NCBI GenBank assembly: GCA_024276995.1
Contig: JAJRWB010000001.1
Span: 124,001 to 188,000 of the forward strand
DNA from: Candidatus Eiseniibacteriota bacterium
Lineage (GTDB): Bacteria > Orphanbacterota > Orphanbacteria > Orphanbacterales > Orphanbacteraceae
Direction: 5' to 3'
Length of the DNA stretch: 64,000 nt
Shown here one piece after another: positions 1-64,000 of this stretch (position 1 is its first letter; each line of letters begins with the position of its first letter). The notes beneath the pieces are model-generated. The model saw only the letters and a list, made by a program, of their open reading frames with translations, did not search any database and had not been told where the DNA came from. A program made the translations under genes and the position numbers.

Positions 1-193
1 CCTCGGCGAGAAACACCCACTGCGCCCGGGTGATGAGGATGTCCGTAACGTCACCGAAACCGCCCCACTCGGCGTAAACGAAGTAGTTCTTGAAGGGGAT
101 CGAGCCGGTTTTCGTCTCCCTGGGAAGGTCGATCTTGTTGCCGCATCCGGAAAGGAGGGCGGCGCAAAGCGATAAGAGAAGGAACCGATTCAT
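1..193 (-). CDS. Lipoprotein, partial (C-terminus beyond left edge)
   Basis: The visible 64 residues begin with a lipoprotein signal peptide (MNRFLLLSLCAALLSGC, lipobox LLSGC, Cys17), so the mature protein should be lipid-anchored. The remainder (an aromatic stretch around YFVYAEWGGFGDV) is too short to assign; it could begin a beta-propeller or other surface domain. The ATG overlaps the stop of the PorV-like gene (TGATG at 191-195), so the two are translationally coupled and belong with the TonB receptor operon. The gene runs off the window, so its length is unknown. Confidence 0.75.
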   Translation of the reverse strand, partial: MNRFLLLSLCAALLSGCGNKIDLPRETKTGSIPFKNYFVYAEWGGFGDVTDILITRAQWVFLAE

Positions 194-1197
194 CAGAACT
201 TCACCCCCGCGGAAATCCGGTCGACCCGCCCGAGATAGTCGGAGGCGGTGAAGGCGTAGTCGATTCGCTGGCCGATGCCGCCCGAGCGGAGCTGCAGCCC
301 GATCCCGCCGCTCCATTTCAGCTCGTCGGCGTTCATGTTGTAGCCCCCCCGGAAGGAGAGGATCCGCCGGTAGACGATCTCGGTGGCGAGGAGGTACGTT
401 TCGGCGTTGTCCGGCGGCCGGTTCATCTCGACCATTCCGGTCTGGCGGAAAGCGCTCCCCTCCCACAGAACCGACGAAAGGGCCGCCTTGAAACTGACCG
501 GCGGGGCGAAACTCTCGTAGTCGCGCTCCTCGGAGAAATCGTCGCCGCCGAATCCCTCGTACGTACCCGAAGGCTGCCAATCGGGACCGAAGTTGAGAAG
601 CGCCACCGAGAAAACGGCGTCGCGCACCCCGATCTCGTAGAACGACCCGAAGTCCATGGTCCACGTGTTCAGCGAGGGGGCGCCGATGGAGGATCCGAAA
701 TTCTCGTGTATATACTTGAATCCAAAACCGATGGAGAGTTTGTCCGTGAACCGCTGCGACGCGGCGACGCCGATAAACAGGTCGGAGTACGTGAACTCCC
801 TTCCCGTGCCGTGCGGCTGGTACTCGGTGGTCTCGTTCATGTCCGTTCGGAGCGAGCCGACGTGAAACCCGATCGTCCCGTCGGGAAGGAACGATGCCGG
901 CTGCACATAGGCGAGGTACTCGTAATTGATGTCGGCGATCCACGATGTATGGGCGAAATAGACTTCACGGTCCCGCAGGTTCGTGAGGCCCGCCGGGTTC
1001 CAATAAAGCGCCGTCGGGTCGTCCGCCACCGCGGTGAATGCCCCGCCGAGACCGGATGCCTTTCCCCCGACGCCGATCTTGAGAAAGGTTCCCATGTTGG
1101 TGGCCACTCTTTCCCGCCCGAGGTTCGTCTGGCCGGACGCGGCGGAAAACACCGTCGCGAGAAGCGCGAGCGCGATCATCTGTGGGCGGAGGTTCAT
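193..1197 (-). CDS. PorV/PorQ family outer-membrane beta-barrel protein
   Basis: A 334-residue protein with a cleavable signal peptide (ALLATVFSAASG), followed by the family's N-terminal pattern GTFLKIGVGGKASGLGGAFT and ADDPTALYWNPAGL, then amphipathic strands ending in a C-terminal aromatic-rich strand (ISAGVKF). This matches the PorV/PorQ (UPF0164-like) FadL-type barrel family. In Bacteroidetes PorV works with type IX secretion, but family members are widespread in lineages without it, so that role is not implied. I chose the ATG at 1197, one base after the TonB receptor stop, over an in-frame ATG at 1209 inside it. It is operonic with the receptor upstream and the lipoprotein downstream. 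Confidence 0.85.
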   Translation of the reverse strand: MNLRPQMIALALLATVFSAASGQTNLGRERVATNMGTFLKIGVGGKASGLGGAFTAVADDPTALYWNPAGLTNLRDREVYFAHTSWIADINYEYLAYVQPASFLPDGTIGFHVGSLRTDMNETTEYQPHGTGREFTYSDLFIGVAASQRFTDKLSIGFGFKYIHENFGSSIGAPSLNTWTMDFGSFYEIGVRDAVFSVALLNFGPDWQPSGTYEGFGGDDFSEERDYESFAPPVSFKAALSSVLWEGSAFRQTGMVEMNRPPDNAETYLLATEIVYRRILSFRGGYNMNADELKWSGGIGLQLRSGGIGQRIDYAFTASDYLGRVDRISAGVKF

Positions 1198-1198
1198 T

Positions 1199-4051
1199 CT
1201 AGAAATCACCCGATATGCCGAGCCGAACCTGGCGCGGCGAACTGAACAGGGATGGATCGTTGTACTGGATGATCTCCGCCTCGCTCAGCGGTCTGTCGAG
1301 GGTACCGACTCCGACAACGTACGCATCCCCCGTGATCGGATCGATTCGTCTCGGGTAGCGGTAGTTGAAAAGGTTCCGGACTTCGAGCACGAAGTCCATC
1401 TTCCGGTCCCACGTGTGGAATCCCTTGCTGAATCGCGTGTTCAGCGCGCTGTTCATCGGCGCGTTCGCCGAATAGCGTTTCGCCGTCTCCGAGCCGAGCA
1501 CGCTCGTCGGCGTGTAGGCCCGTCCCGACTGGAGCCAGAGGTAGAAATTGAGCGACCAGTCACGGGGAAGCTTTTTCCCGAAGACCGAGGGGGGCTCGGT
1601 CTTCTCTCCCACCTTGAAGGTCACATCGAACGTCAGTTTGTGGGGGCGGTTCCAGTAGAGGAATTCCTCGTCCCGACCGACCTGCGAGAAGGCGCCCACT
1701 TCCTCCTGGAGAAGGTTCGACTGGTTCGGATCGGACGCCTTCCCGGTGGCGATGGAATACGTGTACGAGGCGGTCGCCCAGAGATACTTCGAACGCTTCT
1801 GCCTCAGTTCGACCTCGATCCCCCTCGACCGGGCGAAGTCCTCGTTGATATAGATGAAGAAGTCGGGCCGTCCCCTCCGCTCGAAACGCACCGATCGCGG
1901 GTAGTCGTAGATATCGTTGAAGAAAACCGAGAAGTCGATCGCCATGTGGTCGGTGAACTGGTGGCGCGCGCCGAGTTCGTACTTTACTTCACGCTGCGGA
2001 CTCAGGTTGAGGTTTCCCACGAGAGGGAAATCCTCGCTCGAAACGGAGGAGAGTTTCGAGTAGACGTACACGTAATTCGGACGCTGCGTGAAGTGGCCGT
2101 AATTGAAGAAAAGGTGCGATCGGTCGGTGATCGGGTGCGAAACGGCGAACCGAGGCAGGATATCGGCCTTCACGGCGCGGCCGAAAAAGGTCTGCGTATC
2201 GGAACGGAATTCATCGAGAAGCGCCGGGTTGTAGGACGCCCTCGACGTGTCCGCGAGGGCGTCTTCCGCCGCCTGGCCGGGGAACCAGTAGTCGAGTCTC
2301 AATCCCGCGTCGCCGATGAAACCTTCGAAGTTGAAATGATCCTGAGCGAAAAGAGCGCCCGTGGTGGGATAGACGTGCCACAGGTCGTGGTTCCTCCCGA
2401 GGCCGTCCTCGTCCTTCACCCACGGCTCGGAAATCGTGACGAACTGCAAGTTCTCGTAGGAAACCTCGCCGCCGAACTTGAATGCGTGCTTCTTGCTCGG
2501 CCGGTACTCGGTGTCGAAGTAGCCGACGAGCGCCTCGGTGTAGCGGTTGTGCCATACCGCCTTGTCGCCGGTGTCGATGAAGAACGGGTTGTCGAGTTCC
2601 GGCGGGAGATCCTGGTCGTTCGGCTCCTCGTACGTGTACCACGGCCTTCCGAAGACGTTCTGGAAATACGCGTTGAAACTTCTCGAAAGGCGAAGCGTCG
2701 TGTTGGTTCTCTTGTTCCAAATCTTCCGCCAGTCGAGGCTGATCACGTTCGAGTCGTCGGTGATCGTGTCGTCGTGGTCCTTGCGCCGGCTCCACTCGTA
2801 GGCGTAGTTCGTCGTGGAGGAACTCGGATCGGCGCGGCTGAGCAGGTCGCGCCGGAAGAAGCCGTGGTCGATGAGGAGCGTCTTGTTGAACTGGAGCGAA
2901 AACTTGTTCTTCCCATTCGGCTGCCACGAGATCTTGTAGAGCGCCTGCCACCGGTTCTGGTTCCGGGGAGACCAGAACTCGCTTCCGTAGTTGATGTCGA
3001 AACCGAGGAAGTTGTCGATGTAATTCGAGCGGAGCGTCCGACCGCCATGGGCGAAGTTCCCGAGGGAATCCTGCTCCGAGTGGACCGGGAGGTAGGTGTC
3101 GTTGAACTCGCCCGCCACGTCGACGAAGAAACTGAGCTTCCCCGGTACCTTGAGACCGAGGGGGGCGAGGAGGAAGCGGTTCAGCGGCTCGGGGCCTTCC
3201 GCTTGGATTTCGAAGTCGTCGAGGTTGTAGCTTCTGTACGCCTCTTTCACGAGAGGCATATGGTCGGTCTTATACTCGTAGGCGCCCCTGAAGACATCGC
3301 TTCCCTGCTTCGTCGTGATGTTGATCACCCCTCCGAGAGCCTGGCCGTATTCGGCGGCGTAGCCGCCGGTGAGCACCTCCATGCTCTCCACCGAGCGGGC
3401 GCTGATATTGCCCGCGCTGCTCCGCCCGGTGATCAGGTCGCGCTGCACCACGCCGTCGATGCGGTAGACCGTGTCCTCCGCCCTGCCTCCGCGGACGAAG
3501 ATCTCGCCGTCGTCCTCCACCACGCCCGCCTGCTTCCCCACCACGTCCGAAATCACGGTGACCGCCATGTCCTCGATATCTTCCGACGTGACGTAGCGCG
3601 ATGTCTGGGCGATATCGACGTCCACCAGTTCCCGGTCGCCCGACACCTCGATCGTCTCCACCTCCCGGACGGCGATCGGATCCATCTTGATGGCGAGCCT
3701 CTTCGAATACCCCGCCTCGACGCGCACCTTGTCGATCACCTTGCTCGAGTACCCCATCCGGTTGAAGCGGACCTGGTAGTACCCTTCGGGAATCTGCACG
3801 AACAGGAACGTGCCGTCCGGCTTCGAAATGGTGCCCTTCCCCGTTCCGACGAGAATCACGTCGGCATAGGCGATCGGCTCCTCCGTCTCCTTGTCGATGA
3901 TCCTTCCGGTGATCGATCCGACCCGCTGCTGCTGGGCGTGGGCCGGGAGGGATGAGAGGAGAATGAGGAGAAAGGCCGCGGCGACAAACCGAGGGGATGC
4001 CGCGCGAAAAGAGTGATGCAAGGGATGACAGAAGAGATGTCGATCGAACAT
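1199..4051 (-). CDS. TonB-dependent receptor with carboxypeptidase-regulatory-like domain
   Basis: About 950 residues. The ATG at 4051 gives a clean signal peptide ending PAHAQQQ; the frame stays open upstream to a GTG at 4192 but that stretch is Arg-rich and non-signal-like. After the signal comes a CarboxypepD-reg-like domain (GSITGRIIDKETEEPIAYA), then a TonB plug (about residues 120-240, with DVVGKQAGV, FVRGGRAEDTVYRIDG and GGYAAEYGQALGGVINITTK), then a long 22-strand-type barrel. This layout is that of SusC-like or oligo/peptide TonB receptors. The substrate cannot be read from sequence. It heads an operon with the PorV-like protein and the lipoprotein, behind a promoter at 4192-4221. 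Confidence 0.92.
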   Translation of the reverse strand: MFDRHLFCHPLHHSFRAASPRFVAAAFLLILLSSLPAHAQQQRVGSITGRIIDKETEEPIAYADVILVGTGKGTISKPDGTFLFVQIPEGYYQVRFNRMGYSSKVIDKVRVEAGYSKRLAIKMDPIAVREVETIEVSGDRELVDVDIAQTSRYVTSEDIEDMAVTVISDVVGKQAGVVEDDGEIFVRGGRAEDTVYRIDGVVQRDLITGRSSAGNISARSVESMEVLTGGYAAEYGQALGGVINITTKQGSDVFRGAYEYKTDHMPLVKEAYRSYNLDDFEIQAEGPEPLNRFLLAPLGLKVPGKLSFFVDVAGEFNDTYLPVHSEQDSLGNFAHGGRTLRSNYIDNFLGFDINYGSEFWSPRNQNRWQALYKISWQPNGKNKFSLQFNKTLLIDHGFFRRDLLSRADPSSSTTNYAYEWSRRKDHDDTITDDSNVISLDWRKIWNKRTNTTLRLSRSFNAYFQNVFGRPWYTYEEPNDQDLPPELDNPFFIDTGDKAVWHNRYTEALVGYFDTEYRPSKKHAFKFGGEVSYENLQFVTISEPWVKDEDGLGRNHDLWHVYPTTGALFAQDHFNFEGFIGDAGLRLDYWFPGQAAEDALADTSRASYNPALLDEFRSDTQTFFGRAVKADILPRFAVSHPITDRSHLFFNYGHFTQRPNYVYVYSKLSSVSSEDFPLVGNLNLSPQREVKYELGARHQFTDHMAIDFSVFFNDIYDYPRSVRFERRGRPDFFIYINEDFARSRGIEVELRQKRSKYLWATASYTYSIATGKASDPNQSNLLQEEVGAFSQVGRDEEFLYWNRPHKLTFDVTFKVGEKTEPPSVFGKKLPRDWSLNFYLWLQSGRAYTPTSVLGSETAKRYSANAPMNSALNTRFSKGFHTWDRKMDFVLEVRNLFNYRYPRRIDPITGDAYVVGVGTLDRPLSEAEIIQYNDPSLFSSPRQVRLGISGDF

Positions 4052-4154
4052 CGCCCCGGATCCTCCAACGGTGTGTCCGGGCTTTTCGCCGGCACGCCGG
4101 ATGACATGTCGCCGGCGCCGCGCCCTTTCGCCCGGTTCAGGTCTGCCCGCATCG

Positions 4155-4183
4155 TTGACGGATCGGAGACCTTTTCCTACACT
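4155..4183 (+). promoter_or_regulatory. Sigma70-like promoter for punA
   Basis: TTGACG (4155-4160), a 17-base spacer and TACACT (4178-4183) precede the purine nucleoside phosphorylase by about 70 bases. It sits back to back with the minus-strand promoter of the TonB receptor. Confidence 0.5.
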
Positions 4184-4191
4184 CGGCCACA

Positions 4192-4221
4192 ACTATAAGG
4201 GTGAAGCCGGAGAATCGCCAA
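4192..4221 (-). promoter_or_regulatory. Sigma70-like promoter for the TonB receptor operon
   Basis: On the minus strand TTGGCG (4221-4216), an 18-base spacer and TATAGT (4197-4192) lie about 140 bases upstream of the chosen receptor start, leaving a moderately long leader. Confidence 0.45.
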
Positions 4222-4252
4222 GGAAATCTTGCCCCCCCGAAGGAGGGAACCG

Positions 4253-5080
4253 ATGGAAATGGAAAAGCGGACATCCGAGGCGGCGGCGTTTCTCGAAAAG
4301 AGGCTTCCCGACCGACTCCGCACGGCGCTCGTTCTCGGCTCCGGCCTCGATCCGCTCGCCCGGTCGTCGGAGGCTCTCGCGCGGATACCGTACGGCGATA
4401 TTCCCCATTTTCCCCTCTCCACAGTGGAAGGGCACGCCGGGGAACTGCTCGCGGCGAGGAGCGGCGGCGCCACTGTCCTTTTTCTGAGGGGGAGGGTGCA
4501 TTACTACGAGGGACTTCCCCTCGCCGAGGCGACCTTCCCGATCCGCGTTCTCCGGGCCCTCGGTGTGGAGAATCTCATTCTCACCAACGCGAGCGGGGCG
4601 ATCGCCGAGCATCTCGAGCCGGGCGACCTCGTGGCGGTGACCGACCATATCAACCTGATGGGGGCGAACCCGCTGATCGGTTACGCTCCGGTGGGCAGGG
4701 AGAAGAGATTCGTCGATCTCATGGGGGCGTATGACGCGACGCTGCGCGAAATCGCCCGCGAGGAGGCGGAGAAATCGGGCATCGATCTGAAGGAAGGGGT
4801 CTACGCGGCGATGTCGGGGCCGAGCTACGAGACACCCGCCGAGATCCGCTTCCTGAAGATCCTCGGCGCCGACCTGATCGGCATGTCGACGGTTCCGGAA
4901 GTGATCGTCGCTGCCCAGGTGGGGCTGAGAACCCTCGTGATCTCGTGCGTCTCGAACCGTGCCGCCGGGACGGGAGAGGGAGCACTCGACCATAGCGAGG
5001 TAATCGATACCGCCGCCCGCGTGGCGAAGCCGTTCTCCGAACTCCTACGCCGGGTGATCGCGAGAATCGACGTCCCCTGA
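4253..5080 (+). CDS. punA: Purine nucleoside phosphorylase
   Basis: A 275-residue trimeric-type purine nucleoside phosphorylase that cleaves purine nucleosides with phosphate to the base and ribose 1-phosphate. Family signatures are visible in order: ALVLGSGLDPLA (phosphate loop), VEGHAG, LFLRGRVHYYEG, LILTNASGAI, DHINLMGANPL, YAAMSGPSYETPAEI and GMSTVPEVIVA, with SCVSNRAAG near the C-terminus. The ATG at 4253 follows a strong AGGAGGG site (4241-4247); an in-frame upstream start lacks this. It converges on adenosine deaminase, which supplies inosine, so the two act in sequence. Confidence 0.95.
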   Translation: MEMEKRTSEAAAFLEKRLPDRLRTALVLGSGLDPLARSSEALARIPYGDIPHFPLSTVEGHAGELLAARSGGATVLFLRGRVHYYEGLPLAEATFPIRVLRALGVENLILTNASGAIAEHLEPGDLVAVTDHINLMGANPLIGYAPVGREKRFVDLMGAYDATLREIAREEAEKSGIDLKEGVYAAMSGPSYETPAEIRFLKILGADLIGMSTVPEVIVAAQVGLRTLVISCVSNRAAGTGEGALDHSEVIDTAARVAKPFSELLRRVIARIDVP

Positions 5081-5096
5081 CGCCGCCGCCGAACTC

Positions 5097-6275
5097 TTAG
5101 CGCCGCGTCCGTTCGAGGGAGCGCCAGTCCTGGAGCACCACCAGGTCATCCATGGGAAATATCTCGCCCATGATGCCGTCGATCTCCCGCAGCACCTGGC
5201 GGATCATGTCGACCTTCTTCCTGTAGTGCATGAAGGCGCTTCGGAAACCGTTGAGCAGCACGTGGCGCACTTCATAATGGTTCAGGTGGAAGGCTCGGCA
5301 GGCGCGGTAGAGTTCCTTCGTCACCGTCGTGTTCGATACGAGGCGGCTGTCGGTATTCAGCGTGACCCGGACGTTCCGGTCCAGATAGTAACGGAACGGG
5401 TGATCCTCCATCCGGTCGACCGCGCGGGTCTGCACGTTCGACGTGAGACAGATCTCGAGGGGGATCCGGTGATCGGTGACGTAACGGAGGAGCGATTCAT
5501 CCTCTAAGAGTCTCGTGCCGTGGCCGATCCTGTGGGCGCCGCAGTAATGGATCGCCTGATGGATGCTCCTGGCGCCGAACGCCTCGCCGGCGTGGAGGGT
5601 GACGTTCTGGTTCGCGTTGAGCACGCGGTAGAACGCCTCGCGGTGCTTCTTCGCCGGGTAGTCCTTTTCCTGTCCCGCAAGGTCGAACGCCACCACGCCG
5701 TCGTCCTTGAACGCCACCGCCGTCTCGGCGAGTTCGAGGGAACGCGCCGGGGTCATTTGGCGGATGCCGCAGACGATCACCCCCGTGTGGATGTCGTAAC
5801 GGGACTCGGCCGCCTTCAGTCCCCTCAGGACGGCATCGACCGTGTCCGCCATCGTCAGGCCGTGATCGAGATGGAGGAGCGGCGAGTAGCGGATCTCCAT
5901 GTACCGGACGTTCTCCTTCGCCGCGTCGACCGCCAGTTCATAGGCGATCCTCGTGAGCGCCTCTTCCTCCTGCATCACCTTGAGGGTGATGTCGAACACC
6001 TTCAGGTAGTCGACGAGATTGCGCACCCTGGGCCCGACGGTCACTTTCCGGCGCAGTCCCTTGAGGTCTCTCACTCCGAGGCGGATCCCCTGCTCCTTCG
6101 CGAGACTCCAGAGGGTTCCGACTCGTATCGAACCGTCGAGGTGGACGTGGAGGTCGGTCTTCGGCATCCGCTTCAGGAACTCCATGGAGAACTCGCGCCA
6201 CTCCTCCGACGCGCGGTAGCGTCTCTTGCGGCTAATCTTCCTGCGGGGGACTTTCTTCTTCGCTTTCGGTGTCAA
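5097..6275 (-). CDS. add: Adenosine deaminase
   Basis: A metal-dependent adenosine/deoxyadenosine deaminase converting adenosine to inosine. Visible are the first metal motif LHVHLDGS (His43, His45 from the chosen start), the substrate motif LHAGE, the downstream AHRIGHG and the C-terminal TLNTDSR. The TTG start at 6275 forms a TTGA overlap with the rpiB stop and has AAGGAG upstream; it adds a Lys/Arg-rich 30-residue tail before the domain. A start at the ATG at 6185 would give a 362-residue protein closer to the family norm. It ends with TAA 16 bases before the convergent punA end, so here TAA clearly acts as a stop. Confidence 0.93.
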   Translation of the reverse strand: MTPKAKKKVPRRKISRKRRYRASEEWREFSMEFLKRMPKTDLHVHLDGSIRVGTLWSLAKEQGIRLGVRDLKGLRRKVTVGPRVRNLVDYLKVFDITLKVMQEEEALTRIAYELAVDAAKENVRYMEIRYSPLLHLDHGLTMADTVDAVLRGLKAAESRYDIHTGVIVCGIRQMTPARSLELAETAVAFKDDGVVAFDLAGQEKDYPAKKHREAFYRVLNANQNVTLHAGEAFGARSIHQAIHYCGAHRIGHGTRLLEDESLLRYVTDHRIPLEICLTSNVQTRAVDRMEDHPFRYYLDRNVRVTLNTDSRLVSNTTVTKELYRACRAFHLNHYEVRHVLLNGFRSAFMHYRKKVDMIRQVLREIDGIMGEIFPMDDLVVLQDWRSLERTRR

Positions 6276-6763
6276 CGGAAAGAATGCTCCTTTCGACGGC
6301 GCGCCTCGAGCGCGCCGATCTTTTCCACTCTTCTCTCGTGGCGTCCGCCGGCGAAGGGCGTGGAGAGCCACAGCCGGACGAGACGCCGGGCGTGTCCCGG
6401 GGCGATGAGCGACGCGCCGAGACACAGGATATTCGCGTTATTGTGTTCCCGGCTGTTGACGGCGCTCCGGTCGTCGTGCGCCACGGCGGCGCGGATGCGA
6501 TCGATCTTGTTCGCCGCCATGCACGAGCCGATGCCGGCGCCGTCGATGACGATGCCGAAGGGACACTCGCCGGTCGCCACGCGGCGCGCGACGGCGGCGG
6601 CGATGTCGGGATAGTCGACGGCGCCTGCGGAGAAGGCGCCGCAATCGACGGCGGTGAAGCCGAGTTCCTCTTCCAGGAAACGGATGAGCGTTTCTTTCAG
6701 ACGAAAGCCCCCGTGGTCGGCGCCGATGGCGACGGTTCCACGGCGCGGAGGAAGGGCGCTCAC
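6272..6763 (-). CDS. rpiB: Ribose-5-phosphate isomerase B
   Basis: A 163-residue RpiB/LacAB-family sugar-phosphate isomerase interconverting ribose 5-phosphate and ribulose 5-phosphate, linking nucleoside-derived pentose to the pentose phosphate pathway. Signatures are IGADHGGFRLKE near the N-terminus, VDYPDIA, IDGAGIGSCMAANKI and EHNNANILCLGAS. The catalytic Cys of the Escherichia coli enzyme (CGTG) is Asp here (IDGAG), a variant seen in other RpiB proteins. The GTG start at 6763 lies two bases after the thymidine kinase stop. It is co-transcribed with tdk and add. Confidence 0.92.
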   Translation of the reverse strand: MSALPPRRGTVAIGADHGGFRLKETLIRFLEEELGFTAVDCGAFSAGAVDYPDIAAAVARRVATGECPFGIVIDGAGIGSCMAANKIDRIRAAVAHDDRSAVNSREHNNANILCLGASLIAPGHARRLVRLWLSTPFAGGRHERRVEKIGALEARRRKEHSFR

Positions 6764-6765
6764 CG

Positions 6766-7353
6766 TCAGGCGACCTCGACGGTCGCTTCGTCGGGGGCGA
6801 AACAGTGCCGGCAGCGGGGCTCGTAGACGTTCTCGTCGCCGATGAGCACGCGGTCTTTCGAGTGGACGAGCCGCTGGGAACGGGTCGCCGGTCCTCCGCA
6901 CTTCACGCAGACGGCGAGCACCTTGGTGACGTAGTCGGCGCTGGCCATGAGGCGGGGCATCGGCTCGAAAGGCCTGCCGAGGTAGTCGAGGTCGAGCCCG
7001 GCGCAGATCACGCGAACCCCGCGCAATGACAATCGCGCGGCGATTTCCACCAGCTCGTCGTCGAAGAACTGCGCCTCGTCGACGCCCACCACCGCCGTGT
7101 CGTCGTCGAGGTGCTCCTCGATTTCACGGGCCTTTTAGATCACCGTGGAGGGGATCGTTCTCCTGTCGTGACTCTGGATTTCGCCCTGGCGGTCGCTGTC
7201 CCACCGGGTGTCGATGGCCGGCTTGAAGGCCTGTACTTTTTGGCGGGCGTAAACGGCGCGCCGGAGCCGCCGGATCAATTCCTCGCTCTTTCCGCTGAAC
7301 ATACAGCCGGCGATCACCTCGACCGTACCCGGCCTGGACGGGATCAGTTCCAT
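6766..7353 (-). pseudogene. tdk: Thymidine kinase interrupted by one in-frame TAA
   Basis: This reads as a complete type II thymidine kinase (195 codons) except for a TAA at 7135-7137 (codon 73). The N-terminal part carries the P-loop [11 protein letters not shown] and FKPAIDTR; the part after the stop continues in the same frame with KAREIEEHLDDD, the Walker B motif VGVDEAQFF and the zinc site CVKC/CRHC at the C-terminus. No bases are gained or lost. GAA (Glu), one change away, would fit the position. It may be a true nonsense mutation, an assembly error or a readthrough codon. The ATG at 7353 follows AAGGAGG. It is first in the tdk-rpiB-add operon. Confidence 0.85.
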
Positions 7354-7423
7354 GGAGGCCTCCTTCCATCACCGTTCCGGCGCTTCCCCGGAAGAGAAGG
7401 CCGTTTCGCATCCGCGTGGCGCC

Positions 7424-7452
7424 ATCGTAGCAGAGCGGCGGACGGCGGACAA
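7424..7452 (-). promoter_or_regulatory. Sigma70-like promoter for tdk-rpiB-add
   Basis: On the minus strand TTGTCC (7452-7447), a 17-base spacer and TACGAT (7429-7424) lie about 70 bases upstream of the tdk ATG. Confidence 0.5.
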
Positions 7453-7482
7453 GATGTAACCGGGCCGGTTCGCGATTCCCGC

Positions 7483-7511
7483 TCGACCGGGCCGCCGGAG
7501 GACGCTATGAT
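7483..7511 (+). promoter_or_regulatory. Possible promoter for udk
   Basis: TCGACC (7483-7488), a 17-base spacer and TATGAT (7506-7511) lie just upstream of the uridine kinase ribosome binding site. The -35 is a partial match, so this is tentative. Confidence 0.35.
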
Positions 7512-7554
7512 CTCCTCCGGCGGGAATGAGAGAACGCCAACCGGGAGGAGAACG

Positions 7555-8190
7555 TTGGAGAAACCGCTTCTCGTGGGAATCGCCGGGGGGACGAGCGCCG
7601 GGAAGAGCACCTTCGCCGAGAGAATCACCGAGAAGATCGGTGCGGGCAACGCGCTCATTCTCGCGGAGGAGTCCTACTACTACGACCAGTCGGACAAGAC
7701 GGAGGAGGAGAGGCGGAGAATCAATTTCGACACGCCCGAAGCGATCGACTTTCCCCTCATGGCCGAGCACCTTCGCGAGCTGATCGAGGGGCGCCCGGTC
7801 CCACGGTTGACCTACCAGCCCGACGTGTGCGTTCGCGCCGAAGCGCCCGATCGGCTCGAGCCGAAGAGGGTGATTCTCGTGGAGGGGATTCTGATTCTCG
7901 CCGAGAAGAGGATCCGCGATCTTCTCGACCTGAAGATCTACATCGACGCCGATTCCGACCTTCGCTTCATCCGGCGTCTCGAGAGGGAGATGGATGAGAA
8001 GGGGAACGAGTTCGAGGCGGTCTGCGCCCGGTATATCGAATCGGTGAAGCCGATGCACCTGAAACACGTGCTCCACTCGAAGAGGTATGCCGACGTGATC
8101 GTTCCCCAGGGGGCGCAGAATATCCCCGCCCTGCGGATGGTCTTCTCCACGATTCACACCGCCCTTCACGGTCCCGAGGGGATCGGCTGA
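7555..8190 (+). CDS. udk: Uridine kinase
   Basis: A 211-residue kinase of the uridine kinase/phosphoribulokinase family that phosphorylates uridine and cytidine. The P-loop GIAGGTSAGKST is near the N-terminus, followed by the substrate loop EESYYYDQ, FDTPEAIDF, the HLREL segment, RVILVEGILIL and the lid region DLRFIRRLERE. The TTG at 7555 follows GGGAGGAG with a 4-base gap and yields the usual family length; an ATG at 7507 would overlap the putative promoter. It is divergent from the tdk operon and converges on apbE. Confidence 0.9.
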   Translation: MEKPLLVGIAGGTSAGKSTFAERITEKIGAGNALILAEESYYYDQSDKTEEERRRINFDTPEAIDFPLMAEHLRELIEGRPVPRLTYQPDVCVRAEAPDRLEPKRVILVEGILILAEKRIRDLLDLKIYIDADSDLRFIRRLEREMDEKGNEFEAVCARYIESVKPMHLKHVLHSKRYADVIVPQGAQNIPALRMVFSTIHTALHGPEGIG

Positions 8191-8211
8191 GCGGTGGTGA
8201 ACACGCCGATC

Positions 8212-9282
8212 TCAGTCGGACAGGAGCGCGTGTCGGATGACGAGCCTCTCCCCCACGCCGGCGGTGCTGTAGATCGCCCCCGACGAATCGATAAGCACCG
8301 CCTCCACGCCGTCGAGACTCTCCACGAGGTCGAGCCCCTTGTCCCTGCCGAGCACCACGAGCGCGGTGGAGAGCGCGTCCGCCGTCAGCGCGTCGGGTGA
8401 GATCACCGTGGCGCTGCGAACGGTGCGCGCCGGAAAGCCGGTGCGCGGGTCGAGGATATGATGGTAGCGGACGCCGTCGATCATGAAGTAGCTTTCGTAA
8501 TCGCCGCTCGTCGAGACCGACACGTCGCTCGCCTCGAAGAAGGCGAAGTAGTCGCCCGGCGCGCCGCGGGGATCGCGGATCCCGACGCGCCACGGTCTCC
8601 CATCCCGGAGTCCCGCCGCGTAGATCTGCCCCCCCGCCGACAGAAGGAACCGCTCCGCCCCCATCCTTCTCAGCGCCGCCGCGGAAAGGTCGAGGGCGTA
8701 TCCCTTGGCGATGCCGCCGAGGCCGATCTTCATCCCCTCCCGGGGTAGGCGAACGGTGCCGGCGCCGGCGTCGATTTCCACAGCCCGGTAATCGATCCGG
8801 GAAAGACGCTCTTCGATCTCCCGGCGGTCCGGCGCGCGCGGTTCGGGGGCGCGGAAGTCCCACACCCCCCAAAGCGCCGCCCATGTGATGTCGAAAGCGC
8901 CGCCGGTGAGCTTTCCGATTTCGAGCGCCCGGCGGATCACCTCTCGCAGATCGGCGGGAACGGCGACCGGGTCGCCCCCGGCACTGCGGTTCACCCGGGA
9001 AAGGGGTGAACTCTCTTTCCATTCGCTCATCGACGCATCGACGGCGCGAAACAGGGCGAACACCGTCTCGGCCCGCGCCGGCGCCTCGACGTCGTCGGGG
9101 AGGAGCACCTCGATGGTGGTGCCCATGATCTCGCGTGAAGCGCCGACGAAGCGGTCGGTATTCGTTCCGGCCGTTTTGCCGCCCCCCTCCTCACCGCCGC
9201 CGCACCCGGCGATGAGGAACGGGAGGAGGAGAAGAGAAGCGGCGGCGGCGCGCGCTCTTCCCGGGGAGCGGCGCGTCGTCAC
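8212..9282 (-). CDS. apbE: FAD:protein FMN transferase (ApbE), lipoprotein
   Basis: ApbE attaches FMN covalently to Thr/Ser of target proteins, classically RnfD and RnfG, on the outer face of the membrane. The 356-residue protein starts at GTG 9282 (GTGA overlap with the small ORF upstream), has a lipoprotein signal (SLLLLPFLIAGC) and the family motifs REIMGTTIEV, GGAFDITWAALWGVW, GLGGIAKGYALD, LLSAGGQIYA, YHHILDPRTGFPA and the C-terminal DALTADALSTALVVLG. It is the last gene of the kor-rnf operon, matching its job of maturing RnfD and RnfG. Confidence 0.93.
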   Translation of the reverse strand: MTTRRSPGRARAAAASLLLLPFLIAGCGGGEEGGGKTAGTNTDRFVGASREIMGTTIEVLLPDDVEAPARAETVFALFRAVDASMSEWKESSPLSRVNRSAGGDPVAVPADLREVIRRALEIGKLTGGAFDITWAALWGVWDFRAPEPRAPDRREIEERLSRIDYRAVEIDAGAGTVRLPREGMKIGLGGIAKGYALDLSAAALRRMGAERFLLSAGGQIYAAGLRDGRPWRVGIRDPRGAPGDYFAFFEASDVSVSTSGDYESYFMIDGVRYHHILDPRTGFPARTVRSATVISPDALTADALSTALVVLGRDKGLDLVESLDGVEAVLIDSSGAIYSTAGVGERLVIRHALLSD

Positions 9283-9455
9283 GGTTTGGGCTCTTCGCGC
9301 TTTCGGCAGCCGTCGACGGAACAGCTGCCGCACTCCCTTTCGACGCCGGGGGCATCGGGATCGCGGCGGGAGACGAAGCGCTGCACGAGAAACCACGCGA
9401 CGCACAGGAGGGAAAGACCTCCCACGGCGGCAACGTGAATCAGGAAACGTTTCAT
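9279..9455 (-). CDS. Small Cys-rich single-pass membrane protein, NqrM-like
   Basis: A 58-residue ORF missed by length filters. It has a strong ribosome binding site (GGGGAGG), one N-terminal transmembrane helix (about residues 5-25), a short basic stretch and a C-terminal cluster CGSCSVDGC. It lies between rnfA and apbE, overlapping apbE by GTGA. Size, topology and Cys cluster resemble NqrM, a factor needed to mature the related Na+-pumping NADH:quinone reductase by supplying iron. An equivalent role in placing the iron or FeS centre shared by RnfA/RnfE is inference. Confidence 0.65.
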   Translation of the reverse strand: MKRFLIHVAAVGGLSLLCVAWFLVQRFVSRRDPDAPGVERECGSCSVDGCRKREEPKP

Positions 9456-9468
9456 CGTAGCCTCCCCG

Positions 9469-10047
9469 CTACGAACTACTGAATAGACCGGCGAACCCCA
9501 TGAATGCCATGGAGAGAATCCCGGCGATCATCAAGTTCATCGCCGTGCCGCGGATCATCGAGGGGATGTCGGACAGCTCGGCGTCCTCCCTCAGCCCCGC
9601 CATGAGGACCAGCGCGAGGGTGAGACCGCCGCCGCCGCCGAGGGCGAAGACGAGCCCTTCGACGAGGCCGTAGCCGCGGCTCGTCTGAAAGAGGGCGAGT
9701 CCGAGGATCGCGCAGTTCGTTGTGATCAGGGGAAGGAAGATGCCGAGGGCGCGGAAGAGCGCCGGATAGAGCTTCTTGATCACCATCTCGACGAACTGCA
9801 CGGTGCTCGCGATAACCACGATGAAGCTGATCAGCCTGAGGTACGGCGCATGAACGAGGACGAACGTGTTGAGTGCCCACGCGCACAGCGACGTGATCAC
9901 CATGACGAAGATGTTCGCCAGACCGAGTCGGAACGCGGTGACGAGCCGTCCCGATACGCCGAAGAAAGGGCACAGGCCGAGAAAGTAGGCGAGGGTGAAA
10001 TTGTTCACCAGGAGGGAACTGATAAAGATCCACGCGAGGTTATTCAT
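9469..10047 (-). CDS. rnfA: Rnf complex membrane subunit RnfA
   Basis: A 192-residue integral membrane subunit of the ferredoxin:NAD+ oxidoreductase (Rnf), homologous to NqrE. It has about six helices, the N-terminal VNNFTLAYFLGLCPFFGVS and the mirror-image NCAILGLALF, each with the conserved Cys that in Rnf/Nqr holds an intramembrane iron-sulfur centre with RnfE. The ATG at 10047 overlaps the rnfE stop (TGATG). Confidence 0.96.
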   Translation of the reverse strand: MNNLAWIFISSLLVNNFTLAYFLGLCPFFGVSGRLVTAFRLGLANIFVMVITSLCAWALNTFVLVHAPYLRLISFIVVIASTVQFVEMVIKKLYPALFRALGIFLPLITTNCAILGLALFQTSRGYGLVEGLVFALGGGGGLTLALVLMAGLREDAELSDIPSMIRGTAMNLMIAGILSMAFMGFAGLFSSS

Positions 10048-10691
10048 CACGCGACCCTCCCCGTCACGCTGTCGCGCCGTTTCGCCTTCATTTCCTTCCA
10101 CCAGCCGAAGAAGAGGAGGATCGCGCCGAGCATGAAGAAACCGCCCGGCGGAAGGATCATCACGACCCACGGTTCGAAATGCGGCCCGCAGAGGGAGAAG
10201 CCGAAGATCGATCCACTCCCGAGAATTTCACGGAGCGAGCCGAGGCACAGGAGGGCGATGGCGAAACCGAACGACATTCCAAGGGCGTCAAGAACGGAGA
10301 GGAGCACGCCGTTGCGCGACGCGAACGCTTCTTGCCTTCCGAGAATGAGGCAGTTCACCACGATGAGCGCGATGAACGCGCCGAGTTCCTTGTGCACCGA
10401 CGGGCTGAGCGCCTGGAGGGTGAAGTCGGCGAGCGTGACGAATGTGGCGATGATGATGATGTACGTCGAGATCCGGACCTGCTTCGGGATCACTTTCCTC
10501 AGGAGTGAAACGAGAAAACTCGAGCCGACGAGAACGAACATGGTGGCGGCGGCCATGGCGACCGCGTTGATCGCCGAATTGGTCACCGCGAGCATGGGGC
10601 ACATGCCGAGAACCTGGACGAAAACGGGGTTCTCCTTCCATAGTCCTTTGGCGAATTCCCTGTAGATGTCGCCGCCGTCTCGCTCGGCCAT
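10047..10691 (-). CDS. rnfE: Rnf complex membrane subunit RnfE
   Basis: A 214-residue membrane subunit homologous to NqrD. It shows the paired Cys-containing half-motifs QVLGMCPMLAVTNSA and VVNCLILGRQEAFA, in mirror arrangement to RnfA, and about six hydrophobic helices. The ATG at 10691 comes two bases after the rnfG stop. Confidence 0.96.
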   Translation of the reverse strand: MAERDGGDIYREFAKGLWKENPVFVQVLGMCPMLAVTNSAINAVAMAAATMFVLVGSSFLVSLLRKVIPKQVRISTYIIIIATFVTLADFTLQALSPSVHKELGAFIALIVVNCLILGRQEAFASRNGVLLSVLDALGMSFGFAIALLCLGSLREILGSGSIFGFSLCGPHFEPWVVMILPPGGFFMLGAILLFFGWWKEMKAKRRDSVTGRVA

Positions 10692-10693
10692 CT

Positions 10694-11338
10694 CTATTTC
10701 TCCCCGAGGTGGGAAAGCCAACGATCGTTCGTCACGTTCAGAATCTTCACGACCGCCTTCGATGAAATCGTCGCGCCGGTGATGGCGTCCACTTCGTTCC
10801 CCTTCGTCTTGTGGCTGTTCTTCACCACCACCACCTCCGGGTCGACGGAGAGGTCGTCGAAGTTGGCGACGAAGGCGGCGTCCTTGCGGATCTTATCGCC
10901 CAGTCCCGGCGTCTCCCTGCTTTCGAGCACCTGGAGCCCGACGATCTTCCTTTCCTTCGGATCGTAACCGTAGATCAGTTCGATCACGTCCTGGAAACCG
11001 TTCCCTTCGCCGGGAATGGCGTAGCCGAGAAGATTCCCGCCCTCGTCGTACGCGGCGTAGATGCGTTCCTCCACCGGCGTGTCGTCGGTTGCCTCCACGA
11101 GGGCGCCTCCATCGAGGGTGAAAGGTTTCATCGTCTGGGAACCGGGCACGACCTGGAGAACGGCCGCCTTCAGTGCCCGCGCCCGGTTCGCCAGAATCGT
11201 CGGCAACGTGAGTTCGTAAACGCCCACGATGGCGACGCCGGAGATGAGGCCGGCCAGCGCGAGGGTGGCGATCATCCGGGCGCCTCCCGGTTCGCGGGGC
11301 GTCTCGACGCCGTCGCCGATCGATACGGGGGTGCTCAT
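10694..11338 (-). CDS. rnfG: Rnf complex FMN-binding subunit RnfG
   Basis: A 214-residue subunit with one N-terminal transmembrane helix (about residues 22-42) and an extracytoplasmic FMN-binding domain. The flavinylation motif DAITGATISSKAV carries the acceptor Thr for covalent FMN, the ApbE target. RETPGLGDKI is another conserved family segment. The ATG at 11338 overlaps the rnfD stop (ATGA). Confidence 0.96.
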   Translation of the reverse strand: MSTPVSIGDGVETPREPGGARMIATLALAGLISGVAIVGVYELTLPTILANRARALKAAVLQVVPGSQTMKPFTLDGGALVEATDDTPVEERIYAAYDEGGNLLGYAIPGEGNGFQDVIELIYGYDPKERKIVGLQVLESRETPGLGDKIRKDAAFVANFDDLSVDPEVVVVKNSHKTKGNEVDAITGATISSKAVVKILNVTNDRWLSHLGEK

Positions 11339-12351
11339 CGGTGTTTCCCCCTTCCGAAGGGTCTCGGCTGGACGGCGCGCTCGATGAGGGGCGTGGCGCC
11401 GTTCATGAGGAGAATCGCGTACATCACCCCTTCGGGGAGCCCGCCGAAGACGCGGATCAGCACGACGAGAAAACCGATGCCGGCGCCGAAGATCCATGCC
11501 CCCCTCGGCGAAAGGGGCGACGTCACCGGGTCGGTCGCCATGAACACCGTGCCGAAGAGCAGTCCTCCCGAGAGGATCGTGAAAAGGGGGGTCGGGTAGC
11601 GGTCGGGCGCGACGAGGAAGAGGATGCCGGAGAAGATCGCCGCCGCAAGCAGCACGCCCGCCGGGATCCGCCAGTCGAACATTCGTCTCACCGTGAGGTA
11701 GATGCCGCTGAGGAGGATGAGCACACCGCTCGTTTCGCCGAGAGAACCGGCGGTGTTGCCGAGGAAGAGAGCGGCGGCGGGCACGGCGTTGTGGTCGAAT
11801 TTCATCATCGACAGGGGCGTGGCGGTGGTTACCGCGTCGACCCCTCCTTGCAGCAGCGGGAAGGCGAGGTTTGCGCCGCGCACGGCGAGGAAGTCGGAGG
11901 GGCCGCCATGGAGCGCCCACGTGGTGAGCACCGTGGGAAACGCCGCCTGGAGGAAGGCGCGCCCCACGAGGGCGGGGTTGAACAGGTTGTGACCGAGGCC
12001 GCCCCATACGAGTTTCCCCAGCCCGATGCCGATCACACCGCCGAGAAACGCCATCCAGAGGGGAATGCCCGGTGGAAGGGTCAGCGCGAGCAAAAGACCG
12101 GTGAGCAGCGCGCTCCCGTCGGCGAGGGCGGCCCCTCCCTTACCTTCAGGTGTGAAACGCCATTCGGTGAGCATGGCGCCCGCCGTGGCGGCGACGATGA
12201 CGAGAATCGCGCTCACGCCGAAGAACCAGATCGACGCACCGATCACCGGAACGAGGGCGTAGATTACGTCCCTCATCAGCGCCGGGGTGGTGAGGTTCCG
12301 TCTGAGAAAGGGCGCCGTTCTGAGGAGGAGCGCGGGATCGCTGACTTTCAC
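11335..12351 (-). CDS. rnfD: Rnf complex FMN-binding membrane subunit RnfD
   Basis: A 338-residue multi-helix subunit homologous to NqrB. Visible family segments are LADGSALLTGLLLALTLPP, GGLGHNLFNPALVGRAFL, DAVTTATPLSMM (covalent FMN acceptor site, ApbE-type D-x-x-T-x-A-T pattern), TDPVTSPLSPRG and PEGVMYAILLMN. The GTG start at 12351 overlaps the rnfC stop (GTGA). Confidence 0.96.
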   Translation of the reverse strand: MKVSDPALLLRTAPFLRRNLTTPALMRDVIYALVPVIGASIWFFGVSAILVIVAATAGAMLTEWRFTPEGKGGAALADGSALLTGLLLALTLPPGIPLWMAFLGGVIGIGLGKLVWGGLGHNLFNPALVGRAFLQAAFPTVLTTWALHGGPSDFLAVRGANLAFPLLQGGVDAVTTATPLSMMKFDHNAVPAAALFLGNTAGSLGETSGVLILLSGIYLTVRRMFDWRIPAGVLLAAAIFSGILFLVAPDRYPTPLFTILSGGLLFGTVFMATDPVTSPLSPRGAWIFGAGIGFLVVLIRVFGGLPEGVMYAILLMNGATPLIERAVQPRPFGRGKHR

Positions 12352-13694
12352 TGCCTCACTTCTTTCCTTTTTCGCTGCGCCATGGCGGAGCGGGCGACCT
12401 TGATCAGTTGCGATATGGGAATCCCCGACGGGCACGCCCAGCTGCACGAACCACAGAATGTGCAGTCCGAGGCGTAGAACTCGTCCATCGACTCGATCCG
12501 CCCGGCCCGTGCGAGCTTCGCGAGCATGCACGGATTGAGGAAATTCGGACATGCGTCGAGGCAGCGGCCGCACTTGACGCATGTGTACGTGTCGCCGTCG
12601 AACACGTCGGCGTCGGTGAAGGCGAGCAGACCGGAAGTCCCCTTCACGACCGGCACGTCGAGGCTCGACAGCGGACTCCCCATCATCGGACCGCCCATGA
12701 CCACCTGCCTCGTTTCGCTCTTCAGCCCGCCGCAGTATTCGAGCACCGCGCGGACCGGCGTTCCGAGGGGAACCTGGAGATTCGCCGGCCTGGAAACGGC
12801 GGGTCCCGAGACGGTGAGCACCCTGTCGATGAGCGGACGGCCGTGGTCGAACCAATCCGCCAAGGCGGCGATGGTGGCGACGTTGTTCACCACCATGCCG
12901 ACATCGAGGGGGAGCTTGCCGGCGGGCACTTCGGTCTTGAAAACGGCGTCGATGAGCATCTTCTCCGACCCTTGCGGATATTTCACCTTGAGGGCGGCCA
13001 CCTCGACGGGCACCGGTGCGCCGGCCGCCGCAGCCTGGAGCACTTCGATGGCGTCTTCCTTGTTCTGCTCCACGCCGATAACCGTCTTCTCCGCCCCCAG
13101 TTTCGTGGCGAGGATTTCGATCCCCCGGACCACCCGGTCGGAACGCTCCACCATCACCCTGTGGTCGCACGTGAGATACGGTTCGCATTCGCATCCGTTC
13201 ACCACGAGAAAGCGAACCGGTTTTCCCTCCTGCGGAACGTATTTGACGTGCGAAGGGAATGCGGCGCCTCCCATGCCGACGAGACCGGCCATCTGGGTCT
13301 GGTCGACGAACTCCTTCGACGACAGGGCGCGCCAGTCGACGGGCGCGCGGGGCTCGAAGCGTTGCGTGGCGTACGGATCCGCCTCGAGAAGGATGCACGG
13401 AACGAGGTCCCCCATGGCGTTCCGGCGATTCGCCAGCGCCGTGACGTGTCCCGTGACCGGGCTGTGGAGTGCCGTCGATACGAACCCTCCCGGCTTCGCG
13501 ATCAGCTGTCCCCGCTGGACGCGGTCCTTCGGTTTCACCACCGGAACGGAGGGCGCCCCGATATGCTGGCCCAAGGGGAGGATGTACGATTCGACGAAAG
13601 GAACCCGCTCGATGGGGAGCGACTCGGTTCCTTCCTTGTGTTCGTCCGGATGGACGCCGTGGCGGAACGTGCTGATCCAGTTCTCCGGGGCCAC
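12348..13694 (-). CDS. rnfC: Rnf complex NADH-binding subunit RnfC
   Basis: A 448-residue peripheral subunit that binds NAD(H) and FMN and carries two 4Fe-4S clusters. It has the N-terminal barrel-sandwich (PKDRVQRGQLIAKPGGF, HSPVTGHV), the flavin/NAD domain (GLVGMGGAAFPSH, VVNGCECEPYL), an SLBB segment (EYCGGLKSETRQVVMGGPMMG) and two ferredoxin motifs (CVKCGRCLDACP and CTFCGSCSWACP). The GTG at 13694 starts two bases after the PFOR-like protein's stop, so the degenerate PFOR-like gene and rnfC are translated together. Confidence 0.96.
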   Translation of the reverse strand: MAPENWISTFRHGVHPDEHKEGTESLPIERVPFVESYILPLGQHIGAPSVPVVKPKDRVQRGQLIAKPGGFVSTALHSPVTGHVTALANRRNAMGDLVPCILLEADPYATQRFEPRAPVDWRALSSKEFVDQTQMAGLVGMGGAAFPSHVKYVPQEGKPVRFLVVNGCECEPYLTCDHRVMVERSDRVVRGIEILATKLGAEKTVIGVEQNKEDAIEVLQAAAAGAPVPVEVAALKVKYPQGSEKMLIDAVFKTEVPAGKLPLDVGMVVNNVATIAALADWFDHGRPLIDRVLTVSGPAVSRPANLQVPLGTPVRAVLEYCGGLKSETRQVVMGGPMMGSPLSSLDVPVVKGTSGLLAFTDADVFDGDTYTCVKCGRCLDACPNFLNPCMLAKLARAGRIESMDEFYASDCTFCGSCSWACPSGIPISQLIKVARSAMAQRKRKEVRQ

Positions 13695-13696
13695 CG

Positions 13697-15217
13697 CTAC
13701 ATCCCTTTCCCGTCGCCGGCGGGCCCGGTCACGCCGGCGAAGGCGCGCAGGCGGCTTTGAATCCGGGCGGTCAGCTCGCGCTTCGCCTGTTCGCGCGCCG
13801 CCGCCACCTCCTCCTCGTGCCGGCGACCGAGGGCGGCGATCTCCTCGGAGTGCGCCGCCGCGGCGGCGTCGGACGTCAGCCCGGCAAGATCCCTCAGGAG
13901 ATTCCAGATTCGCAGATGCTCCCGTGACGCCTCGGCGATCGGCTCACTCACTTCGAGGCGCGTCTCTTTCCCGTCTTCGCCCGCGAGGATGAACGGAGTC
14001 CTTCCCTGTCGGTCCGAGTCGGTCGCTTCGACATACTCCTCGAGGGGGATCGGCTTCGGCGCGTCCTTCGGCAAAGGGCGGAAATGGTGGGCGAAGCGTT
14101 TCTCGGTGACCGCCCAGTGGGCGTACGTCACCGGCCGGCCCGACCGGTCGAGCGCCCACGCATCGCCGGTGGACGGGTTTCCCTCGAGCGCCAGCTCCCG
14201 TCCCTGTTCGCCGGCGGCGCACGGGTCGCGGCGGAAGAGGGGGAAGGCGCGCGACCAGACGGCGAGACGGGCCTGCTCCACGGCACCGTCCGGCGCGAAG
14301 CCGTCCTCGAGTGGTGAGGGGGCGTGGATTCGGATGAACGCCGGCCCGGGAAACGCCAGCGCGTGGGCGACGCCGTGGGCGAGATGGTCGGCGTGGGCGA
14401 TCGACGATTGAAGGGTGAAGCATCCGCGGTGGGCGAGCGCCACGAGGCCGGCGTCCGGCGACACTTCCGATCCCCTTCCCCTTCCGCCCGGGTCGAGGCG
14501 TGAGAGGAGAACGATTTTGATCGGAAGATCGGAGTGGAGGAGGCGCGACAGGTGCGCGCTTCCATGGCGCTCGAGCGTCTCGTCGTCGAAGAGGAGGAGG
14601 AGCGGAGGACAGAGCGCTTTCTCTTCCCCGGTCCAGTCGTCCCACGGCGGCGCACCGTCGTCCCCGGCGGTCTTCCCACCGTCGGCGAGAAGTTGCCGGC
14701 AGCGTCTTTCGAGGGCGACCGCCTCGGCGACGGCACGGATCTCCCCGAGGACGAGGCCCTCGGCGAGCGGTGCGGCGTGGCCGGTCGTGTCGACCACGGC
14801 GGGGACGGCGAACGGGTTGTAAGGGTAGACGGCGGCCCAGCGAGCGACTGAGGCGGCGGCGATGACGAGACCGTGCGTGGCACGCTCCCCCCCTCCTTCC
14901 CCCTTCCCGAGGAGCCGCAAGCGGAGCGAGGCGAGATCACGGGCGCCCTCCACGAGAGCCCCCAGACGCCCGGCGTCCACCTTCCCGCCCCCCACGGCGT
15001 CTTCCATGCCCGCGGCGAGATCGGAAAGATCGATCTCCTTCTTTCCCGCGGCACGGATCGCCTCGCCGAGGCGATCGAGATCGGCCAGCGGCAGGGTACC
15101 GGAGAGAGTCTCCCGGATCGCAGCGGAACACTCCTTTTCCAACACGGCGAGGCGGTCGGCATGGCCGCGCAGAATCGGCCGCATGTGACGCTCGGTGGCG
15201 GCGAGGAGGATGCGCAC
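13697..15217 (-). CDS. Degenerate PFOR-like TPP-domain protein (same frame as the upstream PFOR-like gene)
   Basis: 506 residues from a GTG at 15217, but the coding frame continues unbroken upstream to a TAA at 15347-15349, and that leader (including LSGTDSSQAGSGERA) resembles the start of PFOR domain VI (SGACAGCGE). This segment is therefore probably the C-terminal third of the preceding gene. It keeps the PFOR fold pattern: LLLLFDDETLERHG at the GDG thiamine site (about residues 206-219), DLPIKIVLLSR, LVALAHRGCF and FPGPAFIRIHAPSPLEDG, ending in a charged helix (EEIAALGRRHEEEVAAAREQ). The GDG...N metal/TPP motif and the proximal-cluster cysteines are gone, so catalysis as in PFOR is unlikely. 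It lies directly upstream of rnfC. Confidence 0.7.
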   Translation of the reverse strand: MRILLAATERHMRPILRGHADRLAVLEKECSAAIRETLSGTLPLADLDRLGEAIRAAGKKEIDLSDLAAGMEDAVGGGKVDAGRLGALVEGARDLASLRLRLLGKGEGGGERATHGLVIAAASVARWAAVYPYNPFAVPAVVDTTGHAAPLAEGLVLGEIRAVAEAVALERRCRQLLADGGKTAGDDGAPPWDDWTGEEKALCPPLLLLFDDETLERHGSAHLSRLLHSDLPIKIVLLSRLDPGGRGRGSEVSPDAGLVALAHRGCFTLQSSIAHADHLAHGVAHALAFPGPAFIRIHAPSPLEDGFAPDGAVEQARLAVWSRAFPLFRRDPCAAGEQGRELALEGNPSTGDAWALDRSGRPVTYAHWAVTEKRFAHHFRPLPKDAPKPIPLEEYVEATDSDRQGRTPFILAGEDGKETRLEVSEPIAEASREHLRIWNLLRDLAGLTSDAAAAAHSEEIAALGRRHEEEVAAAREQAKRELTARIQSRLRAFAGVTGPAGDGKGM

Positions 15218-15346
15218 GGCGGCCCGTTCGCCCGAACCGGCCTGCGAGGAGTCGGTGCCCGATAGTGCGAGTGCCGCGCCGGTGTCGAGGAAGAGGGCAG
15301 CCCCCTCGCCGATCCCCCCTTCTGAGCCTAGGATGCGGATCGTCTC

Positions 15347-18031
15347 TTACGGTGTGCCGCGCACCGCCTCGAACGCCTTCCAGGCGGCACTTTCCCCTTC
15401 GCCGCCCGCCGGGCGGTCGGCCCGGGAGAGGGCGGTCGGCTCGCACGATGCGATGCAGACGCCGCACCCTTTGCACCGATCGGGATCGACGGCGAGAAAA
15501 AGGTGGGCGCCGCCGAGGACGTCGGCGGAGATGACCGGGAGAGCACCGACGGTCTCTTCGAGAACGGCGATCGCTTCGGCCTGTTTCGGATCGGGAGGGC
15601 CTCCCCCCTTCGCTCCGATCGAATCGAAGGCGCATCGGAGCGCGTCGCCCACGGTGTCCGCGCCGCCGTCACCGCCGGCGGTCTTCGAGAACTCTTTCGC
15701 CAGTCGGCTGAGCACGCGTTTCAGTGCGTCGGCCGATCGGCCTCTCTCCTTCGCCGCGTTCATCGCTCTGCCGATCACCTCCGCCCCGGAAAGGACGGTG
15801 CCGCCGATGGCGCCGTCGGGACAGACGGTCCAACAGTGGCCGCAGGCGGTGCACGCCGACGGCGTGAACGCCGGGACGGCGGCGGACGCTCCACCCACCT
15901 TGCGGAAGAACGCCGAACGCCCCGGAACGAGTCCCGATGCGAGGAAAGGATCGGCGGTGATCGATTCATCGTCGCCCCGCGCGTACAGGACGCCGACCTG
16001 GTCCCAGAAGCGAGGGAGACTCTCCGAGGGCGCTCCTTCCCGCCCGATCCGGTTCCGAACGGCGGCGGGCGCCTCCTCCTCGATCGGCGCGCGCACCGCC
16101 GGGGCGCTCCGCCGCTCGCGAAGATCGACCGCCTGCATGGCGACGAGCCCATCCCGGAAGGGAGCCGCATCATCATCGGTTTCCTCCCGTCGCAGGGAGA
16201 CGAGCTTCTTCCGGTCGAGAGGATACGCCGGATCGATGCCGCCCAGAAGAGCGGCGGATGCGCCGAGAAGCCTCTCGAGCGCGTCTCGGCGCTCTTCGGC
16301 GCCGTCCGCCGATGGGAGATAGTGGAGGTGGAGCCCCCTGTCGTTCTCGAGGGTGCGCGCGATTCTTCCGATTCTTTCGATCTGCTCGCCGGGGTTGTCG
16401 CCGCCGGCCAGAACGGCGCCGCCGGGGCGAACCCGGAAGAGAGACCGGCGGATCTCCCCGTCCCGGAGATCTCCCGGTCCGGGCAGGATCAGCGCGTCGG
16501 CGGCGAAGGCGTCGCCCGGATCTTCATGGGCGGCGCCTCCCCAGACGGCGCTGTCCACAAGGAAGCCTCCCCACATTCCCCAGCCGGTGCCGAGGCGGCT
16601 TCGCATCGTCTTCCCGATGCACCGCTGAACGAGAAGGAAGAGCGACCGGGAGAACTCGGCCTGTTCCTCCCCCGGCGAACGACCGATCGCCACCGAAAGG
16701 GCGGATCGGGATCCGGCGGCCGGCTCGCCGGGGGGACGGTAAAACCCGAGGGCCGCCGCGTCGGGATAGTCCCGGCGGACCTTGTCGATTACCGCTTGGC
16801 GCTTCGGATAGGGCGACCTTTCGTTCGGAATGAAATCGATGCCGAGATAGACCGTCTTCTCCACGCCGGGCGCTTCCTCGGAGCAGAAGAGCGCCAATTC
16901 GTCGGCGCGCAGCGGCGTGCCGCCGAGGCCGGCGAAGAGGGTGGTCACCGGTTCACCGGTGAGGGCGGCTCGAACGCGCCGGGCGAGCCGTCCGTCGCCG
17001 CCGGCGCCGGGTTGGGTTCTCTCGAGGATGACGATACGTTTCCGTCCCTCGGCGGCGCGGCGGATCGCTTCGGCCGGGAAGGGGGAGATCGAACGGACGG
17101 CGAGAACGGCGGGGACGTCCTTCCCCGCGCCGCGCAGCACGGAGGCGGCCGCGAGGGCGGTCTCCACGGCGCTCCCCTGTGCGATGAGAAGGAGATTCTC
17201 CTCCCCCTCGCCGTGGAGCGACGATGTCTCCAGCTTTCTCCCGGTGGCGCGGCCGACCGCGCCGAACGCCTCGTCGAGAATCATCGGAAGATGACCGGCG
17301 AAGAAGGGCGCCGCCGCCGCCGTCGCGTATCCCCAGCTGAGGCGGTCGTGAAGAGCGCCGGTGAGCGCCGGGTGATCGAAATCGAAGAGCCGGGGAACAC
17401 GCCGGCGGTGGGTGCCGAAAAGCATCGCCTGCGCCGGGGTGGGCGACTCGATGCGATCCTCCGGGCGGCCGGCGAGATCGACGACGAGTCCGGCGGTCGG
17501 CAGAGCGAGGTCCTGGAGCGCTCCCGCGGTTTCCTCCTCGTCCATGGCGACCACGCACGGCACAAGGGCGTGCTCGGTGAAGCGTCGCGCCGCCACGGTG
17601 AGGTCGGCCGCCTCCTGGACGTTCGTCGCGAAGAGAAGAACCGCGCCGCTGTCGGCGAGGGCGTGGTAGCCGTCGTGGCCCGTGCCGAGAGCGCTGCCGT
17701 GGGACGTGGACGCCCTGCATGTGAGGTGGGCGACCAGGGCGAGATGGCGCGCGGCGGCGCGCCGAAGCTGGTTCGCCTCGCGCGACGGTTCGTCATCGCC
17801 GAGATAGGCGGCGGCGCGGATGCCGTTCAGCGCGAGACCGGCCGCCGCGGCGAACGGCGTCGCGCTTCCGGTCGAGGTGATGCCGCCCGACGAACCGAGA
17901 AGCCGCTCCACGGCGATCACGGCGGTGCGCCCGTCGAGAACGCTCCTTTCCCCCGGCGTTTCGGTCGCGTTTCGCTCCGCCTTCTTTTCCGATAGGCGGC
18001 CCAGTTTCCGGATCAGATCAGAGACGCTCAA
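15347..18031 (-). CDS. PFOR-like protein with two 4Fe-4S motifs, ending at an in-frame TAA
   Basis: 894 residues up to the TAA, 1444 if the stop is read through. Domains follow pyruvate:ferredoxin oxidoreductase order: a domain I relic (SVLDGRTAVIAVERLLGSS, then LALVAHLTCRASTSHGSAL and FATNVQEAADLTVAARR), a transketolase-C-like domain (LLLIAQGSAVETALAA, ILERTQPGAGGDG), a gamma-like region (GIDFIPNERSPYPKRQAV), and two ferredoxin motifs CTACGHCWTVCP (from residue 727) and CKGCGVCIASCEP (from 853). The TPP-pyrimidine residues of domain I are not conserved. The TTG start at 18031 has GGGAGG five bases upstream and overlaps rnfB by 14 bases. Position between rnfB and rnfC suggests an Rnf-bound electron-transfer scaffold; this is inference. 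Confidence 0.75.
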   Translation of the reverse strand: MSVSDLIRKLGRLSEKKAERNATETPGERSVLDGRTAVIAVERLLGSSGGITSTGSATPFAAAAGLALNGIRAAAYLGDDEPSREANQLRRAAARHLALVAHLTCRASTSHGSALGTGHDGYHALADSGAVLLFATNVQEAADLTVAARRFTEHALVPCVVAMDEEETAGALQDLALPTAGLVVDLAGRPEDRIESPTPAQAMLFGTHRRRVPRLFDFDHPALTGALHDRLSWGYATAAAAPFFAGHLPMILDEAFGAVGRATGRKLETSSLHGEGEENLLLIAQGSAVETALAAASVLRGAGKDVPAVLAVRSISPFPAEAIRRAAEGRKRIVILERTQPGAGGDGRLARRVRAALTGEPVTTLFAGLGGTPLRADELALFCSEEAPGVEKTVYLGIDFIPNERSPYPKRQAVIDKVRRDYPDAAALGFYRPPGEPAAGSRSALSVAIGRSPGEEQAEFSRSLFLLVQRCIGKTMRSRLGTGWGMWGGFLVDSAVWGGAAHEDPGDAFAADALILPGPGDLRDGEIRRSLFRVRPGGAVLAGGDNPGEQIERIGRIARTLENDRGLHLHYLPSADGAEERRDALERLLGASAALLGGIDPAYPLDRKKLVSLRREETDDDAAPFRDGLVAMQAVDLRERRSAPAVRAPIEEEAPAAVRNRIGREGAPSESLPRFWDQVGVLYARGDDESITADPFLASGLVPGRSAFFRKVGGASAAVPAFTPSACTACGHCWTVCPDGAIGGTVLSGAEVIGRAMNAAKERGRSADALKRVLSRLAKEFSKTAGGDGGADTVGDALRCAFDSIGAKGGGPPDPKQAEAIAVLEETVGALPVISADVLGGAHLFLAVDPDRCKGCGVCIASCEPTALSRADRPAGGEGESAAWKAFEAVRGTP

Positions 18032-18875
18032 CGTGGCCTCCCCTGTTCGCCGGTTCGCTATCCTCGAATTGATCTTCCACGACCCACTGGATGGCGCCGG
18101 TGGGACAGCGGAAGGTCGCTTCGGGGCACTCCGGCCCTTCATAGTGGACGTAATCGATTACAGGCAGATTGTTCTTCATCTCGATCAGGCCGGGTCTCGC
18201 GTAGCGGGCGCATCGTTCGCAGGCGTCGCACGCCACCGTGCAAAGGGCGCGGGCCTCCTCGCCGCCGAGGGGAATGGAGCATTGCACGAGGAGCGGTTGG
18301 TCCATCGGGAGGAGTTCGAACAGGTCCTTCGGACACGCCTCGACGCAGTCACCGCACGCGGTGCACTTCTGCGTGGTCACCGTGGGCAGGCCGTTCGTAT
18401 TCATATGAAGAGCGTCGAAGGTGCAAACCCGAACGCAGTCGGCCAGGCCGAGACACCCCCAGGAGCACCCCTTTCCGCCGCCCGAGGTCACCGCGGCGGC
18501 GCGGCAGCTCTCGAAGCCGGAATAGGCGGCCACCTGCTTCGCCTGGGCGAGGCCGCCTGCGCAATGGAGCCGCGCGACCCGCTTCACCTGTTCACCGGCG
18601 TCGACACCGAGAAAGCCGGCGATCTCGTCGATCTTCTCCGGGTTCGACACGGTGCATCCGGACGGCAGATTCCCGCCGTCGAGAAGCGTTTCGGCGAAGG
18701 CGCTGCAACCCGGCTGGCCGCACGCCCCGCAGTTGTTGCCGGGAAGCATGTCGATGATCACCTCGAGCCGCGGGTCCTCCGGCACGCGGAGAAAGCGGTA
18801 GGCGAGGGCGAGCACCGTGCCGAAAAGGAGCCCGAGGCCCGCCATGATACCCGCGGATGAAAGGATGTTTTCCAC
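18018..18875 (-). CDS. rnfB: Rnf complex ferredoxin-type subunit RnfB
   Basis: A 285-residue subunit that receives electrons from ferredoxin. It has an N-terminal membrane helix (about residues 5-27), the characteristic Fe-S domain CGACGQPGC (Cys49, 52, 57 and 74), a CSWGCLGLADC segment, and a ferredoxin module with CTACGDCVEACP, followed by CDACERC and CPEATFRCPTGAI. It has more Cys motifs than the shortest RnfB proteins, as in multi-cluster RnfB of anaerobes. The GTG start at 18875 follows GGGGAGG. Unusually, it is separated from rnfC by the PFOR-like gene and lies downstream of the ferredoxin-headed 851-residue protein. Confidence 0.95.
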   Translation of the reverse strand: MENILSSAGIMAGLGLLFGTVLALAYRFLRVPEDPRLEVIIDMLPGNNCGACGQPGCSAFAETLLDGGNLPSGCTVSNPEKIDEIAGFLGVDAGEQVKRVARLHCAGGLAQAKQVAAYSGFESCRAAAVTSGGGKGCSWGCLGLADCVRVCTFDALHMNTNGLPTVTTQKCTACGDCVEACPKDLFELLPMDQPLLVQCSIPLGGEEARALCTVACDACERCARYARPGLIEMKNNLPVIDYVHYEGPECPEATFRCPTGAIQWVVEDQFEDSEPANRGGHVERL

Positions 18876-18899
18876 GGCCCGATCGACCCTCCCCGTCGC

Positions 18900-21455
18900 C
18901 TATTTGAAAGCGGCTGCGCGCTTGCGCAACTCGTCGAGATTCGGCTCATCCGGGTTGAGCGGTGTTCCCGGATGGATGATCCCGACGGGGCAATTCTCCG
19001 CCGCGCGAACCAATTCCTCGTACGTGCCCCCCTTCGGATCGCCGATTTCGCACTGATCGTTTTCGTCGTAAACAAAGAGCGTGTCGTTGATGTCGGTGCA
19101 TTCGTTGCAGGACGTGCACAAGGGAGTGTCGACCCATGGGTCCTCCGCCTCCTCTTCGTCCACGCCCTCCGCGGTCGCGGCGACCTCGCCGGTTTCTTCC
19201 GCTTCCTCCGTCTTCGCCGGAGCGGTCTCTTCCTCCACCGTTTCCGCCGCCTCGGGGGGGAAAGGCTCTTCGCCGCCGACATCCGCCGAGGCCGCCGGCG
19301 TCTCGCTCTTTTCGCCTTCCTCGTGCGCGACCGCCGTTACGGGCGGCGGAGCGACCCCGCCGTCGCCGAGGAGCGCCGCCGTCAGGCTCCGGACCATGCG
19401 GTCGACGATATCGTCCCGGATCGTTTCGACTTCCTCGGCGTGGGCGGCCCGCACCGCTTCGAGCTCGATCTTCGCCTCGGCGAGCGTCTTCTCCCTCGCC
19501 TCCTCCGCCGCCCGGCGGATGTACTCGCTCTGCACACCGGCGAGTTCCTGGAGGGTGTTCCAGAAGGAGAGTCTGTCGGCGGCGAGAAGGGCGAGCTTGC
19601 GGGTCACGGCGAGGCGGAACTGTTCGCCGTGCCCGTCGACGGCCCAGATGAACGGGATCCGCTCCGACATCACCTCGGGGTCGAGATCGATATACGAACC
19701 GACGTCGATGAGGTGCTCGTCGCCGATCGATTCGGGGATCACGCGAAAAGAGGACGCGAAGCGCTCCTCGAGAACGGCGAAGTCGGCGAAGGTGAACGGC
19801 AGTTCCACCTCCTTCGTCCCGTCCTTCCCGCCCGGCACCTCGAGGGAGTGGACGGGCCAGTCGCTTTCGGGCTGCGGGTTGCCGGTGAAGTCGAAGCGGC
19901 TCGCCCACGAGGGCCCCCCTTCCGGATTGTACCGGAAGAAGGGATGGGCCCGCCCCTCCAGCTCGATGCCGCATCTCAGCCACGTGTTCAGCCGCGGGGC
20001 GTGGCGAAGGTCGTCGAGGCCGGGAGTGTAGAGGTGGAGCGCGGGCCGCGTCGTGGAGAGGCTCGATGAAAACGACCGCGCCAGGTGATCAGGACGGGCG
20101 GCCGATGAATGATCGACCCACGCTTTCCTCAGGCTGATGCCGATGTACGCCAGCTCGAGGCGGGCACGGGAATACTTTCCGGGGTCCGTCCCTTCGCCCG
20201 GATTCCCGCCGGGGCGGATCGGCACGAGAATGTGAACGGGCGACTCTCCCCGCAGGAGGCGCGACAGCGACTGAAGGCCTTCCCCGGCGATCCGGTCGGC
20301 CGAATCGAAAGCGGCCACCAGGGGGAGGGTCAACCTCTCATCGCGGGTGAAAGCATCGGGGCCGAACGTTTCGAACCACGGGTTGTGATGAGGCGGGTAG
20401 TACTTCCCCGCCACTTCGAGCCGGCCGATCCTCACCGCGCGGTAGAGGGCCGCCCTCTCGGAGGCGAGGCGCTCCGCCAGCTCGAAGGCTTCCGTACACG
20501 GATCGTCGCAACGCCTTACGGCGCAGATCGGCTCCTCGTCGAATCCGGCCGCGTCGAAATCGTCGCCGTGGAGGATGTGAACCAGCGCTTCGTCGTCACG
20601 GTCGAGGAACGCGCGGAGTCGCGAGGCGACCTCGGTGAGTCGCTCGCGCCGCTCGGTGTCCATGTGTCCGCTTCCCCTCTGTTCGCCGATGACATTCGAA
20701 AGAAGCTCGCTGTCGATCAGATCGTCGACGGCATCTCCCACCGATTCGCGGATCGCCTCGGGCTCGCGCGCGCCGGGATCCTTGCTCTTTTCCACGTCGA
20801 GCAGCGAACGGACCTGCTCGAGAAGGCGACCGACGCTCTCGCGGAAGGGGGCAATCTCCCGTGTCCGCACCCCTTTCGCGGCGGCGAGGAAGAGGTGCGC
20901 CGGCGACGCGGCGCCGAAGCCGAGGAACGTTCCTCCATCGGGAATAGCGTCCTTCATCCGGGAGGTCCCGGCAAGGAACGTATCCTTCTCCTCGTCGCCG
21001 AGGCGCAGCTTCGCCGACAGCTCCACGCGGCAGCGTTCGAACAGCTCCGCCGCCAGCGCCGGACGGCTCTCCGACGCGACACGCCCGCCGATCTCCTTCT
21101 CGAGGTCGGGAAGAAGACGCTTCACCAGGGGAGGGCCGTCCCCCTCGACAGAGTCGAAAAGGGCGGCGAGGAAATCTCCCACCGGCGAGCAGATCGCCCC
21201 ATCTTCTTCGCGGGGGACGGGGTAGAGAAAGAGCGGGTAGTCGTGACGCACCTCCTCGGAGATACGCAACGGCACGAGGAGGGCGGGCACGAAATCGCCC
21301 GCGGGAAGACCCCCGTCCGTCACGGCGCCGCTTCCGGCGAGGTGGAATCGCCGCAGTTTACGAAGTTCCTCGATAGCCCCTCGGGGGGCTGCGCTCTTCT
21401 TCTCCTCCCCTTCGGGGGAAGAGGAAGGATCGTTCGACAGATTCGCGGTGGCCAT
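18900..21455 (-). CDS. Degenerate PFOR TPP-domain protein with acidic tether and C-terminal ferredoxin head
   Basis: 851 residues, not a family I recognise as described. The middle (about 380-690) is homologous to the PFOR-like protein's C-terminal part: LPLVAAFDSADRIAGEG sits where GDG should be, then PVHILVPIRPGG, LELAYIGISLRK, HPFFRYNPEGG, and ERIPFIWAVDGHGEQFRL, ending in a charged helix. Residues about 700-779 form a Glu/Pro/Ala-rich linker. Residues 780-830 form a single-cluster ferredoxin (CTSCNEC, then ENCPVGIIHPG). The N-terminal 370 residues resemble an extra domain with no clear match. Loss of the TPP motif argues against catalysis; the tethered ferredoxin suggests electron shuttling between KorAB and RnfB (inference). 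Confidence 0.7.
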   Translation of the reverse strand: MATANLSNDPSSSPEGEEKKSAAPRGAIEELRKLRRFHLAGSGAVTDGGLPAGDFVPALLVPLRISEEVRHDYPLFLYPVPREEDGAICSPVGDFLAALFDSVEGDGPPLVKRLLPDLEKEIGGRVASESRPALAAELFERCRVELSAKLRLGDEEKDTFLAGTSRMKDAIPDGGTFLGFGAASPAHLFLAAAKGVRTREIAPFRESVGRLLEQVRSLLDVEKSKDPGAREPEAIRESVGDAVDDLIDSELLSNVIGEQRGSGHMDTERRERLTEVASRLRAFLDRDDEALVHILHGDDFDAAGFDEEPICAVRRCDDPCTEAFELAERLASERAALYRAVRIGRLEVAGKYYPPHHNPWFETFGPDAFTRDERLTLPLVAAFDSADRIAGEGLQSLSRLLRGESPVHILVPIRPGGNPGEGTDPGKYSRARLELAYIGISLRKAWVDHSSAARPDHLARSFSSSLSTTRPALHLYTPGLDDLRHAPRLNTWLRCGIELEGRAHPFFRYNPEGGPSWASRFDFTGNPQPESDWPVHSLEVPGGKDGTKEVELPFTFADFAVLEERFASSFRVIPESIGDEHLIDVGSYIDLDPEVMSERIPFIWAVDGHGEQFRLAVTRKLALLAADRLSFWNTLQELAGVQSEYIRRAAEEAREKTLAEAKIELEAVRAAHAEEVETIRDDIVDRMVRSLTAALLGDGGVAPPPVTAVAHEEGEKSETPAASADVGGEEPFPPEAAETVEEETAPAKTEEAEETGEVAATAEGVDEEEAEDPWVDTPLCTSCNECTDINDTLFVYDENDQCEIGDPKGGTYEELVRAAENCPVGIIHPGTPLNPDEPNLDELRKRAAAFK

Positions 21456-21504
21456 CGCTCGGTACCTTCTCCCTTCGTGGGAACGATTCGTGGATACGCT
21501 CTTC

Positions 21505-22458
21505 TCAGATCGTGAACCGATCGAGTTCCCTGTTCAGGAACTCCAATTTCTCCCCGACGCCCATGCCGATTCCCCTGCCGGTGAACTCCTCGTAGCCGGG
21601 ACGGTCCGGGTCGCAGTACAGGAGTCCGAGCGGCAGTTCCTCCACCCTGTCGGCGAGGATTCTCGCCATGTTCGAATCGAGCGGATCGTGGACGAGCTTT
21701 TTCGGATAGAGCCGGGCGACGGCCGGATCGATCGGTATGCCGTTTTCGTGCTCGAGGAGGAGGATTCTCTCCGGATCGGACTGCAGATCGTCGAAGACGC
21801 CCGGCGTGAACGTGGGGCACCGTTGCAGGATATGAACGAAGCTGAGCCCCTTATGTTCGTGGGCCTTCTTCAGCGTCGCGTAGAGGTGGGCGATATTCCA
21901 GTCCACCGTCTGGGCGACGAACGACACGTTCGTGAAACCGAGAGTGGCGCTCACCGGCTTCAGCGGGGGGAGGACGGCGCCGAGGGGATGGGTGTTCGTC
22001 GCAAACCCCTGGGGGGTCGTGGGGGATGTCTGTTTCTTTGTCAGGCCATATATTTCATTATTGAAGAGCATCACGGTGAGATTCATGTTGTAGCGCACCG
22101 CGTGGATCCAGTGGGCCGCGCCGATGGAACAGCAGTCGCCGTCGCCGGTGGCCACCCACACGTGAAGGTCGGGCCTGCGCGATCGGACGCCGCACGCCAC
22201 GGGGAGCGCCCTTCCGTGGAGACCGTGGAAGCCGTACGTCTTCATGTAGTGCGGAAAGCGGCTCGAGCAACCGATGCCGGAGACGCACACCACCTTTTCC
22301 GGCGGAAGCTGTTCGTCCCGGCAGATCCGCTTCACCGCCGTCAGGACGGCGAGATCGCCGCACCCGGGACACCAGCGCGCCTCGCCCCCCTCATAATCTT
22401 CAAGGGTGAAATAGCGCGGCGGCGGCTCGCTCGACCAGTCCGATTCCACGCCGATCAT
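21505..22458 (-). CDS. korB: 2-oxoacid:ferredoxin oxidoreductase beta subunit (KorB-like)
   Basis: A 317-residue TPP-binding subunit, probably of 2-oxoglutarate:ferredoxin oxidoreductase, which oxidises the oxoacid with CoA and reduces ferredoxin. It has the Fe-S ligands WCPGCGDLAVL and GIGCSSRFPHYM and an intact TPP motif (WVATGDGDCCSIGAAHWIHA, then NMNLTVMLFNNEIYGLTKKQ, SPTTPQG). The start overlaps korA by ATGA. The next gene downstream has the same fold but lacks this motif. Confidence 0.93.
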   Translation of the reverse strand: MIGVESDWSSEPPPRYFTLEDYEGGEARWCPGCGDLAVLTAVKRICRDEQLPPEKVVCVSGIGCSSRFPHYMKTYGFHGLHGRALPVACGVRSRRPDLHVWVATGDGDCCSIGAAHWIHAVRYNMNLTVMLFNNEIYGLTKKQTSPTTPQGFATNTHPLGAVLPPLKPVSATLGFTNVSFVAQTVDWNIAHLYATLKKAHEHKGLSFVHILQRCPTFTPGVFDDLQSDPERILLLEHENGIPIDPAVARLYPKKLVHDPLDSNMARILADRVEELPLGLLYCDPDRPGYEEFTGRGIGMGVGEKLEFLNRELDRFTI

Positions 22459-24374
22459 CGTTCGGCTCCTTTCAGCGCGCCGATCTGGCGCACGATTTCC
22501 CCGTAGACCAACCCGGGAGAGAGCGGTTGGCCGTGCACGTTCGACCAGCAGTCGACGTCGTATCGCGTCCGGATGCGGATCAGCTTGGCGAGCTGGGAGA
22601 ACCGGCGCGTGTTCTCGTCGATGTAAGGCGCGTTGTGGGGATCGCTGTAGTTGATCTCCACGACGAGCACCTTGGTGAACCGGGCGAAGATGTCGTCGAG
22701 GCCCGGTTCGAGGGGCGAGAGGAAACGGAGGTGGATCGACGCAACGCGCAACCCCTCGCTTCTCGCCCGGACGACCGCCTCATCGATCGCCCCGAGGGTC
22801 GATCCCCATCCGACGATGAGAAGATCCCCTTCCGGATCACCGCTGACTTCCGGCGGTTTCAACGTCCTGCGCAGCGCGGCGAGCTTGCGGCTCCTCATTT
22901 CACAGCCTGTCTGGTTCGATTCCGGATCGTACGCCACCTTTCCCCCGCGTGTGTGGGCGAGGCCGGTGAGAACGTATTCCCCTCCCCGCTGTCCCGGAAT
23001 CGGTCTCGGAGAGATCCCGCTCTCTTCGTCCCAGTCATACGGGGGCACCTCCGGATCCCAGGGGGATTGGTCGATCGGGGGCGCGAGCCACTCCTCCTTC
23101 ACCTCGGGGCGGGGGAAAGGCTGCATGCCGGTGGCGAGGTTCGCGTCGGTGAGCAGGACCACGGGCGTGCGGAAAGTCTCGGCGAGTTTCCGCGCGGTGA
23201 TGACGAAGTGGAAGCACTCCTCGATCGTTGCCGGGGCGAAGACGATCTTCGGATCGTCGCCGGGGGAACCGAAGATGGCGGGCATTAGCTCTCCCTGCTC
23301 GACCTTCGTCGGCAACCCGGTGCTCGGACCGCCGCGCTGCACGAGGATGATCACCAACGGGATCTCCGCCATCACGGCGAGGCCGATGAACTCGGTCTTG
23401 AGCGCCAGTCCCGGACCCGACGTGACGGTGCACGCCGTCTTCCCGGCGTACGACGCGCCGATGGCGAAACCGATCGCCGAGATTTCGTCCTCCGCCTGGT
23501 GGACGCAGCCGCCCACCCCCGGGAAGACGCCGGCGAGGTAGTGGGAGATCGATGTGGCGGGGGTGATCGGGTACATGGCGACCATCTCCATGCCGGACGC
23601 CATCACGCCGAGCCCCGCCGCCTGGTTGCCGTTCATCACAACTTGCTTCCCCTCCCGCGGCGCGGAGAGCACCTCGAAGGATAGGTCGATATTCTCCTTC
23701 GCGTAGTCGTAGCCGGCGCGGATCAGGCGCTGGTTCAGCTCCACCACCTTCGGGCCCTTCCGGGCGAAAACGCGTGAAATCTCGTTCAATGCCAGGTCGA
23801 TATCTCTCGTATAGATCGCCGAGAGCATGCCGAGAACGAACATGTTCTTGCCGAGCCTGGGGGTGGGGGTGAGCTTGAGACACTCCTCCTCCATGGGTAC
23901 ACCGATCACGTTGTACCCGCGCCGGTCGAAATCCTCGAGAGCCTCGGCGTATTCCCGGCGGACGACTTCCCTTCGGTCGGTGGCCCACTTGTTCTCGAGG
24001 AGGATGACGAGGCCTTCGTCGTACACGTCCTGGGAGATCCGCCCGTAGAGAACCTGTTCATTGAAAGCGACCACCAGGTCGGCGCTGTCTCCCATGTTGG
24101 TGACGCGGTCCGATCCGAAGCGGACGCGGATGCCGCTCGCACCGGCGCGCGACCGAGCCGGCGGCTTGATCTCGGCGGGGATGATCTCCACCGTCCAGAT
24201 TCCGTTTCCCATCTGGGCGCAGATCGCCGCGAACGACTGGCCCGCTTTCTGGGCGCCTTCCCCCGAATCGCTAACAATCTCGACGATCTGTTCCGCAGTG
24301 CGCACCGGCCCCGAAGGGGTGCGTTGAGAAGGCCGCCTCCCGGAGGCGGCCGGCGTGGACGAGGCTTCGGTCAT
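22455..24374 (-). CDS. korA: 2-oxoacid:ferredoxin oxidoreductase gamma-alpha fusion subunit (KorA-like)
   Basis: 639 residues. The N-terminal 190 form the gamma domain (QIVEIVSDSGEGAQKAGQ, FNEQVLYGRI, NMFVLGMLSAI), followed by the alpha subunit (VMNGNQAAGLGVMASGMEM, MYPITPATSISHYLAG, QAEDEISAIGFAIGASYAG, TSGPGLALKTEFIGLAVMAE, QRGGPSTGLPTKVEQGEL) and a transketolase-C-like end (LLIVGWGSTLGAIDEAV). This gamma-alpha fusion is typical of KorAB. Substrate choice between 2-oxoglutarate and other oxoacids is not certain. It is the first gene of the kor-rnf operon, behind a promoter at 24455-24482. Confidence 0.93.
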   Translation of the reverse strand: MTEASSTPAASGRRPSQRTPSGPVRTAEQIVEIVSDSGEGAQKAGQSFAAICAQMGNGIWTVEIIPAEIKPPARSRAGASGIRVRFGSDRVTNMGDSADLVVAFNEQVLYGRISQDVYDEGLVILLENKWATDRREVVRREYAEALEDFDRRGYNVIGVPMEEECLKLTPTPRLGKNMFVLGMLSAIYTRDIDLALNEISRVFARKGPKVVELNQRLIRAGYDYAKENIDLSFEVLSAPREGKQVVMNGNQAAGLGVMASGMEMVAMYPITPATSISHYLAGVFPGVGGCVHQAEDEISAIGFAIGASYAGKTACTVTSGPGLALKTEFIGLAVMAEIPLVIILVQRGGPSTGLPTKVEQGELMPAIFGSPGDDPKIVFAPATIEECFHFVITARKLAETFRTPVVLLTDANLATGMQPFPRPEVKEEWLAPPIDQSPWDPEVPPYDWDEESGISPRPIPGQRGGEYVLTGLAHTRGGKVAYDPESNQTGCEMRSRKLAALRRTLKPPEVSGDPEGDLLIVGWGSTLGAIDEAVVRARSEGLRVASIHLRFLSPLEPGLDDIFARFTKVLVVEINYSDPHNAPYIDENTRRFSQLAKLIRIRTRYDVDCWSNVHGQPLSPGLVYGEIVRQIGALKGAER

Positions 24375-24454
24375 GTCGCGATCTCCTCACCGGTTCCCGG
24401 TGGAGCGCCGGATACGTGTTGACATTGCTTTGTCGAAAAACAACCCTTCCTAAG

Positions 24455-24482
24455 ATTGTAACGGATTCCCCGAACCGGGCAA
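24455..24482 (-). promoter_or_regulatory. Sigma70-like promoter of the kor-rnf operon
   Basis: On the minus strand TTGCCC (24482-24477), a 16-base spacer and TACAAT (24460-24455) lie about 80 bases upstream of korA. This is the only good promoter match in the 134-base gap after deoB and would drive about 16 kb of coupled genes. Confidence 0.55.
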
Positions 24483-24508
24483 GGGTGCGGCGCGAAAAAG
24501 AGGGGATT

Positions 24509-25675
24509 TTATCTCTTCTGGGCGGGCGTGCCCGGCGAACGGTACGGGATGTCGAGATGGTGCGCCACGGTGGCGGCGACATCGGCGAAGGTGCGTCGTG
24601 TGCCGAGCGACCGGCCGGCGGCGATACCCGGCCCGAGAAGGAGGAGCGGGACGTATTCCCTCGAGTGATCGGTACCGGGCGTGGTCGGGTCGTTTCCATG
24701 GTCGGCGGTGATCACCAGCAGATCGTCCTCGCTTCGTCGATCGAGGATCTCCGGGAGGCGCCGGTCGAACGCTTCGATGCCGCGACCGAACGATTCCGGA
24801 TCGTTCCTGTGGCCCCAGAGGGTGTCGAAGTCATTCAGGTTGACGAAGGCGCACGTCACCTCGGGGCAGATCATCGCTTCGAGAAGGAGGTCGACCCCGC
24901 CGTCATTATCCTTCGTCTTCATCGACTCCGTGATTCCTCGTCCGGCGTAGATGTCGCTGATCTTGCCGATGCCGCGGACGACGCCCCCCTCGCGGCCGAT
25001 CGCCTCGAAGACGGTGTGTCCCGGCGGTGGAAGGGAATAGTCCCGCCGCGTTTTCGAACGGACGAACCCTCCTTCTCCGCCCGTGAAAGGACGGGCGATC
25101 ACCCGTGCCACGGCAAGGTCGCCGGTGAGCATTTCGCGGGCGGTTTCGCAGATGGAGTAGAGTTCCTCCACCGCCACCGCCTCTTCGTGGGCGGCCACCT
25201 GGAATACCGAGTCGGCCGACGTGTAGACGATCACCCCCCCGGTGCGCAGCTGCTCCGCGCCGAGTTCATCGAGGATCGCCGTGCCCGACGCGGCGCGATT
25301 CCCCAAGACACGCCTTCCGATCCTTTCCTCGAAACGACGGATGAACGCGCCGGGAAACCCGCCCGGAAACCGGGGGAACGGTTTTTCCACGATCACGCCG
25401 CCGATCTCCCAGTGGCCGGCGGTGGTGTCCTTGCCTGCCGAGCGTTCCGCCATCCTGCCGAAAGCCGCCGCCGGTTTCTCTGCGGCGTCGACGCCGGGAA
25501 GAGGGATGATATTTCCCAGCCCGAGACGACCGAGGTTCGGCGCGTCGAGGGGGCCGCATTTCATTGCCACATGAAGGAGGGTGTTCGCGCCGGTGTCGCC
25601 GTACTCGACGGCGTCGGGGAGGGCGCCGATACCGACGCCGTCGAGGACGATCAGGAAGGCGTGCCTCCGGTTCAC
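24509..25675 (-). CDS. deoB: Phosphopentomutase
   Basis: A 388-residue alkaline-phosphatase-superfamily enzyme interconverting (deoxy)ribose 1-phosphate and 5-phosphate. Metal-site motifs are LIVLDGVGIGALPDA, the phospho-acceptor region KDTTAGHWEI, FVNLNDFDTLWGHRND, TADHGNDPTTPGTDHSRE and a C-terminal FADVAATVAHHL. The GTG start at 25675 overlaps the btpA-like stop (GTGA). It joins the products of the nucleoside phosphorylases to DeoC and RpiB. It ends with TAA followed by the korA promoter region, so this TAA is most simply a normal stop. Confidence 0.95.
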   Translation of the reverse strand: MNRRHAFLIVLDGVGIGALPDAVEYGDTGANTLLHVAMKCGPLDAPNLGRLGLGNIIPLPGVDAAEKPAAAFGRMAERSAGKDTTAGHWEIGGVIVEKPFPRFPGGFPGAFIRRFEERIGRRVLGNRAASGTAILDELGAEQLRTGGVIVYTSADSVFQVAAHEEAVAVEELYSICETAREMLTGDLAVARVIARPFTGGEGGFVRSKTRRDYSLPPPGHTVFEAIGREGGVVRGIGKISDIYAGRGITESMKTKDNDGGVDLLLEAMICPEVTCAFVNLNDFDTLWGHRNDPESFGRGIEAFDRRLPEILDRRSEDDLLVITADHGNDPTTPGTDHSREYVPLLLLGPGIAAGRSLGTRRTFADVAATVAHHLDIPYRSPGTPAQKR

Positions 25676-26469
25676 CCCGCTTCTCCATGAATGCACGATG
25701 CGATGCGTCCCACCCTTTCGGGGTCGATCCGGCCGTCCACCTTGCACCACGTGCCGACGATGAATCCCGCCGGATCGTCGCCGAACGACGGGGCGTTGTC
25801 GGGCGTCACACCGCTCCCCACGAGAAGCGGCACTCCGGCCGCCGCCCGGGCGACGAGACGGACGTCGTCCCGCCGGGCGGCGTCGCCGGTGGCCTCGCCG
25901 GTGACGATGATCGCGTCGGCCCCTCCGCGAAAGGCGAGATCGCGCGCCGCCTGCGCCGGGTCGCAAGGCGCCAGGGGAGCGGCGTGCTTCACCATCACGT
26001 CGGCCCACACCGCCACGTCGGCGTCGAGGGCGGCGCGCCTGCGCAGGAGGTCGAAGGCGACCCCTTCGATGATTCCCTGGTCGGTGACGAAGGCGTGGGT
26101 GAGCACGTTGACCCGGATGAACGACGCCCCCGACGCCGCCGCGGCGGCGAGTGCCCCGAGCGCATCGTTCCGGAGGATGTTGATCCCCGTCGGAAGAGCC
26201 GTCTCGGCGATCACCGAGCGGGCGATGAGGGCGAGGAAGGCGACCGTCTCGACCGGCGCGGCGGCGCGTGGAAAGGGGGTGTCGCCGAAGTTCTCCACGA
26301 TGACGGCGTCGGCACCGCCCTCCTTCCACGCCGCCGCGTCGGCGCAGGCGAGTTTCTCGATTTCCGCGAAAGAGAGCGATCCCCGGGGCGATCCGGGAAG
26401 GGGTTCGACGTGCACCACGCCGACAAGCGCCCGGCGGTCCGGGACCCATCCACCACCGGCACGCCTCAT
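25672..26469 (-). CDS. BtpA/SgcQ family TIM-barrel protein
   Basis: A 265-residue protein of the BtpA family. Family segments seen are LVGVVHVEPLPGSPR, GGADAVIVENFGDTPF, GINILRNDALGALA, FIRVNVLTHAFVTDQGII, WADVMVKHAAPL and VPLLVGSGVTPDN, consistent with an (alpha/beta)8 barrel. BtpA was first linked to photosystem I stability in cyanobacteria, but family members in sugar and nucleoside loci (SgcQ) have uncertain enzymatic roles. Placement between deoB and the kinase-like gene suggests work on a pentose or nucleoside intermediate (inference). The start overlaps the gene upstream by ATGA. Confidence 0.85.
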   Translation of the reverse strand: MRRAGGGWVPDRRALVGVVHVEPLPGSPRGSLSFAEIEKLACADAAAWKEGGADAVIVENFGDTPFPRAAAPVETVAFLALIARSVIAETALPTGINILRNDALGALAAAAASGASFIRVNVLTHAFVTDQGIIEGVAFDLLRRRAALDADVAVWADVMVKHAAPLAPCDPAQAARDLAFRGGADAIIVTGEATGDAARRDDVRLVARAAAGVPLLVGSGVTPDNAPSFGDDPAGFIVGTWCKVDGRIDPERVGRIASCIHGEAG

Positions 26470-27515
26470 TCGCTTCGCGCTCCACCGGGGGAGGCGCCGC
26501 CGTATCGTTCCCGGAGAAATTCCTTCATTTCGGAAAGATCGTCGAATATCCGGGTCGTCTTGCTCTCGAGGAAGGGGGAACGCTTGGAAGGCTTATAATA
26601 TAGATACACATCCCTGTTGTTTGAAAAGCCGTGGTAGACCTCGTCGTTCACGCCGGGCGAATCGGTGCCGAGGGGGTTGTACACAACGATGCAGTCGACC
26701 TGGTTGATGAACATGAAGTCGCGCCACACGGTGACCTTCTTGAGCAGCTCCACCTCCGGCTCCGAGCTGCCGGTGGGATCCCCATCGAGATCCTTGATGC
26801 TCATCGGGTCGAAGACGACGAAGATCTCGTCGGCGAACGATTTGAACTCGGCCACCTCGCGAAAGAATCGATCGGGCGCCATCTCGGAGTCTTCGTTGAA
26901 AAGCGCGCTGATCGGATAGGAGAGATACGCTTTCGGCGTGGACGGATCGGCGACCAGCTTCCATACCGACTCGATGCTCTGCGCCTTGGGAAGCATGTAG
27001 AAAGGCCGGTTGAGGAACGACGCCATCGTCCGCGTGATGAATGTCTCCTCGTTCTGCCAGTCGACGATCTCCCGGCGCGTCATCCGCCCCTTCCATTGGA
27101 CGCTCTCGCCCATCCGCGACTCGATCTTCTTCAGGTCGTCCACGATGGTGAGGAAAAGGTCGGGTTTCAACAGGTTCAGGTAATAAGGATCGAAGCCGGC
27201 CATGAGCGTCCCGTTCCACTTGAAACAGGCGTGGAGGGAGATCAGGTTGAGCCTGTCGGGGGCGAGGTCCTTCAGGATCTCCTCGAACACCGCCGCGCGC
27301 AACGTCTTGAGGGTTACCTCGGGGGCGTCGAGGATCTTCTCATCCCTGTAGGGGATGCCGAGTACCTGGGCCTTCCTGAGGATTCTTTCGCCGACGTCGT
27401 AGATCTCGACCTGGCCGCCCCGCCCGGCGCCCTCCTCGGCGACCCGGCGAAGAAAGGGCGCGCGTCCGGTCTTGCTGATACCGGTGCAGATCACCGTGCC
27501 GGCGGGGGGCGTCAT
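26466..27515 (-). CDS. Adenylate-kinase-like / deoxyribosyltransferase-like two-domain protein, unknown function
   Basis: 349 residues. The N-terminal half looks like a P-loop nucleotide kinase: VICTGISKTGRAPFL at the Walker A position (Arg where Lys is usual), then NLISLHACFKWNGTLMAGFD and LLKPDLFLTIVDDLKKIESR, as in AAA-type adenylate kinases. The C-terminal half (AYLSYPISALF, FADEIFVVFDPMSIKDLD, VVYNPLGTDSPGVNDEV) has the look of a nucleoside 2-deoxyribosyltransferase-like Rossmann domain. I do not recognise the combination. The ATG overlaps the lipoprotein stop (TGATG). Its place inside the nucleoside operon fits a nucleotide-related role, but the altered Walker Lys could mean altered or lost kinase activity. 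Confidence 0.6.
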   Translation of the reverse strand: MTPPAGTVICTGISKTGRAPFLRRVAEEGAGRGGQVEIYDVGERILRKAQVLGIPYRDEKILDAPEVTLKTLRAAVFEEILKDLAPDRLNLISLHACFKWNGTLMAGFDPYYLNLLKPDLFLTIVDDLKKIESRMGESVQWKGRMTRREIVDWQNEETFITRTMASFLNRPFYMLPKAQSIESVWKLVADPSTPKAYLSYPISALFNEDSEMAPDRFFREVAEFKSFADEIFVVFDPMSIKDLDGDPTGSSEPEVELLKKVTVWRDFMFINQVDCIVVYNPLGTDSPGVNDEVYHGFSNNRDVYLYYKPSKRSPFLESKTTRIFDDLSEMKEFLRERYGGASPGGARSE

Positions 27516-28342
27516 CAGAATCCCGCCGATTCTCTTCGCGAGAACGTTTCGATGGTGTAACACGTGTCGGGCGAGCAAAGGGTGATCGTCATTCGAAGGA
27601 GATCGGGGTTCTCGAGGGAGGCTTCCACGTGAAACGATTCGAGGCGGCTGTCGTCGGCCACCGCCACGGTGAAGGGAAACTCGCCGATAATGTCGGCCGG
27701 CGTTCCGCGGATCACCCCCGATTCGGCATCGATCGAAAGCCCGAAGGGGAGGCCGCTCGCCTCCCATGTGTACGGGGGGGTTCCCCCGCTCGCGCGGAAG
27801 CGGACATCCTCGAAAACAGTCGAATCGGCGCCGACCCAGATCGTATCGAGGGGACAGGGGGGATTGGACGCGTCGATAGAGAGACGTTCGGTGTTTTTCG
27901 CCGGTCCGTCGGCGGGGGACCTCTCTGCCGGTGCGGCCCGGCGCGCGGAGCGTTTTCCCACGTCGAGGGTGGAGTCGGCGATTACGACGCTGCATTCACG
28001 GATCGCCACGGCGGGAAGGCGCCGGATCGGGTCGTCTTCGGGAATCGCGTCGATATCGATATCGAACGATGCACCGCCGCCGTCGAGAATCGCGTTGGCG
28101 ATCGGAATCGGATCGCCCAGGTCGCCTCCCCTTTCGAGGTAGACCGTGCCGTCGAGGTCGCTTTCGCCTTGGGCGAGTTCGACGTGGAAGATGTCGGACG
28201 ACGAGGTTTCCATTCTCCACAATCCGGTGTAAAAGACGTCGCGGGTCAGCTCGTTCTCGTCGCCGCCGCACGAAAGGAAGACGGCGGCAGAGGAAAGGAA
28301 CAGAACGAATCGGGTGAAAGCGGCTATTCGAGACGACGCCAT
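27515..28342 (-). CDS. Lipoprotein with a putative Ig (He_PIG-type) domain
   Basis: 275 residues with a lipoprotein signal (FVLFLSSAAVFLSC). The N-terminal half has beta-rich segments (GLWRMETSSSDIFHVEL, DLDGTVYLERGG); the C-terminal half has a He_PIG-like repeat (RFRASGGTPPYTWEASGLP, then GLSIDAESGVIRGTP, FPFTVAVADD). No catalytic motif is seen. It is embedded in a nucleoside catabolism operon between deoC and the kinase-like gene, so it may be a surface protein for nucleoside or DNA capture; that is inference. I used the ATG at 28342 (GGGAGA nine bases upstream) rather than the GTG at 28351 that overlaps the deoC stop. Confidence 0.7.
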   Translation of the reverse strand: MASSRIAAFTRFVLFLSSAAVFLSCGGDENELTRDVFYTGLWRMETSSSDIFHVELAQGESDLDGTVYLERGGDLGDPIPIANAILDGGGASFDIDIDAIPEDDPIRRLPAVAIRECSVVIADSTLDVGKRSARRAAPAERSPADGPAKNTERLSIDASNPPCPLDTIWVGADSTVFEDVRFRASGGTPPYTWEASGLPFGLSIDAESGVIRGTPADIIGEFPFTVAVADDSRLESFHVEASLENPDLLRMTITLCSPDTCYTIETFSRRESAGF

Positions 28343-28347
28343 TCCGG

Positions 28348-29211
28348 TCACTCTCCCTTCACGATCGCCACGGAGGCGCTCGCGCCGATCCGGCTCGCGC
28401 CGGCGCGCACCATATTGTCCGCGTCCTCTCGGCTCCGAATGCCGCCGGACGCCTTGACACCCATCTTCGAACCGACCGCCTCGCGCATCAGCCGGACATC
28501 CTCCACCGTGGCGCCCGAAGGTCCGAAACCGGTCGATGTCTTCACGAAATCGGCGCCCGAGCGGCGGGCGATGTCGCAGGCGATCACCTTCTCCTCATCG
28601 GTGAGATAGGCGGTTTCGAGGATCACCTTCACGATTCTGCCGGCGGTTGCCGACTCGACGACGCCCCTGACGTCTCTTTCCACCAGGTCGGTATCCCCCG
28701 ATTTGAGCGCGCCGACGTTGATGACCATGTCGAGTTCCACCGCACCGTCGTAGCAGGCGCGTCTCGCTTCGAACGCTTTCGTTTCGGGACTGTTCGCGCC
28801 GAGGGGAAAACCGATGACCGAACAGACCTTCACGGTGGTGCCCGAGAGGAACCGCGCGCAATGCTTCACCCAAACGGGATTGACGCACACCGAGGCGAAA
28901 CGGTATTCCTTCGCTTCCCGAAGAATGCGGTCGACCACCTCCCTCGTGGTGTCCGCCTTCAAAACGGTGTGATCGATCATCGCGGCGAGGTCCTTCGCCG
29001 GGGGGTCGACCGATCCGGGGGCGTGGCTCACCCGCTCGGCGCCCGCACCGACGAGGGCGGCCGTCGAGCGCGGACAGACGGCCGCGCACTGGCCGTGGAC
29101 GGCGCACAGGGTGCACGAACGTCCGTCGAGATTCTCTCCTTCCGCCCCTCGCCGCGCGAGCCGGGCGAGAACCTCCTCCACCGCCTGTTCCACCGGGTCC
29201 GGGACGGTCAT
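28348..29211 (-). CDS. deoC: Deoxyribose-phosphate aldolase with Cys-rich N-terminal extension
   Basis: 287 residues; the aldolase (about 75-287) cleaves 2-deoxyribose 5-phosphate to glyceraldehyde 3-phosphate and acetaldehyde. It shows [67 protein letters not shown] and the Schiff-base Lys in [15 protein letters not shown]. The first 70 residues are an extension with C-x2-C-x5-C-x3-C ([14 protein letters not shown]), which could bind zinc or a cluster. The ATG at 29211 overlaps the hpt stop (ATGA). Confidence 0.94.
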
Positions 29212-29783
29212 GAGAGGATCTCCCCGTCGCTCAGGCGGAGCACCCCGACGAAGGGGAGATTCCTGTAGCGTTGAGCGTAGTCGAGTCCGTAACCGATGAC
29301 GAAAAGATTCTCGATCTCGAAACCGACGTAATCGAGGGGAATCTCCCTTTCCTTCCGTTCCTCCTTGTTCAACAGGGCGCAGACCCGGATGGAACGGGGA
29401 AACTTCGACCGGAGGAAGCTGAGAAGATTATGAAGGGTATGGCGGGTATCGGCGATATCCTCCACGACGAGCACATCCTTGTCCTTGATCGAAAGGTCGA
29501 GTTCCTTCGTGATTTTCGCCCGGCCGGTCGATTCGGTTCCGTCGGCATAACTTGAAATCTGTACGAAATCGAGTACGAGGGGAAGATCGATCGCCCGGAC
29601 CAGGTCGCACGCGAAGAAGATGGCGCCCCTGAGAACCGCCACGACGAAAAGATCCTTATCGGCGTAATCCTTTTCGATCCGCCTGCCGAGTTCGGCCACC
29701 TTCGCCCGGATCTGCTCCTCGGTGAGGTACACTTCCACCGTGTCCGAGCCGCTGATCGCCGTGACATTTCCCTTGCCGGTCAC
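29208..29783 (-). CDS. hpt: Hypoxanthine phosphoribosyltransferase
   Basis: A 191-residue purine salvage enzyme joining hypoxanthine or guanine to PRPP. It has [16 protein letters not shown], the flexible-loop region [16 protein letters not shown], the PRPP motif [14 protein letters not shown] (classically a Glu-Asp pair followed by DTG) and [23 protein letters not shown] at the C-terminus. The motif reads DTRHT where DTGxT is more usual, a small deviation. The GTG start at 29783 overlaps the phosphorylase stop (GTGA). Confidence 0.93.
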
Positions 29784-31111
29784 CCGTTGCCTCCCTCGTC
29801 CCGGTCCGACCGGATCGTCTCGATCACCGGCGGAGTGGGGGATGGTTTTTCAGGGCCGATGCGCCAGGCGGCGGCGACATCGTTCTCCGCCGCGTCGAGA
29901 CGTTCCTCTTCATCGGCGTGCATCACCGCGATCGGATCGGCGGCGGCGACTTCGTCCCCTCTCTTGCGGAGAATCTCGATCCCCGCGCCCGGACTCACGG
30001 CGTCCTCCGCCCTCTCGCGGCCCGCGCCGAGCCGGGTCGATGCGAGGCCGATCGCTCTCGCCCCGATCGCCTGGACGAATCCGCCCGAACGAGCCTTGAC
30101 GACCCGGCGAAAACGGGAGCGCGGGAGGAGCGACCGATCGTCCAGCACGTTCGACTCGCCGCCGTGCGCTTCGATCATCTTCCGGAAAACCTCGAGGGCG
30201 CGGCCGCTCGCGAGGGCGTCCTCCACCTTCCGCCGCGCCTCTTCACGGTCTTCCGCCGCGCCGGCGAGAAAAACCATCTCCGCCGCCAGCACGAATGTCG
30301 GTTCCATCATATCGCTCCCGTCACCGCCCCGCAATACATCTATCGATTCATCGATCTCGAGGGCGTTGCCCACCTTATGCCCGAGAGGGGCGTTCATATC
30401 GGTGAGGATCGCCGTGGCACGCCTTCCCATGCGGCACGACACGTCGACGAGCGTTTTCCCGAGGGTGCGGCACGAATCGAGGTCGGCGAGGAACGCGCCG
30501 TCGCCGCACTTGACGTCGAACACGAGAACCTCGGGGCCGGCGGCGAACTTCTTCGAAAGGATGCTTCCGACGATAAGGGGAATCGATTCCACCGTGGCGG
30601 TGGCGTCCCTGAGGGCGTAGAGCTTCCTGTCGGCGGGAGCGAGTTCGTCGGTCTGCCCGATGATGGAAAGGCCTGTTTCGCGGACGATCTCGATGAACCG
30701 GCCGGTATCGAGCCGCGTCCGATAGCCGGGGATGCTCTCGAGCTTATCGAGCGTCCCTCCGGTGTGGCCGAGCGCCCGCCCGGAGAGCATCGGCACCGGG
30801 ACGCCGCACGCGGCGGCGAGGGGACCGACGAGGAAGGAGAGCTTGTCGCCCACGCCGCCGGTAGAGTGCTTGTCCGCCGTGGTCCCCTCGATCGAGGCGA
30901 GGTCGATCGTTTCACCGGAATTCATCATCTCGACGGTGAGGCGCATCGTCTCGTCGGCGTCGAGGCCGCGAAGAAAGATCGCCATCAGGAGCGACGCCGT
31001 CTGGTAATCGGGAACCGTTCCCGCGGCGACGGAGGTGATCCACCAGTGGAGCTGTTCGGCGGTGAGAGACCCGCCCCTCTTCTTCGTATCGATCAGGTCG
31101 ATCATCCGCAT
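29780..31111 (-). CDS. pdp: Pyrimidine-nucleoside / thymidine phosphorylase
   Basis: A 443-residue nucleoside phosphorylase II family enzyme that splits thymidine, deoxyuridine or uridine with phosphate. Visible are MIDLIDTKKRGGSLTAEQL, the signature KHSTGGVGDKLSFLVGPLAA, MLSGRALGHTGGTLDKLESI, KLYALRDATATVESIPLI, KFAAGPEVLVFDVKCGDGAF, the LTDMNAPLGHKVGNALEI segment and a C-terminal barrel-sandwich. Thymidine versus broad pyrimidine specificity cannot be settled by eye. GGAGGTGG precedes the ATG at 31111. It is the first gene of the nucleoside operon. Confidence 0.93.
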   Translation of the reverse strand: MRMIDLIDTKKRGGSLTAEQLHWWITSVAAGTVPDYQTASLLMAIFLRGLDADETMRLTVEMMNSGETIDLASIEGTTADKHSTGGVGDKLSFLVGPLAAACGVPVPMLSGRALGHTGGTLDKLESIPGYRTRLDTGRFIEIVRETGLSIIGQTDELAPADRKLYALRDATATVESIPLIVGSILSKKFAAGPEVLVFDVKCGDGAFLADLDSCRTLGKTLVDVSCRMGRRATAILTDMNAPLGHKVGNALEIDESIDVLRGGDGSDMMEPTFVLAAEMVFLAGAAEDREEARRKVEDALASGRALEVFRKMIEAHGGESNVLDDRSLLPRSRFRRVVKARSGGFVQAIGARAIGLASTRLGAGRERAEDAVSPGAGIEILRKRGDEVAAADPIAVMHADEEERLDAAENDVAAAWRIGPEKPSPTPPVIETIRSDRDEGGNG

Positions 31112-31158
31112 CGAACCACCTCCGGACGGGGAGTGTACCGACAGGGGGAAAAGGAGAT

Positions 31159-31188
31159 ATTATCGCCCGTAGGGTGACGGAGGGTCAA
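31159..31188 (-). promoter_or_regulatory. Sigma70-like promoter of the nucleoside catabolism operon
   Basis: On the minus strand TTGACC (31188-31183), an 18-base spacer and GATAAT (31164-31159) lie about 50 bases upstream of the phosphorylase ATG. Confidence 0.5.
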
Positions 31189-31318
31189 CGGAATTCGGCC
31201 GGATGGAAGCGCGCGCCCGCCGGCCGCGGAGCGGAACGTGCGGCGGGTGGAGATTCGGTTTGCTATATTTCTCCAAGACAGGTCCGAATCGGCGGTCGGT
31301 TTTCGGAGGGGAGAGAAG

Positions 31319-31720
31319 ATGCCTTGTCGGGATAGCAGCGCGCGGGTCGTCCTGTCGGTGGATGACAACGACCGGATCGTCTCCTTCCGGTTCGAGAAGA
31401 TCACCTGCGGCAAGGTGATCGGAGGGTCGTCCGGTCTCGATCGGCATTGCCGCGGAATCTCCCTTGCCGACGCGCCCCATCTCGACGGCGCGCAGATCGC
31501 CGCGGCGCTCGGCGTCGCCGGGGAGGATGATCGCTTCTTCTTCCAGCTCGAATGGAGCGCGTTCCAGACGGCCGTCGCCCGCTTCACAGGCGGCAATGAT
31601 CCCCCGGGCGGCGAGCGGTGCCGGGTCGCCTCGGTGACCCACGATGAACGGGGAAGCTCGATCACCGTGGTGATTCTCCCCCCGGACGATCTCCCGCCGA
31701 TTCCCCCCTGCTCCCGCTGA
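31319..31720 (+). CDS. IscU/NifU-N-like small protein
   Basis: 133 residues. The pattern DNDRIVSFRFEKITCGKVIG, GGSSGLDRHCRGISLADA and a following helix ending FQTAVARFTGG parallels the IscU/NifU N-terminal fold (basic strand, Cys loop, SS, G-x-S/T-x-x-x-A, C-terminal helix). Only the first scaffold Cys aligns well; the region of the third Cys (HCS in IscU) reads LEWS, so a normal 2Fe-2S scaffold is doubtful. It may be a repurposed relative. The ATG at 31319 follows GGAGGGG. It stands alone, divergent from the nucleoside operon; TATATT at 31264-31269 could be its -10. Confidence 0.5.
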   Translation: MPCRDSSARVVLSVDDNDRIVSFRFEKITCGKVIGGSSGLDRHCRGISLADAPHLDGAQIAAALGVAGEDDRFFFQLEWSAFQTAVARFTGGNDPPGGERCRVASVTHDERGSSITVVILPPDDLPPIPPCSR

Positions 31721-31749
31721 GGCTCTCCCCTTCCCCACCCGACAAAGAA

Positions 31750-31777
31750 CCGGGCCTCCCTTTTCAGGAAGGCCCGG
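31750..31777 (-). terminator. Rho-independent terminator after the secreted protein gene
   Basis: An 11-bp stem (one wobble pair) with a short loop, built on CCGGGCCT / AGGCCCGG, followed on the minus strand by TTCTTTGTC. It lies 26 bases past the stop at 31804 and could also stop plus-strand transcripts from the IscU-like gene. Confidence 0.6.
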
Positions 31778-31803
31778 TGGATACCATTCGAAAGAATCGG
31801 ACT

Positions 31804-32424
31804 CTAGCGGAAGAGCGCCTTCACGCCGCCCCAACTCGTCTCGTCGGTGGCCGACGTGCCGCCGGGGAGTTCGACGACCGCGCCCGCCGGAGCGGAGACT
31901 TCGACGTCATCGACGTAGAAGGTGTCGCCGCCGCCGCCGGTGGAACTGTACAGACGCGCCTCGACGGTGAGGGAGCTGCGGGTTCCGAGCGAGGAGTCGA
32001 ACACCCAGGTGTACGAAACCTGGCTCCAGCCGCTGCCGTCCGTGTACGTGGTGCTGCCGCTGGCGCTGCCCGCGTAGGCGACGTTCGTGCAATTATCGTC
32101 GTAATGACCCCAGATCCTGAGCGAAGGGCTCGCGCCAGGCGTGAGGTCATAGCCCCAGAAGCTCGCGGTCACGACGTCGCCGTCGGTGAGACCGCAGATG
32201 CGGGCGACGTAACCCTGCGGGGTACCGCCCTCGGGGGATTCAACGAGCTCGAGCGCCCGGCTGCCGGTGTGCACCGTGGTGGCGACGTTCGTCGCGCTGC
32301 CGAGGTTTCCGTAGCTCCCGAGAATCGTGCCGACACCGTCTTCCCAGCCATAGCCGACAACGGCATTCGCCGGAACGGCGAAAAGGAACGGAAGAACGAG
32401 AAGACCCAGTAACCAACGTTTCAT
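31804..32424 (-). CDS. Secreted protein with C-terminal WGGVKALFR tail
   Basis: 206 residues with a Sec signal (MKRWLLGLLVLPFLFAVPANA). The body is rich in Gly, Ser and Thr and looks like a carbohydrate-binding-module-type beta-sandwich (GYGWEDGVGTILGSYGN, SRALELVESPEGG, VSYTWVFDSSLGTRSSLTV, GDTFYVDDVEVSAP). The final residues TDETSWGGVKALFR form a compact tail set off by a Gly/Thr linker, as in C-terminal sorting signals or extracellular cleavage tags. No catalytic residues are apparent. It is monocistronic with a terminator downstream. Confidence 0.7.
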   Translation of the reverse strand: MKRWLLGLLVLPFLFAVPANAVVGYGWEDGVGTILGSYGNLGSATNVATTVHTGSRALELVESPEGGTPQGYVARICGLTDGDVVTASFWGYDLTPGASPSLRIWGHYDDNCTNVAYAGSASGSTTYTDGSGWSQVSYTWVFDSSLGTRSSLTVEARLYSSTGGGGDTFYVDDVEVSAPAGAVVELPGGTSATDETSWGGVKALFR

Positions 32425-32699
32425 GCTGCTGCTCCTTACTTCAGGTTTCGGTCGCCTCCGCACGACACCGGCCTCCACTGCCGAGTTGCGGCGCTCCCTC
32501 CTCCTTCACCAGAAAAACCGAACGTGTCGCCGCCTCCACAGATTCTGCCCTCCGAACCGATTCGACCGGCGGGTGCCGGAAAAAGGTACGGACTTACCCG
32601 TGAATGCGACGGATAAACACTATAAGACGGTGATATCGTACCATGTCGGCGGCCGGTTTTCAACCGTTTTTTTGCCGAAATCGCCGATTTCAGGCCTTT

Positions 32700-34151
32700 T
32701 CAGAAAGGAAGCGCCCGCAGGAGAATCGCCGATCCGATCGCGGTGACGGCGACGGCGGATGCGAGGCGAAGGTAGCGAAACGTTTTCCCTCCCGGCGTAA
32801 GGTGCTCGAGGAGCGGTCCGGCAACGACGAAAAGGATCCCGATCGTCATAAGAACCAGGGCGAGACCGGCGCTGAAAGCGACGATGAGGGCGAGGCCGAA
32901 GCCGATTCTGCCGAGGGCGACGGCGCTGAGCAGGACGACGAGGGCCGATGGGCAGGGAACGATTCCGCCGGTGACGCCGAGGGCGAGGAGCGAGCGGAGG
33001 GAGACGGCGTCGGCCTTCCCGTCCGGACCGTTCCCGACGTGGGAGTGGCCGGTGTGGTGGTGGTGCGGATGGTGATGGTCGTGGTGGGGATCGGCGTGGC
33101 CGTTGCCGGCGCGGAAAAGGCGGATCGCCCCGCGGAGGAGGGCGATACCGATCACCGTCACCACCAGCCCGGAGAAAAGGGAAAGCCAGGGGAAGATTCT
33201 TTCGGGCACGAAGGAGCGTGACGCGTAGAGCACGGCAAGCCCGAGGGCGAAGACCGACAGGGTATGGGTGGCGGTGACGACGAGGCCGAGGAGGGCGGCC
33301 TGACCGATCGTGCCCCGCGATCCGACGAGATACGCCGCCACGAGCGTCTTGCCGTGGCCCGGCTCGAGGGCGTGGACGGCGCCGAGGAAAAGGGCCACCA
33401 AGAGGGCGCCGAGGAGGAACCGGGGGGACCCTTCCCTACGGATGAGCGCGGCGAAACGGTCCTCCATCCCCTTCCGTCCGGCGAGCGCCGCCGGAGGGGG
33501 AGGCGGCTTCCCTTCGCCGAAGAAGAAGTGCGCTTCCAATTCGGCGGGCGGATCGCTGATGTATTCCTCCGGGTAGAGGGTCAACCCTTCGGTCGGGTCG
33601 AGCGGATCGATGTCGCATCTCAGCAGCGCCGTCCCTTCCGCGTCGATACGGATCTCCTTCCAGCCGAAGCGATCGGGATAATTGCCGTCGGTGTAGTCCC
33701 CCCGAAAAAGCCGCGTGTGGACGGAATCGCCGAGCGGGGCGCTCCAGTCGATGCCCACCGCGAGGGTGTTCATCCCCCCCTGCCCTTCGAAGACACTGGC
33801 GTTGCGGAAGCGCTCGACGAGGCGGAGAGGAACGCCGTTCACGGCGAGGCGGAGGTTCTCCCGGAGCGCGGGGATGAGCGAATCGAGAAACGCCTCCTCC
33901 TCGCCGGGGAGAACACGCCGGTCGCCGTCGGCGTCGAGCTGCTTCAGAAGAGGGAGCGCGGAGATCTCGGCGTAGTCGACCAGGTAGCGGAGGGTGACGC
34001 TGTCGGGCGAGACGGTGATGTGCGCATAATGATTGATGGAAAAACTTCCCATCGGGTGGGCCGCGGCCGTGCCGGCTTCGACGAGAAGAAGAAGGGACGC
34101 CGCAACGGTTCCACGAAGAAACGCGCCCGATGTGCGCCGACGCCGGTTCAT
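32700..34151 (-). CDS. NicO/RcnA-family nickel/cobalt transporter with periplasmic N-domain
   Basis: 483 residues. A signal peptide (ending AAAHPMGS) leads to a periplasmic domain of about 220 residues with an EF-hand-like loop DADGDRRVLPGEEE, then six to seven helices with the NicO motifs AVHALEPGHGKTLVAAYLVG and TATHTLSVFALG, a His-rich loop (HADPHHDHHHPHHHHTGH) and GGIVPCPSALVVLLSA. Direction of transport (uptake or efflux) cannot be read from sequence. The ATG overlaps the yqeB stop, making it the last gene of the purine/selenium-type cluster, whose molybdenum or metalloenzymes could need such metal supply; that link is inference. Confidence 0.85.
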   Translation of the reverse strand: MNRRRRTSGAFLRGTVAASLLLLVEAGTAAAHPMGSFSINHYAHITVSPDSVTLRYLVDYAEISALPLLKQLDADGDRRVLPGEEEAFLDSLIPALRENLRLAVNGVPLRLVERFRNASVFEGQGGMNTLAVGIDWSAPLGDSVHTRLFRGDYTDGNYPDRFGWKEIRIDAEGTALLRCDIDPLDPTEGLTLYPEEYISDPPAELEAHFFFGEGKPPPPPAALAGRKGMEDRFAALIRREGSPRFLLGALLVALFLGAVHALEPGHGKTLVAAYLVGSRGTIGQAALLGLVVTATHTLSVFALGLAVLYASRSFVPERIFPWLSLFSGLVVTVIGIALLRGAIRLFRAGNGHADPHHDHHHPHHHHTGHSHVGNGPDGKADAVSLRSLLALGVTGGIVPCPSALVVLLSAVALGRIGFGLALIVAFSAGLALVLMTIGILFVVAGPLLEHLTPGGKTFRYLRLASAVAVTAIGSAILLRALPF

Positions 34152-34951
34152 CTCTCCCCTCCGAAGCGAAGGAGCGCCTCGAGGACGCCGCCCGCCACGG
34201 CGAGCGCCTTGTCGGAGAGGGCAGTCACGTCCACCTCTCTTCTCGGGTCGATGTCTACCACCTTGAGCCGTTCCGTGACCGCCGTTCCCGGCCGGATCAG
34301 TCCCCTGAGGATGCCGTCGATCGCCGCCTTCACCGGCGCGCCGCCCACCGACCCCGCCTCCTCGCCGGCTCGGATCGTCTCGCCGATCTCCCTTTCCGTG
34401 ACGAAGATCCCCGGCGCGCCCGCGCGGAGGACTCTCGCCGCCCCCTCACCCGCGATCACGCCGGGAACGCCCGTGTCGTTCTCGGGCGGGTGGTCGGTGA
34501 GCACCGCCCCGAGGCGGGGCCCCCGGTTCGTCTCGACGGCGCAGTGGCAGTCGTTCCCGGGGTGGAAGCCCGGGCCGAGGCCGATCACGAGAGGAGCGCT
34601 CGTGAGACGGAGACGATGGCCCCCCTTGAGGATTCTTCCGTCCACGAGGACGTCCGGCCGACCGGGATACGACGGCGGAACGATCGGATCCCCGTGAACC
34701 ACGAAAAGGGGGATCTTCCCGGCGGCGAGAATCTCCCGCGCGTCTCCGCCTTCACCGGCGCGCTTCGCCGTGATCCCCTCCACGACGGCGCTGCCGTCGA
34801 GGGCGGCGTCGGAAAAGGAAGCGCGCCGGCGGACGGCGAGGGGGGCGGCGATCTCCGTGAGGGACACGGCGATCCCGCACCGGTGAAGGCGGACCGCCGC
34901 CGCGGAGGCGAGTTCGCCGGCGCCGAGGATCAGCACGGAGTGGTTGCTCAA
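34148..34951 (-). CDS. yqeB: YqeB family protein (selenium-dependent molybdenum hydroxylase system)
   Basis: 267 residues. The N-terminal Rossmann motif VLILGAGELASAAAVRLHR is followed by a C-terminal domain with PLVIGLGPGFHPGNDCHCAVETNRGPRLG split by family-typical spacing, then TGVPGVIAGEGAARVL and GGAPVKAAIDGILRGLI. YqeB (EF2563 family) accompanies selenium-dependent molybdenum hydroxylases such as xanthine dehydrogenase and is thought to help mature the labile selenium cofactor. The TTG start at 34951 overlaps the upstream stop (TTGA). No hydroxylase is encoded in the window. Confidence 0.85.
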   Translation of the reverse strand: MSNHSVLILGAGELASAAAVRLHRCGIAVSLTEIAAPLAVRRRASFSDAALDGSAVVEGITAKRAGEGGDAREILAAGKIPLFVVHGDPIVPPSYPGRPDVLVDGRILKGGHRLRLTSAPLVIGLGPGFHPGNDCHCAVETNRGPRLGAVLTDHPPENDTGVPGVIAGEGAARVLRAGAPGIFVTEREIGETIRAGEEAGSVGGAPVKAAIDGILRGLIRPGTAVTERLKVVDIDPRREVDVTALSDKALAVAGGVLEALLRFGGER

Positions 34952-36207
34952 GCGGTTTTCCCCCCCCCGCCCGCCAGGCGCCGGGCGACGGAATCGAGAT
35001 CGGCGTCGATCTCCGGCGGCATCGGGAGGAGTGAAGAGGTGGCGGCGACATCCTTCAAACCGTGTCCGGTGACGAGGAGCACCACCCGTTCGTTCTTCCC
35101 CACCAGGCCCCGCCGGAGCGCCTCCTCCGCGCCGGCGAGCGAGGCGGCCGCCGACGGCTCGGCGAAAATCCCCGTGTGCGACGCAAGTGTCCGGATCGCC
35201 TCGAGGATCGCCCCATCGGACACGGCGAGCGCCGCGCCGTTCGTCTCCTTCAGCATGGCGAGCGCGCGGACGGCGTCGCGGGGATGGCCGACCGAAATCG
35301 AGTCGGCCACCGTCTTCGCGCGGATCGGTTTTACCGCGCCGTTCGTCTCGAAAGCGGTCACGAGGGGCGACGCCCCTTCCGCCTGCACGGCGATCAGCCG
35401 CGGAACGCGCTCGATCCAGCCGAGTTCCTTCATCTGGAAGAATCCCTTGCCGATCCCGCCGAGGATGTTACCGTCTCCCGTCGGGACGATCACCACGTCG
35501 GGCGTCTCCCACCGGAGCGCCCGTGCGATCTCGAAGGCCGCCGTCTTCTTTCCTTCCACGGTGTACGGGTTGACCCCCGTGGAGCGCGAATACCAGCCGA
35601 ACCGCGCCGCCGCCTTCTCGCAAAGGTCGAAGGCATCGTCGTAACTCCCTCGAACACGGAAGATTCGAGCGCCGGCGATCCGGATCTGGGTCAGCTTCGC
35701 CGGTGGGGCGTCGGCGGGAAGGAAGATGATGCTCTCCATGCCGAGGGCCGCCGCGATTCCGGCGAGCGAGGCGGCGGCGTTTCCGGTAGAGGCGCACGCC
35801 ACGGTGGCGATGCCGCACTCTTTCGCACGGAGCGCCGCCACGAGGGAAGCGCGGTCCTTGAACGACGCGGTCGGGTTTCCCGTATCGTCCTTCACGTAAA
35901 GTCGCTCGATACCGACGCGACGGGCGAGGGCCGCCGTCTCATAAAGGGGCGTTCCACCCACCCGGAGCGGGGGCGGACCGAAGTCGTCGTGGAGCGGCAG
36001 GAGAGGGTGGAAACGCCAGAGCGAGTCGTCCGTGGAGCGGTCGATCGCATCCCGGTCGATGAGGCGCCGCAGGTCATCGAAATCCCAGACCATGTCGAGA
36101 TTCCCGCCGCAGGCGGGGCAGGTGGAGTGGTCGGTCTCCGGCCCTTCTTCCGCGCCGCATTCGAGGCAACGGAAGAGACGGACCGCATCGGCGGGACGGC
36201 GGGCCAT
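34948..36207 (-). CDS. thrC: Threonine-synthase-like PLP enzyme
   Basis: 419 residues, fold-type II PLP enzyme. An N-terminal zinc ribbon (FRCLECGAEEG, TCPACGGNLD) is followed by TPLYE, the PLP Lys in NPTASFKDRAS, the phosphate-related ACASTGNAAAS, IVPTGDGNILGGIGKGF and a C-terminal LVTGHGLKD. This is the archaeal-type threonine synthase form. In Escherichia coli the matching slot next to ygeW and ygeY holds ygeX, a diaminopropionate ammonia-lyase of the same fold, so this protein might act on a related amino acid rather than phosphohomoserine. Sequence favours threonine synthase. Confidence 0.8.
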   Translation of the reverse strand: MARRPADAVRLFRCLECGAEEGPETDHSTCPACGGNLDMVWDFDDLRRLIDRDAIDRSTDDSLWRFHPLLPLHDDFGPPPLRVGGTPLYETAALARRVGIERLYVKDDTGNPTASFKDRASLVAALRAKECGIATVACASTGNAAASLAGIAAALGMESIIFLPADAPPAKLTQIRIAGARIFRVRGSYDDAFDLCEKAAARFGWYSRSTGVNPYTVEGKKTAAFEIARALRWETPDVVIVPTGDGNILGGIGKGFFQMKELGWIERVPRLIAVQAEGASPLVTAFETNGAVKPIRAKTVADSISVGHPRDAVRALAMLKETNGAALAVSDGAILEAIRTLASHTGIFAEPSAAASLAGAEEALRRGLVGKNERVVLLVTGHGLKDVAATSSLLPMPPEIDADLDSVARRLAGGGGKTA

Positions 36208-36214
36208 CGTTCAC

Positions 36215-37201
36215 CTACCTCATGGTGAGCGCCATGAGCGCCTTGGCGGTGTGCAGGCGGTTCTCCGCCTCGTCGAACACCACCGAATGGGGTCCGTCGA
36301 TCACCTCGTCGGTCACCTCGCTCCCCCGGTCGGCGGGGAGGCAATGCATGTAGATCGAATCGGCATCGGTCAGTCCGATCCGCCTTTCGTCACAGATCCA
36401 CGACGTGTATTTCTTTCCCACGGCGAGCGATTCCTCCGGCTTGTGGAAGAGATCGCGACATCCCCAACTCTTCGGGTAGACGATCTGGGCTCCTTCGAAG
36501 GCCTCGTCCATCTCGTGGACCACCCGGAACGCCCCTCCCGATTCGGCGGCGTTCTTCCTGGCCCTCTCGAGGGTATGGGGCATCAGCTCGAACTCGACCG
36601 GGTGGGCGAGCGTGACATCCATGCCATAGCGGGTCATCAGCATGATCAGCCCCTGGGGAACCGACATCGGTTTCGCGTACGACGGCGCGTACGCCCACGA
36701 GACACCGATCTTCATCCCCTTCAGGTTCCGGCCGAACTTCTCCCGGATCGTCATCAGGTCGGCGAGCGTCTGGCACGGATGATCGATGTCGCACTGCATG
36801 TTGATCACCGGCTTGTCCGCGTGTTTCGCCACCTCCCTCATGTACGCGTTCCCTTCACCCGGCACGAGGTCGTGGCGGATGGCGATGGCGTGGCCGTAGC
36901 GCGACAGGATGATCCCCGTGTCGCGCGGCGACTCGCCGTGGGAGATCTGGCTCGTGGCGGCGTCGATGAAGTGGGCATGCCCGCCGAGCTGGGTGATCCC
37001 CGCCTCGAACGAGTTTCTCGTCCGCGTCGACTTATCGAAGAAGAAAAGGAAGATCGTCTTGTCCGGAAGGAGTCTGTGCGGCTCGCCGGCGCGGAACTTC
37101 GTCTTCAGGTCCGCCGATACGTCGAGCGCCGTGTCGATCTCGGCGGTCGTCCAGTCGCTCGTCTCGATGTAGTCCCTTCCCACGAGGGCGTCGGTGATCA
37201 T
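36215..37201 (-). CDS. ygeW: YgeW-type carbamoyltransferase
   Basis: 328 residues of the aspartate/ornithine carbamoyltransferase superfamily. The carbamoyl-phosphate loop DKSTRTRNSFEAG, DHPCQTLADLMTI, the YgeW-like SWAYAPSYAKPMSVPQG, TLAHPVEFELMP and HCLPADRG are visible; the pattern of the SWAYAPSY loop marks the knotted YgeW group rather than ordinary ornithine carbamoyltransferase. It is shorter than E. coli YgeW. Substrate is unsettled for this group; a role in catabolic ureido or purine-derived compounds is suspected. AAGGAGA precedes the ATG at 37201. Confidence 0.85.
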   Translation of the reverse strand: MITDALVGRDYIETSDWTTAEIDTALDVSADLKTKFRAGEPHRLLPDKTIFLFFFDKSTRTRNSFEAGITQLGGHAHFIDAATSQISHGESPRDTGIILSRYGHAIAIRHDLVPGEGNAYMREVAKHADKPVINMQCDIDHPCQTLADLMTIREKFGRNLKGMKIGVSWAYAPSYAKPMSVPQGLIMLMTRYGMDVTLAHPVEFELMPHTLERARKNAAESGGAFRVVHEMDEAFEGAQIVYPKSWGCRDLFHKPEESLAVGKKYTSWICDERRIGLTDADSIYMHCLPADRGSEVTDEVIDGPHSVVFDEAENRLHTAKALMALTMR

Positions 37202-37219
37202 GGCAGCGGGTCTCCTTTT

Positions 37220-38416
37220 CTATTTTCCTTTCACTCTTCCACGGAGCGACCTCGGAAGCGCCGCGTAGAACGCCGCCGACTTCACGAGATGGTCGACGGG
37301 ACAGCGATCTCCCGTGGAATGGGCGAATTTCTCTTCCGACGGACCGAAGCCGATGGTCGGGATCTTGGCGGTGCCCATCGTGTAAACCCCGTTCGTGGAG
37401 AACGTCCAGAAACCGATTCTCGGGCGGCGGCGGAAGAGTTCCCGGTACGCGTCCACGCCCGCCTGCACGAGGGGATGGCCTTCGGGGAGCTTCCACGTGG
37501 GATAGTATTTTTCCACCGGGAGAACATGACCTTTATAGCTCGGCCGTTCGTATCTAAGAATTTCGACTTTCCCCTTCGCGCCGACCACCTTGCGCACCTC
37601 GGCGAGGGCGGACCGCTTCGTCTCCCCCGCGGTGAGCCTCCTGTCGAGATAGATCACCGCCCTGTCCGGGACGGCGTTGAGCGAGGGGGTGCGGCACTCG
37701 ATCTTCGACACGGCGATCGTCCCTTTCCCCAGCTCTGCGTCCTTCTTCAGACGGCGGTTGAGCTTCTCGATGCCCGCCACCACGGGCGCCATGGCGTAGA
37801 CGGCGTTCACCCCCCGCTCCGGCGCGCTCGCGTGGCACGACTTCCCCTTCACCGTGACCTTCATCTCCATCCGTCCGCGGTGTCCACGGTAGATCTTCAA
37901 ACCGGTGCTCTCGCCGAGACAGACGAAGTCGGGCCGCGTGCCGTCTTCCTCTACGAGGGAGCGGTAGGGAAGGCCGTCGCAATCCTCCTCCATCACCGAG
38001 CCGACGACGAGCACGGTGAAACCGGCGTCGAGAGCGAGGTCGCGGATGATTCTTCCGCCATAAACCATCGAGGCGAGTCCCCCCTTGTTGTCCGACGTCC
38101 CCCTCCCCCACACGCTGCCCCCCGTGACCTTTCCCCGGACGGGATCGTGCGCCCACGCCGCCGGATCGCCGACACCCACCGTGTCGATGTGGGAATCGAA
38201 AAGGATCGTCTTCGGACCGTTGCCGATTCTCCCGATCACGCTTCCGAGTGCGTCGGTGCGCACTTCATCGTAGCCGAGGTCGGCCATCTCCGAGCCGATC
38301 CGCTCGACCACCTTCTCTTCCTCCGTGCTGAAGGAAGGGATGGCGACGATGTCGCGCAAGAAGCGGACGACCTTCTTTTCGTACTTCGCCGAACGATCGA
38401 GGATTGCATTCTTCAT
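37220..38416 (-). CDS. ygeY: YgeY-type M20 peptidase/deacylase
   Basis: 398 residues, M20 metallopeptidase family. Zinc-site motifs are ILFDSHIDTV, GRGTSDNKGGLAS, GSVMEEDCDGLPY, a LGESTGLKI segment and a C-terminal GPSEEKFAHSTGD; the dimerisation lid follows GHRGRMEMKVTVKGKSCHAS split by family spacing. The YgeY group is tied to selenium and purine catabolic loci and is expected to hydrolyse an amide such as an N-carbamoyl or N-acyl amino acid. I chose the ATG at 38416 (GGGAGAAG seven bases upstream) over longer starts. Confidence 0.88.
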   Translation of the reverse strand: MKNAILDRSAKYEKKVVRFLRDIVAIPSFSTEEEKVVERIGSEMADLGYDEVRTDALGSVIGRIGNGPKTILFDSHIDTVGVGDPAAWAHDPVRGKVTGGSVWGRGTSDNKGGLASMVYGGRIIRDLALDAGFTVLVVGSVMEEDCDGLPYRSLVEEDGTRPDFVCLGESTGLKIYRGHRGRMEMKVTVKGKSCHASAPERGVNAVYAMAPVVAGIEKLNRRLKKDAELGKGTIAVSKIECRTPSLNAVPDRAVIYLDRRLTAGETKRSALAEVRKVVGAKGKVEILRYERPSYKGHVLPVEKYYPTWKLPEGHPLVQAGVDAYRELFRRRPRIGFWTFSTNGVYTMGTAKIPTIGFGPSEEKFAHSTGDRCPVDHLVKSAAFYAALPRSLRGRVKGK

Positions 38417-38461
38417 GCTGCTTCTTCTCCCGCCGCCCGACATCGACGCCGACGGCATTGA

Positions 38462-39802
38462 TCATGCCTTTTCTTCGAAGCGCCGCCACAGTTCGACGGC
38501 ACATTCGTCACAGCGGCGCGCCAATTCCTCTTGATCCACCTCCGCGAAACGACCGTGACCATACACCCGCCGGCCCGCGACGAAAACCTGTTCCACCGGC
38601 GCGTGAAGAACGCCGAGGAGCCAGTGGGCCGCCGCGTTGTGTCTATGCACCGGCGTGGGCGGCCTGTAGTCGACGATCACCGCGTCGCCGGTTCGACCGG
38701 GACGGAGTTCTCCCGGCGCGGGGTCGAAGAGCGTGGAGGCGAGTCTCGCGTTTCCGATCCATGCGAGAGTGCACGGGAGGTCGAAGGGAATCGAGCGGTC
38801 CTCTTCCGCCATCCTGTGAACTGCGCCGGCGGCGAGTGCTTCCGGGGCGAGACTGGCGCACATGCCGTCCGAGCCGAGGCAGACGGTGACGCCCGCGTCG
38901 AGAAGGGCGGGGACCGGCGAGCGGCCCACGGCGTTCGCGCCGTTCGAAAGAACCTGGTGGGTGACGAACACCTCCCGCTCCGCGAGAAGGGCGATGTCGT
39001 CGCCGTCGACGTGCACCGCGTGGCCGGCGATGGCGCCCTTCCGCAGGACGCCTAAATCGGCGAGACGGTGCGCGGTGGAGCGAAACCCCTCCGCACGCGC
39101 CGCCTCGCCGTCCTCGGTCCCCTCGTCCATGTGGAGATGGATCGGCCTTCCCGTCTCGTCGGCCAGGGCGACGAGGCGGGAAAGGGTCTTGGCCGAGAGG
39201 GTGAACGAAGCGTGGCCGCCTATGGCGCCGGCGAGAAGAGGCGCAGGCTCCCCGTCCAGTCGCCGGGCGAAACGGCGGTTTTCCTCGAGCCCTTCGGAAC
39301 ATTTCTCCGGGCCGTCCCGGTCGGACACTTCGTACGCCGCGGCGAGGCGAATTCCCGTCTCCGCCGCGGCGAGAGCGAGCACATCGAGAGAGCCGGCGGC
39401 CGCGTTCGGACTCGAGTGATGATCGACCAGCGTGGTGACTCCGCAGCGAAGGGCCTCCGTCATCCCTGCGAGGGCGTTCCAGCGGATCGAGTCGTGGTCG
39501 AGCAACTCGTCGAATCGCCACCAGAGCCGCTCGAGAATCTCCCGGAACGTTTCGGCCGGAGCGCCGGGCAGATCGATCCCCCGGGCCAGGGTGCCGTAGA
39601 GATGGGTGTGGGCGTCGATCAGTCCGGGAACGATCATCGCCCCGCCGGCGTCGACGACGTCGGCGTTTCGCGTATCCACGTCTTCCATCTTCCCGACGGC
39701 GGTGATCACGCCGTTTTCGATTCGCACGGCGCCGGGACGGAAGACGTCGCACCGCTCCCCGAAGGTGAGAAGCGTGCCGTTGCGTATGACCAGAGGCGTC
39801 AC
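38462..39802 (-). CDS. ssnA: SsnA-type amidohydrolase
   Basis: 446 residues, amidohydrolase superfamily (guanine/chlorohydrolase branch). It has the N-terminal metal motif PGLIDAHTHLYGTLARG, LVDHHSSPNAAAGS, GGHASFTLSAKTL, the second His pair HLHMDEGTEDGE, AGHAVHVDGDDI and the catalytic Asp in VCLGSDGMCASLAPEAL. SsnA accompanies the ygeW/ygeY/xdh loci and is a putative aminohydrolase of a purine-derived compound. The GTG start at 39802 has AAAGGAGGG upstream. Confidence 0.88.
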   Translation of the reverse strand: MTPLVIRNGTLLTFGERCDVFRPGAVRIENGVITAVGKMEDVDTRNADVVDAGGAMIVPGLIDAHTHLYGTLARGIDLPGAPAETFREILERLWWRFDELLDHDSIRWNALAGMTEALRCGVTTLVDHHSSPNAAAGSLDVLALAAAETGIRLAAAYEVSDRDGPEKCSEGLEENRRFARRLDGEPAPLLAGAIGGHASFTLSAKTLSRLVALADETGRPIHLHMDEGTEDGEAARAEGFRSTAHRLADLGVLRKGAIAGHAVHVDGDDIALLAEREVFVTHQVLSNGANAVGRSPVPALLDAGVTVCLGSDGMCASLAPEALAAGAVHRMAEEDRSIPFDLPCTLAWIGNARLASTLFDPAPGELRPGRTGDAVIVDYRPPTPVHRHNAAAHWLLGVLHAPVEQVFVAGRRVYGHGRFAEVDQEELARRCDECAVELWRRFEEKA

Positions 39803-39846
39803 CCCTTTTCCCTCCTTTCCGCGAAGGCGTGCGCGGTGCGAGCCCG

Positions 39847-41202
39847 TCAAGTGCGACCGAGCCTCCTCGACGCGGCGCGGTGCCTCTCGAGAAGCCGGGG
39901 AAGATCGACGGTAAGGAGCCGTCCGCTCCGCACGACGCATCGCCCTTCGATGAAAAGCGTATGAACCCGCGCCGGCCCGCACAGGACGATCGCCGCCAGC
40001 GGATCGCCCGCGCCGGAGAAAGCGATGTCGTCGAGGGAGAAAAGGGCGATGTCGGCGCGCCGTCCCGGCGCGATTCTCCCCGTGTCGTCTCGGCCGAGGA
40101 CTTCCGCGCCTCCCCGCGTCGCCCAGCGGAGCACCTCGTCGGTCCCCAGTCGCGCGGCGCCGTAGCGGATCCTTCCGAGGAGGAGCGCCTGGCGCACTTC
40201 GGCGGAAAGGGACGAACCGTCGTTCGATGCGGAGCCGTCGACGCCCAGACCGAGGGGAACGCCGGCGGCGTGAAGATCGACCGTTGCGGCGATGCCCGAG
40301 GCGAGACGCATATTCGATTGCGGACAATGGGCGATGCCGCAGCGCGCACCGCCGAGCCGGGCGATCTCGCCGCGATCGAAGTGGATGCCGTGAGCGAGCC
40401 ACGTGCGGCCGGTGAGCCAGCCGGTTCGCTCGAGGTAATCGAGGGGTCTCACGCCGAACTTCTCGATGCAGTATTCCTCTTCATCCACCGTCTCGGCGAG
40501 ATGGGTGTGAAGCTTCACATCGTAAGATTCAGCGAGGCGGGCCGTTTCGATCATGAGCGACTCGGTGACCGAGAAGGGGGAACACGGCGCGAGCGCGACA
40601 CGGAGCATCGAACCGGCGGAGGGATCGTGGTATTTCTCCACCATTCGCACCGAGTCGTCGAGAATCGTCTTCTCATCTTGCACCACCGTGTCGGGCGGAA
40701 GGCCGCCGTCCTTTTCGGAGAGGCACATGCTCCCCCGACCGGCGTGGAAGCGGATGCCGATCTCGCCCGCCGCTTCGATCGCCGCGTCGATCGGGTCGGT
40801 GCAGGCGGCGCTGAAAAGGTAGTGGTGGTCCGACGTGAGGGTGCACCCGGAAAGCATCAGCTCGGCCATGGCGGTGAGCGCCGCGGTGTGGACGCCCTCC
40901 CTGTCGATCCTCTCCCACACCGGGTAGAGCGTCTTCAACCAGTCGAACAGCTCCGCGTCCGCCGCGCCGGGCCATGCCCTCGTCAGTGTATGGGAGAAAT
41001 GGTGATGCGTGTTGACGAGTCCGGGGAGGAGCACCATGCCGGAGGCGTCGACCGTCTCATCGAACGGCCCCTCCGGCTCGGCGCCCGGTTCCCCCACTTC
41101 GGTGATGACGCCGTCGCGGAAGGCGACGAATCCGCCGCGGATCTCCCGCACCGATTCATCGAGAATCGCCACCGTTTCGGCGTCATGGATCAGCGTTCTC
41201 AC
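39847..41202 (-). CDS. 8-oxoguanine deaminase / amidohydrolase
   Basis: 451 residues, amidohydrolase superfamily. Visible are LLPGLVNTHHHFSHTLTR, TLTSDHHYLFSAACTD, LAPCSPFSVTESLM, the metal motif LHTHLAETVDEEEYC, WLAHGIHFDRGEI, GIAHCPQSNMRLASG and the catalytic Asp in LGVDGSASNDGSSL. This set matches the 8-oxoguanine/isoxanthine deaminases (and more widely the atrazine/S-adenosylhomocysteine deaminase branch), which deaminate 8-oxoguanine to urate. It is first in the seven-gene cluster. The GTG at 41202 follows GAGGAGGG. Confidence 0.88.
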   Translation of the reverse strand: MRTLIHDAETVAILDESVREIRGGFVAFRDGVITEVGEPGAEPEGPFDETVDASGMVLLPGLVNTHHHFSHTLTRAWPGAADAELFDWLKTLYPVWERIDREGVHTAALTAMAELMLSGCTLTSDHHYLFSAACTDPIDAAIEAAGEIGIRFHAGRGSMCLSEKDGGLPPDTVVQDEKTILDDSVRMVEKYHDPSAGSMLRVALAPCSPFSVTESLMIETARLAESYDVKLHTHLAETVDEEEYCIEKFGVRPLDYLERTGWLTGRTWLAHGIHFDRGEIARLGGARCGIAHCPQSNMRLASGIAATVDLHAAGVPLGLGVDGSASNDGSSLSAEVRQALLLGRIRYGAARLGTDEVLRWATRGGAEVLGRDDTGRIAPGRRADIALFSLDDIAFSGAGDPLAAIVLCGPARVHTLFIEGRCVVRSGRLLTVDLPRLLERHRAASRRLGRT

Positions 41203-41267
41203 CGATTCCCTCCTCGTCGGCCTGCGACCTGCGCGGCCGGAACGGCGGCAGCTTATCAGATATCCCC

Positions 41268-41297
41268 TTGACACGCCAGCGTGTCGCGCTCTACCTT
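41268..41297 (+). promoter_or_regulatory. Promoter for the glycerophosphodiesterase gene
   Basis: TTGACA (41268-41273), an 18-base spacer and TACCTT (41292-41297). The -35 and spacer overlap the palindrome at 41270-41285, as expected for a repressed promoter. Confidence 0.45.
41270..41285. promoter_or_regulatory. 16-base palindrome GACACGCCAGCGTGTC, operator-like
   Basis: Two perfect 7-base arms (GACACGC / GCGTGTC) flank CA. It lies in the divergent region between the 8-oxoguanine deaminase cluster and the glycerophosphodiesterase, overlapping the -35 and spacer of the plus promoter. The regulator is unknown. Confidence 0.5.
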
Positions 41298-41363
41298 ACA
41301 AGGCTGATCGTTCAGCGGAGGCTTTACGATGCCGATAAGCGGACCGACCACGGAGGCACCACG

Positions 41364-42125
41364 TTGACGGAAAAGAGGCTTCTTCGCATCGGACACCGGG
41401 GGGCGCCCTCCCACTTCTGGGAGAACACGATCCAGTCGATCCAGAAGGCGATCGAACTGGGCGTCGACATGGTGGAGTTCGATATCCGCAGGACGCTCGA
41501 CAACCACTTCGTCCTCTTCCACGCCGACAGCATCCGCCGTTTCCCCTTCCGCGGCAAGATCGGCCGCAAGCCGCTGCGCGATCTTCTCGAACATCGCGTC
41601 GGTCCGGGTGAGCGGATTCCCCTCCTTCAGGAGGCGATCGACGCGATCAAGGGGAAAGCGTACATGAACATCGACCTGAAAGCGCCGGGCGGCGAGGAGG
41701 ATCTCGTCGAGATGCTCGTTCGCAAAGGGGTCGAAAACCAGGTACTCGTGAGTTCCAACTTCGCGAAGAGCCTGAAGAGGATCAAGGACCTCGAGCCGAA
41801 GATCCGCACCGGCATCTCCATTCCGAAAGATTGGTTCGGTGTCTCCCGGGTGCGGGACAACCATCCCGTCTCGTGGTCCGCCATCTGGCTTCTCCGCCAC
41901 ACGATCCGTTTCTGGGCGCTGAGGAGGATCCGGGCGGCGGAGGCGGACGCGGTGATGGTCTATTACCGGCTCCTCACGCCGAATCTCGTGGAGAAGCTCC
42001 ACAATCTCGGCATGCAGGTGTTCGCTTATACCGTGGACGATGCGCGTTCGATCCAGAAGGTGATCGACATGGGCGTGCAGGGAATCGCCTCGAACCGGCC
42101 CGAACTGCTCGTGCGCGGCACCTGA
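41364..42125 (+). CDS. Glycerophosphodiester phosphodiesterase
   Basis: 253 residues of the GDPD family (TIM barrel). The N-terminal LLRIGHRGAPSHFWENT, VDMVEFDIRRTLDNHFVLFH (general acid/base His and Glu-x-Asp metal ligands) and the C-terminal VFAYTVDDARSIQKVIDMGV with GIASNRPELL match the family, which releases glycerol 3-phosphate and an alcohol. There is no signal peptide, so it should be cytoplasmic. The TTG at 41364 follows GGAGG with a seven-base gap. Confidence 0.92.
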   Translation: MTEKRLLRIGHRGAPSHFWENTIQSIQKAIELGVDMVEFDIRRTLDNHFVLFHADSIRRFPFRGKIGRKPLRDLLEHRVGPGERIPLLQEAIDAIKGKAYMNIDLKAPGGEEDLVEMLVRKGVENQVLVSSNFAKSLKRIKDLEPKIRTGISIPKDWFGVSRVRDNHPVSWSAIWLLRHTIRFWALRRIRAAEADAVMVYYRLLTPNLVEKLHNLGMQVFAYTVDDARSIQKVIDMGVQGIASNRPELLVRGT

Positions 42126-42149
42126 TCCTCCCCGGCCGCCGCCCGGCGG

Positions 42150-43235
42150 CTACGCCCGTCGCGCGAACTTCTGAACGAGCAGGGAAATCAGCCCACCGAA
42201 GAGAATGTACGCGGTGATCCCTTCGACGAGGAGGAGCGCCTCGCCCGCCCCCGAGGCGGGCGTCCCCCCCGACCAGCCGAGAGTGATCAGGTGGGTGGCG
42301 GCGTCGTAGAACGGTGCCGCCGGGCCGGGAGGTGTGGCGGTGATCACGGCGCCGGGGAGAAGGGCGCGAACCACGCCGAAGAGGAGGGCGAGGGCACCAT
42401 AGACGGCGCACCACCTGCCGATCGAACGGCCGCAGTCGGAGGTGATCTTCCAGAGCCGGTAGAGTGCCGGGTGTCTTTCGTGGAACTCGGTGAGAAACTG
42501 GTAATCTCTTATGTCCCGCACCAGGCCGGGGAAGAGTCCCGGGTCGATGGCCGACGTGTCGATGTGGGAGAAGCGGGTGTGCAGGTCGTACTTCACGTTT
42601 ACGAAGTTCGTCGCCCTGTCGAGCTTCACCTCCCTCAGGCTTGCCCCCTCGAAATTGGCGCTCGACATATTCGCCCCGGCGAGATCGGTCTGTTCGAGGT
42701 TCGACCGGGAAAGATCGGCTTTCCAGAAATTCGCGAGGCTCCCCTTGGCGAGCCAGAGGTTCGTACCGGTCAGGTTCGCCTGGATCAGGTGGGCGTTCAG
42801 GAGATCCGCCTCGATGAGCGTTGTCCCCTGGAGGTTCGCCCCCTTCAGGTTCGCGTAGCGGAGCACCCCCCTCCTCAGCGAGGCGCCCGAGAGATTACAC
42901 CCTTCCAGGAGGGCATCCTCGAGCTCCGCCTGGTCGAGATTGGCGCCGCTCAGGTCGGCGTGGCGCAGGTCCGCCCGGTTGAGGCACGCGCCTTCGAGAT
43001 TGACGAAGCGGAGGACCGAGCCGTAGAGGCAGGCGTTCTGAAGGTTCATGCCGGACAGGTCGAGCCCCTCGAGCCAGGCGCCCGAGAGATTTCTCCTCTC
43101 CGCGAGGGCGCCGATCACGTCCTCCCTCGACTTGATCCTCTCCGGGTCGTGCCAGAAGCACCAGGGAGAATCGATCGCCGCCTGCTCGGCGCACCGGAAG
43201 TGGTTGCGGGGATCCTGAAATTGACATGGCTTCAT
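42150..43235 (-). CDS. Pentapeptide-repeat protein with C-terminal two-helix channel-like domain
   Basis: 361 residues. An N-terminal Cys/His segment (CQFQDPRNHFRC, CFWHDPERI) is followed by about 18 pentapeptide repeats (A[N/D]LxG type, residues about 50-220) forming a right-handed helix, and then two transmembrane helices with a pore-like loop (YDAATHLITLGWSGGTP) as in ion-channel (Ion_trans_2) modules. It may be a gated channel with a pentapeptide cytoplasmic domain. The ATG at 43235 sits about eight bases after a strong -10, implying a leaderless transcript. Confidence 0.82.
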   Translation of the reverse strand: MKPCQFQDPRNHFRCAEQAAIDSPWCFWHDPERIKSREDVIGALAERRNLSGAWLEGLDLSGMNLQNACLYGSVLRFVNLEGACLNRADLRHADLSGANLDQAELEDALLEGCNLSGASLRRGVLRYANLKGANLQGTTLIEADLLNAHLIQANLTGTNLWLAKGSLANFWKADLSRSNLEQTDLAGANMSSANFEGASLREVKLDRATNFVNVKYDLHTRFSHIDTSAIDPGLFPGLVRDIRDYQFLTEFHERHPALYRLWKITSDCGRSIGRWCAVYGALALLFGVVRALLPGAVITATPPGPAAPFYDAATHLITLGWSGGTPASGAGEALLLVEGITAYILFGGLISLLVQKFARRA

Positions 43236-43242
43236 GTATCCC

Positions 43243-43271
43243 ATTATAGGGCACCGAGGGAGGTGTCTCAA
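43243..43271 (-). promoter_or_regulatory. Strong promoter giving a leaderless mRNA
   Basis: On the minus strand TTGAGA (43271-43266), 17-base spacer and TATAAT (43248-43243). The expected start of transcription coincides with the ATG at 43235, leaving no room for a ribosome binding site. Confidence 0.65.
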
Positions 43272-43380
43272 GGGAAGGGACGGCGGGGCGTTCAGTTTCT
43301 TCTTGCCCGGACAACCGATTGCCTTCAGAATGAACCGTTATGAATGCGATTCTGTTCAACCTCGCGCAACAGGGCCGGTG

Positions 43381-44412
43381 ATGAAGCGGGAAGGCGCCTC
43401 CAGGGTGGAACTGGCCGAACCGGGATCGGTGGAGGATCTCGTCGCCCGCGGCGTGCTCGCCGTGGTAGACGATGATTACCGTCTCGTCGAACGGAAACTC
43501 ATGGGGAGCATCCAGTCGGAGTTCTCCATCGCCCCGTCGGTGATCCGCCACCTCGTCGAGGCGGGGGGAAAAAGGATCCGGCCGATCGTCCATTGCCTGT
43601 CGGCCGGGTTGTGCGGCTACCGGGGGAAAGACCATATCCTCATCGCGGCGGTGAGCGAGATGATCCACTCGGCGACGCTCTTTCACGACGACGTGATCGA
43701 CGAGGGGAGCGTGCGCCGGGGCAAGCCGGCGGCGAACCGGATCTGGGGAAACGAGACGGTCGTGCTCGTAGGGGACTTCATCTTCGCGCGGGCGTTCACG
43801 TTGATGATCGATGCCGGCTTCTTCACCATCGCAAAGCACCTCAGCCGAACGGTGGAGGACCTGGTGCAGGGGGAACTGCTTCAGCTCGAATTCGCGGGAA
43901 AACATTTCCTCTCACAGGAGGAATATATCGATATCGTGCGGTGCAAGACGGCATCGCTCTTTTCCTGGTGCACCCGGGCGGCGGCGATGATCGCCGATCT
44001 GCCCAAGGAGAGGATCGACGCCATGGCACGCTTCGGCCACCATTTCGGCGTCGCCTTCCAGATCACCGATGATGTTCTCGATTACGCCGGCGCCTCCCTT
44101 GAGATGGGGAAGGGCCACCTGAGCGATCTCGCCGAGGGGAAGGTCACCCTCCCTCTCATCCTGGCGGGCGAGGAGGACCGGGAGATTCCCCGTCGCCTCG
44201 AGGAACTCCTCGGCCGGGGGGGCGCGATCGACAGAGAGAAGCTCGACCATCTCGCCGGTTCGGTGCTCGCCACCGGGGCGATCGAGGGGTCACTCACCAT
44301 GGCGGAAAGCCACGTGGAGCGCGCCCTCGCCGTGGTCGGCGAGTTCCCCGACTCGCCCTGGAAGGATGCGCTCGTCGAGCTGTGCCGGTTCATCGTGAGC
44401 CGGATCCACTGA
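43381..44412 (+). CDS. Polyprenyl diphosphate synthase
   Basis: 343 residues of the trans-isoprenyl diphosphate synthase family (octaprenyl/heptaprenyl type). The two Asp-rich motifs are HSATLFHDDVIDEG and FQITDDVLDYAG; GGKRIRPIVHCLSAG, GNETVVLVGDF and the KVTLPLI helix are also present. The product chain length would be that of a quinone side chain; the residue before the first motif is not enough to fix it by eye. Translation is taken from ATG 43381; an in-frame ATG at 43330 is possible. Confidence 0.92.
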   Translation: MKREGASRVELAEPGSVEDLVARGVLAVVDDDYRLVERKLMGSIQSEFSIAPSVIRHLVEAGGKRIRPIVHCLSAGLCGYRGKDHILIAAVSEMIHSATLFHDDVIDEGSVRRGKPAANRIWGNETVVLVGDFIFARAFTLMIDAGFFTIAKHLSRTVEDLVQGELLQLEFAGKHFLSQEEYIDIVRCKTASLFSWCTRAAAMIADLPKERIDAMARFGHHFGVAFQITDDVLDYAGASLEMGKGHLSDLAEGKVTLPLILAGEEDREIPRRLEELLGRGGAIDREKLDHLAGSVLATGAIEGSLTMAESHVERALAVVGEFPDSPWKDALVELCRFIVSRIH

Positions 44413-44585
44413 TCTTTCCCCGCTGAGAATAAACCGCGTGCCGGGCGAGTATTCCCATCAGATCGTGCTTTTTTTCGAACAATTCGAAAGCTTCCGTCGT
44501 CTTGGAAGAGAGACGCAACTGTAAGACGGCACTCGGCGCCCTCGGCGGGCAACGCGCGCCGTTCCGATTGAAGGAGATCATCGAA

Positions 44586-45377
44586 ATGAAGAAGAGATTC
44601 AGCATCGGCCTTTCGGCGGCGCTTCTTGCCCTTGTGGTCGCCGGCTGCGGCGGTGGAGACAGCCCGACGGGGGCAGGCGGTTCCGCGGGCGGCGCGGATA
44701 CGGATCACGTGAAGATCGTGTCGATGAGTCCGGCCGACGAGACGGTCGGTCTCGAAGGGCTCGTCGAGCTCAAGATCGAGTTCGACAGGCCCGTGAGCCG
44801 GGTGGTGGCGGTGCTCCTCCCCGACGCGCTCGGGTTTTCGAGCGACGAGTGGCTGCTGCGGAGCGCCGACGGGAAGATGTGGACGAAGACGATCAGTATT
44901 CGCTCCGGGCGGGACTATCACTTCATCGTGGCGGAGGCGATCGGCGAGGACAGCACGCGGATGGAGCGCCCCGAAGTGGTGGTGTTCACGTCGAGGGAGA
45001 CTCTTCCGGAAGGAACGATCACCGGCAAGGTGAGCACGCCCGCCGTGACGATCTCTCCGGTAGGGACGGTGGTGCTCGCCTACGACGCGAACCGGTGGCA
45101 GGGATTCGACAGTATCAACGATCCCGATATTCTCGTGTCGTTCGGCTACGTGGAAGACGACGGCGGCGCCTTTGTCGTGGACCACCTGCACAGCGGCAAT
45201 TACTATCTCCTGGCGCTGAAATACGATTTCGAAACGAGCAGCGACGGTGTTGTGCAGAATCAAAATGTGTACATGGGAATCTACGGTCTGTGGGCCGCGT
45301 ACCCTGAGTTCGAAAAGATCTCCCTCCCCGTGGACGGCACCTACACGGACGCGGATATCGATCTCTTTCGCCGGTAG
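44586..45377 (+). CDS. Lipoprotein, Ig-like, unknown function
   Basis: 263 residues with signal MKKRFSIGLSAALLALVVAGC (Cys at 21), then a Gly/Ser linker, a segment like a bacterial Ig-like (SbsA-type) domain (VKIVSMSPADETVGLEGLVE, LKIEFDRPVSRVVAV) and a second beta-rich carboxypeptidase-regulatory-like domain (GTITGKVSTPAVTISPVGTV). AAGGAGATC precedes the ATG. The 170 bases upstream hold no convincing promoter. It is followed by a strong terminator. Confidence 0.8.
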   Translation: MKKRFSIGLSAALLALVVAGCGGGDSPTGAGGSAGGADTDHVKIVSMSPADETVGLEGLVELKIEFDRPVSRVVAVLLPDALGFSSDEWLLRSADGKMWTKTISIRSGRDYHFIVAEAIGEDSTRMERPEVVVFTSRETLPEGTITGKVSTPAVTISPVGTVVLAYDANRWQGFDSINDPDILVSFGYVEDDGGAFVVDHLHSGNYYLLALKYDFETSSDGVVQNQNVYMGIYGLWAAYPEFEKISLPVDGTYTDADIDLFRR

Positions 45378-45401
45378 GGAGCGATAAACCGGGGTAGTCG
45401 A

Positions 45402-45430
45402 GAGGGCGCGACCCGTAGGGTCGCGCCCTC
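45402..45430. terminator. Bidirectional terminator hairpin
   Basis: A perfect 13-bp stem (GAGGGCGCGACCC) with a GTA loop, lying between the convergent ends of the lipoprotein gene and the signalling operon. It is followed by TTCCC on the plus strand. Confidence 0.75.
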
Positions 45431-45436
45431 TTCCCG

Positions 45437-46720
45437 TCACACCGGTGCGTGGGCGGCCGCGCGGGAGGCTTCGCACGACGCATGACACGGCAGGCGGAAG
45501 GAGAAGACACTCCCCTTTCCCGGCTCGCTCTCAACCCAGATCACGCCGCCGAGATTCTCGACGATCATCTTGCTGATCGAAAGGCCGAGGCCGGTTCCCT
45601 TCTCTCGTTTCCCGTCCCCCTTCCCTCTTCCCACCTGGTGGTACCGGTCGAAGAGAAGGGGGATCTCTTCGGCGGGAATGCCGATGCCGTTATCGGCGAC
45701 GGTGAAGCAGACGGCATCCGACGAGGCGACATACGCGGCGCTCACCTTGATCCGCCCGCCGTCGGACGTGAACTTCATCGCGTTCGTCACGAGGTTGGTG
45801 AGCACCTGGGTGATCCTGTCGGCATCGCTCTCCATCGACGGGATCGACCGATCGATCTCGATGGATAGGCGGATCTTCTTCCTCTCCGCCTGCGAGTGGA
45901 GGGGCCGGATCGCGGCGCGCACAAGGCACCCCACGTCGATTTCGCTCACGTCCGGTCGGAAACTTCCCGCATCCATGCTCGACATGTCGAGAATATCGTC
46001 GACGAGCCTGGAGAGGCGCCGGCTTTCGGAGTTGATGATCTCTACGAATTCCTCGTATTTCTCCGGGTCGAGATTCCTGTACTTGAGAAGAACTTCCGAC
46101 ATCGACTGGATCGACGTGATCGGACTGCGCAATTCATGGGAGACCGAGGAGAGATACTCCTCCTTCTCCTTTCCGATCCCTCTCATCTCGCCGATCAGCG
46201 AATCGAGGCTGTTCGATCCGCGGCGCACCTGGGTGAGGAGCGTCGTGTTGAGAAGCTTCACTTTCCGGTTCGACGACCGAAGATCGCGGGTGAGTCGGGC
46301 GAGGTGCGTTCTCGCGTTCCGCTCCCTCTCCCACAGACGCCTGTACTTCCGGTGCACCTGCTCTTCGCCGGTGAGGTCCTTGAGAAAGACGAGGGCGCCC
46401 CGGTACGATCCGTCGTCCCGAAAGAGAGGAGAGACCGAGAGGAAGACGCTGCACGCCGAGCCGTCGGGCAGCGTGCAGTGCACTTCCCTCAGGCGAATCG
46501 TCCTCCCCTCCTTCTCCACGGTCGAGAGCGTCCGTTTCAGTCCGAACAGGTTGAGCCATTCGCCGCAGCGCCGATCCTCCTCGAGCCGCTTCGGCCGGAC
46601 GCCGAGGTGGGTGGGAAGCGCCCGGTTCCAGTAGAGAAGAATGCCGTCCGGATCGACCACGAAGGCCGGGTCGATCGACGCATCGAGGATGCGCGCTTCG
46701 CATGATTCACGATACTCCAT
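45437..46720 (-). CDS. PAS-domain sensor histidine kinase
   Basis: 427 residues, soluble. A PAS domain (about 8-115, with ILDASIDPAFVVDPDGILLY), a coiled-coil-like stretch (about 125-190), a HisKA domain (LSSVSHELRSPITSIQS, phospho-acceptor His195) and a HATPase domain with N box (ITQVLTNLVTNAMKFTSDGG), G1 (VADNGIGIP) and G2 (GKREKGTGLGLSISKMIVEN). It is the last gene of the partner-switching operon; no response regulator is encoded beside it. The ATG at 46720 overlaps the STAS gene by 14 bases. Confidence 0.93.
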   Translation of the reverse strand: MEYRESCEARILDASIDPAFVVDPDGILLYWNRALPTHLGVRPKRLEEDRRCGEWLNLFGLKRTLSTVEKEGRTIRLREVHCTLPDGSACSVFLSVSPLFRDDGSYRGALVFLKDLTGEEQVHRKYRRLWERERNARTHLARLTRDLRSSNRKVKLLNTTLLTQVRRGSNSLDSLIGEMRGIGKEKEEYLSSVSHELRSPITSIQSMSEVLLKYRNLDPEKYEEFVEIINSESRRLSRLVDDILDMSSMDAGSFRPDVSEIDVGCLVRAAIRPLHSQAERKKIRLSIEIDRSIPSMESDADRITQVLTNLVTNAMKFTSDGGRIKVSAAYVASSDAVCFTVADNGIGIPAEEIPLLFDRYHQVGRGKGDGKREKGTGLGLSISKMIVENLGGVIWVESEPGKGSVFSFRLPCHASCEASRAAAHAPV

Positions 46721-47207
46721 GAGTCTCTCCGCATTCGAGGAAGAGGAAATATTCCATCTCAACGTCGTCGAACTCCATCGCGCCGCCGCACGAGGGGCAC
46801 TTTCTCGGCGGAGCGTCCATTCCCGACCGATTCGACACGACCTCCTCGGTGGTAAGGAGCATTTCCACTTCGCCGCCGTCGCAGTTCGGGCAGATGTACG
46901 GTGCATAGAAGGAAACGACCGTTCCGCCGCCGAAGAAGTTGGAGATCATGTTGAGCTGTTCCACCACGGGAACGGAGCAGCGGGTGAACTCGAGGTTGTG
47001 CCGTTCCCCGAGCGACTGGACCATGTTGATCCACTCCCTCACGCCGAACGAGTTGATCCTCGTCACCCTTTCGAGATCGAAGCGGACCGTCGGTCTCAGG
47101 TTGACCGCCAGGCTCTCGAGGTCGGTCTCCTCGTCGATCACCCCGTCGAGACGGATGATCGTGGTGTCGCCGTCGTCGGTGCGACGGCATTTCAGTCGAT
47201 TCGACAT
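46707..47207 (-). CDS. STAS-domain protein with C-terminal zinc-ribbon
   Basis: 166 residues. The N-terminal half is a STAS-like domain: DTTIIRLDGVIDEETDLESL then VRFDLERVTRINSFGVREWI. The SpoIIAA phospho-site DSSG reads NSFG, so the usual acceptor Ser is Phe and only the neighbouring Ser remains. The C-terminal half has two Cys pairs, CPNCDGGEVE and CPSCGGAMEF, like a zinc ribbon. AAGGAGGC precedes the ATG at 47207. It lies between the HATPase gene and the histidine kinase, so it is likely the partner-switch target. Confidence 0.8.
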   Translation of the reverse strand: MSNRLKCRRTDDGDTTIIRLDGVIDEETDLESLAVNLRPTVRFDLERVTRINSFGVREWINMVQSLGERHNLEFTRCSVPVVEQLNMISNFFGGGTVVSFYAPYICPNCDGGEVEMLLTTEEVVSNRSGMDAPPRKCPSCGGAMEFDDVEMEYFLFLECGETHGVS

Positions 47208-48148
47208 TTCTCTGCCTCCTTGACGAAAATCCACAGCGATTGTTCCCGCCCGGACCGGTCGCCGTACGCCCGGCGCCGGGAGAGGATGCCGGTTACTTCG
47301 GTGCGCCGGTTCTCCTCGATGCTGATAACAAGGCGACCGACGGCCCGGTAGGATTTGAAAAGACCGAGGCCGGCGCCTCCTCCCTCATCCAGGCGGGGGG
47401 AACCTTTCTCCCGGGTGAGCGCCGGAACGAGATGGCGCAGCGCCACATCGGGGGAGAGCGAACCGAATGGGTCGGCGGCCGACAGCGCCGCTTCGGTCGC
47501 GGTCACCGCGAGGGTGAGGGTGAGCGCCTCGTGCTCGGCGAGGGTGATGTCGTGGGGTCGGGGGAGGTGCCTGAACCGCGGTTCGCCCCGAAAATCGACC
47601 GGGGCGTTGTACAGCCCGTTGGTCAGGAGTTCATCGCCCAGCTCGAGAAGGCGGCGGGTCGTTCGCGGCGCGAGTCCCGCTTCGCCCGCCGCCGTCCCCT
47701 CGATCCAGTCGAGCGCCGCTTCCCTCTCGCTCGAACGGCGCACCGTGGTGCGCCAGACACGGAGATCGCCGTCGTCGGCCGGCTCCATGTGGCGCTCCAC
47801 TCCGAACGGACGGCGTTCGATCGCCTCCATCGCCTGGAGAACATCGCCGGCGTCCCCTTCCACGAGGAGCGCACCGAGCGTGCGCGGCCACGTTCCACCG
47901 TGAAGATCGCCCCGTCCGACGGCGATGCCGATGACGCCGGGCGTGCTGATCGCCGCGCTCCTGAGAAGATCGATCCCCGCACGGCTTGTGGAGGTCACGA
48001 GATACCGGGGCTGCGCCGTCTGGAGGATTCTCAACGTTTCGTACGGCGTGCGCGGCACGCTCACCATGCACCGGCCCTCGCGCTCGAAACATTCGCTCCA
48101 CGCCTTTCCACAGCCGGGGAGATAGAGAACGATACGCCGCCCGATCAT
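47192..48148 (-). CDS. Anti-sigma-factor-like HATPase protein
   Basis: 318 residues. An N-terminal stretch has a receiver-like pattern (RIVLYLPGCGKAWSECFERE, YLVTSTSRAGIDLLRSAA, GVIGIAVGR) without clear acidic residues. The C-terminal half is a GHKL ATPase of the RsbW type, with ELGDELLTNGLYNAPVDF (N box) and DEGGGAGLGLFKSYRAVGRL (G box). It would act as the kinase half of a partner switch, phosphorylating the STAS protein. The ATG at 48148 overlaps the phosphatase stop (ATGA). Confidence 0.8.
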   Translation of the reverse strand: MIGRRIVLYLPGCGKAWSECFEREGRCMVSVPRTPYETLRILQTAQPRYLVTSTSRAGIDLLRSAAISTPGVIGIAVGRGDLHGGTWPRTLGALLVEGDAGDVLQAMEAIERRPFGVERHMEPADDGDLRVWRTTVRRSSEREAALDWIEGTAAGEAGLAPRTTRRLLELGDELLTNGLYNAPVDFRGEPRFRHLPRPHDITLAEHEALTLTLAVTATEAALSAADPFGSLSPDVALRHLVPALTREKGSPRLDEGGGAGLGLFKSYRAVGRLVISIEENRRTEVTGILSRRRAYGDRSGREQSLWIFVKEAEKCRID

Positions 48149-50163
48149 GAGAAAACCTCCTCGCACCGCCGCGCTCCCTCTTTCATGCGCAGCACTACCA
48201 TCGCCACGTCGTCGCCCGCGATCGCGGCGTCTCCCGGGGAGATCACGGCGCGGAGAAGGCGATCGCGGATCGAGCACGCCGTTTCGCTCCTTTCACGGGC
48301 GAGGAAACGGCGGAGCCCCTTCCTCCCGAGAGGTTCGCCCGACCGGGTCGCGTTCTCGATCAGCCCGTCGGTGTAGAAGAGGAACGTCTCTCCCTTCTCG
48401 AAAAGCCGCACCGATTCGGTGTAGCGGCTTTCGGGGAAGTCGCCGAGTCGAGGCCCGCGGGCCGCGAGCACTTCGGCGTTTCCGTCCGCGGAGATCACCA
48501 TGGGAAGAGGATGACCGGCGTTGGCGAATCGGATCACCGATGCCTCCCGCTCGAAGCGGGCGGCGAAGAGGGTCATCACCAGGTCTCGCCGGCCGGTGCA
48601 AAAGACGGTGCGGTTCAATTCCTCGAGGATCCGCGCCGGCGTGAGTTCCCCGGCACCGGCGGCGCCGGCGAGAGTGGCGCAAGACCCGTGAACCGCGGCG
48701 GTGACGAGGGCGGGCGGGACGCCGTGACCGGTGACATCGCCGATGAGCACGGTGAAACTCTCTTCCCCCTCGCGGTGGACGTAGCCGAACCAGTCGCCAC
48801 CCGTTTCGGTGGCGGGGTGGAAGGCGCCCGACACGTCGATCCAGGGGAGGCGCGGGTCGTCCCTGGGGAAGAGGGCCCGCTGGACCGCCCGGGCGGTGCT
48901 CATTTCATGGGCGATCCGTTCGCGTTTCATCGATTCATGGAGAAGCTGCACATTCATCAGCGAGACGGCGAGGGTGTTCGCCACCGTGCCGGCGAACACC
49001 CGCTCCTCGTCGGACCACGAGCAACTCTGTCCACGGCGGTAGACCGCCACCGCCGCGAGGGGCGTCCCGGAATGGGAGACGGGGAAGAGGAGGCCGCCCG
49101 TGATCGGGTCGGGCGCCGAATCGGTGCGACGCCTGCCGGAGGAAAGAAGAGCGTGGATCTCGCCGAGCTGCTGTTCGCCGGGGGGCTCGCCGAAGCACCG
49201 TTCGAGTGTCCACGGTCTCCCGTCGTGGGGAACGAACAAGGCGGTCGACGCCCCGCAAAGCCGGTTCCGGACGGCGGTGCAGGCGAGCCGGCACAATTCC
49301 TCCCTGTCGAACTCCCCCGCCATCGACCGGCCCGCCGCGAGGACGGCGTTGAGATCGCCGACCCTCAGGCGGATCGACAGGCGCATCTCTTCCATCGACT
49401 CCGACAGCGATTCGATTTCGTGGCTTCCCACGCGCGGCACCTGTTCATCGAGATTACCCCGGGCAATGAGACGACTCGATTCGGCGAGGCGGACCACGGG
49501 GCCGGCGATATATTTGCCGAGCCTGAGCGCGAGGGCGGAGCCGCTGGCCAGGATGAGCGATCCGACGAGCACCGAGGAGATCCAGAACCGCCTCACCCGC
49601 GCGGCGGAGCGTCTTTCTTCCGACGCGATCGCCTCGCGTAGCGGCGCGAGGGAACGGGAGAGGACGAGAGATCCCCACGGCCGACCGGCCACGCGCACCG
49701 GTACCGAGACATTGAGCACCTCTTCTCCCTCCCGTTCGACCGTCTCCGTCCGTGTCGCTTCCACGCCGGTCCAGTCCGGTGGAATCACCGGGACGTTCCT
49801 CCCGACCTCGGTCAGGTCGGACGAGGCGAACACGACGCCGTCCGAATGAACCAGCGCCGCGTGGAGCAACTCGTCGCGCGCTTCCACCGTGGCGGCGAGG
49901 GTGGAACACAACCCCGTGAAGTCGAAGCTCGCCAGCGGCTGCGCCGCCTGGGCGGAAAGTTGGCCAGCGAGGAGGACCGCCTCCGTTTCGAGATGCTCGT
50001 TCAACCGCGCCACCGTGGCCTGCAGGTCTTCCCGCGAGGCGGTGGTGAGGTTGTGCACTTGTATCAGCGTGAACAAGAGGGTGAGCGCCGCCAAGAGAAG
50101 GAGAAAAAGGATGCCCAGCCCCGTCTGAATACTCTTCACCCTGAACCGGTCGGCGCGCCTCAT
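48145..50163 (-). CDS. Membrane-bound SpoIIE-type PP2C phosphatase
   Basis: 672 residues. A first helix (about 15-37), a periplasmic sensor domain (about 40-185), a second helix (about 195-215), HAMP (about 213-265, with IAGPVVRLAESSRLIARGN), a GAF domain (about 275-410) and a PP2C/SpoIIE phosphatase (VSGAFHPATETGGDWFGYV, LIGDVTGHGVPPALVTAAVH, FLFYTDGLIENA, GDDVAMVVLR). It would dephosphorylate a STAS partner in response to an external signal. It overlaps the substrate-binding gene upstream and the HATPase gene downstream by ATGA. Confidence 0.92.
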   Translation of the reverse strand: MRRADRFRVKSIQTGLGILFLLLLAALTLLFTLIQVHNLTTASREDLQATVARLNEHLETEAVLLAGQLSAQAAQPLASFDFTGLCSTLAATVEARDELLHAALVHSDGVVFASSDLTEVGRNVPVIPPDWTGVEATRTETVEREGEEVLNVSVPVRVAGRPWGSLVLSRSLAPLREAIASEERRSAARVRRFWISSVLVGSLILASGSALALRLGKYIAGPVVRLAESSRLIARGNLDEQVPRVGSHEIESLSESMEEMRLSIRLRVGDLNAVLAAGRSMAGEFDREELCRLACTAVRNRLCGASTALFVPHDGRPWTLERCFGEPPGEQQLGEIHALLSSGRRRTDSAPDPITGGLLFPVSHSGTPLAAVAVYRRGQSCSWSDEERVFAGTVANTLAVSLMNVQLLHESMKRERIAHEMSTARAVQRALFPRDDPRLPWIDVSGAFHPATETGGDWFGYVHREGEESFTVLIGDVTGHGVPPALVTAAVHGSCATLAGAAGAGELTPARILEELNRTVFCTGRRDLVMTLFAARFEREASVIRFANAGHPLPMVISADGNAEVLAARGPRLGDFPESRYTESVRLFEKGETFLFYTDGLIENATRSGEPLGRKGLRRFLARERSETACSIRDRLLRAVISPGDAAIAGDDVAMVVLRMKEGARRCEEVFS

Positions 50164-51074
50164 CGGATCAGCCTGTCGACGGCGCCGCGTGCCCCCGGGG
50201 CGAGCCGGGCGCCGATCCGCCGCGCCACCGCCTCGTTCAATACGAGGAGCGTGCCGATCGGGGGGGCGACGGGCAGTTCATCCACCGTGAGTTCGCCCTC
50301 GAGGATCCGTCCCGCCGCCACCGCCACCTGATAGCCGATCGTTCCGTAGTGGGGTGAAATCGACGCGAACGCTCCCTCCTCGACGAAGCTTTCCGAGTAG
50401 GCGAAGAAGGGGATCCGCCGTTAGAGGCACCAGTTCCGGATGGCGAGAAAATTCGATTCGGTGTAAACCGTCGGATCGGGGATCATCCAGACGGCGTCGA
50501 CGCCCGATAGCCCGAGGAGTGCGGCCGATACGCTTCCCTCGGGCGCGTGAAGGGTGCGCGGGACGATTTCGATGCCGTATTCCGACGCTTCGGCCGCCGC
50601 CCGGCGGAAGACTTCCGCCGTCGACGCCGGATCGTAGATCAACCCGACCGAGTGGACACCGGGCAGGAGAAGTCGAAAGCCGAAGAATTGAGCCCCGAAG
50701 GGAATTTCCATGGCGACACCGGACATCCAGTCCGTTCTGAGGGAATGGCGCTCCCAGTTGAGCACCATGGCGAAGAGCGTCGGCCGGGCGTGATCGGCGT
50801 TTCGGCAGGCGTTCGCCGCGCGGGTGCCGAGGGCGAAGACGAGATCGGGATCGATCGAGTCGATCTCGGCGAGTGCGCCTTCCACGGCATCCTGTCTCCC
50901 GCCGAGGGAGAGTTCCACCACGGAAACGCCCGGGAGCGCTTCGCGAAAAGACGCCACCGGTTCACGGTAGATCTCGAGGTTGGCGCTCTTCAGCACCACC
51001 ACCGTCCCGGCGGGTGTGCCGCGCGCCGGCGGAGCGAAGAGGAGAAGAGCAGCAAGAAGGAGTGCTCTTTTCAT
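50160..51074 (-). pseudogene. ABC-type substrate-binding protein interrupted by one in-frame TAA
   Basis: A 304-codon ORF reading as an ABC_sub_bind (type 1 periplasmic) protein but for a TAA at 50421-50423. Before it are a signal (LLLAALLLFAPPARG), LVFALGTRAANACRNADH and SVGLIYDPASTAEVF, GVDAVWMIPDPTVYTES; after it, in frame, come RRIPFFAYSESFVEEGAFASI and YGTIGYQVAVAAGRILEG up to a TGA overlapping the phosphatase start. Glu (GAA) fits the stop position in this family. It is in a signalling operon rather than next to a permease, so it is probably a sensory ligand-binder. Confidence 0.8.
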
Positions 51075-51838
51075 CGATCGCCTCCGTCCTTTGCCAGGAA
51101 ACCTTCGGCGGGGAGGGTGGTCCACCGGTCGTAGCCGAGAAGGAGGAGGAGATCCTTTCCCGCCCCGTCCTCGTCCATGCCGAGAAACCGTTTCCTCACG
51201 GCGGCTACCTCGGCGGGGTCCGCCAGCTCACGGACGAAACAAAGCGGTGCGTTGGCGATCCTCTCGGTATCCTCCCCCACGGTAAGGCGGGCGAGGGCGT
51301 CCGGGTTGATGCTTCTCAGCAACGAAATGCTTTCGGGATCGACCACGGCGGCGTCCACCTGGCCGAGGGCCACCGCCAGGAGCGCATCGAGGTCCTTCGA
51401 TACGATTACCCACGACCACGATTCGCTCCCCGGTCCCGCGGCGAGCCGTCTCGTACCCGCCGCCACGCGGATCGGTCCGCCGTCCCCCCTGCGGAGGAGC
51501 TTCTTCCGGTAGGCCGTCCGTCCGTTCGATACGGGGATCAGCATGGGGACCGCCGTTCGGCCGGCCGCCAGGGTGCCCGTCTTGTGTGCGGGGAGAATGA
51601 GGAAATGGACTTCCCGACGGGCGACCTCGTCGACCAGGTCGCTCGCCCGGAGGAAGGGCTGGAAGGAATAGGAGGGGGCGAGGTATTCTTGGAAGCGGCT
51701 CTTGAGCAGCTCGAAGTCGTGGAGCTTCGTGTCGGGATCGAAATAGAAGAAGCCCGCCTTCCCCTCGTCCGGGCCGGCCCCCGGCAATGGTGGGGCGGTC
51801 ACGAGGCACAGAATGATGGCGACCAGCGACCGGCTCAT
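51071..51838 (-). CDS. PhnD-like periplasmic binding protein
   Basis: 255 residues with a signal peptide (ending TAPPLPGAG). The fold pattern DPDTKLHDFELLKSRFQEYL, LVDEVARREVHFLILPAHKT and LLAVALGQVDAAVVDPESISLL matches phosphate/phosphonate-type (PhnD) substrate-binding proteins. It is the first gene of the partner-switching operon and there is no ABC permease nearby, so it more likely senses than imports. The ATG at 51838 follows GGAAGGACA. Confidence 0.8.
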   Translation of the reverse strand: MSRSLVAIILCLVTAPPLPGAGPDEGKAGFFYFDPDTKLHDFELLKSRFQEYLAPSYSFQPFLRASDLVDEVARREVHFLILPAHKTGTLAAGRTAVPMLIPVSNGRTAYRKKLLRRGDGGPIRVAAGTRRLAAGPGSESWSWVIVSKDLDALLAVALGQVDAAVVDPESISLLRSINPDALARLTVGEDTERIANAPLCFVRELADPAEVAAVRKRFLGMDEDGAGKDLLLLLGYDRWTTLPAEGFLAKDGGDR

Positions 51839-51907
51839 GAAACAGGTGTCCTTCCGGGGCGCACGAGTGCGCATCCCGTCCGATGATCGACACGGCGGGG
51901 CATTTGC

Positions 51908-51937
51908 TTGACGGTCCACTCGCCGATCCGGTACAAA
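51908..51937 (+). promoter_or_regulatory. Promoter for the BMC-domain gene
   Basis: TTGACG (51908-51913), an 18-base spacer and TACAAA (51932-51937) lie about 35 bases upstream of the ATG at 51972. No convincing promoter was found for the divergent signalling operon. Confidence 0.5.
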
Positions 51938-51971
51938 GGGTGGACCGGCCCATCGCCGGACGGAGGTAGCT

Positions 51972-52604
51972 ATGATCGATCTTCGAGCTTACGTGTTCCT
52001 CGATTCTCTCCAAGGGCAGCTGGCGGCATTCACGGGATGCACGGGACGCGGCTTTCCGCCGATCCGGGGGGACGCGTCGCTGTGGATCGAAATCGCGCCG
52101 GGCATGCCGATTCACACGGTGACCGACGTCTGTCTGAAGGCGACGCGGGCGCAGCCGGCCGTCCAGGTGGTGGAGCGCGCCTTCGGCCTGCTCGAGGTGC
52201 ACCACGCCGATCAGGGAGAAGTGCTGCAGGCGGGCGCCGCCGCGCTCGCCCATCTCGGCGTGGATGAAAAGGCGCGGGCGAAGCCGAGGGTGGTCTCCCA
52301 CCAGGTCCTGCGCGGCGTCGAGCCGATGCACGCCCAGACGGTGAACCGGACGCGGTTCGGATCACTCCTCATCCCGGGCCAGTCGTTCTTCATCATGGAG
52401 ACGGAGCCGGCGGCGTACATCACACTGGCGGCGAACGAGGCGGAGAAGGCGGCCCGCGTCACCCTCAACCACGTGCAGCCTTTCGGCGCCTTCGGGCGGC
52501 TTCAGATGAGTGGTGAAGAGGCGGACGTCGATGCCGCCGCCGCGGCGGCGATCGCCGCGGTCGAGGGGATCAGCGGGCGGGAGATCGAGAAGAAGGGTCG
52601 CTGA
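51972..52604 (+). CDS. Bacterial-microcompartment-type (BMC) shell-like protein, orphan
   Basis: 210 residues that read as two tandem BMC-like halves. The C-terminal half, [20 protein letters not shown] then [20 protein letters not shown], follows the BMC pattern (E-T-x-x, AA/ANEA, KAA-VTL). The N-terminal half ([40 protein letters not shown]) is a more divergent copy. GGAGG lies five bases before the ATG. No other shell protein or encapsulated enzyme is nearby, so a role other than a classical compartment is possible. Confidence 0.65.
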
Positions 52605-52620
52605 TCGCCGCCGGGACCGC

Positions 52621-53049
52621 TCAGATCCAGTAGTTCTCGCTGTCGATCAGGTCGGCCCGGTCCTCGACCGCCCTTCTCAGTCGGCGCAGGTCACGGGCCG
52701 AGCGGATCGATTCCCTTTCGAGACAGCCGGCGACACAGCCGGGAACCGGGTGGGCGACGATCGCAACGCGGGCGCCCCCCTCTTCCGGCTCGACCGCGAC
52801 GCGCACATGCCGCCATCGGCCGCTCCCCCCCCATCGGACATCGATGGAGAGCGAGGAGGGGTCCCGCTGGAAGTGCCACCTCTCCGACTCCGCATCGTCG
52901 AGGGGGAGGGCGGGCCGGAACCACCAGCGGCGGAGATTCTTCTTTTCCGACAGGAACTCGTAGATCTCGTCCGGTTCGGCGCCGATCCGGATCGAGCGGG
53001 TCGGTCCCGCCGGGCGGGGTTTCTCATGTCGCGCCGGGGAGGATTTCAA
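52621..53049 (-). CDS. SRPBCC (START/polyketide cyclase)-like protein
   Basis: 142 residues. The pattern TRSIRIGAEPDEIYEFLSEK then NLRRWWFRPALPLDDAESER resembles SRPBCC-fold proteins (conserved N-terminal strand, helix beginning P/D-x-x-Y-x-F-L, tryptophans lining the cavity). The C-terminal part is Arg-rich. The TTG start at 53049 has AAGAAGG upstream. No function can be assigned. Confidence 0.55.
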   Translation of the reverse strand: MKSSPARHEKPRPAGPTRSIRIGAEPDEIYEFLSEKKNLRRWWFRPALPLDDAESERWHFQRDPSSLSIDVRWGGSGRWRHVRVAVEPEEGGARVAIVAHPVPGCVAGCLERESIRSARDLRRLRRAVEDRADLIDSENYWI

Positions 53050-53116
53050 TAGTACCTTCTTTCCAATGGATCTTGTTTCAATGGGATACGGGATATTCTT
53101 CAGAGTTTCCCGGAAA

Positions 53117-54025
53117 CTAGGTCGTCTGCCGCGCCTCTTCGAGCTGCCGGGCGAAATCGTTCCGGATCAGCCGGAATGTGCGCGAGTAGAGCCTGTGGAG
53201 CACCCAGACGATCCGGTACTCCCTTCCACCGAGAAGGCGGTAGAGTCTCCCGAGCTGCGCCTCGGCCCTCGCCTCGTACTGGTGCGCCAGCTCGATCAGC
53301 CGTCCGAGCACCGGCTCCATCGCGCGGGCGTTTCCGGTCAGAACGGCGGCGGCGAACTCCTGGGTCCTCATCTTCGCGTTGGAGAGGAATTCCCCGGGGA
53401 TCGTCAGGATCTGGCTGTTCTGTCTCGCATCCTCAGGTAAGTCGCGCAGGATGTGCACGATATAACAGAAAATCGCCATGTCTCTGGCGTAGCGGTCGGG
53501 CGGCTCGGGCCAGGAGAGGCTCGAATTCTCATCGTTATCGACGTCGCACCCGAGGATGTAGAGAAAAATCGTGGCCGGCGCGACGCACGCCCCCTCGCAG
53601 TAGGCGAGGAAATCCTTCCACGTGGAAAAGCCCTCCTCCCTCACGTCGCGCCGCATGCTGGCGGCGAGCTTTCGCCACGGCGCGAGACCGATTTCCGTCC
53701 CCTTCAGCACGACGTTGAGCGCCTCGAAGACGAACGGTTCGAACGAGGAACTGATCGTCCTGTAGGCGCCCGCAGCGGAAGCTTCCGCCTGGGCGAGCCA
53801 CTTGTCGACGAGGCCGAGCATCGCCTGGCGGTCGTCGCGCCGCTCCTCTTCCGGGCGGGCGAGAAAATTTTCGTCCACCGCGTCGTCGATCACCCGCATG
53901 GCGGCGTAGGTGGCGCAGAAGAGACGGTATTTCGTCCTGTCCGGGAGGAAACGGGCGACCCGTTTCAGGTAGTTGTTCCCCTTCGAGGAGATCTTGTCGC
54001 AGTATTCGAGAGCCCGTCCGATCAT
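53117..54025 (-). CDS. Squalene/phytoene synthase family protein (HpnC/HpnD-like)
   Basis: 302 residues of the trans-isoprenyl diphosphate head-to-head synthase family. The first Asp-rich motif is YAAMRVIDDAVDENF and the second CYIVHILRDLPEDAR; CVAPATIFLYILG between them is also family-typical. It would condense two prenyl diphosphates to squalene or phytoene, feeding hopanoid or carotenoid synthesis. The ATG at 54025 follows GGAGG; an upstream GTG at 54070 has no site. It stands downstream of folE. Confidence 0.88.
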   Translation of the reverse strand: MIGRALEYCDKISSKGNNYLKRVARFLPDRTKYRLFCATYAAMRVIDDAVDENFLARPEEERRDDRQAMLGLVDKWLAQAEASAAGAYRTISSSFEPFVFEALNVVLKGTEIGLAPWRKLAASMRRDVREEGFSTWKDFLAYCEGACVAPATIFLYILGCDVDNDENSSLSWPEPPDRYARDMAIFCYIVHILRDLPEDARQNSQILTIPGEFLSNAKMRTQEFAAAVLTGNARAMEPVLGRLIELAHQYEARAEAQLGRLYRLLGGREYRIVWVLHRLYSRTFRLIRNDFARQLEEARQTT

Positions 54026-54144
54026 GCCGCCTCCATCCGCTTTTCGCGACGCCGTTCCGGTCTGTTTCACCCACGGCGCTCCATCATAGCGCCACGACGG
54101 GAAAGGTCAAGCGTTTCCCCGCGCCTCGCATCGTGCCGGGCGCC

Positions 54145-54726
54145 TTATTCTTTTCGGAGGAGCGAGAAGAATTCCGCCCGGGTGGTCGCTTGGCGGCGGA
54201 AGCAGCCGAGCAGGGCGCTCGTTCTCGTGTGGGCGTTCTGCTTCTCCACGCCGCGCATCGCCATACAAAGGTGAAACGCATCGATCACCACGGCGACGCC
54301 GCGGGGCCGGAGCACCTCCATGAGGGCGTCGGCGATCTGGTTCGTCAATCGCTCCTGGACCTGGAGGCGCTTCGAGAAGACCTCGACGATACGCGGAACC
54401 TTCGACAGGCCGATCAGCTTCCCCTTCGGGATGTAGGCGACGTGGCACCGCCCGTAGAAGGGAAGGAGGTGGTGCTCGCATAGGCTGTACAGGTCGATCC
54501 CGCGGATCATCACCATGTCGTCGCAGCGCTCCTCGAAGAGGGCGCCGTTCACCACGTCGGCGGGCGTCATGCCGTAGCCGGCGGTGAAGTTCCGAAACGA
54601 CTCGATCACCCTCTCGGGCGTTTTCGCGAGCCCGGGGCGGTCGGGGTTCTCGCCGACGCTCGCGATGGCGGCGCGCAAGAGCGACTGGATCGATTCGGGG
54701 TCAAGCGGATCGGGACCGCGTTTCAT
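54145..54726 (-). CDS. folE: GTP cyclohydrolase I
   Basis: 193 residues. FolE converts GTP to 7,8-dihydroneopterin triphosphate. The zinc and active-site motifs are [20 protein letters not shown] (Cys/His), [22 protein letters not shown]-type helix ([20 protein letters not shown]), and the C-terminal [20 protein letters not shown]. It overlaps the DJ-1-like gene by ATGA and ends with a TAA that fits the family's length, so here TAA is a stop. Adjacent queD can use its product, pointing to queuosine or pterin synthesis. Confidence 0.96.
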
Positions 54727-55328
54727 GAAGCCTCCTCCCCGTTCCACGACCGGAGCACCTCGAGCCGGTCGAGCACGGATGCCGCCAGTTCCTCCACGCC
54801 TTCCCTTCCGGCGCAGGCGAAGACGTGCTCCCCTTTTACGATGTCGTTCTCCTCTCCGGGGGGTTCGCCCTCGAGGAACCGTTCGACGAAAAGAAAGGTC
54901 GCCCCGCCGGCGATGCCGGCGACCAGCCCGCTCCACCGGAGAAGCTCCGCGGTGAACGAGGCGAGGGGGGCGCTCTCCTCGGGAGCGGGGGGAGCGGCAC
55001 CGGCGATGACGAGGACATCGTAATCCCCCGGGAAGGGAAGCTCTCCGCCCCCTCCCGTAAGTAGGGAGTGATCGACCCGCGCCCCCGCGGCGCCGAAGAG
55101 GCGCCGGAGCTTATCGAGGGAATGATCGCCCCACGCTTCGTCGTGAAGGACGAGGATCCGCTTCGCGCTCGGTCCGTCGGGGCTCTTCCCCCAGCGACGC
55201 CGGTAGAGCCCGACGTAGCGGTTTTTCCACGAATCGATCACCTCGCGGCGGAGCGTCTCGTCGCGCCGATCCCCCTCGAGGGGAGGCGCGCCGGCATCTT
55301 CTCGTGTCACATCATTCTCTTCCGTCAT
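54723..55328 (-). CDS. Uncharacterised protein with DJ-1/PfpI-like (type 1 amidotransferase-like) core
   Basis: 201 residues. A central Rossmann-like stretch ([60 protein letters not shown]) looks like a DJ-1/PfpI or glutamine-amidotransferase fold, but no nucleophile Cys is at the expected elbow (GIAGGA). It is between queD and folE, overlapping both by a few bases. Role unknown. Confidence 0.55.
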
Positions 55329-55653
55329 AGGTCACTGCGCATTCTTCCGTTTCCCACACCGTCACCTCGGCCAGGGGAAGCGGATGAAGTCTCTCCCATG
55401 CCCACACGGCGATCCTCTCGGCGGTGGGAGGGTTCACCGTGTCGTTCAGGCATGTATGGTCGAGCAGACCGACCACCCTTTCGTGGACGATCTTCTCCAG
55501 TTCGACGAAATCGAAGGCGATGCCGTTCGCGGCGACAGGGGCGCTGAGGGTCACCCGGAGTTTCCAACTGTGCCCGTGCAGCGCTTCCGAGCCTCCGCGG
55601 TACTCTTCGAGACGATGGGCCGCTTCGAAGCGGAAATCTCTTGATACAAGCAT
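55312..55653 (-). CDS. queD: 6-carboxytetrahydropterin synthase (QueD / PTPS family)
   Basis: 113 residues. The zinc-binding His motifs are FRFEAAHRLEEY and LHGHSWKLRV; VANGIAFDFVELEKIV and LDHTCLNDTVNPPTAERIA with the C-terminal VTVWETEE match the QueD/6-pyruvoyl-tetrahydropterin synthase family. It acts on the product of FolE, on the path to 7-deazaguanine (queuosine) or a tetrahydropterin. The catalytic Cys of classical QueD is not clearly present, so a PTPS-type activity cannot be excluded. Confidence 0.9.
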   Translation of the reverse strand: MLVSRDFRFEAAHRLEEYRGGSEALHGHSWKLRVTLSAPVAANGIAFDFVELEKIVHERVVGLLDHTCLNDTVNPPTAERIAVWAWERLHPLPLAEVTVWETEECAVTYDGRE

Positions 55654-55656
55654 CGT

Positions 55657-56460
55657 TCAAACTTCCCCTTCCCCGACCGGGTAGCCCGCGAGATCGAGGG
55701 CGACCTTCTCGAACCCGTGGAGCGCGCAGTGGGCGACGAAAGCCTCCCGCAGTTCAGGCTCGAGCATCCGCTCCATCTCGGCGGGGGCCAGCTCGACCCG
55801 CGCCAGGCGATCGTGGTAGCGCACCCGGAAATGGCGGAATCCCTTGTCGCGGAGAAACGCCTCGCACCGCGCGACCTGCTCGAGCCGGTCAGAGGTGATC
55901 TCCGTTCCCGTAGGGAAACGGGACGCGAGGCAGGCCATTGAGGGCTTGTCCCATCCGGGAAGATCGAGTTCCCTTGCCACGCGGCGCACGTCGCTCTTGC
56001 CCATGCCCGCCTCGACGAGGGGCCAGCGGACGCCCGCTTCGCGGGCCGCCTTCGCACCGGGACGATGCCCTTGGAGGTCATCGGCATGGGTTCCCTCGAT
56101 CACCCACTTCACGCCGTGCTTCGCGGCGTGCTCGGTGCAGAGGCGGAAGACCTCGGTCTTGCAGTAGTAGCACCGGTTCTCCGGATTGGCGGTGTATTAC
56201 GGGATCTCCATCTCCGCGGAGTCGACCAGGAAGTGGCGCACCCCGAGCCCGGCGGCGAACCGAACCGCCTCCTCCCGCTCTCCGGCGGCGAGGGAGGGTG
56301 ACAGCGCGGTGAGGGCGAACGCCTTCTTCCCAAGTTCGTCGTGCGCCACCCGAAGGAGGAGGGCGCTGTCGACGCCCCCCGAGAAGGCGACGAGCGCCGA
56401 GTCGAGGGAACGGATCGTTTCCCTCAACCGGGCGAGATGTGGCGAGTCGTTCGACGGCAA
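55657..56460 (-). pseudogene. larE: LarE-type sulfur transferase interrupted by one in-frame TAA
   Basis: 267 codons reading as LarE (ATP-dependent, sacrificial sulfur insertase for the lactate racemase nickel-pincer cofactor) except for a TAA at 56197-56199. Before it is the PP-loop VAFSGGVDSALLLRVAHDEL; after it, same frame, come NPENRCYYCKTEVF, EGTHADDLQGHRPG, WDKPSMACLASRFPTGTE and a normal C-terminus. GAA (Glu) would fit the position. The TTG at 56460 follows AAGGAC. The adjacent genes make pterins, not the lar cofactor, so its place here is not explained. Confidence 0.85.
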
Positions 56461-56541
56461 GTGACTTGTCCTTTGGGAATCGGGGCGTGATGCCAAAAAC
56501 GCCCGGCGCCGGGCGCGCGAGCCGTTTGAATCCGCACTTGT

Positions 56542-56571
56542 AGATTAGTCGGCGTGACGGGAGTCTGTCAA
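56542..56571 (-). promoter_or_regulatory. Promoter of the larE-queD-folE operon
   Basis: On the minus strand TTGACA (56571-56566), an 18-base spacer and TAATCT (56547-56542) lie about 80 bases upstream of the larE start and just after the end of the secretin gene. Confidence 0.55.
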
Positions 56572-56596
56572 GTGTGTCCGCCGGTCGTTGGGACGA

Positions 56597-57862
56597 TCAG
56601 CGCGCCGCGGAGGCCGTGGACCGTCCGGTTTGGAATCCGTCGGGGATACCCGGCCGATCGATCAGCGTCGGAGTGAGGAAGATGAGAAGCTCGGTCTGCG
56701 TGGTCACTTCATCCTCCGACCGGAAGAGCCGGCCGAAGTACGGAATCGACGAGAGCCACGGGATGCCGCGCACCGTGGTAGTGTTCTCTTCCTTGCGAAG
56801 GCCTCCGATGACGGCGGTCTCCCCGCTTCGAACCGCCACGCGGGTGTGGGCCTCGCGCGAACCGATTCGCGGGATGCCGAGCACTTCTTTGTCGAGCACC
56901 TGGCTCAGTTCGGCGCTGATCGACATGATCACCGTCGAATCGCTCGAGATGATCGGCGTTACTTCGAGCTGGATTCCGACGTCGATGAAGTCGACCTCTT
57001 CCTGGAGGCCTCCCGACGTCGTTTCGTTGGTGAACCGTGTGTACGGCACCCTCTCCCCGACGAGGATTTTGGAGGTCTCCTGGTTCGATACGAAAAGCAT
57101 CGGCCGGGAGATGATCTTTGCATCGGTGGTCGTCTCGATGGCGTTCAACACGGCGCTCAGCTCCCAGTCGGTCAGACGGGAGTAGTTGAGCGCCACGCCC
57201 TTCGTCGTCAAGCGGTTCAGGTCGGTGCCCCCCCGGATATCCTGCACGTCGTCGCCCCAGGCGCCGCCCCAGTCGATGCCGAGCATCTCCCGGTCGGTGA
57301 CGTTGATCTCGATCATGCGGCTGAGGATCTGGACTTGGCGGGCAGGCCTGTCGTAGCTGCGCAATGCGTCCTCGATCCGCCTCACGTCGCCCGCCGGGCC
57401 GACGGCGGTGATCGAGTTCGATCGGCGGTCGGCGGCGATCTGCGCGTCGCCGATGATGTCGGTGATCGTCTCCTTCGCCTCGATGGCGTCGATCCGATCG
57501 AGGGGAATCGTGATATCGACAATGGTGCTCACCGGGACGACGCGAAGGAGGGTCCCGGAAATCTGGTAGGTGTAGCCGGAACCGAGAAGCACATCATCGA
57601 GCACCGACGGGAGAGATTTCTCTTCCATGGAGAGGGAGACGATGCCCGGCACCGGGCCGGTCGCCACGAGGTCGAGCCCGTTCATTTCGGCGAGCACCGG
57701 AAGAAGATCTTCGACGGAGATCCGGTCGAAGGTGAGCGATGCGGCCCTCTCCTCCGCCGGCGGCGCCGCGGGGCAGAACGACGCCGTCATGACGAACAGC
57801 ACGAACGCGAGCCGGAGACCGATCTTCGCTTCCCTTGCGTCCCTTGTCCCTCTTCCTGTCAT
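56597..57862 (-). CDS. pilQ: Secretin (PilQ/GspD family), short form
   Basis: 421 residues. A signal-like N-terminus, a secretin_N/STN-type region (SLTFDRISVEDLLPVLAEMN), a KH-like domain (EAKETITDIIGDAQIAADRR, DDVRRIEDAL-like) and a C-terminal secretin domain (ILSRMIEINVTDREMLGIDW, SRPMLFVSNQETSKILVGER, GIQLEVTPIISSDSTVIM, SGETAVIGGLRKEENTTTV, GIPWLSSIPYFGRLF). It forms the outer-membrane channel of the pilus or type II apparatus. The ATG at 57862 overlaps the pilP-like stop. Confidence 0.93.
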   Translation of the reverse strand: MTGRGTRDAREAKIGLRLAFVLFVMTASFCPAAPPAEERAASLTFDRISVEDLLPVLAEMNGLDLVATGPVPGIVSLSMEEKSLPSVLDDVLLGSGYTYQISGTLLRVVPVSTIVDITIPLDRIDAIEAKETITDIIGDAQIAADRRSNSITAVGPAGDVRRIEDALRSYDRPARQVQILSRMIEINVTDREMLGIDWGGAWGDDVQDIRGGTDLNRLTTKGVALNYSRLTDWELSAVLNAIETTTDAKIISRPMLFVSNQETSKILVGERVPYTRFTNETTSGGLQEEVDFIDVGIQLEVTPIISSDSTVIMSISAELSQVLDKEVLGIPRIGSREAHTRVAVRSGETAVIGGLRKEENTTTVRGIPWLSSIPYFGRLFRSEDEVTTQTELLIFLTPTLIDRPGIPDGFQTGRSTASAAR

Positions 57863-58395
57863 GGCTTGTCCGTTTTCTCCGCGCCGGCGCGGATCGACTC
57901 GCCCGGCTTCACCGACCATCGTTTCATCCCGAGGGCGACGACGATCTCCTTGCGGCCCACGTCGATGATGCGGAACTCGCCCGCTTCGCTTCCGATGGTG
58001 TAGAGTGCTCCGTCGATCACCGCTCTCGCCTTGCCCCTCGAGCAGGTGATCCCGTCCAGACGGAGGATCGGCAGCGGTTCGGCGGGACGTGAGAGAGCGG
58101 GCGCCGAGCGCGGCCGCGTCGCCACCACCGCGCGGGACGGCTTCTCGCAACGGAACGGGTCGTTCAGCCGCCCGTAATCGACCGCCGCGGTTCTCGCGTT
58201 CCTCTCCTCGATCAGTTGCGTCAGCTCGGCGACCGACATACCCTCCGGCGAACTCCCGGCCGAACTGTCGTTCCCGGCGGTGCGGTCTCGTCCCCCGCAG
58301 CCCCCGAGAAGGAGGGCGATCAAGGGAAGGACGCAAAGAGCCCGAAGCGCCCCGGGCGCGGTTGTGCGGTCTTTCGGTCTTGTCGATCTGCTCAT
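57859..58395 (-). CDS. pilP: PilP-like lipoprotein
   Basis: 178 residues with a lipoprotein signal (LRALCVLPLIALLLGGC). The C-terminal part (LRLDGITCSRGKARAVIDGA then GEFRIIDVGRKEIVVAL) has the PilP/GspC-type HR-like small beta-domain pattern, and the protein sits between the PilO-like and secretin genes, as pilP does. PilP links the inner-membrane PilNO to the secretin PilQ. It is shorter than Pseudomonas PilP. The start at 58395 is not unique; an ATG lies at 58404. Confidence 0.75.
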   Translation of the reverse strand: MSRSTRPKDRTTAPGALRALCVLPLIALLLGGCGGRDRTAGNDSSAGSSPEGMSVAELTQLIEERNARTAAVDYGRLNDPFRCEKPSRAVVATRPRSAPALSRPAEPLPILRLDGITCSRGKARAVIDGALYTIGSEAGEFRIIDVGRKEIVVALGMKRWSVKPGESIRAGAEKTDKP

Positions 58396-58463
58396 CGCCG
58401 GCATTGTCCCCGGGATCGTCCCGTCTTTTTCCGTTCCTACGTTTCCATCGCCATCGGCCGCCG

Positions 58464-59006
58464 TCACCTCGGGATGAAAAGAGCTCCTCCGACGGTGGCG
58501 CGCACGGTCGGTGCGCCGGCGGTCCGTTCGACGTCGAGCCGCGTCACCTGGTTCGCCGGATACGCTTCTTCCATGTAGGCGAGAAGCGACGCCAGGTCGC
58601 CGTAGGGCGCATCGAATACCATTTCGTAGCGCGTCTTCGCGACGCGGCTCGTCCCTCCCGGCGGTTCGAGGGAGAACGACCGGAGGCGGAGCGTCCCTTT
58701 CGCTTCCCGGGCGCGGATCTCCCCGAGCAGTTCGCCGACGCACTCCGACGGGGTCGGCCGCTTCTCGAGCTGCTCGCGGATCCGGTCCGCTTCGGTGCCG
58801 GCGAGAAAGAGCTTCCGGCTTTCGACGATTTCCGCTCTCAGGTCCCGAATATCCGCCTCGCGCGAATCGATCGCCCTGTGGAGTCCGACGAGGTTCTTCC
58901 CGGATACGTGCCACATGAGAAATCCCCCCCAGCAACCGATCACCACGGTGATCGCACCGGTGAGCACGCCGCTCCAGATCTTCCGTTCGCGCCGTGTCTG
59001 TCTCAT
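58464..59006 (-). CDS. pilO: PilO-like pilus assembly protein
   Basis: 180 residues: a short cytoplasmic N-terminus, one transmembrane helix (about 12-32), a coiled-coil (about 38-85, SREADIRDLRAEIVESRKLF) and a ferredoxin-like periplasmic domain (FDAPYGDLASLLAYMEEAYP, VTRLDVERTAGA), the PilO/GspM pattern. It overlaps the PilMN stop by ATGA. It would pair with PilN and PilP in the inner-membrane platform. Confidence 0.82.
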   Translation of the reverse strand: MRQTRRERKIWSGVLTGAITVVIGCWGGFLMWHVSGKNLVGLHRAIDSREADIRDLRAEIVESRKLFLAGTEADRIREQLEKRPTPSECVGELLGEIRAREAKGTLRLRSFSLEPPGGTSRVAKTRYEMVFDAPYGDLASLLAYMEEAYPANQVTRLDVERTAGAPTVRATVGGALFIPR

Positions 59007-60637
59007 CGCCCTTTCTCCATCGCACCGGTCCCGTACGTCTCGCGCTTCACCGCGGGGCGGGAGTCTACGCGAAAGAGAAGGTCGACGCCCTTCTCCTTTT
59101 CCCTCGTCGCCTCCACCAGGAGGGGATCGTTGAACTCTCTCGCGCTCTCCAGATTCGTCACGAACGAGCGGATCGTCCCGATGTCGTCGGCAACGCCGCT
59201 GATTTCGATCGAAGGGGCGTCTTCCGGATCGTCGCCGAACTCCTCCCAGGCATCGGCCGACGCGAGGGGATCGGCCGACGCGAGGGGATCATCTTCGCCG
59301 GTTTCGAAGACTTCGATCTCCGGCACCGAGGCGGTGATCCTTTCGAGACGGACCCCGTTCGGAACGGCGGCGCCGAGCGCCGCGCACAGGTCGGACCAGA
59401 GGTACTGGCCCGCGCGGTATCGGTTGATCGTAAGCGCCTGGCGTTCCCATCCGCTCAGCTTCGCCTCGTATTCCGGATCGACATACTGGTCGACCAGGGC
59501 GACGTAGCGGGCGTTGAGGGTGGACAACCGCCGCCGCGCCCGGCGCGTCTCCCACGACACGGCGAGTTGGAGAACAAGGAGCGTGAGAACGCCCCAGGCG
59601 ATGCCGGAGACGATCTGTCGCCTCGGGAGGCGGATCGCCGCCGGGTTGAACCGCGAAGGGGACGCCTGGGGAAGATCGCCGGTGCGGTCGTTGCCCAGGA
59701 CATGCAGTGCGGCGCCGAGGGGTGCGAGAAAGGCGACATCCATTTCCGCGCCCGAGAGATTCCCACCGGTCAGGCGGCTCAACGGGATGGCGCACTCCGC
59801 CGCGACCGTCTTCGCGAGGTTTCCCTCCCCCGTTACCAGGACGATCCGATCGACCGCGGCGGCGAACCTCGTTTCGACGTACTGCCTCGTCCGGGCGATC
59901 TCCGTGGCGAGGCGGCCCGCCGACGTCGCCGTCGCCGCGGTCACGCCGGCGAGTGTCGCGGTGCCGCCTCCCCCCTCCTCTTCGGGGGCGTTGTCGAGGG
60001 AGAAGTCGAACGGATCGGGCGTAAGATCGACCGACCGGTGGAGGAGCAATTTTCCCCCGCCGTAAACGGTGAGCGTCCCCTCGCCGCCGTCCACCTCGGC
60101 GAGGAGGAGCACGTCATCGCGCCCGGGGCGCTCCTCCGCCGCGGCGAGAGAGAAGATCGCCATGGGGGGAGGAACCACGATGCACGAGGAAGCGCCGAGC
60201 CGCTCGCCGAAATCGACCAGCGTGTCGACCGCGTCGGCGTCGGTTTCGAGAAGGAGGCAGCTCTCTCCTCCGTCGGCGCCGCCCGCTCCCTTCCAGACGG
60301 CGAAGGCGGGGTTCGCGGCATCGGTCCGGCGGTTCCGCCGCATGTGCCACGCGGCCGCCTTCCTCAGGTCCTTCTTCTTCATCGAAGGAAAAGATTTCAC
60401 TTCGAAAGTGATCGGCGTCTTTTCGAGAAGGAGCCCCACGTCGACACGTTTCATCCGCCCGCCGGGCACGTGGCGTTCCACCACCTCCCGGAGCACCGCC
60501 GCCGGGTCGGAACGGGTCGCAGGAAAGGTGAACGTCTCCGCCACGCGAAAGCCGTCCTTCACGCGGCCGACCAGAACGCCGACGGCGGAGTCCCCCGAAA
60601 GGCGAACTCCGACCGCCCATTTCCCCTTTCTATCCAA
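59003..60637 (-). CDS. PilM-PilN fusion protein
   Basis: 544 residues. The N-terminal 330 form an actin-like PilM/GspL-cytoplasmic domain (KWAVGVRLSGDSAVGVLVGR, VEVKSFP-type VKSFPSMKKKDLRKAAAWHM, TEIARTRQYVETRFAAAVDR); about residues 335-355 form the transmembrane helix, and the remainder a PilN periplasmic domain (NARYVALVDQYVDPEYEAKL, WSDLCAALGAAVPNGVRLER, IEISGVADDIGTIRSFVTNL). Separate pilM and pilN are the rule, though GspL is a natural fusion-like counterpart. An 18-bp tandem duplication lies in its linker. TTG at 60637 with GGGGAGAA. Confidence 0.82.
   Translation of the reverse strand: MDRKGKWAVGVRLSGDSAVGVLVGRVKDGFRVAETFTFPATRSDPAAVLREVVERHVPGGRMKRVDVGLLLEKTPITFEVKSFPSMKKKDLRKAAAWHMRRNRRTDAANPAFAVWKGAGGADGGESCLLLETDADAVDTLVDFGERLGASSCIVVPPPMAIFSLAAAEERPGRDDVLLLAEVDGGEGTLTVYGGGKLLLHRSVDLTPDPFDFSLDNAPEEEGGGGTATLAGVTAATATSAGRLATEIARTRQYVETRFAAAVDRIVLVTGEGNLAKTVAAECAIPLSRLTGGNLSGAEMDVAFLAPLGAALHVLGNDRTGDLPQASPSRFNPAAIRLPRRQIVSGIAWGVLTLLVLQLAVSWETRRARRRLSTLNARYVALVDQYVDPEYEAKLSGWERQALTINRYRAGQYLWSDLCAALGAAVPNGVRLERITASVPEIEVFETGEDDPLASADPLASADAWEEFGDDPEDAPSIEISGVADDIGTIRSFVTNLESAREFNDPLLVEATREKEKGVDLLFRVDSRPAVKRETYGTGAMEKGR
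59253..59288. repeat. Two-copy 18-bp in-frame tandem duplication in the PilM-PilN gene
   Basis: The unit TCGGCCGACGCGAGGGGA occurs twice in tandem, giving the repeated hexapeptide LASADP/LASADA in an acidic linker. It is in frame, so it lengthens the linker by six residues without a frameshift. Confidence 0.85.
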
Positions 60638-60664
60638 CGGCGGTTCTCCCCGGAGCGGGTTCGA

Positions 60665-61192
60665 TCAGTACGACGCGTATTCCGACGGGAAACTCTTGCC
60701 CAGGTTGGCGCAGACGTTCCCCGATTTCGCCTCGTAGTACCAGCCCCCCTTGCCGCTTCCCTTGGATACCACTCTCGAAAGTGTCTTCAGCACCCGTTCG
60801 TTCTTCCTGTCGATGTACACGGTGCTCAGACCGGAGACGGGATCCTCGGGGAACTTCTTGAGGTAGGGACCGTACTTGAACTTCGTCGTCTTCGTTGTCC
60901 GCGGCCTGCCCGATGCGTCGGTGTATTCCGTCAGCTGGCGGATGAAGTTCGTCGCGCTCCCCTTGGAGTTCCAATCGCTCGATTCGCACGGGTACCAGCC
61001 GTGATCGGACTTGTACAGGTCGAGCGCCTCCCGCAGGATGGCGACGTTCGACTTGAGCGATTCCTCCTTCGCCCCGGTGTCGCTCCCGGCGAAATTCAGC
61101 ACCACGACGGTGGCGAGAATCCCCATGATGCCGAGGACGATCAGGATCTCCGCCAGGGAGAAACCGGTCGCGCTCATGAGTCGTTTCCGCAT
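60665..61192 (-). CDS. gspG: Type II secretion / type IV pilin-like pseudopilin (GspG-like)
   Basis: 175 residues with the prepilin signal RLMSATGFSLAEILIVLGIM: the Gly before Phe and the Glu at position 5 of the mature chain are the peptidase and assembly residues. The following LKSNVAILREALDLYKSDHG and WYPCESSD, LKKFPEDPVSG and GWYYEAKSGNVCANLG (two Cys) resemble GspG major pseudopilins. The gene sits between gspF and pilMN. Confidence 0.9.
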   Translation of the reverse strand: MRKRLMSATGFSLAEILIVLGIMGILATVVVLNFAGSDTGAKEESLKSNVAILREALDLYKSDHGWYPCESSDWNSKGSATNFIRQLTEYTDASGRPRTTKTTKFKYGPYLKKFPEDPVSGLSTVYIDRKNERVLKTLSRVVSKGSGKGGWYYEAKSGNVCANLGKSFPSEYASY

Positions 61193-61227
61193 TTTCCTTC
61201 TCCTTTTTTGCCGGGGGCTCCCGGCTC

Positions 61228-62439
61228 TCAGTGCCCGAGTCCGGAGACCGCCTTCAGCATCGGCAGCACCAGGGCGAGGGCTACAAAACCGACTACTACT
61301 CCGATCACCACGATCAGCGCCGGTTCGATGACGGCGGTCATCTTCTTCGTCGCGCTGTCGAGTTCCTTGTCATACAGGTCGCCCACCTTCCGCAGCATCG
61401 TATCGAGGGTGCCCGTCGCTTCCCCGACGGCGACCATCTGCACCACCATGGGGGGAAAGAGCGTCTCCCGCCGCAACGGAGCGGCGAAATCCTCGCCCCC
61501 CTCCACGGCATCGTGAATCCGTTCCACGGCGCGCCGGAGCACGAGGTTGCCGAGTACCGGCGAGACGAGCAGCAGCGATGGAAGAAAGGGGAGGCCGCTC
61601 GTGATTAGCGTGCCGAGGGTCCGGGCGAAGCGGGCGATCGCCGCCCTCTTCACCACGCCGCGGATGATCGGCATCCGGATCAGCGCCGTATCCCTCGCGT
61701 AACGGACTTTCTCGATCCGGAGAAGTCTGGGCAGGAGGGCGGCGAACAAGACGGCCGTCCCCGCGAACAGGAGGCCGTACTCCCTCAGCGCGTCGGAGAC
61801 GGCGATGAGAATCCGAGTCGGTGCGGGGAGTGCGACGCCGGTGCGTTCGAGAAGCTCGACGAAATGAGGCACCACGAAAGTGAGAAGCAACCCGACGATC
61901 ACCGCGGCGAGACAAAGGATGATCACCGGATAGATCGACGCTTCAACAAGCTTTCTCCTCACCGATTCCTCCCGCTCCATCTGCTCGGCGAGACGACGGA
62001 GAACGTCGGGCAGCTTTCCCGATCTTTCTCCCGCGCGGATCATGTTGAGGTGAAGATCGGGAAAATAGCGCGGATGGCGCTGGGCCGCCTCGGAAAGGGA
62101 GCGCCCGTTTTCCACCTGGATCGCCAAGTCGCGGAACACCGAGTGGACGCCGCGGTGCTCCATCTGCTCGGCGATGGTGAATAGGCTCACCGTGAGAGGA
62201 AGACCGGCATCAAGGAGGGTCGCCAGGTGATCGATCGCCTGGAGTCTCGTTTCGTTCGACGCGGTGGAGGGGAAGAGGGTGTCGAGCCGGATCCGGAAAC
62301 GCCGTTTCTCGCGGACATCGACCGGGAGGAGCCGGCGCGAGGAGAGATGCTCCGCCACGGCGGCGGTGCTCGTTCCCTGCTCGATACCGGTGATCATTTC
62401 CCCGGTGGTCGTAACGGCGCGGTACCGGTAGAGGGGCAC
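61228..62439 (-). CDS. gspF: Inner-membrane platform protein GspF/PilC
   Basis: 403 residues. It begins with MPLYRYRAVTTTGEMITG, the family start, and has two GspF domains (about 60-190 and 265-390) each with three helices, including LATLLDAGLPLTVSLFTIAE, GERSGKLPDVLRRLAEQMER and LGTLITSGLPFLPSLLLVSP with the C-terminal VAVGEATGTLDTMLRKVGDL. The GTG start at 62439 is preceded by the gspE stop by three bases. Confidence 0.95.
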   Translation of the reverse strand: MPLYRYRAVTTTGEMITGIEQGTSTAAVAEHLSSRRLLPVDVREKRRFRIRLDTLFPSTASNETRLQAIDHLATLLDAGLPLTVSLFTIAEQMEHRGVHSVFRDLAIQVENGRSLSEAAQRHPRYFPDLHLNMIRAGERSGKLPDVLRRLAEQMEREESVRRKLVEASIYPVIILCLAAVIVGLLLTFVVPHFVELLERTGVALPAPTRILIAVSDALREYGLLFAGTAVLFAALLPRLLRIEKVRYARDTALIRMPIIRGVVKRAAIARFARTLGTLITSGLPFLPSLLLVSPVLGNLVLRRAVERIHDAVEGGEDFAAPLRRETLFPPMVVQMVAVGEATGTLDTMLRKVGDLYDKELDSATKKMTAVIEPALIVVIGVVVGFVALALVLPMLKAVSGLGH

Positions 62440-62442
62440 GGC

Positions 62443-64000
62443 CTATCCCTCCCCTTCGCCGGCGTGAACCGGCTGGGCGGAGGCGGCGGTGTCGTCGTCG
62501 CTCCCCCCCGCCGTCCGGGTGACGCGCACCACCTCTTCGAGGGTGGTGACACCCGTTTCCACCTTCTTCAAGCCGTCTTCCCGGAGCGTGGAAAGGGCGT
62601 CTTCATCGATGGCGATGCGGAAGAGTTCCCCTTCGTCCGCGCCGCGCACCACGGCGCGGAGGAGCGACCGCGTGAGGCGGAGGAACTCGTACAGACCGGT
62701 CCTCCCCTTGTAGCCGGTGCCGCCGCATGCGTGGCAGCCGCGCCCCATCCATGTGGTCGGAGAGGTGGTGGCGGAGAACCCGGCGAGTTGGAGGAGATCG
62801 GCGTCGGCGTCGCACTTCTCGCGGCAGCGGCGGCAGATCGTCCGCACGAGGCGTTGCGCGAGGATGCCTCTCACCGACGACGCCACGAGGTATGCCGGGA
62901 TCCCCATATCGACAAGCCGCGTGACGGCGCTCACCGAGTCGTTGGTGTGAAGCGTGGAGAGAACGAGGTGTCCCGTCAGCGCCGCCCGCACGGCGATCTC
63001 GGCCGTCTCGCCGTCGCGGATCTCGCCCACCATGATCACGTCGGGATCCTGCCGGAGGATCGAGCGGAGCACCTTCGCGAAATCGAGCCCCGCCTTCGGA
63101 TTCACCTGGACCTGGTTGATCACGGGGAAGTCGTATTCGACCGGGTCTTCCACGGTGACGATATTCCTCTCGATCGAGTTGATCTCGGCGAGAGAGGCGT
63201 AGAGCGTCGATGTCTTGCCGCTTCCCGTCGGGCCGGTGACGAGCACCACGCCGTCGGGCCGGCCGACCGCCTCCCGCCACTGCGCGTCGATCGTGTCGGG
63301 GAAGCCGATCTCGCCCAGATCGAGCCGGAGAGAGCCCTGGTCGAGGATGCGCAGACAGATCTTCTCTCCTTGCACCGTAGGAAGAACGCTCGCCCTCAGG
63401 TCGATCTCCCGGCCGGCGGCGCCCACGAGGATCCTCCCGTCTTGGGGGAGGCGCTTTTCGGCGATATCCATGCCCGCCATCGTCTTGATCCGGGAGACGA
63501 GGGACGGGTGAATCTCGATCCCGGAGCGATGCACCTCCCTCAGAACGCCGTCGATCCTGTAGCGCACCCGGAGAACCTTGTCGTCCGGTTCGATGTGGAT
63601 GTCGCTCGCCCCATCGCGGATCGCCTGGAGAAGGATGAGGTTCACCAGGTTCACCACGGGAACGCCGTCGTCCACCCGGTCGAGGGAGAAGCGGGCCGCC
63701 TTCGCCCCCTCGGTTTCCTCCGTGTCGGTGCGAATCTGCTCCATCACCGAGCGGACCGCGGAGTCGACGCGGTAGAAGCGGTCGAAGGCGCTGTCGAGAT
63801 CGCCGGGAAGACAGAGCGAAGGGAGGATGTTCAGGTTGCTGACGCGGCGGAGTTCATCGAGGGCGACCACGTCGGTGGGATCGGCCATGGCGACAGAGAG
63901 GGTGTTCTCCACGCGGAAAAGGGGGATCGCCCGCAGCCGCCTGGCGACCGCTTCCGGGACGATCTCGATGATCTCCCTGTCCACGGTGGTCGAATCGAGC
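62443..64000 (-). CDS. gspE: Assembly ATPase GspE/PilB, N-terminus beyond right edge
   Basis: 519 visible residues, open at the right edge. The N-terminal GspE-II domain (EIIEIVPEAVARRLRAIPLF) precedes the ATPase, with SDIHIEPDDKVLRVRYRIDG, Walker A VLVTGPTGSGKTSTLYASL, the Asp box NIVTVEDPVEYDF, Walker B ILRQDPDVIMVGEIRDGETA, the His box LSTLHTNDSVSAV and the four-Cys zinc knuckle CRRC/CHACGGTGYKGRTG. It drives pseudopilus or pilus assembly. It is the first visible gene of the operon. Confidence 0.96.
   Translation of the reverse strand, partial: LDSTTVDREIIEIVPEAVARRLRAIPLFRVENTLSVAMADPTDVVALDELRRVSNLNILPSLCLPGDLDSAFDRFYRVDSAVRSVMEQIRTDTEETEGAKAARFSLDRVDDGVPVVNLVNLILLQAIRDGASDIHIEPDDKVLRVRYRIDGVLREVHRSGIEIHPSLVSRIKTMAGMDIAEKRLPQDGRILVGAAGREIDLRASVLPTVQGEKICLRILDQGSLRLDLGEIGFPDTIDAQWREAVGRPDGVVLVTGPTGSGKTSTLYASLAEINSIERNIVTVEDPVEYDFPVINQVQVNPKAGLDFAKVLRSILRQDPDVIMVGEIRDGETAEIAVRAALTGHLVLSTLHTNDSVSAVTRLVDMGIPAYLVASSVRGILAQRLVRTICRRCREKCDADADLLQLAGFSATTSPTTWMGRGCHACGGTGYKGRTGLYEFLRLTRSLLRAVVRGADEGELFRIAIDEDALSTLREDGLKKVETGVTTLEEVVRVTRTAGGSDDDTAASAQPVHAGEGEG

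Follow-up and report, generated by a model that had tools for sequence, protein, structure and literature searches.

The window analysed here, a stretch of 64,000 nucleotides, holds a gene cluster in which an 851-residue protein is encoded between a 2-oxoacid oxidoreductase (KorAB) and an Rnf ion pump, raising the question of what this third protein does at the junction of both systems. The usual view of Rnf, Nfn and complex I lacking the NADH module is that they draw on a diffusible pool of ferredoxin. For this locus, we consider it rather probable that the 851-residue protein, as a tethered electron shuttle, couples KorAB to Rnf, and that it evolved from a single-chain PFOR bearing a ferredoxin head.

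The 851-residue protein and its neighbours

All the genes of the cluster lie on the minus strand and, read along it, follow in the order korA (22455..24374), of the fused gamma-alpha type (TIGR03710, E 9.3e-155); korB (21505..22458), with intact TPP motif and cluster cysteines (TIGR02177, E 1.3e-69, a subfamily assignment below the curated cut-off); the gene for the 851-residue protein (18900..21455); rnfB (18018..18875), identified by profile matches; a PFOR-like gene (13697..18142); rnfC (12348..13694; TIGR01945, E 1.1e-149); rnfD (11335..12351, start codon estimated; NQR2/RnfD/RnfE domain, E 1.9e-101); rnfG (10694..11338, start codon estimated; FMN_bind and TIGR01947); a pair of genes for Rnf-Nqr membrane subunits, either of which may be rnfE or rnfA (10047..10721, PF02508 at E 5.9e-63; 9469..10170, PF02508 at E 1.3e-51); and apbE, for a flavin transferase (8212..9405; PF02424, E 4.7e-86). 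The limits given to the 851-residue ORF in the initial annotation are exact, and it does sit between korB, directly upstream, and rnfB, directly downstream.

KorB matches the beta subunits of 2-oxoacid:ferredoxin oxidoreductases, and the best PDB match of KorA is the OGOR of Magnetococcus marinus (6n2n), which is its closest solved relative and is among the closest for KorB. The substrate is probably 2-oxoglutarate, with the NCBIfam assignment reaching only the subfamily. Because KorB keeps its TPP and cluster motifs and KorA is nearest to the Magnetococcus OGOR, KorAB is, as judged from sequence, the only 2-oxoacid oxidoreductase of the cluster with motifs that look intact. The M. marinus OGOR probably uses free ferredoxins; in the window, by contrast, korB is followed by the gene for a tethered one.

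The 851-residue protein comprises a degenerate body, an acidic linker predicted to be disordered and a C-terminal ferredoxin head. In an AlphaFold2 model built on an alignment of 25 relatives (mean pLDDT 81.9), the body (residues 23-696; 19368..21389, minus strand as for all the segments that follow), whose C-terminal part is homologous to PFOR domain VI, is confident up to around residue 696 and ends in a 52-residue helix (644-695; 19371..19526) leading into the linker (697-769; 19149..19367), which is followed by the head (770-851; 18903..19148). This three-part layout is common to 25 homologues and is, therefore, not a product of chance. We rejected a spurious ORF, since protein-level conservation across phyla falls on the minus strand. 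Searches with the complete protein yielded no family match in NCBIfam and, in Pfam, ferredoxin models only, with no POR_N, PFOR_II, POR or Fer4 dicluster; likewise, the head was the sole convincing match of phmmer among PDB sequences, the others being mostly designed proteins with no single significant stretch.

The structure nearest to the body in Foldseek comparisons is the PFOR 6cin (E 9.4e-6, 12% identity), and PFOR-type beta subunits also match. By BLAST, the body matches PFOR-like proteins of relatives, and the protein matches the PFOR-like partner encoded downstream of rnfB at E 3e-22; in the tree, the body groups with intact PFOR relatives. The degeneracy proposed in the initial annotation is evident, because the TPP motif GDG...N-T-G-G-Q is replaced by FDSADRIAG...NPGEG, being degenerate in the partner too, and the proximal-cluster cysteines are lost. 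We thus rejected an active enzyme, and the protein is, by its sequence signatures, a member of the PFOR superfamily by descent and not as a catalyst. Compared with PFOR (structures from Desulfovibrio africanus, 1b0p, and M. thermoacetica, 6cin), from the domain VI of which the body derives, proteins of the 851 type lack POR_N, PFOR_II, the diclusters, the proximal cysteines and the TPP motif, and carry a linker and a ferredoxin head.

The initial annotation had described a Glu/Pro/Ala-rich tether, for which it proposed a prediction of disorder over residues ~700-779, and had made its conservation, together with that of the cluster ligands, decisive for the proposal; neither check went against it. 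The 73 residues of the linker have pLDDT values of 30-39, below 50 throughout, and include 20 Glu, 14 Ala and 8 Pro (pI 4.05); they would span ~26 nm when fully extended and ~6 nm in a random-coil estimate. Nearly all the homologues keep a linker of the same kind, Pro/Ala/Glu-rich and mostly acidic, but not its sequence, and a few, above all in single-chain forms, are Ala/Pro-rich and near neutral.

The head is better conserved. Fer4_13 matches residues 775-828 (E 2.9e-6; 28.3 bits against a curated cut-off of 24.5), and the ligands C780 (19116-19118), C783 (19107-19109), C786 (19098-19100) and C822 (18990-18992), all encoded on the minus strand, are invariant in 25/25 aligned sequences from several phyla. 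They form the CxxCxxC...C pattern of a single-cluster ferredoxin, as first annotated, and would bind a single [4Fe-4S] cluster. Pairwise identity among the same 25 sequences averages 0.55 in the head, against 0.31 in the body and 0.24 in the linker; since no other part of the protein is as well conserved as the head, a chance low-complexity tail was rejected. Most of the head has pLDDT values over 90, and it aligns to D. africanus ferredoxin I both by sequence (phmmer) and by fold (1fxr: rmsd 0.9 A, TM 0.83 of the target, 33% identity, Foldseek). Ferredoxin I is a known partner of the PFOR from the same organism. The head shares with it (1fxr/1dax; Fer4_13) the fold and the single [4Fe-4S] motif, although it is a C-terminal domain behind a disordered linker of ~70 residues and carries a conserved C-terminal extension. 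In one genome (G199, L078:12561), the intact headed gene is followed, after ~1.6 kb of unrelated sequence, by a second copy of around the last 26 residues of the head.

Headed genes in other loci

A scan of GTDB contigs retrieved relatives from Thioploca, Parabeggiatoa, Chromatiales, Phycisphaerales, Rhodospirillales and one other bacterium. In a sample of 386 genomes of relatives, 28 contained a match at E 1e-20; 19/28 were counted as bearing the head, the others being headless PFOR-type matches or contig fragments. Of the 19 headed genomes, 16 gave an RnfC_N match with an E value no higher than 6e-22, and in nearly all the fetched loci of these it falls within the same cluster. The order korA-korB-851-rnfB-[PFOR-like]-rnfC-rnfD-rnfG is kept in Chromatiales, Phycisphaerales, the window's own phylum and others, and many loci show either korAB-head-rnfB or rnfB-PFOR/head-rnfC. 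The architecture and the context first annotated therefore recur in many kor-rnf loci; however, that reading had overlooked that a second PFOR-like gene follows rnfB, as well as the putatively ancestral headed single-chain PFORs and the loci with Nfn-like or complex I genes described below. The head is not always linked to rnf, as shown by Parabeggiatoa, where one contig carries the headed gene and another rnfB/PFOR-like (L019, L085).

Although conserved inside rnf operons, the headed gene is not confined to genomes with Rnf, since three of the 19 (G015, G229 and G294) lack a strong RnfC_N match. In G015, with no RnfC match found in the genome, korAB and the headed gene adjoin genes resembling both Nfn subunits (L027:3601-11281); genes resembling multihaem cytochromes come after them. 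In G294, with a weak RnfC_N match only, the stretches L075:6214-11388 and L090:200-11022 hold korA, korB and a headed PFOR with intact motifs directly upstream of a complex I operon. Pfam matches and gene position together assign A, C, D, H, I, K, L, M and N of this operon, whereas neither B nor J was identified, and there is no NADH module in the fetched stretch. G229 contains korAB and the head, with a weak RnfC match and no evident partner. The retention of korAB and the headed protein across exchanges of Rnf for Nfn-like or complex I genes supports a role in electron delivery, and our best reading in broader terms is that a tethered shuttle couples KorAB (or PFOR) to Rnf or to an alternative acceptor. 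Instead of carrying electrons, the head might act as an Fe-S domain with a structural or redox-sensing function, by which a KorAB-Rnf complex is gated or assembled, and a regulatory or assembly role is conceivable for a protein whose body is a dead enzyme. We regard this as very unlikely, given that the head is better conserved than the rest of the protein and is similar to the soluble ferredoxin partner of PFOR, and that its retention across those exchanges fits a carrier better than an assembly factor specific for Rnf.

A tethered carrier had also been suggested to replace a free ferredoxin, with none expected beside kor. At the loci this holds: none of those fetched contained an ORF of 40-160 residues that had either two cluster motifs or a single-cluster motif. 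The one exception in this search was a contig-truncated head in L083. The head is also the only Fer4_13 match of the window's genome, but at other sites the same genome encodes candidate free dicluster ferredoxins, namely a frame of 109 aa on C24 and one of 104 aa next to a vorA-like gene, so that replacement would be local at most. These candidates, together with the other PFOR/KorA/VorA enzymes that the genome carries, imply that Rnf may also use free carriers.

Candidate electron route and its direction

The simplest route consistent with these data would lead from the KorB cluster to the head, from there to the RnfB clusters, and through Rnf to NAD+. The dead PFOR-derived body would serve as a docking scaffold, while the long helix and the acidic linker of ~73 residues would let the head visit first the cluster of KorB and then those of RnfB, whose electrons would pass through Rnf to NAD+ with export of ions; the path may also run in reverse.

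The PFOR-like partner bears on how many steps this route would have. In the window, it is a single frame of 1,481 codons read as 931 + 506 aa, because of one in-frame TAA (15347-15349, minus strand) located between the dicluster and the TPP-like domains, where the relatives examined have no stop; it may be a real split, a case of readthrough or an assembly error. The window's partner keeps the dicluster cysteines and has lost the TPP motif and the proximal-cluster cysteines, which are also lost in the partners of L020, L021, L024 and L085/L086. The headless partners of two-gene loci keep the diclusters in most cases, and in most of these loci the gene adjoins rnfB. The partner could hence be an obligatory station between KorAB and RnfB, with the head exchanging electrons with its dicluster, much like ferredoxin in ordinary PFOR, and not receiving them from KorB directly: both CxxCxxCxxxC motifs are kept in the window and in most other partners despite the loss of the TPP motif, the gene lies next to rnfB, and head and dicluster belong to one chain in the single-chain relatives. 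Nevertheless, we consider such a multi-step wire unlikely. The partners in L021 (Phycisphaerales) and L074 have lost both dicluster motifs and the proximal cysteines, yet these loci retain korAB, the head and Rnf, so that between KorB and RnfB no Fe-S relay other than the head is evident; likewise, G015 has korAB and the headed gene with no PFOR-like partner in the fetched locus. L021 and L074 thus favour the transfer from KorAB to RnfB put forward in the initial annotation, but we infer both this transfer and the swinging of the head that was to accomplish it.

As an extension, KorAB, the headed protein, the PFOR-like scaffold and Rnf might form one membrane supercomplex, acting as an ion-pumping 2-oxoacid:NAD+ oxidoreductase without free ferredoxin, and the cassette might be a general adaptor that also serves Nfn and complex I without an NADH module; we put this forward tentatively, as possible and still short of probable.

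A reverse use of the same tethered shuttle differs from the main model solely in direction: Rnf would spend the ion gradient so that electrons from NADH reduce the head, and KorAB would carboxylate succinyl-CoA in a reductive TCA cycle or in assimilation. Relatives of the protein occur in lineages of sulfur oxidisers (Thioploca, Parabeggiatoa, Chromatiales), where a reductive TCA cycle is plausible; the related Thiomargarita has been reported to have such a cycle with korAB and two rnf copies (PMC4853749); the closest solved KorA comes from the Magnetococcus OGOR; and Rnf is reversible according to a 2025 review (PMC12174285). Nevertheless, the window's genome has a gene of the OGDH-E1 type, as well as other oxidoreductases, and in a study of Endoriftia the genes for a dimeric korAB and a 'PFOR-like' protein, possible counterparts of those in the window's cluster, behave opposite to rTCA genes under sulfide limitation (PMC11636981). 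We consider the reverse direction rather unlikely. In a search for ATP-citrate lyase in the same genome, the controls gave no signal.

The relevant passages on Endoriftia state that the expression of the dimeric OGOR korAB(3) and of the 'PFOR-like' genes falls together under sulfide limitation, list their functions as unknown and report Rnf as also present; they contain no tethered ferredoxin (PMC11636981). In the RNF review (PMC12174285), RnfB receives its electrons from cytoplasmic ferredoxins and itself contains a ferredoxin-like domain on a tether. This domain, as in NqrF, is likewise a mobile cluster-bearing domain on a tether at the route of electron input; in contrast, the tether of the 851-residue protein would act upstream of RnfB and is part of a PFOR-derived protein, and the window's RnfB is a separate and intact gene. 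The word 'oxoglutarate' is absent from this review, and the open-access literature that we searched held no description of kor-rnf clusters, of rnf-PFOR fusions or of tethered ferredoxins in kor-rnf loci. A covalently attached ferredoxin that would couple PFOR or OGOR to Rnf is conserved and, in the literature searched, apparently undescribed. If the cassette does tie ferredoxin to an oxidoreductase, Rnf, Nfn or complex I would be wired to one substrate in many lineages, changing the predicted yield and direction of energy conversion, and such wiring would be one way to feed low-potential electrons to KorAB in oxygen-exposed or autotrophic lineages.

Probable descent from a single-chain PFOR

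Motif tables and the tree separate three classes: headed single-chain PFORs, headless partners and the 851 type. The single-chain relatives resemble PFOR itself in keeping YPITPS, the TPP motif, both Fer4 motifs of the diclusters and the proximal-cluster cysteines; their genes are found between rnfB and rnfC in L072, L079, L080 and L030+L028, and with korAB ahead of complex I in L075. The 851 type, which has lost all the PFOR motifs and kept the head, forms one group in the midpoint-rooted tree (support 92/87). Headed forms of ~1,470 aa in L025:4990-9402 and L070:11144-15541 carry N-terminal remnants of PFOR_II and POR, supporting the descent of the 851 type from a full PFOR, and are apparent intermediates by domain content. 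Furthermore, G213 holds both a two-gene cluster (L071) and an rnf cluster with a headed single-chain PFOR (L072).

In this reading, the line starts with a PFOR in a single chain that already bore the tethered ferredoxin head and belonged to an rnf operon. Its gene would have been duplicated, the head surviving in one copy and the diclusters in the other; both copies would have lost catalysis, which KorAB took over. Evolutionary distances in the two paralogue trees are correlated (r 0.85, 0/5000 permutations), which would fit partner proteins, although a shared species history may explain this too. Such a history would represent the decay of a catalytic enzyme into a scaffold for electron delivery, with intermediates that can still be read in living genomes. 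In G110, genes for an EcoRV-type restriction endonuclease and a D12-class adenine methyltransferase are located between rnfB and the PFOR-like gene (L073:11012-12813).
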